Assembly (NCBI GenBank): GCA_030145205.1
Contig: JAQYVZ010000028.1
Coordinates: forward strand, 1-38,985
Length of the DNA: 38,985 nt
Direction: 5' to 3'
From: Desulfuromonadales bacterium
GTDB lineage: Bacteria; Desulfobacterota; Desulfuromonadia; Desulfuromonadales; BM103
The position numbers were made by a program, and so were the translations under genes. Shown here in pieces: positions 1 to 38,985 of this stretch; position 1 is the stretch's first letter; every line of letters begins with the position of its first letter. A model generated the notes under the pieces. That model searched no databases, was not told the origin of the DNA, and worked only from the letters and a program-made list of their open reading frames with translations.

Positions 1-26
1 TTAGCGATGGTTTCCACAGTCAGCAT
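1..26 (-). CDS. istA: IstA-type transposase, first codons only (partial)
   Basis: Only nine codons are present. On the minus strand the ATG is at 26 and reads M-L-T-V-E-T-I-A before the window ends. This matches the common N-terminus of IS21-family IstA transposases. An AAGGAG sequence sits immediately before the start, and a GAGAGGAG lies slightly further upstream. The identification rests on this short peptide plus the terminal repeats next to it. Confidence 0.55.
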
Positions 27-82
27 CTCCTTGAAAAGCTCCTCTCTCCGATAAATTCAGAGAGCATGGAGGATATGCTGAG

Positions 83-105
83 GTGGGTCAATTTTGGACG
101 CCGAT
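83..105. repeat. IS21 internal terminal repeat, copy A
   Basis: This 23-bp unit (GTGGGTCAATTTTGG...GCCGAT) recurs 34 bp further out at 117-139 with four substitutions. Multiple staggered repeats near each end are typical transposase-binding sites of IS21-family elements. Confidence 0.6.
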
Positions 106-116
106 TACCTCCGTAA

Positions 117-139
117 GTGGGTCATTTTTGCATGCCGAT
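117..139. repeat. IS21 internal terminal repeat, copy B (outermost)
   Basis: This is the second copy of the 23-bp unit (GTGGGTCATTTTTGC...GCCGAT). It is the outermost repeat, four to five bases from the inferred element end at 144. Confidence 0.6.
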
Positions 140-319
140 CAACAGTTCGGCAACCTCAGCCTCATTTTGCAGTCTCTCCACCTCTGTCTTCAGATGGTGA
201 AACTCATCAGGGTCAACACCGTCATACTTTGATAGCTCGGCTTCAACCCTCTGTGCTTCTGCTCGGTACTTTTCGGCCTCGTCCTTGAGTGCCTTAACCA
301 AGCCTGCGTTGTCTTTCAT
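122..319 (-). pseudogene. Small coiled-coil protein gene truncated by the IS21 insertion
   Basis: The frame opens at ATG 319 with a good ribosome binding site (AAAGGAG, about 6 bases upstream) and encodes a Lys/Glu-rich helical protein. Residues about 5-58 have heptad-like spacing (VKALKDEAEKYRAEAQRVEAEL, then LKTEVERLQNEAEV), typical of a coiled coil. The last six codons (L-I-G-M-Q-K) are encoded by the end of the IS21 element, so the native C-terminus is lost after about 59 residues. I do not recognise the family. It could be a small regulatory or scaffold protein, or part of an older mobile element. Base composition around it is AT-richer than the rest of the window. Confidence 0.45.
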
Positions 320-450
320 ATGGTCTCCTTTGTGAAAAAATTACACGCCAACATCTGCCTTGCGGTTGAAGTCTTTTGGTCGTCAGAATTAGCCATCTTT
401 TATACGCCTCCCATGGTAGCCTCCATAAGTAAGTGCTTAGTTGTTTGTCT

Positions 451-513
451 CTCTCATAAGGGTTTTACTGAAAAACCACAACTCCCGTTTCGATTTTTGG
501 CATTTTTTTGCAT
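451..513. repeat. Direct repeat, copy 1 (spacing 147 bp)
   Basis: The unit starts CTCTCATAAGGGTTTTACTG, is followed by a variable stretch of about 10 bases, and continues CTCCCGTTTCGATTTTTGGCA and a T-rich tail. It recurs 147 bp downstream. The function is not known to me. Confidence 0.55.
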
Positions 514-597
514 TATTTTTAGGGAAAATTTGTTATGTGTCTGATATTAGGTGAGAATTATTTTTAAACAGAAGAGTTCTTACACTCTTTTTTTTGC

Positions 598-660
598 CTC
601 TCATAAGGGTTTTACTGCGGGTCATCACTTCCCGTTTCGATTTTGGGCACTTTTCTGCAA
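598..660. repeat. Direct repeat, copy 2
   Basis: This is the second copy of the 451-513 unit. The first 20 bases are identical. The middle diverges (CGGGTCATCA) and the CCCGTTTCGATTTT core is retained. Confidence 0.55.
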
Positions 661-880
661 CTTATTTCAAATTATTTACAGTCAGCTTGCCAACTCGCCA
701 AAAGGTGGTTAGTATTCAACTCGACTGTGTACGGGTTTGTGTAAGGGAAACTGTACGGGTCGGCTGAAATCGCCAAAACAAGAAATGAATGATTTTAAAT
801 AGTTACAGGCTGGCACAAGGTGGTTAGCATCCCATCTACTCCCGCCATTAACAATCCAATCGAATATCATGTAGACCATG

Positions 881-911
881 AACCCGCTAAATAAGCGGGT
901 TTTTCTTTTTC
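881..911 (+). terminator. Rho-independent terminator (plus orientation)
   Basis: A perfect 8-bp stem (AACCCGCT at 881-888, AGCGGGTT at 894-901) with a 5-base loop is followed by a T-rich tract (901-911). No protein gene precedes it on the plus strand, so it either ends an unrecognised transcript across 660-880 or is a leftover. Confidence 0.65.
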
Positions 912-1163
912 TATTTGTCCGGAGAGGCCTTGACCTTCGCTTGGGACATAGGAGCTTTCCCCGGGGGCTTGGCCGGCTCGCCCGTTTCCTTTTGCTCCGT
1001 GGAACGCCCCCCAGATTCAAAGGCAGGGCTGCGACCAGAATGATCGAGTGAAGACAGAATGGTAAAAGATGTCTCGAATGGCTCACACCCTTTCAGCAGC
1101 CCCGCGGCTGGCACCACTTGTCGTTCCACAGGCGGACCTCCGCGGGGTCCTTGGCGTAACGGA

Positions 1164-2975
1164 TTATTCCTCTTCCATATCCTCCAGGTCCTGCCAATGA
1201 AACATGGGGATACCGGCCGGGCCCTCCACTTCGATCGACATGGACCAGTGCACAATCCCCACCCGTTCGGTCTCCCAGTGCACCTCGATAGTTAGCTGCT
1301 TTGCGTTCTTGTCGAATCCCGTAACCGAGTGAATCGTCCCGCCGGCATCATTGAACTCTGACCACGACATACCGGTGAAGCGCCATCCGTTTATGAGCGG
1401 CGCCGTCATGATGACCTTGTCCACACCCACGGAGCCGAGGTAGCCAAAGTTGTGGTCCACCCTGTGCTGAACAATTATGTTGCCGTGTCCCGGATCTACC
1501 CTTTTGAAGTAGTCGCCGATCTTGACATTGTTCCCGGGATCGACAAGAACCCAATATCCGTCGGCGAGCAGTTTTTTCTCACGAGTCGGCTTGAAGCTGC
1601 AGGTGAAATCGGTGTTGCTCTGCCATCCCCCCAGGGTTTCTACCTGAATGCTCACTTCCTGATCCATGACGCCCCTGATCATAGGAACCTTCCCGCTGAC
1701 AAGGGTGGAAGTCCACTCGAGGTTGTCGAGCACCACCTCCCCGCCGGGAAAGTTTCCGACAAGACGTATAATCCCTGGTTCGTTACCAAAGTTGAAGCCC
1801 CTGAGTCTGAACGTTCCTCCCGGTCTACAGCCGTAGCCTGGCATGAGTACCTGAATGACGGGCTCGCTGAACTGAGTCACTTCGCCGGGGGTCATGATCG
1901 TCACATGGACGTAGTTCGACGGGTCGGCGTCAACACCTGCCGTGGCGCTACTGCTCCCCTCTTTTCTCTGCACCGGGACGACGCGGACGAAGTAGTGCAG
2001 CGGCGGGGGCCTGCTCCCCGCGATCGGCGCAAAATCGATATCGAAATAGCCGTACCTGCCCGGCTCGGCGACGGCCACCGACTGTCCCGTGGCGATGATG
2101 TTCTTGAAGTCGGCGTTGTCGGCAACCTCCCAGCGGAAGTAGATGAGATCGTCGAGGCTCGTCATCCAGCGGAACTTGTTCTTCACCGCCGGCCGGTCGG
2201 CCCAGTAATTCCCCCAGGCGTCGATGGCGTCGGAGCGCTTCACCTGAAGGGTCGCGTCAGGAAAGTCGATGACCCCCTTCGACGCCAGATGCTCGAGGTT
2301 GACCCTGGGCGCACCCTCAGCAGCCCCTTCAACGAGCCCCTTCTTTTCGGTAAACTTCACCCCGACGGGGGGCGGGGTCTTCAACTGTCCGCCCTTCGTC
2401 CCTTTCAGCAGACGATCCTTCGCGGCGGGATCGAGGGCTGGCTTGCCCCCCCCGAGATTGACGGACGGCACCAGGGAACCCGCCGAAGAACCAAGCTGCT
2501 TCGGGAGCACCTCCACCGTCAGGGGCAAGTCTATCATCCTGGTTCCGTCGGTGAGGCGAACCTTGTAGTCCTTCCCGGCCGGGGCCGTGGGCTTCGCCGT
2601 AAGCCACAGCCCCATCTTGCCGCTCTTTTTCGGCGGCTTGAGAGTCGCGGTTATAGCCCCCGTCGGCATGTTCCCCTTGAAGACCTTGACGGTCAGGCTG
2701 CGATTAAGGTTGTGCCCGATGATCCGCCTCTTTTCGACGGTTGTCCCGTCGGAGGGGAGCTTCACGTAGCTGTTCGGCTGGATACCGATGACGACGACCT
2801 TCTCGAAGTCGACCGTCACCGGGGGCTTTGTACCCGGCTTGACCGTCGCCTTGTCGTCCTTGAGATCGACGGTGACGGGGGGGCGGATGCCCGGCTTGAG
2901 GGCCTGGCCCTGCAGTGCCGGAGCGCAAATAAGGGCAAGAGAAAGGACACAGAGCGTTACAAGATATTTCGACAT
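1164..2975 (-). CDS. Secreted protein with IPT/TIG-like region, function unknown
   Basis: A 603-residue exported protein. The start at 2975 is chosen because GGAGG lies 7 bases upstream and the frame then opens with a clear signal peptide (K-Y-L-V-T-L-C-V-L-S-L-A-L, cleavage near A-L-Q-G-Q-A). The mature N-terminus has a short tandem repeat, K-P-G-I-R-P-P-V-T-V-D-L then K-P-G-T-K-P-P-V-T-V-D-F. Residues around 390-450 (PGGTFRLRGFNFG...) resemble an IPT/TIG immunoglobulin-like fold, followed by a beta-rich C-terminal domain ending in an acidic tail. The middle region (W-x-D-R-P with Y-F-R-W) may be another beta-sandwich. Family knowledge suggests a surface or periplasmic carbohydrate/protein-binding role, but no catalytic motif is visible. 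It is monocistronic, with no convincing partner downstream. Confidence 0.75.
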   Translation of the reverse strand: MSKYLVTLCVLSLALICAPALQGQALKPGIRPPVTVDLKDDKATVKPGTKPPVTVDFEKVVVIGIQPNSYVKLPSDGTTVEKRRIIGHNLNRSLTVKVFKGNMPTGAITATLKPPKKSGKMGLWLTAKPTAPAGKDYKVRLTDGTRMIDLPLTVEVLPKQLGSSAGSLVPSVNLGGGKPALDPAAKDRLLKGTKGGQLKTPPPVGVKFTEKKGLVEGAAEGAPRVNLEHLASKGVIDFPDATLQVKRSDAIDAWGNYWADRPAVKNKFRWMTSLDDLIYFRWEVADNADFKNIIATGQSVAVAEPGRYGYFDIDFAPIAGSRPPPLHYFVRVVPVQRKEGSSSATAGVDADPSNYVHVTIMTPGEVTQFSEPVIQVLMPGYGCRPGGTFRLRGFNFGNEPGIIRLVGNFPGGEVVLDNLEWTSTLVSGKVPMIRGVMDQEVSIQVETLGGWQSNTDFTCSFKPTREKKLLADGYWVLVDPGNNVKIGDYFKRVDPGHGNIIVQHRVDHNFGYLGSVGVDKVIMTAPLINGWRFTGMSWSEFNDAGGTIHSVTGFDKNAKQLTIEVHWETERVGIVHWSMSIEVEGPAGIPMFHWQDLEDMEEE

Positions 2976-3278
2976 GATCCGTCCTCCACGAGAGCGATGC
3001 CGCAAAACAGCCTTCTCTGTTCTAAAGATGCGACCATACCGAAACTTAAAATAGAACACGACGACACCTGTTTCTCATAACGGTATCACAAAACCCTTTC
3101 TATTCAATTCATTACGAGAGTTAACAGGACAAGTCTATTGCCACCCAACACCAAAGATTTTTACCAAGTGACCGTTAAAAGGGTTGGGCCAAGTTAGTGA
3201 TAGAAATTGCCTTTGATGAGTTGGTTTGATCTGACTATAAAAGGCTTCCCGGAAAACAGACAGTCCAAATTTAGATGT
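2976..3278. other. Intergenic region, no gene seen
   Basis: This lies upstream of the minus-strand secreted protein and presumably holds its promoter. I could not pick out a confident -35/-10 pair. It ends at the first of the two tandem minus-strand terminators. Confidence 0.4.
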
Positions 3279-3319
3279 AAAAAAACCGCTGATGTCAGCA
3301 CATGCCAACATCAGCGGTT
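3279..3319 (-). terminator. Second tandem terminator behind the tex remnant
   Basis: A perfect 12-bp stem (AACCGCTGATGT at 3284-3295, ACATCAGCGGTT at 3308-3319) is followed on the minus strand by seven T residues (plus-strand A tract 3279-3285). Confidence 0.8.
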
Positions 3320-3341
3320 AAAGATTCTTCCTCTGCCCCAA

Positions 3342-3387
3342 CAAAAAAAACAAACGCTCATGCCTTCGCGGCATGGGCGTTTGTTTT
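3342..3387 (-). terminator. First tandem terminator behind the tex remnant (possibly bidirectional)
   Basis: A 15-bp stem (3350-3364 with 3370-3384, one G-T wobble) and a TTCGC loop. It is flanked by eight A residues on the left and TTTT on the right, so it can act on both strands. On the minus strand it follows the tex remnant directly. Confidence 0.8.
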
Positions 3388-3417
3388 GACGGCAACATGA
3401 CCTAACGGGTTCGACGC

Positions 3418-3714
3418 TCAGCTCTCCTTACCCTGCTTGACCCTGAACCCCGATTTCTTCAACGCCGCAGCCAGATCACTCTCGGTTCGGGGCGGTTTTG
3501 CTCCGGACTGCGGCTTGCCGTCTGGCCTCGATTGCGGCGCCTTTTTCTCCACGGTCCCGCTGCGCATGGTCAAACCGATCCGCTTGCGCTGCAGGTCGAC
3601 AGACAAAACCCGAACCTGCACCAAGCGGATCTGCACCTCATCAAGTTCACCGGTGACCTCCTTGCGGTACCGCGCGATAAAGGGCACCGTCGCGCCTGCT
3701 GCAGTCCGGTTTCA
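3418..3714 (-). pseudogene. tex: Remnant of tex (RNA-binding transcription accessory protein) with a large internal deletion
   Basis: The frame reads A-A-G-A-T-V-P-F-I-A-R-Y-R-K-E-V-T-G, the hallmark N-terminal motif of Tex proteins. About ten residues later it becomes V-R-V-L-S-V-D-L-Q-R-K-R-I-G-L-T-M-R, which matches the end of the C-terminal S1 RNA-binding domain. A charged tail follows. Tex is normally around 700-780 residues, so some 600-700 residues, including the YqgF-like and HhH domains, are missing. The first residues are also missing: a stop lies just upstream in this frame (TGA on the minus strand within 3709-3717). At the junction GGTGCAG occurs twice, 15 bp apart, suggesting a short-repeat deletion. 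A GTG start at 3687 could still give an 89-residue product. The left limit of the remnant is approximate. Confidence 0.7.
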
Positions 3715-3877
3715 TCGATCAGGACCTTTAAGGTGCGGTTCTTCTCTCTCTCAAGCATTCCAAGCTTGTCCTTGTCAGTAATTGTTCCATCATCTCAGTT
3801 CAGCGGGGAATCCGGGCACAGGAGTGGTTTGCCGGCCTTAGTGATCATCTCAAGAGCAGGGAGTGGTGATCTGGAAA

Positions 3878-4555
3878 TCAGGAGCCGCGCTCGGCGAGCC
3901 AGATCGCATGCAGCGAGCCTTTATTCTCGTGTTCCCGCACCCGGACCTGCTTCGTCTTGAAACCGGTCTTGCGCAGCAGTTCCGTAAAATCACGATCAGC
4001 GCCGGCTGACCAGATTGCCAGGATTCCTTCTGGCCGCAGTGCCAAGTAACACGCTGAGAGACCATCCGTTGTGTAAAGCCAGTCGTTCTTCTTGCGGGTC
4101 AAGCCCTGCGGGCCATTATCGACATCAAGCAGGATCGCATCATAACTCTGCCGTTCCGCCCTAAGGACCTTGGCAACATCGCCCATGCGAACCGTGACGC
4201 GCTCGTCTAGGAGGGGGTATCCCGCATACTCCCCGAGGGGGCCGCGGTTCCATTCCACCACAGCCGGCACCAGTTCGGCCACATCAACCTTAGCGTCAGG
4301 CCCAAAGTTACGCAGGGCTGCTGCCAGGGTGAAGCCCATACCAAGGCCGCCAATCAGCATTCGGGGACGGGGACGACCAGCGATCTTCCTGCACGCAAGA
4401 TCCGCCAGCGCGTCTTCGGACCCGTGGGCCTGGGTACTCATCAGGACACCACCACCCACAACGTTGATCGAAAATTCATCATCGCACTGGTGAAGCTGTA
4501 ACTCGCCGCCATTCCCCGGCACCTGTGCGGTATCGACCAGCGTCCAAGGCTTCAT
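3878..4555 (-). CDS. Spermidine-synthase-like SAM-binding protein
   Basis: A 225-residue protein of the class I methyltransferase / polyamine synthase fold. The start at 4555 has GAGGGCGAG upstream and lies 10 bp beyond the stop of the lipoprotein gene. Motif I is visible as L-I-G-G-L-G-M-G-F-T-L-A (about residues 68-79). It is followed by the acidic end of strand 2 (V-D-V-A-E-L-V-P-A-V-V-E-W) and by Y-D-A-I-L-L-D-V-D-N-G-P at the catalytic position. Such short spermidine-synthase-like proteins are widespread but often lack proven polyamine activity, so the substrate is open. It is probably co-transcribed with the upstream lipoprotein gene. Confidence 0.75.
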   Translation of the reverse strand: MKPWTLVDTAQVPGNGGELQLHQCDDEFSINVVGGGVLMSTQAHGSEDALADLACRKIAGRPRPRMLIGGLGMGFTLAAALRNFGPDAKVDVAELVPAVVEWNRGPLGEYAGYPLLDERVTVRMGDVAKVLRAERQSYDAILLDVDNGPQGLTRKKNDWLYTTDGLSACYLALRPEGILAIWSAGADRDFTELLRKTGFKTKQVRVREHENKGSLHAIWLAERGS

Positions 4556-4565
4556 CGACTCGCCC

Positions 4566-5045
4566 TCACTTGCTTGCCCCTGCCAGAGATATCTCGCCCT
4601 GGTCCTGAACATGAATTCGAGGGAGAAGGCTGCCAATATCCAGTCGGGCCTCCAATTCGTAGCTGAACGTCTCCTGCGGCTGTCGCATCAGCGACGACAG
4701 CAGACCGATGCTGCTGAGCAGGTCAGCCGTCGCCGTCAGGGTCACATCCCCTTCACCATAGGCGCCGATCTCCGGCAGGTCGCCCGAGACCCCGGTCAGG
4801 ATCTTGTGCCCTTCCAGAATGACCGAGTAGACGATCCCCTCCAATTTGAGTGCGGTCCGGTTCGGGTTAACGATATGCAAACCGATTTCAAAGCGCGGCA
4901 CCATTCCCTCCGATGGCAGGGCGCGAAAAGAGCTGACCCCCACTGTCGGGGTTTCGAAACCGGGCTGCAAGCCCGCACACCCGGCGACGGCAACAAATGC
5001 AACCAGAACGACAATCCTTGCAAACCTGATCATAGAATTCCTCAT
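4566..5045 (-). CDS. LEA14/WHy-domain lipoprotein
   Basis: A 159-residue predicted lipoprotein. The signal sequence ends in the lipobox V-A-G-C, with the acylated Cys at residue 23. The remainder has the pattern of the LEA type 2 (WHy) domain: R-F-E-I-G-L-H-I-V-N-P-N-R-T-A-L-K-L-E-G-I, where the N-P-N turn is characteristic, and an F-S-Y-E-L-E-A-R-L-D strand near the end. Known homologues are small beta-sandwich proteins linked to stress tolerance or membrane-associated binding, with no enzymatic role. It is the first gene of a two-gene minus-strand unit with the spermidine-synthase-like gene. Confidence 0.8.
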   Translation of the reverse strand: MRNSMIRFARIVVLVAFVAVAGCAGLQPGFETPTVGVSSFRALPSEGMVPRFEIGLHIVNPNRTALKLEGIVYSVILEGHKILTGVSGDLPEIGAYGEGDVTLTATADLLSSIGLLSSLMRQPQETFSYELEARLDIGSLLPRIHVQDQGEISLAGASK

Positions 5046-5093
5046 TGTCTCTTTCTGATGATATGACGCGAAATTAATTCCAAGCTTACGAAC

Positions 5094-5099
5094 ATTATA
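5094..5099 (-). promoter_or_regulatory. Possible -10 box for the lipoprotein gene
   Basis: The minus strand reads TATAAT about 49 bases upstream of the lipoprotein start. No good -35 hexamer is present at the right spacing, so the call is weak. Confidence 0.3.
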
Positions 5100-5259
5100 C
5101 CGACTCTGAGACGCAAGGAGAGAATATTGTGTTTCCCGTCAGAAAAACATCTCAAGCAAGGTTGGATAACGACAAATGTTTGCTGTTTTAAGACGACCTT
5201 TTGCGCTAAACTGACGCCGTTAGCCAAACGCCTCAACCCGCTTCCCAGGAAAAACCAGA

Positions 5260-6693
5260 ATGTCGCAGCTATACCTGCTGGATGGATCCAGTTACATCTA
5301 CCGCGCCTATTACGGGATCAAGGACCTTGCAACCGCAGGCGGCCTGCCGACCAATGCCGTCTTCGGTTTCACAAAGATGCTCATGAACCTCCTTCAGGAG
5401 AACCGCCCCGAGTACCTGGCGGTTGTATTCGACCGCCCCAGGGAAGAAACGTTCCGCAGACAAATCTATCCTGAGTATAAGGCGAACCGGGAGGCGATGC
5501 CTGAGGATTTGGCTCTTCAGATTCCCTATATCAAGAGGGTCTTGCAGGCACTCAACATTCCGGCCCTGGAAGCCCCCGGTTTCGAAGCCGACGATGTTAT
5601 TGCCACGCTTGCCCGCCGCCATGCCGCTGAGGGAATTCAGGTGACAGTCGTCACCGGCGACAAGGACCTGATGCAGATCGTCGACGACAGAATTCATCTA
5701 CTGGACACCATGAAAGAGAAGCGGTCCGGACCTCAGGACGTTCTTGACCGCTTCGGTGTGCCGGCGGAACGGGTGCCGGATATCCTGGGGCTGGCTGGCG
5801 ACACCGCGGACAACATCCCGGGAGTGCCCGGGATCGGCGAGAAAACGGCAGCCACGCTGGTCCAAAGGTTTGGTTCTCTGGAAGACGTTCTCAAGTGGAA
5901 GACCCTGGTCAATGGCAAACAGCGCAAGAAGAATCTGCACGTTCACGCAGACCAGGCACGGCTCTCGAAAACCCTGGCAACCGTCCGCTATGACGTCGCC
6001 CTGGAGGTTCCCCTTACAGATCTTGAGCGACAGACACCGAACCTCGCTGACCTGATGCCACTGCTGCGCGAACTGGAATTTGAAGGCTTGCAGGTGGCCT
6101 TCACCCCGCCAGCACCGGGTGTGGTCGAGCTCTACAGTGATGGCTCGGGAGGGGCCTCGGGACACGGAGGATACGGAGTGGTCCTGCGTTATGGGGAACA
6201 TGAGAGGGAGTTGAGCGGTTTTGAGCCTGTGGCCACATCGCAGCGCATGGAACTGCTGGCGGCGATCAAGGGGTTGGACGCCCTGCACCAACCCAGTACA
6301 GTGAGCGTATTTAGCGACTCACAGTACCTTGTGCGAGGGATGAACGAGTGGCTTCACGGCTGGATCCGCAACGGTCGACTGGAAGAGCAGGACGCGCTCG
6401 CCAACCAGGACCTTTGGAAACAACTTGCGGTCCTGTCCGACAAACATAAAGTCACCTGGGGATGGGTGCGCGGACATGCAGGGCACCCCTTCAATGAGCG
6501 CTGCGACAAACTGGCAAAGCGGGCGGCGGAGGAAGGTCTGCAAGCCGCAGCTGCCGCAAAGCAACCAGCGCCAGTCGAGCCGGCAGAGAAACTCCCGCCT
6601 GAAGCTGTCAGCCCGGCCCAGCCGAAAACACTCCCGATCCGGGAGGATTCGGAATTTGAGTCCGAAGAAGATGGTCAGCTTCGCTTATACTAA
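5260..6693 (+). CDS. Fusion of Pol I-type 5'-3' exonuclease (flap endonuclease) with RNase HI
   Basis: A 477-residue protein with two nuclease domains. Residues 1 to about 280 match the 5'-3' exonuclease domain of DNA polymerase I. They carry the metal ligands D8, D58, E109, D111, D112, D134 and D136 (motifs F-E-A-D-D and T-G-D-K-D), plus D181/D184 and the helix-3-turn-helix G-V-P-G-I-G-E-K-T-A. Residues about 288-426 are a complete type I RNase H: D294 (Y-S-D-G-S), E331 (R-M-E-L-L), D353 (F-S-D-S-Q), H406 (W-V-R-G-H-A-G-H) and D416. A Pro/Ala/Glu-rich tail follows. There is no polymerase domain. Both activities known from the separate families remove RNA primers from Okazaki fragments or R-loops, so the fusion probably acts on RNA-DNA junctions. 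AGGA precedes the ATG at 5260. A GNAT gene follows 21 bp downstream. Confidence 0.9.
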   Translation: MSQLYLLDGSSYIYRAYYGIKDLATAGGLPTNAVFGFTKMLMNLLQENRPEYLAVVFDRPREETFRRQIYPEYKANREAMPEDLALQIPYIKRVLQALNIPALEAPGFEADDVIATLARRHAAEGIQVTVVTGDKDLMQIVDDRIHLLDTMKEKRSGPQDVLDRFGVPAERVPDILGLAGDTADNIPGVPGIGEKTAATLVQRFGSLEDVLKWKTLVNGKQRKKNLHVHADQARLSKTLATVRYDVALEVPLTDLERQTPNLADLMPLLRELEFEGLQVAFTPPAPGVVELYSDGSGGASGHGGYGVVLRYGEHERELSGFEPVATSQRMELLAAIKGLDALHQPSTVSVFSDSQYLVRGMNEWLHGWIRNGRLEEQDALANQDLWKQLAVLSDKHKVTWGWVRGHAGHPFNERCDKLAKRAAEEGLQAAAAAKQPAPVEPAEKLPPEAVSPAQPKTLPIREDSEFESEEDGQLRLY

Positions 6694-6714
6694 ACTGATG
6701 CAGGGATGCTCATT

Positions 6715-7188
6715 ATGAAAATACGGAAAGTAACAGAAGAAAACCGCGCCAAGGTCTACGCGCTCCTGCGCCGCGCCTTTCCCGGCAGCGAATACGAAGC
6801 CGGACTGGTTCGGAAGTTTCACGAACAGGACACGCCGGTTCATGAATGGGTGTGCATCCATACCAATAAGGCAATTGCCTATATCGCCTTTTCCAATGCC
6901 TACCATGGCACCGACATCTGTGGTCTGCACTTGGCACCCATGGCTGTCACCCCCGAATTTCAAAAGCAGGGCGTGGGCTCGGAACTACTCCGATTTGCTT
7001 TGCGGCAGGAACCGATCAAGAATCAAGTTCTGTTCGTCCTGGGTGAGCCCCGTTATTATAAAAAGTTTGGCTTTGAACCGTGCGCCCTGCCAATCTGCCC
7101 CTTTGATCAAAACAATGCTCATTTTCTGAGCATGCGCAACGAAACCGCCACCCGCTTTATTGTCGGCTACGAACCCGCGTTCAAATGA
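6715..7188 (+). CDS. GNAT-family N-acetyltransferase
   Basis: A 157-residue GNAT protein. The start at 6715 is preferred over 6706 because GCAGGG lies about 9 bases upstream; starting at 6706 would add three residues. The acetyl-CoA binding signature is seen at about residues 75-95: [20 protein letters not shown]. The later [15 protein letters not shown] is typical of the YhbS-like subgroup (COG3153), whose substrates are mostly unknown. It lies between the nuclease fusion and the SEC-C gene on the same strand and may be co-transcribed with them. Confidence 0.85.
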
Positions 7189-7249
7189 ATCAAGCAACCC
7201 AATAAAAACATTTTACGACCAGCCACCAGGCCAAAAAGGAGAAGCAAAT

Positions 7250-7732
7250 ATGAGCACCTGTCCCTGCGGCAGCGCCAACGACTATGCAGCTTGCTGCGAA
7301 CCGATCATTGCTGGCAAAAAGCAGGCTGAGACTGCGGAGCAGCTGATGCGGGCGCGCTATACAGCCCATGTCAAAGTCGAGATTGATTTCCTCTACGACA
7401 GTACCCACCCGGACCATCGCGAAGGCTACGACCACAAGGGGACCCGTAGCTGGGCCGAACAATCCGAATGGTATGGCCTTGAAATTCTCGGCACCACGCA
7501 GGGTGGCCCCAAAGATAAGCAAGGAGAAGTGGAGTTCCTTGCCCGTTTCCGCGACAAAGAGGGCCTGCGCAGTCATCATGAGTGCGGCAAGTTTGAGCGC
7601 AAGGGGAAGCGTTGGCTGTTTACCGAAGGCAGCATGGTCAAACCGAGGCCGGCGAGCAGCACCAAGGTTGGCCGCAACGACCCCTGTCCCTGCGGCAGTG
7701 GCGCCAAGTACAAAAAGTGCTGCGGCAAATAA
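7250..7732 (+). CDS. YchJ-like (UPF0225) protein with two SEC-C zinc motifs
   Basis: A 160-residue protein starting at 7250, with AAGGAG 8 bases upstream. The N-terminus (C-P-C-G-S...A-A-C-C, residues 4-16) and the extreme C-terminus ([15 protein letters not shown]) are SEC-C zinc-binding motifs like that at the end of SecA. Between them is the NTF2-like YchJ middle domain (L-M-R-A-R-Y-T-A-H). The biochemical role of YchJ proteins is not established. Zinc binding is inferred from the four cysteines in each motif. The next gene on the same strand starts 120 bp downstream, with a possible promoter between them. Confidence 0.88.
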
Positions 7733-7768
7733 CCGACTTTCCCGGTGGCGTTATTTAGCAGCGTGGAC

Positions 7769-7796
7769 TTGACAGTGGGCTTGCCAATGATACCCA
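7769..7796 (+). promoter_or_regulatory. Possible sigma-70 promoter for the selenium locus
   Basis: A perfect TTGACA (7769-7774) lies 16 bases before TACCCA (7791-7796), about 56 bases upstream of the peroxiredoxin start. The -10 box is poor, so confidence is low. Confidence 0.3.
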
Positions 7797-7851
7797 TTAA
7801 GTAACCCCAGCATCTCACTTGTCATTCCACACGCCGCACCGGGAGGACGAC

Positions 7852-8493
7852 ATGCTGCAAGAGAAACTCGATGCGATGAAAGCAGCTTCGGCGGAGATAG
7901 TGCCGCCGGAGACGCTGGCCATCATGCAGAAGGCCAAGGAGACGCTGGCGGCTTCGGGGATTCTCGACCGGGCCATCAAGGTCGGCGACACTCTGCCCGA
8001 CTTCAGCCTTGCTGACGCTCAAGGTCGACAGTTTGGTCTGACTGAGCTACGCCGCATGGGCCCAGTCTTCATCAGTATCTACCGGGGAGTCTGGTGACCT
8101 TACTGCAACGCAGAGCTGGAAGCTCTGCAGGAAATTTTGCCCGAGATTGAGAAAACCGGCGCCCGCCTGATTGCCATCTCGCCGATGCTGGCCAAGTATG
8201 CCCCGCAGCTGGTGAATAAACTGAACCTGCAGTTCCCTGTCCTGAGTGATCCGGGCAGCAAAGTCCTAAAACAACTCGGCGTTCTGTACACCCTTCCCGA
8301 CGAGATGATCGAAATCTACAAGAGCTTCAGCATCGACCTGGAGCGGTTCAACGGGGAAGACAGCTGGCAGCTGCCGCTGCCGGGGCGAATCATTATTGAC
8401 CGACAGGGGGTGGTTCGCAATGTTGAGCTGAGTACCGACCATACGGAACGACCTGAGCCTGCTGAGGCGGTCGCGTTTTTGAAAACCCTGTAA
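7852..8493 (+). CDS. Peroxiredoxin-like selenoprotein (AhpC/TSA family, UxxC active site)
   Basis: A 213-residue AhpC/TSA-family protein read through an in-frame TGA at 8095-8097 (residue 82). The flanks are G-V-W-U-P-Y-C-N, where the Cys homologues have G-V-W-C-P-Y-C-N. Conservation continues on both sides: P-D-F-S-L-A-D-A-Q-G-R before the TGA, and I-A-I-S-P and P-G-R-I-I-I-D-R-Q-G-V-V-R after it. The TGA is therefore selenocysteine rather than a stop. Sec takes the first (attacking) position of the redox pair. A perfect hairpin follows at 8110-8128. The start at 7852 has GGGAGG 5 bases upstream; a TTG at 7819 in the same frame lacks this. It is the first gene of the selenium locus and probably reduces peroxides or disulfides in the cytoplasm. 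Confidence 0.9.
8110..8128 (+). promoter_or_regulatory. SECIS hairpin of the peroxiredoxin-like selenoprotein
   Basis: A perfect 8-bp stem (GCAGAGCT at 8110-8117, AGCTCTGC at 8121-8128) with the loop GGA. The loop starts 21 bases after the TGA. Bacterial SECIS elements lie within the coding region about 16-37 bases after the UGA, with a small loop starting in G, so both position and loop fit SelB recognition. Confidence 0.8.
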
Positions 8494-8502
8494 CAGATCG
8501 AC

Positions 8503-8535
8503 CCAAGGGGCTATCTACTCGACGAATCCCCTTGG
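8503..8535 (+). repeat. Inverted repeat between the two selenoprotein genes
   Basis: A perfect 8-bp inverted repeat (CCAAGGGG at 8503-8510, CCCCTTGG at 8528-8535) with a 17-base loop, ten bases after the peroxiredoxin stop. A short T tract occurs only about 20 bases later, so it is more likely an mRNA-stabilising or partial termination hairpin than a strong terminator. Confidence 0.4.
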
Positions 8536-8662
8536 ACAAATCCGCATCCTGCCGTCTTTTTATTGTCTTGAAGCACACTTTTCGATACACTACGAAGCGC
8601 TGTACCATCTTAATCCCTACTGTCAGCTCCACGCTGGGCAGTCCGGGATTTTCTGTCAGGAC

Positions 8663-8944
8663 ATGACGACCATGCTGCCTCCGAAGCAACATACCGCCTA
8701 CTGCAATTTCTACGATGCCGTACGCGACCAGGAGCTCCTGGATGAACGCACCGTAGCCATCGTGGGGCTGACGGCGGCCATCTCCCGGGAGTGCACGCCA
8801 TGAGTCGAACACTACCTTGGCGTGGCCAGGGCACAGGGCATCAGCGAAGACGAGATTGGCGCCATTCAGGGCATCGCCATGGCGGTGGCTGCCGGCAAGA
8901 TCAATGTGATGATGCGCGAGCTCTCCCCCAGAGAAACCGACTGA
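8663..8944 (+). CDS. AhpD-like selenoprotein (CxxU active site)
   Basis: A 93-residue protein with a TGA at 8801-8803 (residue 47) in E-C-T-P-U-V-E-H. This is the redox motif of the AhpD / carboxymuconolactone decarboxylase fold with the second Cys replaced by Sec. The flanks fit the family: E-R-T-V-A-I-V-G-L-T-A-A-I-S-R before, and Y-L-G-V-A-R-A-Q-G-I-S-E-D-E-I and A-M-A-V-A-A-G-K-I-N after. A 7-bp hairpin with loop GTG follows the TGA. The start is either ATG 8663 or ATG 8672; the AGGA just before 8663 is better spaced for 8672. AhpD proteins reduce AhpC-type peroxidases, so this is a plausible partner for the upstream selenoprotein. selA follows 45 bp downstream. A standard ORF scan misses this gene. 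Confidence 0.85.
8815..8831 (+). promoter_or_regulatory. SECIS hairpin of the AhpD-like selenoprotein
   Basis: A 7-bp stem (CCTTGGC at 8815-8821, GCCAGGG at 8825-8831, one G-T wobble) with loop GTG, starting 19 bases after the TGA. Spacing and loop fit a bacterial SECIS. The SECIS of selD in this window has the same GTG loop. Confidence 0.75.
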
Positions 8945-8989
8945 CAGCTTTCCGCACACTCCCCACTGTACTGTTAAAGAGGATTTCCC

Positions 8990-10393
8990 ATGTCTGATCG
9001 TCAGACGTTGCTACGCCAGATTCCGTCGATTGATCGCCTGCTCGCGGCCGCTCCATTGCAGTCCCTGACCGGAGACTGCCCGCACGTGCTGCTACGCGAG
9101 GCGGCCCAGCAGGCCGTGGCTGAACTGCGTCAGGCTCTGCTTGACGCCTCTAGCGACACACCGGACGTGGCACCGGAGACCGTCGCGGCTCGTGCCGCCG
9201 AACTGGCAAAAATCGCCGTGCGTCCATCTCTGCGGCGAGTGATCAACATCACCGGCACCCTGCTACACACCAACCTCGGCCGCGCTCCCCTGTGCGCCAC
9301 GGCCCTGCAGGCCGTCAACGACGTCTCGAGCGGCTACTCCAATCTGGAGTATGACCTGGACGCCGGTAAGCGCGGCAAGCGTTTCACTCATGTCGAGCAG
9401 CTGATCTGCCGCCTGACCGGCGCAGAAGCCGCCCATGTGGTTAACAATAACGCCGGGGCGGTCCTGCTGGCCCTGTCGGCTCTGGCCGGCGGCAAAAAAG
9501 CCCTGGTGTCACGCGGGGAACTGATTGAGATTGGCGGCTCGTTCCGCATCCCAGACATCATGGCGGCCGGCGGCACCCACATGGTTGAGGTCGGCACCAC
9601 CAACAAGACCCACCTGGAAGACTATCGCCGCGCCATCGATGCCGACACCAGTCTGATCCTAAAAGTCCACACCAGCAACTACCGGGTTCTCGGCTTTACG
9701 GAAGCGGTGACCGGGACCGAGCTGGCGGAACTCGCTCATAAGCATGGGCTGCCGGTTCTGGAAGACCTCGGCAGCGGTCTGCTGCTCGACCTGACCCCAT
9801 TTGGTCTACCGCGTGAACCAACGGTGCGGGAAGTTTTGGCCAACAACATTGACCTGGTCACTTTCAGCGGCGACAAGCTGCTCGGCGGGCCCCAGGCCGG
9901 CATTATTGTCGGCCGCAAGGAGATTGTCGATCAATTGCGCAAACACCCGATGGCACGCGCCCTGCGGCTCGACAAGATGACCCTGGCTGCCCTTGAAGCA
10001 ACCCTGCAGCTCTACCTCGATCCGGACAAGGCCTTCCGTGAGCTGCCAACCCTGCGCCTGCTGGCGACCTCGGCGGACACTCTGAAGGAACGCTGTGAAC
10101 AATTGCTGCCGCGCTTCACAGCAACTCTCGGCGACCTCGCCGATATCACCATGACCAAAGCCACGGCGCCGGTCGGCGGCGGCGCCCTGCCCCTGGCGGA
10201 GATGTCCGGCTGGGTGCTGGTCTGTCAACCTCGCAGCCTGTCACTGAACCGGCTAGCCGGGAACCTGCGACAAGCCGAGGTGCCGGTTATTGGACGCATC
10301 CAGGACGATCAGCTTTACATCGACCCGCGCACCCTCGCTATTGAAGACGAAGAGCTGTTACTGCAAACCCTGAAGGACGCTTTGACCCCATGA
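8990..10393 (+). CDS. selA: L-seryl-tRNA(Sec) selenium transferase
   Basis: A 467-residue SelA. It is a PLP enzyme that converts seryl-tRNA(Sec) to selenocysteinyl-tRNA(Sec) using selenophosphate. The PLP lysine is K296 in S-G-D-K-L-L-G-G-P-Q-A-G. The N-terminal domain contains I-N-I-T-G-T-L-L-H-T-N-L-G-R-A-P-L, a SelA signature. Length is normal for bacterial SelA. A GAGGA lies about 7 bases before the ATG. Its stop overlaps the selB start by four bases (ATGA), indicating translational coupling. It sits between two selenoprotein genes and selB. Confidence 0.97.
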   Translation: MSDRQTLLRQIPSIDRLLAAAPLQSLTGDCPHVLLREAAQQAVAELRQALLDASSDTPDVAPETVAARAAELAKIAVRPSLRRVINITGTLLHTNLGRAPLCATALQAVNDVSSGYSNLEYDLDAGKRGKRFTHVEQLICRLTGAEAAHVVNNNAGAVLLALSALAGGKKALVSRGELIEIGGSFRIPDIMAAGGTHMVEVGTTNKTHLEDYRRAIDADTSLILKVHTSNYRVLGFTEAVTGTELAELAHKHGLPVLEDLGSGLLLDLTPFGLPREPTVREVLANNIDLVTFSGDKLLGGPQAGIIVGRKEIVDQLRKHPMARALRLDKMTLAALEATLQLYLDPDKAFRELPTLRLLATSADTLKERCEQLLPRFTATLGDLADITMTKATAPVGGGALPLAEMSGWVLVCQPRSLSLNRLAGNLRQAEVPVIGRIQDDQLYIDPRTLAIEDEELLLQTLKDALTP

Positions 10394-12309
10394 GTGACGC
10401 AACCCGCTTCCATATTATTGGCACCGCCGGCCACGTCGACCACGGCAAGACCGTTCTGATCAACACCCTGACCGGCGTCAACACCGACCGTCTCAAAGAA
10501 GAGCAGGCCCGTGGCATCTCCATCGACCTCGGCTTCGCCCCTCTGACTCTGGCGGACGGCTCCGTCGCCGGTGTGATCGATGTCCCCGGCCATGAGCGCT
10601 TCATCCATAACATGCTTGCCGGCATCGGTGGCATTGACCTGGTCCTGTTGGTGGTTGATGTCAACGAAGGCGTCATGCCGCAGACCAAGGAACATTTGCA
10701 GATTCTGGAACTGCTCAAGATCCCGCGGGGCATCCTGGTGCTGACCAAGTGCGACATGGCGGAAGAGGATTGGATCGACATCGTTGAGGAGGAGGTCCGC
10801 GAAACGCTGGAAGGGACCTTTATGGAGAAGGCGCCCTGCTGCCGGGTTGCGGCGTTGGAGGGCACCGGCATGCCGGAGCTGAAAACCCTGATTCAGGAGA
10901 TCCTGCAGAAACTGCCGCCGCGCGACGAAGATGGCCCCGCCCGATTGCCGATCGATCGACACTTTTCGGTCAGCGGTTTCGGTACGGTGATCACCGGCAC
11001 CCTGCTGTCGGGACAGATCAAGATCGGCGACCCGGTCGAGGTCCTGCCGCCGGGAGAAGTGGTGCGTGTTCGGGAAATCCAGGTGCATGGTCAGAAAGCA
11101 GAAGTCGCCCGCGCCGGACAGCGGGTGGCGCTCAACCTGGCCGGCCTGGAACGCGCCGACCTGCAGCGTGGCGCGATTGTCGGCACCGCCGGTTTCTACA
11201 GTATGGCCGAGCGGATCGACGCCCGCTTCACTCTGCTGAAGGAAGCACCGCGCGCCGTCAAGTTCCGCGACCCGGTCCATCTTCACCTCGGTACCGCCAA
11301 AGTGACGGCCCGCGTGGTCCTGCTCGATCGCGAGGAGTTGGAGCCTGGAGAAAGCGCCCTGGTCCAGTTTCACCTGGACGCACCTCTGGTGGCACACCGT
11401 CAGGACCGCTTTATCGTGCGCTCCTATTCGCCGATGACCACGATCGGCGGCGGCCAGATTATCGACCCGGCGCCGAACAAACATAAACGGTTCAGGCCGG
11501 CTGTCATGCAGGCATTGGCGGAGCTTGAATCGGGAGAGACCTCTTTTCTGGTCCAGAAACTCGCCGAGCTCGGCTGTGTCAAGCTCAAAGAGCTGGAGCA
11601 AGCTTCCGGCCTTGGCCGCGAGCGGGTCAGCAAGCATCTGGATACCCTGAAACAGGGCGGCCAGGTGGCCAACCTCGGCGACCAATGGGTCACGGCGGAG
11701 ACTGCCTGCTCCTGGGAACGTCTGTTGACCGATGCGGCGGACAGCTTTCACCGCGACAACGCGCTGCTGCCGGGCATACCGCATGCCACCCTGAAGGCCG
11801 TTCTGCCGACCAAGGTGGCACCGAAAACCTTCGAACAGCTGCTTGGCAAGATGGTCTCGGATGGCCATCTGGAACAGCGTCAGGAATGGGTGACCCGTCC
11901 CGGATTCAAACCATCACCGACGCCTCAGCAAGAGCAATGGCTGAAGGCCCTGGACAAGGTCTACCGCGACGCCGGTGTCCAGGCTAAAGGCCGCGTCGAC
12001 ATGCTGGCTGCAGCCGGGACTCCGGCTGAGCAGGCAGAGCGCTTGTTCTCCTACCTGTTTGCCAACAGCATTCTGGTTCGCCTCAACGATGACTCCTACC
12101 TGCATGCGGAAACCTACGCCAAAGCGTTGCAGATTTTACAGCAACACTTTGCCGGGCAGGAAACCTTGACTCTGGCGGAGTTCCGCGACAAGATCGACAG
12201 CGGCCGCAAGCTGACCCAGGCACTGCTGGAGCATTTTGACGGCCTGAAATACACCATGCGTAAAGGCGACTCACGAGTGGCCTGGCAAATGCCGAAAGAC
12301 AATAACTAA
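10390..12309 (+). CDS. selB: Selenocysteine-specific elongation factor
   Basis: A 639-residue SelB, the translation factor that carries Sec-tRNA(Sec) to UGA codons marked by a SECIS hairpin. G motifs are clear: G-H-V-D-H-G-K-T (14-21), D-V-P-G-H (64-68) and T-K-C-D (119-122). EF-Tu-like domains 2 and 3 follow, including F-S-V-S-G-F-G-T-V-I-T-G-T. The C-terminal part (from about 400) comprises the winged-helix repeats that bind SECIS RNA; K-L-K-E-L-E-Q-A-S-G-L-G-R-E-R-V is one such helix-turn-helix. Full length. It overlaps selA by four bases and is followed by selD after 27 bp. Confidence 0.97.
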   Translation: MSDATRFHIIGTAGHVDHGKTVLINTLTGVNTDRLKEEQARGISIDLGFAPLTLADGSVAGVIDVPGHERFIHNMLAGIGGIDLVLLVVDVNEGVMPQTKEHLQILELLKIPRGILVLTKCDMAEEDWIDIVEEEVRETLEGTFMEKAPCCRVAALEGTGMPELKTLIQEILQKLPPRDEDGPARLPIDRHFSVSGFGTVITGTLLSGQIKIGDPVEVLPPGEVVRVREIQVHGQKAEVARAGQRVALNLAGLERADLQRGAIVGTAGFYSMAERIDARFTLLKEAPRAVKFRDPVHLHLGTAKVTARVVLLDREELEPGESALVQFHLDAPLVAHRQDRFIVRSYSPMTTIGGGQIIDPAPNKHKRFRPAVMQALAELESGETSFLVQKLAELGCVKLKELEQASGLGRERVSKHLDTLKQGGQVANLGDQWVTAETACSWERLLTDAADSFHRDNALLPGIPHATLKAVLPTKVAPKTFEQLLGKMVSDGHLEQRQEWVTRPGFKPSPTPQQEQWLKALDKVYRDAGVQAKGRVDMLAAAGTPAEQAERLFSYLFANSILVRLNDDSYLHAETYAKALQILQQHFAGQETLTLAEFRDKIDSGRKLTQALLEHFDGLKYTMRKGDSRVAWQMPKDNN

Positions 12310-12336
12310 TAGCCAGTAACTGGTTGGGAGAATCTT

Positions 12337-13371
12337 ATGAGTATCAAACTGACGCATTTGTCGAAAACCAGCGGTTGAGCGGCCAAGCTGGCCCCCGGGC
12401 CTCTGGCGCAGGTGCTGCGCCAACTACCGCAGGTTGACGACCCGAATCTTCTGACCGCCGCGATCCCTTTCGCCGATGCTGGCGTGTATCGGCTTTCGGA
12501 TGAGTGCGCGTTGGTGCAGTCAGTCGATTTTTTCACACCGATTGTTGACGACCCGGCCACTTTCGGCCAGATCGCTGCAGCCAATGCACTCTCCGACATC
12601 TACGCCATGGGCGGCAAACCTCTCACCGCGATGAACCTGATCGGCTTCCCGGAGTGCCTCGACCGCCAGCTGCTTGTGGAGATTCTCAAGGCAGGTGCGG
12701 CCAAGGTGCACGAAGCGGGGGCAGTGATCGTCGGCGGGCATACGGTTGAAGACGACGAACCGAAATACGGCTTGGCGGTGACCGGGCTGGTCGATCCGGC
12801 TAAGTTGATCAGCACGGTCGGGGCGCAGCCTGGCGACGTCCTGATCCTCACCAAACCGCTCGGTACCGGCATTCTGGCCACGGCCCTGAAAGGGGAAGTG
12901 ATTACAGAAACCGACATGGCCGATGCCATCCTCAGCATGTCGACCCTCAACAAGGCGGCAGCTGAAGCAATGGCCTGCGTCGACACCCATGCCTGCACTG
13001 ACATCACCGGCTTCGGCCTGCTCGGCCATGTCGTGGAGCTGGCAGAAGCCAGCCAGATGGGTATTGTTCTGGAGAGTCGATCTCTACCGATTTTTCCGGA
13101 GGTTCTCGATATGGCGGCCATCGGCCTGGTGCCAGTCGGCAGCTACCGCAACCGCGAACATTACCTGCCGAGTGTGGTCAATCGTGAAGAAGTCGCAGCA
13201 GAAGTTATTGACGTGCTGGCCGACCCGCAGACCTCAGGCGGCCTACTGATCGCCGTGCCGGCTGCGCAGCAGGAAGCGCTGCTGGCAGAACTGGCCAAGC
13301 GTCAAACAGATGGATTTGTTGTGGGTGAGGTTGTCGGGGAGCATCCCGGTCAAGTGACCGTACGCGTTTGA
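12337..13371 (+). CDS. selD: Selenide, water dikinase, itself a selenoprotein
   Basis: A 344-residue SelD that makes selenophosphate from selenide and ATP. The frame contains TGA at 12376-12378 (residue 14) in K-T-S-G-U-A-A-K-L, where other SelD proteins have Cys in the catalytic G-C-x-x-K loop. Without readthrough the gene would appear to begin inside the sequence at 12412. The true ATG at 12337 has GGGAG 6 bases upstream. ATP-binding features follow: Q-S-V-D-F-F-T-P-I-V-D-D-P, A-N-A-L-S-D-I-Y-A-M-G-G and T-D-I-T-G-F-G-L-L-G-H. A strong hairpin lies at 12404-12422. As a selenoprotein, this SelD needs Sec to make more Sec, a known feedback arrangement. It is the last gene of the locus. Confidence 0.95.
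12404..12422 (+). promoter_or_regulatory. SECIS hairpin of selD
   Basis: A perfect 8-bp stem (TGGCGCAG at 12404-12411, CTGCGCCA at 12415-12422) with loop GTG, starting 34 bases after the TGA. That is within the 16-37 base window for bacterial SECIS elements. A weaker 5-bp hairpin at 12381-12393 lies too close to the TGA. Confidence 0.75.
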
Positions 13372-13414
13372 TCGAGGGAATCCCTCTGGTTGCAGAATGG
13401 GTCAGGCGTGCTTG

Positions 13415-15559
13415 TCAATCTGCTGTTTCAAGCTGAAAGTGCTTGATCGCATCCTGCAGGGCCTTCGCCTGCTGTGCCAGGGTTTTGACATTCTCATCCA
13501 GGGTGCCGGTCGACGTCAGGTTAACACCCGTTGACTCCTCAATCCCCTGCATCGAAGAAACAATCCGCTGGGTTCCACCAACCTGTTCTTCACAGGCCCG
13601 CTGAATCCGCATGATCATCTCGCTGATGCTTTCAGCAGCACCGGAGATCGACTGACCGGCGTTGCTCTGCTCGCGGGTCGATTTTTTGACATGCTCGGTC
13701 ATGTCGCGCATTCTCTCGGCAGCTTGCAAAATCTGGTCACTCGCCTTGCTCTGTTCCGTGGTCGCGCCCTGAATCTGTTCCACCATTTCGGCAACGCCCT
13801 GCATCGCTTCGCCGATCATCTGACTTTCACGGGTCTGGTTTAAGGTCGCAGCCGAAATTTGCTCCACCTGCAGCACCATACCTTGCACACCATCGACAAT
13901 CTTCGTCAAAGCCTGCCCGGAGCGAACCGAAAGGGTTTTCCCTTCTGCGACGCTCTTCTCTGTCAGTTCAATGGCGTTCACAGCTTTCCCGGTTTCCTCC
14001 TGAACGCCATGGATGACTTCAGCAATCGCCTTGGTCGACTCAGCAGTCCGGTTAGCGAGCTCCCTGATCTCTTCCGCCACAACCGCAAAACCGCGACCGC
14101 GATCACCCGCCTGGGCGGCAATAATGGCTGCGTTCAAGGCGAGCAGGTTGGTTTGTTCCGTGACCTCATCAATCACCTTTAAAATATCGCCGATATTCTG
14201 CGCTTTGCCAGACAAGCTCTGAATGGCCCGGAACGCAACCTGGGATGCTTCATTAATCTGTTCGATCCCCTGGATGGTTGCTTCAACTGCCTCCTGGCCC
14301 GTGCTGGCATCCTCCTGCACACCCTCGGCACTCGCAGTTGCGCCTTGGGCATTCTGCTGAACCTGATGAATGGAAGCATCCATTTCGGAAACCGACGCGA
14401 GGGTTTGAGCAGACGTCTCCTGCAGGTTATCAACTCCGCCGACCACCTGCTTCATGGAAGACGCCATCTCGCTGATCGAGCTGCTGACTTCATCCACGTT
14501 GCTCGCCAGGTTTTCAGCATTCAGAGCAAGTTCCTCGGTGCTGGCAGCCATCTCCAGAATCGACGAGGTCACATCAGCTGAAGAGTGGTTCAGGTTGTCG
14601 ACCTGGGAACCGACGCCGTCGACCGACAGCTTGATTTCAGTGACCACCCCGGAAGTCTTCTCCACTTCCTCCACCTGAACTTGGGCGGAAGTCGTGATCT
14701 GCCGGGACACGCCACTGAGTGCCCCGGAGATTTTCGCCAGCTCATCTGAAGAGTTGCTGGCGTTCTGCACCACAGCCCGGACTTGATCCACCATGTCGTT
14801 CATGGTGTCGGCCAGTTCGCCGATCTCGTCTTGCGCGTTGACATCAAGACTTTCAACCAGGTCGAGCCGTCCATCAGCGAGCAGTCGTGCATTCGACTGG
14901 AGCCCCCTGAGCGGTTTGATTATCAGCTTGCGAGCGAATACTTCGACCAGAACCACGGAGACAAAAAAGACAGCGCACAGCAGAGCCAGCACGCGGTTCA
15001 TATTGCTGTCCGCGACCTGACGCACCCCGTCGACCTGCTGCTCAACTCGCTGCCCGGCAGTTTCAGTCAACTCTTCGAAAGCGTCCAGAAGACGCCCCTG
15101 CTGCTGGCCAACAGCCTGAACCTCGGCCTGAATTTCGACGAAATCCGTACCGTTGGCCAGCATTGAGTAGTATTTGGACGCCGCTTTGCTGTAGTTCAGA
15201 TAATTGTTCTGGAGAAGAAGGAAATCATCCTCCCCCATCACACCGACGCGTACCACCGCCGGTTCAATCTGCGCCAACAAGTCGGAGACTTCTTCTGCAA
15301 GGGCCTCCCCGCTGTGAATGGATTCCATATCCCCCAGCAGGAAGGCGTCTTCAAAATACTTGGTCTGCTTTTTGAGCGTATTAACTACTTCCTGACTGGT
15401 CAGGGCCAAGGGGATGCCATTATCCCGCAGAAGCGACAGGTTGTCCGTCAACTCAATATTGGACAAGTAGGTTGAGGCCGTTGCCACGACAAAACCGACA
15501 AACGCCACCCCGGCACACAACCAGACCTTAAATCGCACGCTTCTGAAGAATTTCATCAC
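13415..15559 (-). CDS. Methyl-accepting chemotaxis protein, 4HB-like sensor
   Basis: A 714-residue chemoreceptor. The first membrane helix is at about 10-33 and the second at about 189-209. Between them is a helical periplasmic domain of about 155 residues, compatible with a four-helix-bundle sensor. A HAMP domain follows (about 210-263), then a long coiled-coil signalling domain. The conserved hairpin tip reads [22 protein letters not shown] (near 470), with Ile where many receptors have Glu. There is no C-terminal CheR/CheB tether pentapeptide; the end is Q-L-E-T-A-D. It is the third gene of an operon with a porin and a small solute-binding protein, 11 bp after the latter, under a c-di-GMP riboswitch. 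Confidence 0.93.
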
Positions 15560-15570
15560 TTCTCCCCAAA

Positions 15571-15990
15571 CTACTTGATCTCAAGCAGTTTGACTTGATC
15601 ATCCAGGCTGTCCGCCGAAATGTAGCCGACTGCACCACGATTGGCGGCGACGTAGTTCTTGACTGCCGTATCGTTTTCCAGAATCGGCGGTGGCGTGCCG
15701 ACACCGGTGAACAACGCTTTTTTCCAATAAGTCAAAAATTGCTGGCCCGACTTTCTCACAACCTGCTTCACAAAAAATTCATGTAATTCAGGGTTTTTCT
15801 GCACAACAAGCTTGATGCGGGTGCTGTCACTCCAGGAGGACGTTTTCCCCAGAAAAATTTTCTTGGCACCATCGACACTGACCTGAGAATCAGGATTAGC
15901 CTTGTTCACCACGAGAATAAACTCACTGGCCAGGCCGATCTGACAGGTGAGCATTATCAGCAAAACCGTCATAAACAGTCGTTTAAACAT
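15571..15990 (-). CDS. Small periplasmic PstS-like binding protein
   Basis: A 139-residue protein with a signal peptide ([16 protein letters not shown]). The mature part matches the single-lobe PstS-like (PBP superfamily) proteins: [10 protein letters not shown], then [11 protein letters not shown], and a late G-A-V-G-Y-I-S-A-D. It is about half the size of a full phosphate-binding protein. Such proteins are known next to chemoreceptors and sensor kinases, but the ligand is not determined here. The gene is 20 bp after the porin gene and 11 bp before the chemoreceptor gene, so it may present an anion to the receptor. Confidence 0.8.
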
Positions 15991-16010
15991 GATTATTACC
16001 CTCCCTGGCC

Positions 16011-17336
16011 TTAAAAGTTATAGGACACTTTGAATGCGACGTAATCCCAGTCTTCTTCAAGGTCCGCCGGATCATTCAGGACGGTCATGAAGAGGGCTGT
16101 GCCGTTCACATCGTGGTATTCCGCTTTCAGGGTCCAGTTCGCATTCACGTCGTAGCGCAACCCGATACCAAAATCTTTTCGCCAACTGAAGAAGTCCTGG
16201 CGTGACAGTGATGTCGCGGCAAAATCTTTGCCATCCTTGTCGTCCTTGTCGCTGTAGAACACATCGTAAAGCAGTGACAGGGTGAACTTCTCCATGAAGG
16301 TGTAGGAGGCCATCAGGTAGTACGCCTGGGAGGTTGCATCCTGGCCGGTATAATCGGCAAACGTCTGTTTACGAGCGGTCTCAGCATATTCAGCCGCTAG
16401 CACCAGGTCGCCGAGGGCATACTCAACCGAGCCGACCCAAGTTGACTCGTTAGTCAGGGTTCCCGACAGATCGGAGCCGGCCAGATACAATGCGGGGTCA
16501 CTATAATCGGCAGGATAAATTGAAATGGCAGATTTAAAGTCGAGGTCATTTTGTACACGCAGGTAAGACAAACCAAAACGCAACCCCTCAACAGACGTAT
16601 TCAGGACCGCTGAGCCACCGGCAATATAATCGTTGTCGATCTCCAGGTTCTGTGCATACAAGTTGTTCATGACAAACCCCTGTTTTTGCTGGGGTGTTGA
16701 GCCAGGAGCCACGGGCACCAGACTTGGGCCAACGTTGCTTCGGAGGGTAAAGGTCGCGTTATTGGTTAAGGCATCGTTCAGGATCGCGTCATCCGGAAAA
16801 GCTATGGTGCCGTAGAAACCATGGTAATCCAGATCGCCGAGGGCACCGAGCGACAGGTTGCCATAAAGCCCGCCTCCCGTGTAGGCCACCAGCAGGTCAC
16901 GCTTGGTCTCGTCGTAGATACTCTGCGGCAGGAACACCATCGGCCGCAACATATCGGTATCGCGGCCTTCGTTATAGAGGCCAAGAGGCAGCTTGACCTT
17001 GCCGAGTCTCACCCCGATCTGGTCATTAAAACGATAATCGGCATAGGCCCAGTCAAGACGAATTTGGTCATTACCGACATCGCCCAGATCGCGGGAGAGC
17101 AACTGCAACCCGAACCGCAATTTATCGGTTACCTGGCTTTGCGCCGTCACCCCGATCTCGCGAAACTGTGTCGATCCTTCTTCAGAATCTTCCGTCAAGA
17201 AATTATTCTCGCTGCTATCCAGGTACCCCTGGGCAACAAACCCGTTGATATGGAAATTTCCAACTTCGAACGCCAGCAGCGTCGATGGAAAAACCATAAC
17301 CAACACCATCAATGACACAACAACTTTCCAGTTCAT
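16011..17336 (-). CDS. Outer-membrane porin-like beta-barrel protein
   Basis: A 441-residue exported protein. The start at 17336 is preceded by GGAAGGAGG; an in-frame upstream start at 17393 would lie before any ribosome site. The signal peptide is V-V-V-S-L-M-V-L-V-M-V-F-P-S-T-L-L-A. The rest is rich in alternating aromatic/polar strands and ends in F-K-V-S-Y-N-F, with the terminal Phe typical of barrel assembly. N-I-H-G-F/N-G-F-V-A-Q-G-Y and R-L-G-K-V-K-L-P-L-G-L-Y-N-E are patterns of the phosphate-selective-porin-like superfamily. The substrate is unknown. It is the first gene after the c-di-GMP riboswitch and its terminator. Confidence 0.85.
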   Translation of the reverse strand: MNWKVVVSLMVLVMVFPSTLLAFEVGNFHINGFVAQGYLDSSENNFLTEDSEEGSTQFREIGVTAQSQVTDKLRFGLQLLSRDLGDVGNDQIRLDWAYADYRFNDQIGVRLGKVKLPLGLYNEGRDTDMLRPMVFLPQSIYDETKRDLLVAYTGGGLYGNLSLGALGDLDYHGFYGTIAFPDDAILNDALTNNATFTLRSNVGPSLVPVAPGSTPQQKQGFVMNNLYAQNLEIDNDYIAGGSAVLNTSVEGLRFGLSYLRVQNDLDFKSAISIYPADYSDPALYLAGSDLSGTLTNESTWVGSVEYALGDLVLAAEYAETARKQTFADYTGQDATSQAYYLMASYTFMEKFTLSLLYDVFYSDKDDKDGKDFAATSLSRQDFFSWRKDFGIGLRYDVNANWTLKAEYHDVNGTALFMTVLNDPADLEEDWDYVAFKVSYNF

Positions 17337-17401
17337 GCATCCTCCTTCCCTGTTCAGGCTGTTTTCAGAATGCGTTAAACACCCGAAAGGCACCTTCCCG
17401 T

Positions 17402-17436
17402 AAAAAAAGCACCTGCTTCAGGTCGAAGACAGGTGC
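17402..17436 (-). terminator. Riboswitch-associated intrinsic terminator
   Basis: The stem GCACCTG (17409-17415) pairs with CAGGTGC (17430-17436), extended by CTTC/GAAG with one bulged A. It is followed on the minus strand by seven T residues. It lies directly between the riboswitch aptamer and the porin start, 66 bases upstream of the ATG, and is therefore the likely expression platform. Confidence 0.85.
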
Positions 17437-17580
17437 CTTGCAATAATGCGGTCGGCAGTCCCACTGTCGGCAACCCGGCTGTCCGTGCCAATGTCGGTAA
17501 GACACTGACCGAGGACCCGTGGCTTTGCGTCACCAAGTTTCCCTGGCTTTGCCCTTTCTGGTGTAGCGCAACAAATCAAT
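17437..17580 (-). promoter_or_regulatory. c-di-GMP-I (GEMM-I) riboswitch aptamer
   Basis: Read on the minus strand, the leader contains AGGGCAAAGCCA, a GGGAAAC tetraloop hairpin, GGTGACGCAAAGCCACGGG, and later GGACAGCCGGGTTGCCGAC. This order and these conserved blocks (GGCAAA, GNRA loop, GACGCAAAGCC, AGCCGGGTTGCC) are the signature of the GEMM-I c-di-GMP riboswitch. The base I align with Vc2 G20 is G, which favours c-di-GMP over the cGAMP-binding GEMM-Ib variant. The core spans about 17460-17570; outer limits are approximate. It precedes a terminator and the porin / binding protein / chemoreceptor operon. Confidence 0.9.
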
Positions 17581-17799
17581 GTCACACAGAAATCACGATC
17601 ATGTGCAACTCGTACAAATACGGTAATTAAACCCAAGCTTCTTTGCAACTAAATTAATTATAATCAAATTTCAATTTCCTGATTAATTTCATGTGGTTCA
17701 AATTATATACATCTACTAATTTAGTAAAAATTAATGTTGTATTGGTCGGCATCGCGCTTAAAACTCTCACCCGAGCACATAATCGCACTGACTTTTTCT
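17581..17799. other. AT-rich intergenic region, probable promoter of the riboswitch transcript
   Basis: The sequence is AT-rich, with several TAATTA-like stretches at 17630-17740. The minus-strand promoter for the riboswitch-led operon must lie at its left end. I could not assign one -35/-10 pair with confidence. Confidence 0.35.
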
Positions 17800-17831
17800 A
17801 AAAAAAAGACCCTTCCCGGGAGGGAAGGGTC
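17800..17831 (-). terminator. Terminator of the CoA-transferase gene
   Basis: A perfect 10-bp stem (GACCCTTCCC at 17808-17817, GGGAAGGGTC at 17822-17831) with loop GGGA, followed on the minus strand by a run of T residues. It lies about 80 bp after the stop codon. Confidence 0.9.
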
Positions 17832-17909
17832 GATTACAGGAGGAGTACGAGTTCGGTTGCAGAATCAACTGCAGCGAAGGGTCGTTCGTTTAGTTCTGTT
17901 TAGTTCTAT

Positions 17910-19484
17910 TCAGTCCCAGTTGTAAACTTTCATAGTACCGTTTTCAGCCAGGTTCTGTTGCATCTTGTAGACCTTCGACAGGATCTGCGGCTCATGGCCG
18001 ACGCCTTTGGACAAGCATTCACGGCTGGCCATATCGAAGTAGTCCTGCAGGATCGGTTTGTAGTCAGGATGCGCGCACTTGTTGATGATCTCCTGGGCGC
18101 GATCACGCGGACAGAGGCCACGCAGGTCGGCCAGACCCTGTTCAGTGACCAGCACGTCCAGATCATGCTCAGTGTGGTCGACATGAGTCACCTTGGGCAC
18201 CACGCAGGTGATGCCAGTCGGGTCGGTTTTGGTCGGACGCGCCGACGGCGAGTGCATGATCGACAGGAAGGCGTTGCGCAGGAAATCGCCTGAGCCACCG
18301 ATACCATTGATCATTCTGGTTCCGCCGATCAGGGTCGAGTTCGCATGCGCGTAGATATCGAACTCAACCGGAGTGTTCATGGCAATACAACCCAGACGAC
18401 GAATCGGCTCAGGAGCATTGGCAATCGACAGCGGCCGCAAAAGGATCTTGTCGCGATATTTTTCCATGTTTTCGAAATAACGCGGGAAACCAGGATCTTC
18501 GGACAACGAAAGCGAACAGGAAGATGCAAAGTCGAGACGCCCGGAATCAAACAGGTCGAGCATGGTGTCCTGCAAAACTTCCGTGTAGACGCTCAAGTTG
18601 TAGAAAGGCCCTTTGGCCAGGCCGCCAACCACTGCATTGGCAATTGAACCAACCCCGGATTGCAGGGGCAGCAGGTTTTTCGGCAAACGACCAAGCTTGA
18701 CTTCAACCTGGAAGAAATCGAGGATGTTGTCGGCAATCGCTTCCGAGGTCTCATCCATGTCACTGAAGGCGCGGCCTTTGTCGCGGTATTTCGATTCAAC
18801 CACCGCAAGGATTTTGTCCGGGCTACAAGGCACATAAGTCGTACCGATCCGGGTGCTGGCCTCGGTGATCGGGAAAATTTGGCGGTTCGGCGGATCCTGG
18901 GCAACAACGATGTCGTGCATCCCTTCAAAAGAGGGTTGACCGGTGTTGACCTCTAGAATGACCTTGTCGGCAACCTGCAGGATTTCGGGAACCACACCGC
19001 ATGAGGAGGTCAGAATCAGGCCGCCGTCCTCGTTGACTTCCGACACTTCAATAATCGCGATGTCGATTTTGCCTTTACCACTCTCGTCCTTGGTGTAGAA
19101 ACCATAAGCCAGGTCCTGGGCAAACATCGACAGATGACGGTCACCCATGCGGATTTTGCCGGAGTTAATCCCCTTGGCGATGTTCTTGCCGGTCTGGTAC
19201 GGCCAGCGCCGGTCGATCATATCAAGGCTCGCCCAGCGATCTTCCGTTTCCGCACCGACTGAAGCACCAATGAACAGGTTGAACTTCAACTTGCCCTGTA
19301 GGTTGTTCTTTTCCACATGGTCGGCCAGGGCGATTGGAATCGCCTTGGGGTAGCCGGCGGGAGTAAACCCCGACCAGCCGAGATTCATACCATTTTTAAA
19401 GTAATCCAAGGTCTGTTCCACCGGGACGACTTTATTCATCAGTTCTTTACAGCGTACGCGTGATGCCAGGGTAGACATAAACAT
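17910..19484 (-). CDS. ato: Acetyl-CoA hydrolase/transferase family (succinyl-CoA:acetate CoA-transferase type)
   Basis: A 524-residue class I CoA-transferase of the AarC/Cat1/Ato group, which moves CoA between succinate and acetate. Characteristic stretches include N-L-G-W-S-G-F-T-P-A-G-Y-P-K near residue 34, Q-S-G-V-G-S-I-A-N-A-V and G-I-G-G-S-G-D-F-L-R-N-A. The active-site glutamate lies in the region F-Y-N-L-S-V-Y-T-E-V-L-Q-D. In Geobacter relatives this enzyme activates acetate while running the last TCA step, which would fit acetate oxidation here. The start at 19484 has GAAGGAG 9 bases upstream; a second ATG six bases later is less well spaced. Monocistronic, with its own terminator. 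Confidence 0.9.
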   Translation of the reverse strand: MFMSTLASRVRCKELMNKVVPVEQTLDYFKNGMNLGWSGFTPAGYPKAIPIALADHVEKNNLQGKLKFNLFIGASVGAETEDRWASLDMIDRRWPYQTGKNIAKGINSGKIRMGDRHLSMFAQDLAYGFYTKDESGKGKIDIAIIEVSEVNEDGGLILTSSCGVVPEILQVADKVILEVNTGQPSFEGMHDIVVAQDPPNRQIFPITEASTRIGTTYVPCSPDKILAVVESKYRDKGRAFSDMDETSEAIADNILDFFQVEVKLGRLPKNLLPLQSGVGSIANAVVGGLAKGPFYNLSVYTEVLQDTMLDLFDSGRLDFASSCSLSLSEDPGFPRYFENMEKYRDKILLRPLSIANAPEPIRRLGCIAMNTPVEFDIYAHANSTLIGGTRMINGIGGSGDFLRNAFLSIMHSPSARPTKTDPTGITCVVPKVTHVDHTEHDLDVLVTEQGLADLRGLCPRDRAQEIINKCAHPDYKPILQDYFDMASRECLSKGVGHEPQILSKVYKMQQNLAENGTMKVYNWD

Positions 19485-19644
19485 AGGTCAACACTCCTTC
19501 TCGAGGTCGTAGTAACGCCCAAAGGCGGGTTATCATTGACGATGAAACGGGTGGCTCAAGGATTTTCCGGAGGGGTGATCAACGACGTCAGAACTGGCGC
19601 CGAAAACGTTTCTCCATTCAACCTCTGTCGCATTTTTGGTATTT

Positions 19645-19654
19645 TGTATACGAT
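19645..19654 (-). promoter_or_regulatory. Possible GntR/FadR-type operator upstream of the CoA-transferase
   Basis: TTGTATACGA (minus TCGTATACAA) fits the FadR-subfamily pattern TNGTnnnACNA. It lies about 165 bp upstream of the start. No such regulator is encoded in the window, so the assignment rests on the motif alone. Confidence 0.25.
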
Positions 19655-19724
19655 ATAATCGCACACATGTCAAACAAAAATGTTATTAATTACTAACTAT
19701 GGTATTTACTAAACAAGAAATGGT

Positions 19725-19742
19725 AAAAAAAAAGGGGGGGGG
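19725..19742. repeat. A9-G9 homopolymer tract
   Basis: Nine A residues are followed directly by nine G residues, intergenic, just after the stop of the minus-strand MFS gene. It is read on that strand as C9T9 and may take part in weak termination. No gene is disrupted. Confidence 0.6.
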
Positions 19743-19761
19743 CTCAACAGGAAAGAACCAA

Positions 19762-21096
19762 TCACGTATCGGCAAGCATTTGGTCTGCTTCAGGAAGGTA
19801 CTGACAGGTAACCGCAGCACACAAGGCTCCGGCACCAAGGACAAGGATCATCATCATTGACCCGCCATACTGGGCAATCAAGCCGGCCGCACCTGTCACG
19901 ACGGCCACCAGACCGACCAGGGTGTTGGTGGTTGCAGTGTAGGTTGCCCGTTCCTGCTGGGGGACAGCATCAACCAGGTAGGTCTTGCGCCCGAGGCGCA
20001 CGCCCGCCTCGGTCAGGCCGAGCAGCATGAACACCAGAAGGTATCCGATAAGCTGGGCATCGCGGCCATGAACCCAGGTTAAAAGCACAGCAAGGATCGC
20101 GGCGGAGAAGGCCATCCATGAGCTGATTATCATAACGGTGCGGCTGGTCCGGTCAGCCAAACGTCCCCAGAAGGGACTACTCAACACTTGAGACAGGCCG
20201 ATCGCGATCACGATATAACCGATAAAGCGACTGTCCAGATGCAGCAAGTCGTTGGCATGTAAAACATAGAAGGGCGTCGCAATTTCAACGGTCAGCAACA
20301 AGGACCGGGCATATAAAAACCGTCGGAAACCTGGATGGGTACGAAGTAGCGTCAGACCCGCACCAGCCTCGTCAATCGGGTTGCGCCCGCCTTGAGTTGC
20401 GCCCACCTTCTCACCGATCAAGCCAAACAACAGGGCACCAAGCGCCCAAAGCAGGGCGCCGACCACCAGCATCCCGTAAACCAGAAGCAGTTCACTCTCC
20501 CCTGCCCTGACCTGACGAATGGCCACGCCAGCAAGAATCGTCAATAACCCGCCGATCAGCGCACGCGACGCCAGCAACCGGCCACGGTGCCCTTTGGCAA
20601 TAGTCTTGCCGAGGACATCCTGAAAAGCGACCGATGCCGTCCCGCTCGCTGTGCTGAACAGGACAAACAGGGCAAGCACGACCAAGCCGGCGACAACCGG
20701 AGAAAACCAGGAAGATACCGGGATCATCAACAGCAGGCAAATGGTCTGGATTAATCCTGCGACCACCCAGACCCACTTCCGCACCGCCAAACGCCGAATC
20801 TGGCCGGACGCCACCAGTTGCGGCAGCAAAGCCGCCGCCTGCTTGATCGGCATCAGACAGCCCAGCATCCAGACCGGCGCACCGATAATCTGCAGTAGCC
20901 AGACCAGCACCAGGTTCGGACCGGCCACTTGCTCAGCCAGTTTGGTCGAAGCACCGTTCGCCACATTCAGCAGGTAGTTGCGTCGAGTCTCACGACACGC
21001 GTCCTCCGGAATTTCCCGGCAGGCGCGATCGAGGGAATCCTCCCCTGCGACAATGGCGTTCAGACGCTGTCTGCTAATCTGGGCAAGCCGCTTCAT
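19762..21096 (-). CDS. Major facilitator superfamily transporter
   Basis: A 444-residue membrane protein with about 12 hydrophobic segments, beginning at around residue 60 (L-V-L-V-W-L-L-Q-I-I-G-A). The first about 55 residues are a hydrophilic N-terminal extension. The middle contains G-R-L-L-A-S-R-A-L-I-G-G, and F-W-G-R-L-A-D-R-T-S-R-T is the MFS loop motif. The substrate cannot be told. The start at 21096 lacks a good ribosome binding site (only TGTCCTT upstream), so translation may be coupled to the gene ending at 21129. It is the last gene in the MoxR/VWA set. Confidence 0.8.
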   Translation of the reverse strand: MKRLAQISRQRLNAIVAGEDSLDRACREIPEDACRETRRNYLLNVANGASTKLAEQVAGPNLVLVWLLQIIGAPVWMLGCLMPIKQAAALLPQLVASGQIRRLAVRKWVWVVAGLIQTICLLLMIPVSSWFSPVVAGLVVLALFVLFSTASGTASVAFQDVLGKTIAKGHRGRLLASRALIGGLLTILAGVAIRQVRAGESELLLVYGMLVVGALLWALGALLFGLIGEKVGATQGGRNPIDEAGAGLTLLRTHPGFRRFLYARSLLLTVEIATPFYVLHANDLLHLDSRFIGYIVIAIGLSQVLSSPFWGRLADRTSRTVMIISSWMAFSAAILAVLLTWVHGRDAQLIGYLLVFMLLGLTEAGVRLGRKTYLVDAVPQQERATYTATTNTLVGLVAVVTGAAGLIAQYGGSMMMILVLGAGALCAAVTCQYLPEADQMLADT

Positions 21097-21128
21097 AAGG
21101 ACATTCAGTAATTAGAGTTGTGGAGGAA

Positions 21129-21533
21129 CTAGAGGTCACCGGTAAGCTTTTGCAGCGTGAACAGCTTCGGGTTCAACTCTTTGACGCACGCGACAATCTC
21201 CTCCAAGCCTTCGGTATCCACCCCCTCTTCCTCATCGCGTCCCTGGAAAAAAGGATACCCTTTCGGTAGTTCTGAAAACTGCCCATCGCGCAGCAGCGCG
21301 ACATCGACGACATCATTGACCCGACCAGTCGCTTCCCAAGGGTCACGGTAGTTATACTGACGCGCCACAATATGCAGGACCAGCCCGTTCGAAAAGGCGC
21401 CCTTCACTTCAAAGGAGAAGTCCCTGGGAGACCCGTAATTCCCGGTTCGCCCACTGCGAGAACCCACACGCGCGCCAGCTTTTTCCAAAACTTCACTGAC
21501 AGAGTCTTCAGTCATCGGTTGCAGTTTTTCCAT
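21129..21533 (-). CDS. Conserved-looking small protein of unknown function
   Basis: A 134-residue soluble protein, start at 21533 with GAGG 8 bases upstream. I do not recognise the family. It is slightly acidic and contains R-V-G-S-R-S-G-R-T-G-N-Y-G-S-P-R and a beta-rich core (F-E-V-K-G-A-F-S-N-G-L-V-L-H-I-V-A). No signal peptide or membrane segment is seen. It lies between the VWA gene and the MFS transporter on the same strand, 32 bp from the latter. Confidence 0.7.
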   Translation of the reverse strand: MEKLQPMTEDSVSEVLEKAGARVGSRSGRTGNYGSPRDFSFEVKGAFSNGLVLHIVARQYNYRDPWEATGRVNDVVDVALLRDGQFSELPKGYPFFQGRDEEEGVDTEGLEEIVACVKELNPKLFTLQKLTGDL

Positions 21534-21582
21534 ATCGACACCCTCAAATTATTACTTAATGTATTGTTCCGATCAAAAATCT

Positions 21583-21605
21583 CCCTCTCCCTTGAAGGGA
21601 GAGAA
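21583..21605. repeat. REP-like palindrome (CCCTCTCCCTTGA type)
   Basis: CTCTCCCTT (21585-21593) and AAGGGAGAG (21595-21603) form a tight hairpin between the VWA gene and the next gene. The same core (CCCTCTCCCTTGA/GGGAGAGG) occurs at 37577-37599, so it is a dispersed intergenic repeat. It may also act as a weak terminator. Confidence 0.55.
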
Positions 21606-21616
21606 AATCTTTATTC

Positions 21617-22855
21617 CTACTGCGCATCACCAAGCCGCAGCTCAACGCCCCACTCCGTAGGCTTCTGCCCGTCTTCGGTGAGAACCCAAAGAGTAGGGAA
21701 TTCCATCTCGTCCGGTGCCGGTCCGTAGCCATCGGTCAGGTAGATCACTGCCGCCGGCAAGGGGTGCATTCCCTTGGCATAGTCGAACACAGGACGCAAA
21801 TCGGTAAAACCACCGCCGGAGACAACCTCGGCAACCGCCTGGCTGCTGTTGAACTGTTCGATGTGGCGGATCCGGCTGTGCGCATAGAGCACCGTGATCC
21901 GGCTGTCACGACCGTGGGCGATTTGCAGCAGTTCACGGGCAAAGCGCTCGCGCAGGGGGCGTTCGTCAGTCGATTCGCTGGTATCGATGGCGACCAACAG
22001 ATTCAGACGGTGACGCTTGCGCGTGCCAGGGGTGTTATGCTGAAAACGCCGATGTTCTCGCTGCCAGCTGTTTTTGCGGCCAACCCGGCCAGCGGTGGCC
22101 ACGAACTGACGGAGGACCTGCTGCCAAGGAATCTCGGGGGGCGCCAGCCAGCCTTCAACCAGCTCCCGAATGTCATTCGGCACCTCGCCGGCGCTCTTGC
22201 GGTGGGCTTCGCGGACCTGGTCCCGGATCGCCTGTTCCGCAAGACGCAGCGGCGTACTTTCAGCCTCTGCCCAAAGCTGGTGATCATCCGGTGTACCAAT
22301 GGCAGACAGTTCATTGATGGTGTGGTCATCTCCGCTGCCGGTTTGGCCACCCTGATCGCGGCTGGCATCGCCGAGCCCCTCGCCATCAAGCGTCCCGACA
22401 CTGAAGCGGGCGGACAACGCCCGGGCATACTCCTCGGCCGCAAGGCCCTCCTCCAGGCCGAACCGGTCCGGCCGCACAGCCATCTCGGGCAGATGGTCGA
22501 TCGTTGGATTGATCGCCAGATCGGAGGCGACATCCCAGGTCAGACGATGCCAGCCCTTGCCACGCACCGGGTGCAGGTGCAACAGATGTTTGATGCCATG
22601 CTCGAGCAGTCCCTGCTGTTCAGGTTTCGGCAGTGCAGCAAACCGCTGCGGATCGACACACAAAGTCGGCGTCCCGTGGGCGATGGTCACGCCGACAGCA
22701 TGGGAGCCCGGATCGAGGCGACGATGACAACCGAGCAAGAGGTGACCGTAGAAGGGCCGCTCTTTCAGCAGACGGACCACCGCGTTCTCAACGGCACGCT
22801 CCGGAGAGTCCTGGCTCAGGGGGGGATGTTTGAATTCGAGGATGTCCGCGCACAT
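21617..22855 (-). CDS. VWA-domain protein with degenerate DUF2201-type metallopeptidase region
   Basis: A 412-residue protein of the COG3864 type. The N-terminal domain aligns with the zincin-like DUF2201 region. Where relatives have H-E-x-x-H-x-x-x-x-H, this protein has H86-G-I-K-H90 and H95, so the metal-ligand histidines remain but the catalytic Glu is Gly. The C-terminal VWA domain has a complete MIDAS: D-T-S-E-S near residue 291, the Thr in G-G-G-F-T-D-L, and L-T-D-G. The partner MoxR ATPase gene lies just upstream, the usual MoxR-VWA pairing of chaperone-like machines. No Shine-Dalgarno precedes the ATG at 22855: seven T residues abut it and a large hairpin lies behind them, so the true start could be internal. 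Confidence 0.82.
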   Translation of the reverse strand: MCADILEFKHPPLSQDSPERAVENAVVRLLKERPFYGHLLLGCHRRLDPGSHAVGVTIAHGTPTLCVDPQRFAALPKPEQQGLLEHGIKHLLHLHPVRGKGWHRLTWDVASDLAINPTIDHLPEMAVRPDRFGLEEGLAAEEYARALSARFSVGTLDGEGLGDASRDQGGQTGSGDDHTINELSAIGTPDDHQLWAEAESTPLRLAEQAIRDQVREAHRKSAGEVPNDIRELVEGWLAPPEIPWQQVLRQFVATAGRVGRKNSWQREHRRFQHNTPGTRKRHRLNLLVAIDTSESTDERPLRERFARELLQIAHGRDSRITVLYAHSRIRHIEQFNSSQAVAEVVSGGGFTDLRPVFDYAKGMHPLPAAVIYLTDGYGPAPDEMEFPTLWVLTEDGQKPTEWGVELRLGDAQ

Positions 22856-22909
22856 AAAAAAACGAGCGTGAAGTGCGAGATGCGAATTGTCTCGCCTCGC
22901 ACTTCACGC
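22856..22909 (-). terminator. Large inverted repeat / possible attenuator between moxR and the VWA gene
   Basis: A perfect 14-bp inverted repeat (GCGTGAAGTGCGAG at 22866-22879, CTCGCACTTCACGC at 22896-22909). An alternative inner pairing is GCGAGA (22875-22880) with TCTCGC (22890-22895). On the minus strand it is followed by TCG and seven T residues ending at the VWA start codon. This is the layout of an intrinsic terminator or attenuator. Confidence 0.6.
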
Positions 22910-22923
22910 ATTCCACTTCTGGT

Positions 22924-23985
22924 TTAAGATGCTTCCAGGCTGATCGCCTCAATCACCTCAAGGATCACGGCATCGTGTTCATCCTTGCACAACACAGCGG
23001 CCACGGCAGGGATTTTGAGCAGGCTCTTGACCAGGCCGAAGCGCAGGTCACGAGGCAGCACGGCGATATAGGCTACGAGGTTCATCTCGGCCGACGGCGA
23101 AAGAGTCGAATCAACCTGCAAGGTGGTGATCACATCGTTGAAAGTCACCGCCTGCAGGTCGTCACGCTGGGCCGCGGCCTGTTCCGCCACATCATCCCAG
23201 CTGTCCATCACCTGGCGGGCCGTCAAAGGCCGTTCACTCTGTTCACGGCACCAGCGCAGGAAACTGACTGCGGCCTCCTGGCCGACGATGCCGGCGTAGA
23301 CTTCCATCTCCAGCTCGGCCGGAAAATGGCAGGACCGCCGCAAGGTACTGACCATCTCCCAAGCCCGCTCGGTCGGCTCCATCTGCATGTCGAGCGGCGC
23401 ACCAGTTTTCGCCAGCAGATTCGGGTAGGCGGACAGAAACTGCTGTACGCCTTCATCGAACGCCTGCTGCTTGGCGTAACGTGCCCAGCACTGGTAGTCG
23501 GTCTCGACATAAATCATCACCATGCGGTCGAGCAAAGCACGGTCAAGGGTCGCCACCTGGTAGGTACCATCCGGCGGGTTGATGGAGACCACGACTTTGT
23601 GACGCGCATCGAGCGCGTGGGTGTGCAGGCGGCGCATCTGCCCTTCAGCCGGCGGCTCGACGAACTGGAAAATCGCCTGCAGGGTGTCCTCTTGCTGGGC
23701 CCGGTTGAGCTCATCACAATGAACAATGGTTTCCGGCGCATTCTCCGTCGGCCACCAGGAGGGGCGCGACCAGTGCATCACATCACCGTCACGGTAAGGG
23801 ATGCCGACCAGGTCACCGACCTCCATCTGGCCCAACCGTACGGCGACGTATTCCCGAGCGATTTCGTTGCAAACCTGCACGACACCCGCCGTTTTACCGA
23901 CGCCGCGATGACCAACCACGCAGGGCGTCAGGTTGGTTTTGGTGAGGATCTCGGCGAGCACCTGTTTCATTTGTGCAATGTTCAT
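22924..23985 (-). CDS. MoxR-type AAA+ ATPase
   Basis: A 353-residue AAA+ ATPase. The start at 23985 has GAGG 5 bases upstream; a longer frame to 24096 lacks a ribosome site and family similarity. Walker A is G-H-R-G-V-G-K-T (about residue 24). Walker B is I-V-H-C-D-E-L-N-R-A, followed by S-I-N-P-P-D-G-T-Y-Q-V (sensor 1 region) and L-D-R-A-L-L-D-R. MoxR ATPases act with VWA-domain proteins to remodel or activate target complexes, and one lies directly downstream. It is divergent from the MFS gene at 24233. Confidence 0.9.
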   Translation of the reverse strand: MNIAQMKQVLAEILTKTNLTPCVVGHRGVGKTAGVVQVCNEIAREYVAVRLGQMEVGDLVGIPYRDGDVMHWSRPSWWPTENAPETIVHCDELNRAQQEDTLQAIFQFVEPPAEGQMRRLHTHALDARHKVVVSINPPDGTYQVATLDRALLDRMVMIYVETDYQCWARYAKQQAFDEGVQQFLSAYPNLLAKTGAPLDMQMEPTERAWEMVSTLRRSCHFPAELEMEVYAGIVGQEAAVSFLRWCREQSERPLTARQVMDSWDDVAEQAAAQRDDLQAVTFNDVITTLQVDSTLSPSAEMNLVAYIAVLPRDLRFGLVKSLLKIPAVAAVLCKDEHDAVILEVIEAISLEAS

Positions 23986-24232
23986 AAATACCTCGAAACG
24001 GAGCAGGCGAAACGAAGAACAAAGGAACCTCTTCCGACCCGGCATCCGTCGTTGATACACGACTTGTTTGGTTATGAAACGATTATCATAAGCCAAGTGG
24101 TTCGGCCTTGTCTACCTCAGGCCGAAGAGGTCTCTCCATCGGGGCACTGCCGCTGCAGTTAATCATTCCCGATGGTCCAGAAACCCTGCTATAGTACCGA
24201 TCTGTTTCGCTCAATCAGCAAAGGCCCGTTCC

Positions 24233-25435
24233 ATGCCGCAACAGCCCAAACATTCCTGGCAACGACCAGAGATTCTGCTCACCCTGATGGCCTGCGCGGT
24301 GCCGTTGAGCTTTGCCGCCTGGCAGGCGATGCTCAATAACTTCGCCATCGAGCAGATCGCATTTACCGGCAAAGAGATGGGCCTGCTGCAAAGTCTGCGG
24401 GAGATCCCCGGCTTCATCGCATTCGGCACTGTCTACCTGTTGCTGGTGATTCGCGAACAGTCCCTGGCACTGCTGGCGTTGCTTCTGCTCGGCCTCGGCA
24501 CGGCACTGACCGGTTTTTTTCCTTCCATCCTGGGGTTGTATCTGACCACCCTGCTGATGTCGCTCGGTTTCCACTACTACGAAACCATGCAGACCTCGCT
24601 GACCCTGCAGCTGATTGAGAAAGAGCGGACTGCCGAGACCTTCGGCCGAATGATGGCGGCCGGTTCGTTTGCAGCGATCATCACCTTCGCCCTGATCTGG
24701 TGCGGCACACACTTTCTGGAGATTGATTACCGCTGGCTATACTTGGTTTTCGGCGGGGCGACGATTCTGGTGGCCCTGCTGGCCTGGCGACTGTTCCCCC
24801 ATTTTCCGGCCAGAACCCTGCAGCACAAACACATGGTCGTGCGGCGACGCTACTGGCTCTACTACGCACTGACCTTCATGTCGGGCGCCCGCCGGCAGAT
24901 CTTCATGGTGTTCGCCGGTTTTTTGATGGTGGAAAAGTTTGGCTATACGGTGGGAGAGATTGCGCTGCTGTTTATGGTCAACGCCTCGCTGAATGTCTTT
25001 TTTGCACCAAAAATCGGCCGCCTGATTAGCAAAGTCGGCGAACGCAACGCCCTGCTGTGCGAATACAGCGGCCTCATCCTGGTGTTTTGCGGCTACGCAC
25101 TTGTTACATCCTCGCGAATCGCCGCCGGCCTTTACATCCTCGATCACTTCTTTTTCGCCCTGGCGATCAGCCTAAAAACTTACTTCCAGAAAGTTGCGGC
25201 GCCCGAGGACATCGCCTCGACCGCCGGTATCAGCTTCTCGATCAACCACATCGCCGCCGTGGTCATCCCGGCCAGCTTCGGTCTGCTCTGGCTGACCTCA
25301 CCGGCTCTGGTCTTTTTCTGCGGCGCCGGTATGGCGCTGGTGTCGTTGCTCCTGTCCCTGCTGGTTCCCAAGGAACCAGGACAGGGTCGCGAGACGATTT
25401 TCAAAAACAGCAGCGAGCCCGCAGCAGGCTGTTAA
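24233..25435 (+). CDS. Major facilitator superfamily transporter
   Basis: A 400-residue membrane protein with about 12 hydrophobic segments from residue 15 on (T-L-M-A-C-A-V-P-L-S-F-A-A-W). It contains E-M-G-L-L-Q-S-L-R-E-I-P-G and R-T-A-E-T-F-G-R-M-M-A-A-G-S. The late region K-I-G-R-L-I-S-K-V-G-E-R-N resembles the MFS loop 8-9 motif. The substrate is unknown. A modest AAAGG lies upstream of the ATG at 24233. It ends only five bases from the end of the convergent metY gene, with no terminator between them. Confidence 0.85.
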   Translation: MPQQPKHSWQRPEILLTLMACAVPLSFAAWQAMLNNFAIEQIAFTGKEMGLLQSLREIPGFIAFGTVYLLLVIREQSLALLALLLLGLGTALTGFFPSILGLYLTTLLMSLGFHYYETMQTSLTLQLIEKERTAETFGRMMAAGSFAAIITFALIWCGTHFLEIDYRWLYLVFGGATILVALLAWRLFPHFPARTLQHKHMVVRRRYWLYYALTFMSGARRQIFMVFAGFLMVEKFGYTVGEIALLFMVNASLNVFFAPKIGRLISKVGERNALLCEYSGLILVFCGYALVTSSRIAAGLYILDHFFFALAISLKTYFQKVAAPEDIASTAGISFSINHIAAVVIPASFGLLWLTSPALVFFCGAGMALVSLLLSLLVPKEPGQGRETIFKNSSEPAAGC

Positions 25436-25440
25436 TCCGA

Positions 25441-26724
25441 CTATTCCTGGCTGGCCGCCAAAGCCTGATCAATATCGGCGAGAATGTCGTCGATATTTTC
25501 AATGCCGATCGACAGGCGAATCAGGTCCGGCGAAACTCCACAAGCAACCTGCTGCGCCTCTGAAAGTTGACGGTGTGTCGTGCTGCCTGGATGCAGCACG
25601 CAGGACCGGGCGTCGCCGACGTGCACCACGAGGGCAATCAGCTGGCAGCTCTCCATAAAAGTGATGCCAGCGTCCCGGCCACCCTTGATGCCAAAAGTCA
25701 GCACGCCGCTGGCGCCTTTCGGCAGGTACTTCTGGGTGAGTGCGTAGCTCGGGTGACTTTCCAACCCGGGGTAGTTGACCCAGGAGACGCTGGGGTGAGC
25801 CTCCAAGTGCTTCGCCACCGCCAAGGCATTCTGGCTGTGGCGCTCCATGCGCAGGGGCAGAGTTTCAGCACCCAGGTTGAACATGAATGAGTTGAAGGGG
25901 CTCGGCGTGGCCCCCAGATCGCGCATCAACTGCACACGGGCCTTGACGATATAGGCCATCTCCCCGAACTTCTCGATATACTTCAAGCCGTGATAACTAG
26001 AGTCAGGTTCGGTCATGGTGGCGAACTTGCCGTTATCCCAGTTGAATGTCCCACCATCGATAATCACCCCGCCAACACTGGTGGCATGACCATCAATATA
26101 CTTGGTGGTCGAGTGCATGACGATGTTAGCCCCGTGCTCCAGAGGGCGACACAGAAAAGGTGTCGGGAAAGTGTTATCGATAATCAGCGGCACATCCATC
26201 TCTTTAGCGACAGCTGCGAATTTTTCGAAATCGAGAACATTCAGGCCGGGGTTGCCGATGGTTTCACCGAACAAGCAGCGCGTTTCAGGGCGAAAGGCTT
26301 TCTTGATCTCATCGGCGCTGGCATTCGGATCGACAAAGGACACTTCAATCCCCAGTTTGGGCAACGTATTGGCAAACAGGGAATAGGTGCCGCCGTAGAG
26401 AGTGGTGGTGGTGACCACATGCTCGCCCGCGTGGCAGATATTCAGGATAGACAATGTGGTTGCAGCCTGACCGGATGAGGTGGCCAGGGCGCCAACGCCC
26501 CCTTCCATCTCGGCGATCTTGGCTTCAAAGGCGCTGGTCGTTGGATTGCCAATGCGGGTGTACATCGGGTCGGCACAATCGAGGTCGAAAAGCTGGGCGA
26601 CATGATCGGCACTCTCATACTTGAACGTGGTGCTTTGCATGATCGGCAAAACCCGCGGCTCCGTCGCCTTGGGGGAATAACCACTCTGAATCGCCTGTGT
26701 CTCGATCTTCCAGTTTTTCTTCAT
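25441..26724 (-). CDS. metY: O-acetylhomoserine sulfhydrylase (PLP enzyme)
   Basis: A 427-residue Cys/Met-metabolism PLP enzyme. It joins O-acetylhomoserine with sulfide (or methanethiol) to give homocysteine or methionine. The PLP lysine is K208 in M-H-S-T-T-K-Y-I-D-G-H. Other family marks are Y-T-R-I-G-N-P-T (55-62), S-S-G-Q-A-A-T (83-89), and R-S-C-V-L-H-P-G-S-T-T-H-R-Q near the end. Length fits MetY rather than the shorter MetB/MetC. The start at 26724 has AAAGG 9 bases upstream. No SAM riboswitch is seen in the 150 bases upstream. Confidence 0.93.
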   Translation of the reverse strand: MKKNWKIETQAIQSGYSPKATEPRVLPIMQSTTFKYESADHVAQLFDLDCADPMYTRIGNPTTSAFEAKIAEMEGGVGALATSSGQAATTLSILNICHAGEHVVTTTTLYGGTYSLFANTLPKLGIEVSFVDPNASADEIKKAFRPETRCLFGETIGNPGLNVLDFEKFAAVAKEMDVPLIIDNTFPTPFLCRPLEHGANIVMHSTTKYIDGHATSVGGVIIDGGTFNWDNGKFATMTEPDSSYHGLKYIEKFGEMAYIVKARVQLMRDLGATPSPFNSFMFNLGAETLPLRMERHSQNALAVAKHLEAHPSVSWVNYPGLESHPSYALTQKYLPKGASGVLTFGIKGGRDAGITFMESCQLIALVVHVGDARSCVLHPGSTTHRQLSEAQQVACGVSPDLIRLSIGIENIDDILADIDQALAASQE

Positions 26725-26871
26725 CGGTTGTGCCTTTCTGATTAAATCCAAGTTGGGTATTAAGGGCGCATCTTAGCAGAACTGTAGCGAGTTTTCATCT
26801 GGAAACAGGCCGAATAATGACCCCAATAACATCTAAAACCTGGCGCGCGGCTCATTTCAGGGGAATGCCAT

Positions 26872-26908
26872 AAAAAAACAAGCGCCGACTTATTAAAATC
26901 GGCGCTTG
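26872..26908 (-). terminator. Terminator of the adhesin gene pair
   Basis: A perfect 10-bp stem (CAAGCGCCGA at 26879-26888, TCGGCGCTTG at 26899-26908) with a 10-base loop, followed on the minus strand by seven T residues. It lies 75 bp after the stop of the adhesin gene at 26983. Confidence 0.9.
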
Positions 26909-26982
26909 TGGCAAACAAGATGATCGTCAACGATCACCACACATTGTCATTCTGTGCTCAGAGATTCAGGTCGAGAATGAAA

Positions 26983-28845
26983 TTACCACCCAACCATGAC
27001 CCCGGCCTGGCCGGCACAAGAATCCGAAGCAAATGCAGAGCTCACCCCGGCCGTCAACAGCACCGTATCCGACAGGTAATGGAACACCCCGGCGGCCACG
27101 GCATTTTCACTGCTGTAATGGCCGATCCCCAGGGAAAGCTGGGTGTTGCCGCGGGACCGAGCATTCGGGACCAAGGCGGAAAAAGCCGTCGCCAGAGCAC
27201 CGACCCGGTCGAGGCGGTCATCAAGGCTATTCAGACGGCTTCCCATCTGGTCAAGACTGCCCAGAAATGTGGCCTCAATGGTCTGCAGTTGTTGCAGGTT
27301 GACGACATCGGTGTCATTGACAGCTGCGGCGACATGACTGACCCGCCGCTCGTTGTCGGCCGATCCGACCGAAACGGTCTGCGCCTCATCTGCCACCGCG
27401 TTCTGACCGATGGCCACACTTCCCGCAGTTCCCTGTTGAACCTCGGCATTCTGTCCCAGGGCGACACCACCTGCTGCATCAACAGCCACGTGAGCATCGG
27501 CACCAACTGCCACACTGTTCTCCGATTCGACCAAGCTGTCCGCGCCGACCGCGACACTGCCGTCGGCCGTAACCGTTGCCTGGTAGCCGATGGCCGTATC
27601 ACGCGTCCGGGCCGAAGCACCTGAGCCGAACGCCGTGCTTCCTTCGCCGGTGGCTGAAGCACGAACATACTCGTCTCCCCCAGTTACAGCGAGACTTGCT
27701 GACAGTTCGGCAAGGTCCGTGTCGCCGATCCGGGCGTTGATGTCAGCGACCTCTCCGGTGTTGGTGTCGATCGCCGCTGCCTGGACCTGAAGCTCGCTTT
27801 CAACGCTGTCCATGCGCCCGCCCAAAGTGTCGATCTCCGTCTCGGCGGTGTCCATGCGACCCTGCAGGTCGACAATCTCCGCCCCGGGGACATTACCAAG
27901 AGCCTGAACCTCTCCCAGGAGATCGGTGACGGCATTGTACTGGCTGACCGTCGCGACGTCATGAGCGTCGATGCCGTCGGCCACATTCACCAGTCGACGC
28001 GGAGCGGCGACAGTGCTGACCTCGACTGTTTCGTCCAGGATCAGAAGGGAATTGTAACCGGGGTCAACGCGAAAGCTGAGCCACTCCGGCCGGGGGACCT
28101 CAACCTCCACAGTTTCGGAACAAAGATAATCCATTGTCCCCATAAAAGGGTCGGTGACTGTGACATTCCCTGTCCCCGCCGGAACCAACTCACAGTATGA
28201 CATGACCTGAGAATCGCTCAACTCGGCATACGGCAAGGTCAACGTTTCCAATGGGAGACCAGTGTTGCCGGTAACAGGCACCGCCACCATGTCCGGGCAG
28301 TATCGGTCCAGCAAGTTGTTGGCGTCGGAGGCATTTCCGGTGCCTTCCTCGACCTGCTCACAAAAGGTGCCGATCTGATTCGGTGTCAGTTCGGCGAAAG
28401 GCATCAGTTGCGTCTCGAATGAGGAAAAGTCAAAAGTTTGATCATAAGTGTATTCAAAGAGGAGCGGAGAAATTGAAATCAATTCCGCCTGAACAGGCAG
28501 GAACTCATCCTTGATCGGGATGTAGTTTGTGGTATCGCTTATGCCAAAGAAGCTCTCTCCCCCGTTGGCATATTCGTTGGCAATCAGCCACCAGTCCTGG
28601 CTCGGGACACCCGCGTCACTGCTGGTGTCGTCGAAATAAATCCGCAAGTTATTCTCCTTGAGACGCAGCGTATCTTCAGCGAAGACCTCACCCGAGGCAC
28701 AGTCCACACCGACACATGCGTTCCCATCGACAATCAGGCTGGTGTTATAGACTTGGTCAGCCCACAACGAACCCGCGCACAAGAAAACCAGCCCCAGCGC
28801 AGCGCCAACTAAACTAATGATGTTCACAGCTCTTATTTTAAACAC
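26983..28845 (-). CDS. Trimeric-autotransporter-like (YadA-type) surface protein, copy 1
   Basis: A 620-residue surface protein starting at GTG 28845, with AGGAG 6 bases upstream. A signal peptide (I-I-S-L-V-G-A-A-L-G-L-V-F-L-C-A-G) precedes an N-terminal domain with S-L-I-V-D-G-N-A-C-V-G-V-D-C, shared with copy 2. Residues about 115-250 are an insertion absent from copy 2 that contains an imperfect internal repeat. A coiled-coil stalk follows, then a head region of collagen-like YadA repeats (S-T-A-F-G-S-G-A-S-A, S-V-A-V-G-A-D). The C-terminal anchor (S-L-G-I-G-H-Y-S...) ends G-V-M-V-G-W. Such proteins trimerise and are self-displayed in the outer membrane for adhesion. It lies 79 bp after copy 2 and likely shares its transcript. 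Confidence 0.85.
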   Translation of the reverse strand: MFKIRAVNIISLVGAALGLVFLCAGSLWADQVYNTSLIVDGNACVGVDCASGEVFAEDTLRLKENNLRIYFDDTSSDAGVPSQDWWLIANEYANGGESFFGISDTTNYIPIKDEFLPVQAELISISPLLFEYTYDQTFDFSSFETQLMPFAELTPNQIGTFCEQVEEGTGNASDANNLLDRYCPDMVAVPVTGNTGLPLETLTLPYAELSDSQVMSYCELVPAGTGNVTVTDPFMGTMDYLCSETVEVEVPRPEWLSFRVDPGYNSLLILDETVEVSTVAAPRRLVNVADGIDAHDVATVSQYNAVTDLLGEVQALGNVPGAEIVDLQGRMDTAETEIDTLGGRMDSVESELQVQAAAIDTNTGEVADINARIGDTDLAELSASLAVTGGDEYVRASATGEGSTAFGSGASARTRDTAIGYQATVTADGSVAVGADSLVESENSVAVGADAHVAVDAAGGVALGQNAEVQQGTAGSVAIGQNAVADEAQTVSVGSADNERRVSHVAAAVNDTDVVNLQQLQTIEATFLGSLDQMGSRLNSLDDRLDRVGALATAFSALVPNARSRGNTQLSLGIGHYSSENAVAAGVFHYLSDTVLLTAGVSSAFASDSCAGQAGVMVGW

Positions 28846-28924
28846 GTCTGTCTCCTGTTTGATGAGAGAAGAATTGCTCGCCGGCCTTCTACAGCCGAGT
28901 CATTCTTGACCGCCGACAGCATGA

Positions 28925-30340
28925 TCACCAACCGAAGGTGACCCCCGCCCGACTGGCGGTGCTGTTCGACTCAAACGCGGAGCTCACTCCCATATTCACA
29001 AGAACATTATCGGAGACATGATGAAAAACCCCGGCAGCCAGCGCATTGGCGCCGCTGTAGTTACCAACCCCGAGGGAAAGCTGGGTATTGCCGGCAGCAC
29101 GAGCATTCGGCACCAGGGCAGAGAAGGCTGAGGTCAAGGCACCAACGTTGTCGAGACGGTCCTCGAGACGACCAACCTTTCCATTCAAACGGGAGACGTC
29201 CTCCTGGAGCAGCGCCTCCGCTGCTTGCAGTTGACCCAGGTTGACAGCATCGGTTTCGTTGATTGCAGCGTCGACATTGGTCACCCGCCGCTCGTTGCCC
29301 GTCGAACCGACAGAGATAGTATTCGCCTCACTGGCCACAGAATCCTGGCCGATAGCAACGCTTCCCGCCGCGCCCTGCAGAACCTGGGCGTTTTGGCCGA
29401 GAGCAACACCGCCCGCAGCATCGCTGGCTACATGGGAATCAGCCCCAACAGCCACGCTATTCTCCGATTCAACCAGGCTATCCGCACCGACCGCTACACT
29501 GCCATCAGCAGTAACCGTCGCCATAAAACCGACAGCGGTGTCGCGGGTACGAGCAGAGGCGCCAGACCCGAGTGCGGTGCTGCCGACTCCGGACGCTTCG
29601 GCGGGGCCACTCTCACCGTCGCCAGTCGCGGAATAATCGAAAGAGAAAGAGGAAATGTCAAAATCGCCCAGGCGGACGTTGATATCGGCAATATCCTGCG
29701 AATTTTGAGCAATGGCCGCCTCATGATCCAGCAGGGTTCCTTCAGCCGTATCCATGCGACCATCCAGGTCAACAATGGCCACTTCGCCGGCAGTCATACG
29801 GGTTTCCAGATCAAAAAGCGCTGCACCCGGGTTGGTTCCAAGCGAGAGCATTTCGTCAAGAGCGTCCTTGATCGGTGTCAGCTGTCCGATGGTGGCTGCA
29901 TCCTGCGGGTCAACACCATCAGCCACGTTCACCAGGCGGCGCAGAGCATCGGCGGTGCTGACCTCGACAGTCTCATCAAGTATCAAAAAAGAGTTGTCAC
30001 CAGCATTAACACGAAAATCGGGCGTAGCCCCCACGCCATCGCTGATGGCGAAATAGCTATCGCCGCCATCAAACGAGTCGTTGGTGAAGATCGACCAATC
30101 GGTCGTCGGGAAACTGGCAGTGTTACTGGTATCCGTGAAAGAGATCTGAAGATCTTCCCCTTTCAGGCGAATCGTATCAAAGCCAAACGGTTCAGGGTTG
30201 ACGCAATCAACGCCGATACAGACGCTGCCATCGACGATCAGGTCGTCAAGGATCTGTTCATCCGCCAGCGTGTTCGTACTGCTAAACAACAGACCTACCC
30301 ACAATACGGTAAAGATTTTCTTGCCCCACGTGTCGTGCAT
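28925..30340 (-). CDS. Trimeric-autotransporter-like (YadA-type) surface protein, copy 2
   Basis: A 471-residue paralogue of the next gene on the strand. The start at 30340 has GGGAGG 5 bases upstream. Order: signal peptide, N-terminal domain with D-L-I-V-D-G-S-V-C-I-G-V-D-C and F-D-T-I-R-L-K, a linker L-L-I-L-D-E-T-V-E-V-S type stretch (here F-L-I-L-D-E-T-V), coiled coil (about 150-235), YadA head repeats (S-T-A-L-G-S-G-A-S-A through S-V-A-I-G-Q-D), neck, and a four-strand anchor ending G-V-T-F-G-W. The two head regions are closely similar, which points to a tandem duplication. A promoter region with two palindromes lies upstream. Confidence 0.85.
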   Translation of the reverse strand: MHDTWGKKIFTVLWVGLLFSSTNTLADEQILDDLIVDGSVCIGVDCVNPEPFGFDTIRLKGEDLQISFTDTSNTASFPTTDWSIFTNDSFDGGDSYFAISDGVGATPDFRVNAGDNSFLILDETVEVSTADALRRLVNVADGVDPQDAATIGQLTPIKDALDEMLSLGTNPGAALFDLETRMTAGEVAIVDLDGRMDTAEGTLLDHEAAIAQNSQDIADINVRLGDFDISSFSFDYSATGDGESGPAEASGVGSTALGSGASARTRDTAVGFMATVTADGSVAVGADSLVESENSVAVGADSHVASDAAGGVALGQNAQVLQGAAGSVAIGQDSVASEANTISVGSTGNERRVTNVDAAINETDAVNLGQLQAAEALLQEDVSRLNGKVGRLEDRLDNVGALTSAFSALVPNARAAGNTQLSLGVGNYSGANALAAGVFHHVSDNVLVNMGVSSAFESNSTASRAGVTFGW

Positions 30341-30417
30341 TGCAACCTCCCTTACGAATTCAGGTAATAAACAGACCCCTTCGTCGCCCAGCCGACGTCA
30401 GAGCACTCCAACGGCGG

Positions 30418-30435
30418 GCATTCTGTACAGAATGC
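30418..30435. promoter_or_regulatory. Perfect 18-bp palindrome upstream of the adhesin genes
   Basis: GCATTCTGTACAGAATGC is a perfect palindrome 78 bp upstream of the first adhesin start. With no T tract and no loop, it looks more like a binding site for a dimeric regulator than a terminator. Confidence 0.5.
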
Positions 30436-30501
30436 TTTGATCTCATGGTAATTCGGTTGATTGAAGAAAAAACACAACCCCCAACACCGTCTTTACGGGA
30501 C

Positions 30502-30519
30502 TTTATACTTGATGTCAAT
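30502..30519 (-). promoter_or_regulatory. Candidate promoter elements of the adhesin operon
   Basis: On the minus strand a perfect TTGACA (30514-30519) and a TATAAA (30502-30507) occur close together but not at 17-bp spacing as one pair. TTGACA pairs at 17 bp with the weak TAAAGA. Alternatively, TATAAA pairs with GTATTG upstream at 18 bp. Confidence 0.3.
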
Positions 30520-30523
30520 GATG

Positions 30524-30540
30524 AGCAATACAGTATTGCT
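30524..30540. promoter_or_regulatory. Hyphenated 17-bp palindrome in the adhesin promoter
   Basis: AGCAATA-CAG-TATTGCT has perfect 7-bp arms. It overlaps or adjoins the candidate -35 region on the minus strand, where an activator or repressor dimer could bind. Confidence 0.45.
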
Positions 30541-30568
30541 ATTGTTTAACGAGGTAGCGGGATTTTGC

Positions 30569-31648
30569 TCAGGTGGTAATGACACGCTTTTCCCCACTCA
30601 AAGGCAGTAGCTTCCCGGTTATTTTCCAGATCAAGACCGTCACCAGGATACTGAAATACCCATCGATGGCGTAATGCCAGCCGAGATGAACGGATCCAAT
30701 CAGGATCAAAGCGGCAAAAAGAGACAACGCGAAGCCGAGCAATCGGTGGACCCGCCAACCCATGAGCGCAATCAACACCGCAACGGAGACATGCATGCTG
30801 GGCATGGCCGAGATGCCACCCAAGGGCAGGAAATGCCCTTGGGCATAGGACTTCCAAAGCAGCCCCTGTACTTCTACAGCACTCAAATCAGGGATGGAAT
30901 GGAGGTAGCTGAAAAGCGGCAGAAAGGGGTTGGACTCCTTGGTCACCTCACTGAAGTAGCAAGGTCCTGCCGATGAAAAAAACATTGCAAGCAGTGATCC
31001 CAGGATAATCCAACATAATGCCAGCGAAACAAAAAACTGCATCCGGAGTTGGCGTCTTCTGCTCCACGCCATCCAGAACAGGGAAAAGATCAACAGAAGA
31101 TGCCACAAGTTGTAGCAAACATTGAGCACCCGGGTGATCTGAGGCACACCCAGAACTTTCTGCAGGATCTCCCAGGGGTGATAACCAAGGTGCAATGTCT
31201 GGTCGATCTGCATCAGAGATACATCCCAATGAAAAGGGGTAATTTGAGGGATGGTGTGTTTGAAACTGGAATAAGTAAAAACAAAAACCGGGAGGATGGC
31301 CCAGATTGTAAAGAACCGCCCCAAGCCCCTCAAAGAAAGATACTCCGGAAGAAACTCATCCTTAAGGAGCGAGAGCCCGGCAAAGCCACCCCTCAGATAC
31401 AAAAGTGTTTTCAGGGCAAGAAACAGAAAGAGAAAGAGGGATAAAAAGTCCAGGTAGAATTGATAGTAAAAGCTGAGCTGTTCAAAGACATTGACCTTGG
31501 CAAAAACCTTCAGAAGAGTGCATGAGAAAACATAGACTCCCAAAATAACAAAAATCGGCAGATGGTCAACAAACCCCCGCTTGATTTGATCGGAAAAGCA
31601 GTCTTTTCGTTTTTCTCGGGAATCTCTGAGATGACTTGCCGACATCAT
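30569..31648 (-). CDS. PAP2-superfamily membrane phosphatase / phosphotransferase
   Basis: A 359-residue integral membrane protein with at least six hydrophobic segments. The PAP2 active-site motifs are recognisable in the second half: G-G-I-S-A-M-P-S-M-H-V-S (motif 2) and G-S-V-H-L-G-W-H-Y-A-I-D-G-Y (motif 3). These contain the catalytic His pair. This layout is that of the inositolphosphotransferase-like PAP2_3 group, which acts on lipid phosphates or transfers phosphoheads at the membrane. Start 31648 (or 31645) with GGCGG upstream. It follows the LarA-like gene by 34 bp on the same strand, so the two are probably co-transcribed. Confidence 0.85.
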   Translation of the reverse strand: MMSASHLRDSREKRKDCFSDQIKRGFVDHLPIFVILGVYVFSCTLLKVFAKVNVFEQLSFYYQFYLDFLSLFLFLFLALKTLLYLRGGFAGLSLLKDEFLPEYLSLRGLGRFFTIWAILPVFVFTYSSFKHTIPQITPFHWDVSLMQIDQTLHLGYHPWEILQKVLGVPQITRVLNVCYNLWHLLLIFSLFWMAWSRRRQLRMQFFVSLALCWIILGSLLAMFFSSAGPCYFSEVTKESNPFLPLFSYLHSIPDLSAVEVQGLLWKSYAQGHFLPLGGISAMPSMHVSVAVLIALMGWRVHRLLGFALSLFAALILIGSVHLGWHYAIDGYFSILVTVLIWKITGKLLPLSGEKRVITT

Positions 31649-31682
31649 TCACCGCCGTACTGTTTCTAACTGCCGGACAGCC

Positions 31683-32969
31683 TCAAGATGGCAGAGACAG
31701 GCACCCTTTGGCATCAAATTCCAGCCGGACCGGTTCCAGAATCTCGACCTTCGCCATGGTCTGCAACTCCTCCAGCAAAGCGGCACTGGCCCAGAATTCG
31801 AAGACGTGCAGGGTATCCCGCAGGATGATCGCCCGCACCTCCTCCGCCGCGATCGGGCCGATGGTGGTGAAACAGGCCTGAATCGCCATTCGCTCGTCGG
31901 CCAGACGCACCGGGATGAACGCCTTGCGGATCGACAGGCTGGTCAGAGCATTGGTCAGGGTCTTTTCGTAATCGAGCTGCTGGAATACCCTCTCCGTAAT
32001 AAAGTCAGCCAGGCCGATGCCGATACCGCTGCCGACCGTCTGGTCCGACAGGGCCAGCACAGCAATCCGGGTTGCCTTGAGGCTGGCCGAGAAATCATCC
32101 TCCATCAGGTCACTGGCCCGGCCGGTCACGTTCGGGTCCATGCCGCTGCCGCTGATCTCCTTGCCGACCTGGCGTACGATCAACGCATCCAGATCGCGAA
32201 CCGGCAACTGTGGAAAAGACGCTTTCGCCATCTCCAGCAGGGCTGGCTCCCGGGTCGGGATGTCAGCCGCTGGCACCGCCTCGACATAAGCGGTGCGGTC
32301 GTGGGCGTCTTCAACAATGCCGATCCCAAAACGTACGTTGGTCTGCGTGACGATTTCGGTCGTGATCTCACGCAACAGAGGATAGAAACCGTACTTGAGC
32401 GCCCAATTGTGCCAGGCCAACGCCCCGGCATGCTTGCCCATGCCGATGCAGAGCATCTTGCAGAGGCCACTCTCAACCGGGGCTTTAAACTTGGTGTGCA
32501 GCTTGATGCGGTTCAGGCAGATAGCATGATCCGCCTCAAGAGCGTCGCGCGAGAAATAAACCGGGACCTCGTCATGCAGGGTGGCGACCTGGACAACGTC
32601 CATGGAGGAGCGGATCGGCGCACCGACAAACTCTTCGGTCACACCAAGCTGTTCGAGGATTTTCTGCTGTCCCTCTGCCGTAGCGTTGCCGTGGCTTCCC
32701 ATCGCCGGGAACAGGAACGGTTCGGCTCCGATCGCCTTGAGCTGCTGACAGGTCGCCCGCACCATCACCGCCAGGTTATCAATCCCACGGCTACCGACCG
32801 CTACCGCCACACTGTCGCCGGCAGCGATACCGCTCCCCGGCAGGACCGTCGCCATGCTTTCGGCAATGGCAGTCGCAGGGTCATCGAGGCGCGTGTCTGG
32901 AGACTTCATCCGCACCCGGTAAAATTCGGGGAAAGTGTAATGCTGTTCGAGATAGTCGGGATATTTCAT
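31683..32969 (-). CDS. LarA-like (DUF2088) protein, possible nickel-pincer isomerase
   Basis: A 428-residue member of the LarA/DUF2088 family. The start at 32969 has AAGGA 6 bases upstream. Conserved stretches include A-M-G-S-H-G-N-A-T-A (about residue 90). In I-C-L-N-R-I-K-L-H-T-K-F-K-A-P-V-E-S-G-L-C-K-M, the Lys and His occupy positions that bind the nickel-pincer nucleotide in lactate racemase. G-K-H-A-G-A-L-A-W-H-N follows. Family members racemise or epimerise 2-hydroxyacids. A GlcD/GlcF-type dehydrogenase for such acids lies 2 kb away, divergently oriented. No larB/C/E cofactor genes are in the window, so activity would depend on genes elsewhere. Confidence 0.8.
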   Translation of the reverse strand: MKYPDYLEQHYTFPEFYRVRMKSPDTRLDDPATAIAESMATVLPGSGIAAGDSVAVAVGSRGIDNLAVMVRATCQQLKAIGAEPFLFPAMGSHGNATAEGQQKILEQLGVTEEFVGAPIRSSMDVVQVATLHDEVPVYFSRDALEADHAICLNRIKLHTKFKAPVESGLCKMLCIGMGKHAGALAWHNWALKYGFYPLLREITTEIVTQTNVRFGIGIVEDAHDRTAYVEAVPAADIPTREPALLEMAKASFPQLPVRDLDALIVRQVGKEISGSGMDPNVTGRASDLMEDDFSASLKATRIAVLALSDQTVGSGIGIGLADFITERVFQQLDYEKTLTNALTSLSIRKAFIPVRLADERMAIQACFTTIGPIAAEEVRAIILRDTLHVFEFWASAALLEELQTMAKVEILEPVRLEFDAKGCLSLPS

Positions 32970-33220
32970 AAATAGTCCTTCCCGTCAGACCCCTGCCAAC
33001 AGGGCCGGGGAGACTCACCAAGAGATGATCGCCGACATCAGCCTTCCAGAGTCAGCATCAGAGGTTCGTGAATCGCCGCATTGATCATAACAGAATAACC
33101 TGAGTCAATGTGTCAGGTCTAACTCTTGTGCCGATTATACACACAAATTCACGCCAGGCAGTTCGCACCTTGCAGTTCTCCTGCTAAAATAGTTTTAAGC
33201 CCGTGCAACGAGGCACAATC

Positions 33221-34711
33221 ATGATCGAGACGCAAGACCTGCTGGCCTCAATTGTAGAATCCTCTGATGACGCTATTATCGGGATCTCACTGGAGGGGTT
33301 CATCCTCAGTTGGAATACGGGCGCCAAAAGAATCTACGGATACAGTGCAACCGAAGTTATGGGTCGTTCCTTATCGTCCCTTGCCCTACCTGAACGGGCT
33401 GATGAGATACTGCGGATTCTGAAGCAGATTCGCAGGGGGGAGAGATTCAAGCATTTCCGAACCATGCACCTGCGCAAGACCGGAGAGGTCGTCGCTGTGT
33501 CCCTGACGATTTCGCCGGTCATTGACCGCAGCGGCAGAATTTTTGGCGCCGCAGCCATCGCTCGCGACATTACTCACCTCATCCGCGAAGAAGAGGCCGT
33601 GCGCGAAGCAGAGGAGAAATACCGCCTTCTGTTTTCTGCGGAGACTGATGCCATCCTGCTGTTCGATGCGGAAACACAAACTGTCGTCAATGCAAATAAT
33701 GCCGCGACGCGCTTGTACGGTTACCAGCAGGATGAGTTTACTACCCCCCTGTCTCTGAAAAGACTCTGCTCCACCTGGGAGGAAAACGGCCTGGAAACCG
33801 CCCACAACTCGGTTCAATCAGTCTGCAACATTCCCTTGACCTATCATACGAAGAAGGATGGGACCACCTTTCCCGCAGAAATGTCAGTGAGTACATTTTT
33901 GTGGAAAGGCCGGCGAATGCTGGTCTGGATCGTTCGGGACATCTCGGAACGACAACGTATTGATAAACTCAAGCACTCTCTGGCACTCGCCAAGGACATT
34001 CAACAGCACCTGCTCCCGCGGCAGCCTCCGCAAATCAAAAAACTGGACATTCATGTTCGTCAACTTTATTGCGAAGACATTGGGGGAGACTTCTACGACT
34101 TCCTCCATCATGATGACCAGACTGAGGGGATACTGGAATTTATGGTCGGTGATATCGCCGGACACGGCATCGGCTCGGCACTGCTGATGGCGATGGCCAA
34201 AGGGGTTCTGCGCAACGAGGTCGTGCATCATCATACCGCACCAGAGGATATCTTTAACACCCTGAACAGAAGCCTCGTCAAGGATACGGATGATGCAATG
34301 TTCATGACCATGTTTTATGGCAGGATCGACATCAACACCTATTCATTGACATGGAATTCAGCAGGTCATGGACCGGTTTTCTGGTATCGCTCCCACCTGA
34401 AACAGATTGAAGAGCTACCGACCACCAACATCCCACTCGGCATCTTTGCCAACGCCATCTCAGGCTCGGCGCAATCTATACAACTCGCACCGGGGGACAT
34501 TCTCCTGGTCGGTACTGACGGCCTTTGGGAAACCCGCAATGTACACGATCAAATGTTCGGGATTCAGCGCCTGCGCCAGATACTGGCCAGTTGGGCGGAC
34601 AGGTCCTCCACGGAAATCACCGATGCCATCTTCACCAAAATCACCCGTTTCTGCCCCGATGACCGGCCCGAAGACGACCTCACCGCAATGGTCATCAAAA
34701 TCACGGAATAG
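33221..34711 (+). CDS. PAS-PAS-PP2C (SpoIIE/RsbU-type) serine phosphatase
   Basis: A 496-residue cytoplasmic signalling protein. The start at 33221 has GAGG 7 bases upstream. Two PAS domains (about 5-125 and 130-250) come first: I-I-G-I-S-L-E-G-F-I-L-S-W-N and I-L-L-F-D-A-E-T-Q-T-V-V-N-A-N. Then a short linker helix with A-K-D-I-Q-Q-H-L-L-P leads to a PP2C SpoIIE-type phosphatase. Metal-binding acids are seen in I-G-G-D-F-Y-D, V-G-D-I-A-G-H-G, G-T-D-G-L-W-E and E-D-D-L-T-A. Such proteins dephosphorylate anti-sigma-factor antagonists (STAS proteins) in partner-switching systems. No partner is nearby. Confidence 0.9.
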   Translation: MIETQDLLASIVESSDDAIIGISLEGFILSWNTGAKRIYGYSATEVMGRSLSSLALPERADEILRILKQIRRGERFKHFRTMHLRKTGEVVAVSLTISPVIDRSGRIFGAAAIARDITHLIREEEAVREAEEKYRLLFSAETDAILLFDAETQTVVNANNAATRLYGYQQDEFTTPLSLKRLCSTWEENGLETAHNSVQSVCNIPLTYHTKKDGTTFPAEMSVSTFLWKGRRMLVWIVRDISERQRIDKLKHSLALAKDIQQHLLPRQPPQIKKLDIHVRQLYCEDIGGDFYDFLHHDDQTEGILEFMVGDIAGHGIGSALLMAMAKGVLRNEVVHHHTAPEDIFNTLNRSLVKDTDDAMFMTMFYGRIDINTYSLTWNSAGHGPVFWYRSHLKQIEELPTTNIPLGIFANAISGSAQSIQLAPGDILLVGTDGLWETRNVHDQMFGIQRLRQILASWADRSSTEITDAIFTKITRFCPDDRPEDDLTAMVIKITE

Positions 34712-34860
34712 CCCCTTTCCGATACGATTCAGATTATTTCCGTCATATCTCGAAAGTGACCAGTTGCCGTAAGAACCAGAAATGTGCAATTCTATAAAGC
34801 TATGGATAGATGCTTGCCTCATTGGTACAGACCCTTTTCATAAAGGAAAGAAGAGCCTGC

Positions 34861-36240
34861 ATGATTGCCAAACCATTCATCAAACGCCTGGAGCAGATTC
34901 TCGGCAAAGACCACGTCATGACCGAGAAAGCCGACCGTATTTGCTACTCCTACGATGCCACTCAGCGGCAGTTTCTGCCTGATGTCGTGGTCCATCCGGG
35001 GAGTCCGGCAGAGATCAGTGAAATTATGAAGCTGGCCAACGCCGAGAAGATACCGGTCTTCCCCCGCGGTGCCGGCAGCGGCTTCTCCGGCGGCAGCCTG
35101 CCCACCGAAGGTGGCATTGTACTGGCCACCTCGCGGCTCGACCAGATTCTCGAGATCGACGAGGAGAACCTGGTTGCCACCGTCGAGCCGGGCGTGGTCA
35201 CCGAGACCTTTCAGAAGGCGGTCGAAAAAGTCGGCCTCTTCTACCCACCAGACCCTGCTTCCCTGAAGTTCTCGACCCTCGGCGGCAACGTCGCGGAATG
35301 TGCCGGCGGCCCCCGCTGTGTCAAGTACGGCGTCACCAAGGATTATATCCTCGGCCTCGAGGTGGTCACCCCGACCGGCGACATCATCCGAACCGGCGGT
35401 CCGACCATGAAAGGCGTGGTCGGCTACGATCTGACCAAGCTGATGGTCGGCAGTGAGGGCACCCTGGCGGTGATCACCAAGATCATCATCAAGCTGCTGC
35501 CCCTGCCCGAGGCGAAGAAGACTATGCTGGTACTGTTCGATTCGATCGACGGCGCCGCCAAGGCAGTCTCGGCCATCATTCGCGGCAAGATCATCCCAAC
35601 CACCCTCGAGTTTATGGACTCGGCGACCATCGACTGCGTGCGCGAGGCGACTGATCTCGAAGTGCCCGACACGGCGCGGGCGGTTCTGATTATCGAAGTG
35701 GACGGCGATGCCGACATGATCGACAAGCAGGCGGGCAGGATTGCCGACATCGTCCAACCACTCGGCGTGGTCGAAACCCGCATCGCCACGACGGCGGCGG
35801 AGAGCGAAGCTCTCTGGAAAATTCGCCGTTCGGTGTCGCCGAGCCTGCGTAAGGTCAACCCCGACAAGTTCAACGAAGACATCTGCGTACCGCGCAGCAA
35901 GGTTCCCGACATGATCCGCAAGGTCGAGGAGATCAGCCAGCGCCACGACGTGCCGATCGTCAACTTCGGCCACGCCGGCGACGGCAATATTCATGTCAAC
36001 GTGATGATCGACAAGAAGAAGCCGGGCGACTCGGAAAAAGCGGAAGCCGCGATCGAAGAGGTTTTCAAAGAGGCTCTGGCGCTGGGCGGCACCATGAGCG
36101 GCGAGCATGGCGTCGGCATCATGAAGGCGCCCTACATTCCACTGGAACTACCGGTCAGTGCCGTTGACTACATGAAGACGATCAAAAAGGCACTCGACCC
36201 GAACAACATTCTCAACCCGGGGAAAATTTTCCTCGATTAA
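34861..36240 (+). CDS. glcD: FAD-linked 2-hydroxyacid dehydrogenase subunit (glycolate/D-lactate oxidase type)
   Basis: A 459-residue FAD-binding (type 4) oxidoreductase. The start at 34861 has an AAGAG nearby and gives the usual family length. FAD binding is shown by F-P-R-G-A-G-S-G-F-S-G-G (68-78) and D-P-A-S-L-K-F-S-T-L-G-G-N-V-A-E. The C-terminal domain has N-F-G-H-A-G-D-G-N-I-H-V-N (about 368-380), and the end is N-P-G-K-I-F. It oxidises glycolate or D-lactate and passes electrons to the Fe-S subunit encoded next, 66 bp downstream. Whether the substrate is lactate or glycolate cannot be settled by sequence alone. Confidence 0.9.
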   Translation: MIAKPFIKRLEQILGKDHVMTEKADRICYSYDATQRQFLPDVVVHPGSPAEISEIMKLANAEKIPVFPRGAGSGFSGGSLPTEGGIVLATSRLDQILEIDEENLVATVEPGVVTETFQKAVEKVGLFYPPDPASLKFSTLGGNVAECAGGPRCVKYGVTKDYILGLEVVTPTGDIIRTGGPTMKGVVGYDLTKLMVGSEGTLAVITKIIIKLLPLPEAKKTMLVLFDSIDGAAKAVSAIIRGKIIPTTLEFMDSATIDCVREATDLEVPDTARAVLIIEVDGDADMIDKQAGRIADIVQPLGVVETRIATTAAESEALWKIRRSVSPSLRKVNPDKFNEDICVPRSKVPDMIRKVEEISQRHDVPIVNFGHAGDGNIHVNVMIDKKKPGDSEKAEAAIEEVFKEALALGGTMSGEHGVGIMKAPYIPLELPVSAVDYMKTIKKALDPNNILNPGKIFLD

Positions 36241-36306
36241 CAGACACGGTGTTCAGAGTGCCGTAAGAGTTTTTTCTCTTCTCGCGCCTCACACCTCGGA
36301 TTATAA

Positions 36307-37563
36307 ATGGCCAAGAACAAGAAGCTCACAGACTACCGCGAAGAAATCGAACAGTGCGTCATGTGCGGCACCTGCCGCGCCCACTGCCCGGTATTCGGCG
36401 CCGAACGCAAGGAAGGGACCGTTGCCCGCGGCAAAATTGCCTTGGCGCAAGCCCTGCTGGATGGCGACGTCGGCCTGGAAGAGAAGTTCCTGCTCGACAT
36501 GTCGCAATGCCTGCTCTGTGGCAGCTGCCACGCCCAGTGTCCCAACAAGGTGCCGACCGAAGAGATCGTCGCAGCCACTCGGCGCGAAATCGCCCAGCAG
36601 AAAGGCCTGTCGACCTTCGGCAAAGGTGTCACCACGGTCCTCAAGAACCAGGGGCTAATGAAGACCCTGGCCAAGGGCGGCAATGCGCTCTCCGCAGTGC
36701 TATTCAAACAGCTGCCGGACGACAGCGGCTTGAAGCTGCGTTTTCCGGCCCCGTTTATCAGCCGCGACCGCACCCTGCCAGGCCTGGCCGACAAGCCGTT
36801 CCGCGACCGTCACCCCGAGTTTATCGCGGGCGACAAGGACCAGCCGACCATCGCTTTTTTCACCGGCTGCGCCATCAACTACATGTACCCTGAAATCGGC
36901 GAGGCGATGCTCAAGACGCTGCAGTTTCTGGGCGTCAACATCTGGATCCCGAAAGAACAGGGCTGCTGCGGTTTACCGGCGGTCAGCGCCGGCGACGGCG
37001 CCACAGTGGAAGAACTCGCTGATCGCAACCGAGCCGCTCTCTCCGGCCGGCCGGTCGACTGGATCGTCACCGCCTGCGCCTCCTGCAACGCCGGCCTCGG
37101 TGAAATCTACGCCCAGCTGGGCGATGACTTCACAGAGCTGACCGGCAAAGTAAAGGACATCTTCGTGTTCCTGGTCGAGCAGGGCTTTGCGGACAAGCTG
37201 GCTGAGCTGCCGACCACGGCAGAAAAAGTCAGGGTCACCTACCACGACCCCTGTCACCTACGCACTCAAGGTATCACTAAAGAGCCGCGCCAGATCCTTG
37301 CAGCCCTCCCCCAAATTGAGTACGTTGAAATGGAAGACGCCGGCACCTGCTGCGGCATGGGCGGCACCTACTCGGTCTACCACTACGACACCAGCAAGAA
37401 GATCGGTGCGAAAAAAGCCGGCCATATCGACGAGAGCGGCGCCTCACTGGTCGCTACCGACTGCCCCGGCTGCATCATGCAGCTGCAGGACAGCATCAAC
37501 CACGCCGGTGGTGGCCAGAAAGCAGTGCATATCCTCGACCTGGTGGCGGCGTGCTTACCGTAA
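36307..37563 (+). CDS. glcF: Fe-S subunit of the 2-hydroxyacid dehydrogenase (CCG-domain protein)
   Basis: A 418-residue iron-sulfur protein. Two 4Fe-4S motifs are present: C17-V-M-C20-G-T-C23-R-A-H-C27-P and C68-L-L-C71-G-S-C74-H-A-Q-C78-P. Two CCG (DUF224) domains follow: G-C-A-I-N-Y-M-Y-P with G-C-C-G-L-P, and D-P-C-H-L-R-T-Q-G with C-C-G-M-G-G-T-Y and C-P-G-C-I-M-Q-L. It accepts electrons from the GlcD flavoprotein and likely delivers them to the quinone pool. It is followed by a REP-like palindrome and a terminator. Confidence 0.9.
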   Translation: MAKNKKLTDYREEIEQCVMCGTCRAHCPVFGAERKEGTVARGKIALAQALLDGDVGLEEKFLLDMSQCLLCGSCHAQCPNKVPTEEIVAATRREIAQQKGLSTFGKGVTTVLKNQGLMKTLAKGGNALSAVLFKQLPDDSGLKLRFPAPFISRDRTLPGLADKPFRDRHPEFIAGDKDQPTIAFFTGCAINYMYPEIGEAMLKTLQFLGVNIWIPKEQGCCGLPAVSAGDGATVEELADRNRAALSGRPVDWIVTACASCNAGLGEIYAQLGDDFTELTGKVKDIFVFLVEQGFADKLAELPTTAEKVRVTYHDPCHLRTQGITKEPRQILAALPQIEYVEMEDAGTCCGMGGTYSVYHYDTSKKIGAKKAGHIDESGASLVATDCPGCIMQLQDSINHAGGGQKAVHILDLVAACLP

Positions 37564-37576
37564 CTGCTTTTAATTT

Positions 37577-37599
37577 CCCTCTCCCTTGACGGGAGAGGG
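37577..37599. repeat. REP-like palindrome after glcF
   Basis: A perfect 9-bp stem (CCCTCTCCC at 37577-37585, GGGAGAGGG at 37591-37599) with loop TTGAC, followed by GTCAGGGTGAGGGTG. It shares its core with 21583-21605. Confidence 0.65.
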
Positions 37600-37644
37600 T
37601 CAGGGTGAGGGTGACCTTTAAATATATCGTCCCCCTCCCCTTAA

Positions 37645-37675
37645 TCCCCTCCCACCAAGTGAGGGGAAGTTTTTT
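37645..37675 (+). terminator. Terminator of the glcDF operon
   Basis: The stem TCCCCTC (37645-37651) pairs with GAGGGGA (37661-37667), with a 9-base loop, and is followed by AG and six T residues. Confidence 0.75.
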
Positions 37676-37758
37676 ATTCCGCTTCGCCACCATTCTTGGT
37701 TAGAATGCCCGCTCAACCATAAACTTCGACCACTGACATATTCAAACGGGAGGTTCCC

Positions 37759-38985
<1,227 letters not shown>

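Follow-up and report, generated by a model that had tools for sequence, protein, structure and literature searches.

The window, the whole 38,985-nt stretch of Desulfuromonadales DNA analysed here, encodes the selenocysteine (Sec) synthase SelA and the elongation factor SelB among genes that are themselves interrupted by in-frame UGA codons (Table 1). It raises the question of how such a locus matches the supply of SelA and SelB to selenium, which to our knowledge is known mainly from E. coli. The explanation that we favour as a whole, with slightly better than even confidence, is a selenocysteine operon in which the SECIS region of a small ahpD-like gene doubles as a cis-regulatory leader for selA-selB.

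Table 1 Features of the selenium locus, in positions of the window.
Feature	Positions	Strand	Remarks
prx-like selenoprotein gene (AhpC/TSA, UPYC motif), 213 aa	7852..8493	+	Sec = TGA 8095-8097; PF00578
SECIS hairpin of prx, 8 bp, loop GGA 8118-8120	8110..8128	+	
AhpD/CMD-like small selenoprotein gene, 93 aa, motif CTPU	8663..8944	+	Sec = TGA 8801-8803; PF02627
SD-like GGGAG, 8 nt 5' of leader AUG	8787..8791	+	
Putative leader ORF, 65 codons, alternative frame; stop at +8 of selA	8800..8997	+	
SECIS hairpin of ahpD, 7 bp, loop GUG 8822-8824	8815..8831	+	covariation, 74 sequences
selA, selenocysteine synthase	8990..10393	+	TIGR00474, 601.7 bits (cut-off 267.9)
selB, Sec-specific elongation factor	10390..12309	+	TIGR00475, 402 bits (cut-off 242.25); PF09106, PF09107
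selD, Sec at codon 14	12337..13371	+	TIGR00476, 374.8 bits (cut-off 125); Sec = TGA 12376-12378
SECIS hairpin of selD, 8 bp, loop GUG 12412-12414	12404..12422	+	conservation

SelA, SelB and SelD all scored above their NCBIfam cut-offs, which upholds the first-pass annotation in placing SelA and SelB among the selenoprotein genes. Both C-terminal winged-helix SECIS-binding domains of SelB were likewise above cut-off, the selB start overlaps the selA stop (ATGA), and the genome encodes the full Sec-decoding set of SelA, SelB, SelD and a tRNA-Sec with a UCA anticodon. The Prx-like protein matched PF00578 (89.6 bits, cut-off 26) and fell below the cut-off of a SelL-related model (40.4 versus 120 bits). 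The AhpD-like protein belongs to the CMD family (PF02627, 37.4 bits, cut-off 23), and CMD structures were retrieved by profile. It was below cut-off for the GSU3128 family (NF041047; 22.4 versus 110 bits, with nine relatives at 21-39 bits) and for ArsM_AhpD_UU (45.7 versus 510 bits); since none of the four NCBIfam models that matched it reached its own cut-off, annotation will probably overlook this small gene or truncate it at the UGA. The active site of Mycobacterium-type AhpD is CxxC-x3-H. This site was absent here, all 20 sequences of alignment A1 reading CxPU-x3-Y, and the three solved CMD relatives for which an alignment was shown have His at the Tyr position. The region 7600-13600 contained four terminator-like sites (5.2 expected) and, on the minus strand only, three promoter-like sites (1.5 expected); none was convincing. 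A terminator-like 5-bp stem lies at 8634-8646 (+), in the prx-ahpD gap.

Sequence homology continued past each of the three UGA codons in homologues of the Prx-like protein, the AhpD-like protein and SelD. To compare the Sec sites, we set aside duplicates, matches that did not span the site and sites whose flanks were too short. For prx, 28 distinct sites remained: the 16 closest (at least 39% identity, window included) all had TGA, one at 37% identity (L055) had TGC, and 11 more distant thioredoxin-like sites comprised one TGA, eight Cys codons and two ACC. The 87 distinct ahpD sites held 74 TGA, 10 Cys codons (one of them, L141, in a poor alignment) and one each of TTA, CGA and TAA. TGA was found at 31/31 homologous selD sites, and the SelD proteins of two further genomes (G042 and G055) had Cys. 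UGA or Cys thus occupied nearly all homologous sites, in line with the earlier reading of Cys replaced by Sec. A hairpin was still present after the three odd ahpD codons (TAA in L139, CGA in L135 and TTA in L158). Recoded Sec codons were considered for these sites and rejected; because L139 and L135 both come from genomes with a UCA-anticodon tRNA-Sec, and G135 has no tRNA-Sec above cut-off, we attribute them to mutation or to errors in the sequence.

A hairpin with a three-base, G-starting loop lies 3' of each UGA; the loop begins 21 (prx), 19 (ahpD) or 34 nt (selD) after the codon, as the first-pass annotation had described. Across 74 sequences, 98.6% of the cells of the ahpD hairpin were paired, versus 93.0% in shuffles, and two-sided changes occurred in 37 cells versus 7.6, a value that none of 500 shuffles matched; four pairs showed such changes, a number reached by 62/500 shuffles. 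By contrast, Cys-type AhpD homologues lacked the hairpin, pairing at the chance level of 41.3% (nine sequences in alignment A6, which holds nine of the ten Cys-codon rows, without L141). The selD hairpin was 100% paired, with two covarying pairs (2/500 shuffles), in a comparison that covered the TGA forms. For the prx hairpin, which was 99.2% paired, covariation is silent because six of its eight pairs are invariant. Alignment A4 was built without L056 and the non-TGA rows. Folding energies of the UGA flanks did not exceed chance expectation (z -0.3 to -0.7) and were not used as evidence. Taken together, these comparisons leave very little doubt that all three are selenoprotein genes with SECIS hairpins, at which Sec insertion is predicted. 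This selenoprotein, SECIS and sel-gene part of the locus is of already known kinds.

Could the locus then tune itself through SelD, as the first-pass annotation proposed? With Sec at codon 14 and a conserved SECIS, SelD would tie selenophosphate supply to existing Sec insertion, a positive feedback. However, Sec in SelD is common in Desulfuromonadales and the norm in the relatives searched, with or without linkage to ahpD: 53 of 59 SelD matches had one TGA. The feedback is therefore not specific to this locus; the idea is not supported as a distinctive claim, and we consider it improbable as the explanation. The combination of AUG, Shine-Dalgarno (SD) sequence and hairpin before selA is a better-supported candidate for tuning.

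What is conserved as a unit is ahpD(U)-selA-selB-selD(U), with prx as a local neighbour. An ahpD gene lay directly 5' of selA in 17/58 genomes, the window's own included, and among the 14 named selA-linked loci, 11 also had selB and selD, while three ended before them. The gap between prx and ahpD measures 169 nt, and in none of the 16 other genomes from which a close prx homologue was fetched was ahpD or selA closer to it than about 1.5 kb. Thus, the 'tight five-gene run' previously described is true of this window only. The selA-linked ahpD copies formed one clade (98/94) in an AhpD tree of 81 rows and 87 columns in which the bootstrap had not settled and G037 was absent. A SECIS-type hairpin preceded selA in 19 genomes, including G002, which has no ahpD; when the regions before 40 further selA genes of the order were searched with the strict ahpD-SECIS motif, only G037 matched.

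It is conceivable that the AhpD(U) protein, rather than its RNA, explains the position before selA, for example as a selenol reductant or a selenide handler for Sec synthesis. The protein is well conserved beyond the UGA, and its Sec form is retained across the linked clade except in G135. However, several phyla have unlinked relatives of the protein, the loci fetched for these contained neither selA nor selB, and five clade members have selA but no ahpD match. Such a role would also leave unexplained the CCA codon, SD and open frame described below, and we regard it as unlikely.

The leader AUG and the ahpD Sec codon overlap (AUGA, 8800-8803), and the leader frame crosses the SECIS hairpin. 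This frame was open in 16/17 ahpD(U)-selA genomes, the exception having a frameshifted ahpD, and ended at +8 of selA in all 16 linked genomes with an unbroken ahpD(U). The counts of SD, openness and four-fold sites refer to these 16, with G037, G135 and G002 set apart; as all belong to one clade, the counts are not independent. Over 42 codons, the leader frame was open in 16/16 linked versus 15/57 unlinked ahpD(U) genes, whereas the other alternative frame was open in none of the 16. When synonymous codons were resampled, the ahpD part of the frame stayed open with a chance of 0.03-0.72, depending on the genome. The proline codon that creates the leader AUG was CCA in 18/18 linked rows (G037 and G135 included) versus 4/57 unlinked rows with TGA (Fisher 7.7e-14, a value that ignores kinship among the linked genomes); CCA makes up 17% of Pro codons in the selA genes of the linked genomes. 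An SD-like site preceded the AUG in 14/16 linked genomes, G005 and G051 being the exceptions, versus 1/57 unlinked genes.

In the ahpD-selA gap of 17 genomes (without G037), the leader frame had no stops in 229 codons, versus 17/246 and 9/229 in the other frames. With G037, which alone contributed 2/24, stops numbered 2/253 in the leader frame, 18/270 in the ahpD/selA frame and 11/253 in the third; the gap is short, each being open by itself in 43-100% of shuffles. Of the four-fold sites that lie outside the hairpin at invariant residues, only two of 12 were unchanged in the 16 genomes, and one of these is the A of the leader AUG. An alternative-frame ORF with SD and AUG across the selA start was seen in 1/55 other selA regions, G037 being among the 55. 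By eye, selA has its own SD, so coupling is unnecessary for its translation. These patterns suggest that a conserved leader ORF or element is probably under selection. In the open-licence literature covered, including passages of PMC13188914, PMC8124441, PMC3834832, PMC1794560, PMC5322559 and PMC4513850, we came across no account of an overlapping reading frame where ahpD meets selA.

Several members of the clade depart from this arrangement. G002 has no ahpD match, yet its hairpin matched 13 relatives at 15-16 of 17 bases in the same register, whereas the stretch 3' of it matched the same 13 at 19-27 of 88 positions, ungapped; the sequence is at chance identity on both sides of the kept hairpin. 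G002 also keeps the leader AUG and a GAGG SD, and its leader frame extends without a stop over 68 codons into selA (shuffle P 0.036), encoding a peptide that is unconserved outside the hairpin. No sizeable frame runs into the UGA, the one present having 15 codons and, by eye, no SD. A 30-aa UGA mini-ORF was considered as a tiny selenoprotein and is not favoured, as it has no SD by eye. G002 is represented by a single MAG, 86% complete, and its exact position, at the end of a long branch, is uncertain. In G037 the hairpin is present, the ahpD match is split over two frames and the leader stops after 11 codons. In G135 the UGA has become UUA, so that the leader AUG is lost as well, and selA is retained. 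Finally, G004, G007, G011 and G013, of the same SelA clade, had neither an ahpD match nor such a hairpin in the 700 nt before selA, which implies that the element is dispensable. In G007, a tRNA-Sec gene lies directly 5' of selA.

These observations bear on two further alternatives. The locus could be an ordinary selenium operon. Codon usage and shared descent would then account for the overlapping frame, and the G002 hairpin would be a remnant of ahpD that has yet to decay. Every part of it is of a known kind, the linked genomes form a single clade, the frame is open in some unlinked ahpD(U) genes that have no selA to serve, and, besides the four clade members without the element, two more have it broken. 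Against this stand the excess of CCA/AUG and SD-like sites in linked genomes, a leader frame free of stops throughout the non-coding gap of 17 genomes and the retention of the G002 hairpin between flanks at chance identity; we hold this account to be possible but doubtful. Alternatively, the Sec UGA of ahpD could itself be the sensor: without Sec-tRNA, ribosomes would stop at the UGA and restart at the AUG, feeding selA, and SelB binding would be irrelevant. The AUGA overlap in all 16 linked genomes with an unbroken ahpD(U), and in G002, is consistent with such termination-reinitiation. However, G002 retains AUG, SD, hairpin and leader where no sizeable frame enters the UGA, which implies that the hairpin matters even with no gene to terminate; we consider the alternative rather unlikely.

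In the operon model that we favour, Sec would be inserted into a Prx-like oxidoreductase, a small AhpD/CMD-fold thiol/selenol protein and SelD with the help of SelB, the tRNA-Sec (UCA) and a SECIS hairpin in each gene. When plentiful, SelB/Sec-tRNA would occupy the ahpD hairpin, which lies 15-31 nt 3' of the leader AUG and hence at the edge of an initiating ribosome (from the hairpin loop start to the selA AUG is 168 nt), and would also steer ahpD ribosomes through the UGA, so that leader translation and the coupled translation of selA-selB would drop. When Sec is scarce, ribosomes would start or restart at AUGA and travel to the selA start, and SelA and SelB would rise. We put feedback of SelB/Sec-tRNA on selA-selB in this direction at an even chance, the mechanism being inferred from the arrangement of the sequence. 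With the UGA shared with the leader start, the SECIS within the leader's first codons and the leader ending in selA, one hairpin may have two roles. A further reading, to which we give slightly less than even weight, is that one RNA stretch is both selenoprotein gene and regulatory leader, its hairpin serving Sec insertion and feedback, and that one lineage kept only the regulatory half after losing the protein. If so, the clade, with its dual-use SECIS and overlapping leader, would be a directly testable second system for SelA/SelB supply, and would illustrate how a selenoprotein gene can evolve into a purely regulatory leader. It supplies natural losses of the protein (G002), of UGA and AUG together (G135), of both frames (G037) and of the element (G004, G007, G011 and G013).

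The E. coli selAB genes are reportedly autoregulated through a SECIS-like element 5' of selA, as Thanbichler and Bock are said to have found in 2002. Both systems have a hairpin of the SelB-binding type 5' of selA on a selA-selB message, and by analogy the one here could repress. By contrast, this locus has its hairpin within a selenoprotein gene, as a SECIS with predicted SelB binding, and an overlapping ORF with its own AUG and SD crosses it into the selA start. SelB autoregulation in E. coli is cited in PMC8124441, which also proposes that a tRNA-Sec overlapping selB or abutting selA controls their level; the likeness lies in a placement of Sec components that may affect a neighbour's expression, and the element at ahpD-selA is a different one. 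The prx-like gene shows no notable difference from the Prx-like thiol:disulfide oxidoreductase selenoproteins that the tables of PMC1794560 list for Geobacter and its relatives, to which it is likened at the level of AhpC/TSA family, Sec at the redox motif and bacterial order. With the prokaryotic AhpD/CMD-like CxxU selenoproteins listed in PMC13188914 (PF02627, NF041047 and NF041537), the AhpD-like protein shares the CMD family, the CxxU motif and its small size; relative to those described there, it differs in having Tyr, not His, four residues past Sec and in being linked to selA in one clade.

The five-gene selenium locus proposed in the first-pass annotation is present in the window at the positions listed below. 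SelA, SelB and SelD matched their family models well over cut-offs, the prx-like product was assigned to the AhpC/TSA family and the ahpD-like product to CMD, and a tRNA-Sec with anticodon UCA was found in the window's own genome (76.8 bits). This selenium operon is a member of an already known kind. The AhpD-like protein belongs to the CMD superfamily. AhpD carries a CxxC-x3-H motif, which the window-type proteins fail, having Tyr at +4 in 20 of 20; the protein also scored below the cut-off of the GSU3128 model (22.4 versus 110 bits).

Similarity continues across the UGA in all three selenoprotein genes. TGA was found at all 16 of the closest Prx-like sites (identity at least 39%, window counted), with TGC at the Sec site of the homologue L055 and mostly Cys at 11 more distant thioredoxin-like sites. 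At 87 distinct AhpD-like sites, 74 had TGA, 10 had Cys codons (one of them, L141, a poor alignment) and the remaining three had TTA, CGA and TAA, while SelD had TGA at 31/31 homologous sites and Cys in two further SelD. The UGA positions therefore correspond to Cys in relatives, as originally claimed, and this UGA/Cys exchange was observed for all three proteins. Among SelD matches in the relatives searched, 53/59 had one TGA, four did not cover the site and two had Cys; Sec in SelD is thus general in this set, and may provide a candidate tuning of supply. According to PMC13188914, SelD makes up a very large family of selenoproteins. Three ahpD genes retained the SECIS hairpin with an altered Sec codon: UUA in L158:1597-1599 (genome G135, 87% complete, with no tRNA-Sec over cut-off), CGA in L135:8010-8012, and UAA in L139:332-334 from an NC10 bacterium whose tRNA-Sec is UCA, the last reflecting mutation, sequence error or unusual decoding.

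The hairpin loops begin 21 (prx), 19 (ahpD) and 34 (selD) nt past the UGA, within the 19-34 range given initially. Folding energy of the UGA flanks was uninformative taken alone. Across 74 UGA-type genes, 98.6% of AhpD hairpin cells were paired versus 93.0% in shuffles. Two-sided changes occurred in 4/7 pairs, a number reached by 62/500 shuffles, and in 37 cells versus 7.6 in shuffles, a total reached by 0/500. The same columns in nine Cys-type AhpD homologues were 41.3% paired, not above shuffles. The SelD hairpin was 100% paired with two covarying pairs; that of Prx was 99.2% paired and almost invariant in sequence, hence no covariation could be counted.

Gene order was conserved beyond the window. 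The ahpD gene lies directly before selA (hereafter linked) in 17/58 genomes, own included, and 11 of 14 named loci with this pair also have selB and selD, the other three ending first. Linked ahpD genes fall into a single clade (support 98/94; recovered in 99% of bootstrap trees). Unlinked relatives come from several phyla, and the 60 other named ahpD loci yielded neither selA nor selB and a single selD (L122). In the window prx lies 169 nt upstream of ahpD; none of the 16 other genomes from which a close homologue was retrieved has it within ~1.5 kb of ahpD or selA. Therefore, the conserved unit is ahpD(U)-selA-selB-selD(U), with prx a local neighbour. Just past prx, an 8-bp inverted repeat (CCAAGGGG ... 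CCCCTTGG, 17-nt loop, 8503-8535) was seen by eye, with no T-run behind. In G037, one of the relatives, the ahpD match (L280) is in two pieces in different frames with UGA and hairpin retained, reflecting decay or assembly error, and selB (L134) lies farther from selA than in other loci.

Features of the selenium locus and its putative leader
Feature	Position	Strand	Remark
prx-like gene	7852-8493	+	Sec TGA at 8095
ahpD-like gene	8663-8944	+	Sec TGA at 8801
SD-like GGGAG	eight bases before AUG 8800	+	sequence
Putative leader ORF	8800-8997	+	65 codons, through SECIS, stop 8 bases into selA
selA	8990-10393	+	
selB	10390-12309	+	
selD	12337-13371	+	Sec TGA at 12376

A putative leader ORF overlaps the ahpD Sec codon: the Pro46 codon CCA followed by UGA creates AUGA. 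Its frame is open, ending at +8 of selA, in 16/16 linked genomes with unbroken ahpD(U), and UGA-selA distances (171, 189, 192, 213) are each multiples of three. The third frame over ahpD is open in 0/16. The leader frame is also open for 42 codons in 15/57 unlinked ahpD(U) genes, and the chance of an open frame under synonymous-codon resampling was 0.03-0.72 per genome. The proline codon is CCA in 18/18 linked rows versus 4/57 unlinked (Fisher 7.7e-14, ignoring kinship), and an SD-like site precedes the AUG in 14/16 versus 1/57. Across the ahpD-selA gap, 0 stops were counted in 229 leader-frame codons from 17 genomes, versus 17/246 and 9/229 in the other frames, a count omitting G037 (2 stops in 24 codons); single gaps were open in 43-100% of shuffles (29% for G037). 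With the hairpin excluded, 2/12 four-fold sites at invariant residues showed no change, among them the A of the leader AUG. In 55 other selA regions, eight had an alternative-frame AUG ORF over the selA start, one (G004) with an SD-like site too. Because linked rows share ancestry, these figures describe a pattern, not independent trials. At the sequence level, the AUG, SD and open frame of the putative leader are conserved. A perfect 6-bp inverted repeat (GTCTGA TCG TCAGAC, 8992-9006) spans the selA start, by eye absent from most relatives; leader translation could open it.

The relative G002, in which no ahpD match was found, shares the side of a SelA-tree branch (100/99) with ahpD carriers, its own branch being long and its exact place unsure. 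Its hairpin is kept at the same place (loop 168 nt before selA), with 15-16 of 17 bases identical to each of 13 same-register relatives; across 40 further upstream regions no 17-base stretch exceeded 13 matches except in G037, where the element is present. In the stretch downstream of the hairpin, 19-27 of 88 positions match those 13 relatives ungapped, the figure among the 14 f1 ahpD carriers compared being 75%. AUGA and a GAGG site are also present in G002, where the leader frame runs for 68 codons without a stop and reaches +17 of selA in 36% GC sequence (shuffle P 0.036); the other frames have four and two stops.

The evidence base for the leader is one clade and this one genome, a MAG. 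G135 departs from the pattern (UGA to UUA, leader AUG lost), as does G037 (leader broken, stopping after 11 codons). G004, G007, G011 and G013 are without the hairpin element, and G005 and G051 have no SD-like site before the leader. By eye, selA has its own SD. In G007, which has no ahpD, a tRNA-Sec gene (L307:3012-3129) ends ~20 nt before selA, perhaps another way of linking Sec supply and selA.

Elsewhere in the window, a c-di-GMP-I riboswitch (17466-17563, minus strand; 67.3 bits, cut-off 35) lies upstream of a minus-strand gene (16011-17393) that is outer-membrane porin-like by eye. The ORF at 5260-6693 (+) encodes a fusion of a DNA polymerase I-type 5'-3' exonuclease (residues 3-278) with RNase HI (289-428), combining two primer-removal activities in a single chain. 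Adjacent minus-strand genes (26983-28845 and 28925-30340) encode proteins with YadA-like head repeats by eye, which look like trimeric autotransporter-type surface proteins.

We infer that SelB with Sec-tRNA on the hairpin would impede initiation at the leader AUG and would also draw ahpD ribosomes through the UGA, reducing leader translation. Lower leader translation would in turn lower coupled selA translation, then that of selB via the selA-selB ATGA overlap; Sec shortage would reverse this lowering of leader, selA and selB translation. Thanbichler and Bock reportedly described, in 2002, a SelB-binding SECIS-like element before selA in the E. coli selAB message. PMC8124441 cites this work for SelB autoregulation in E. 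coli. No description of an overlapping ORF at the ahpD-selA junction was found in the open-licence literature searched, and the putative leader, if real, would represent a new form of SECIS-based selAB control.
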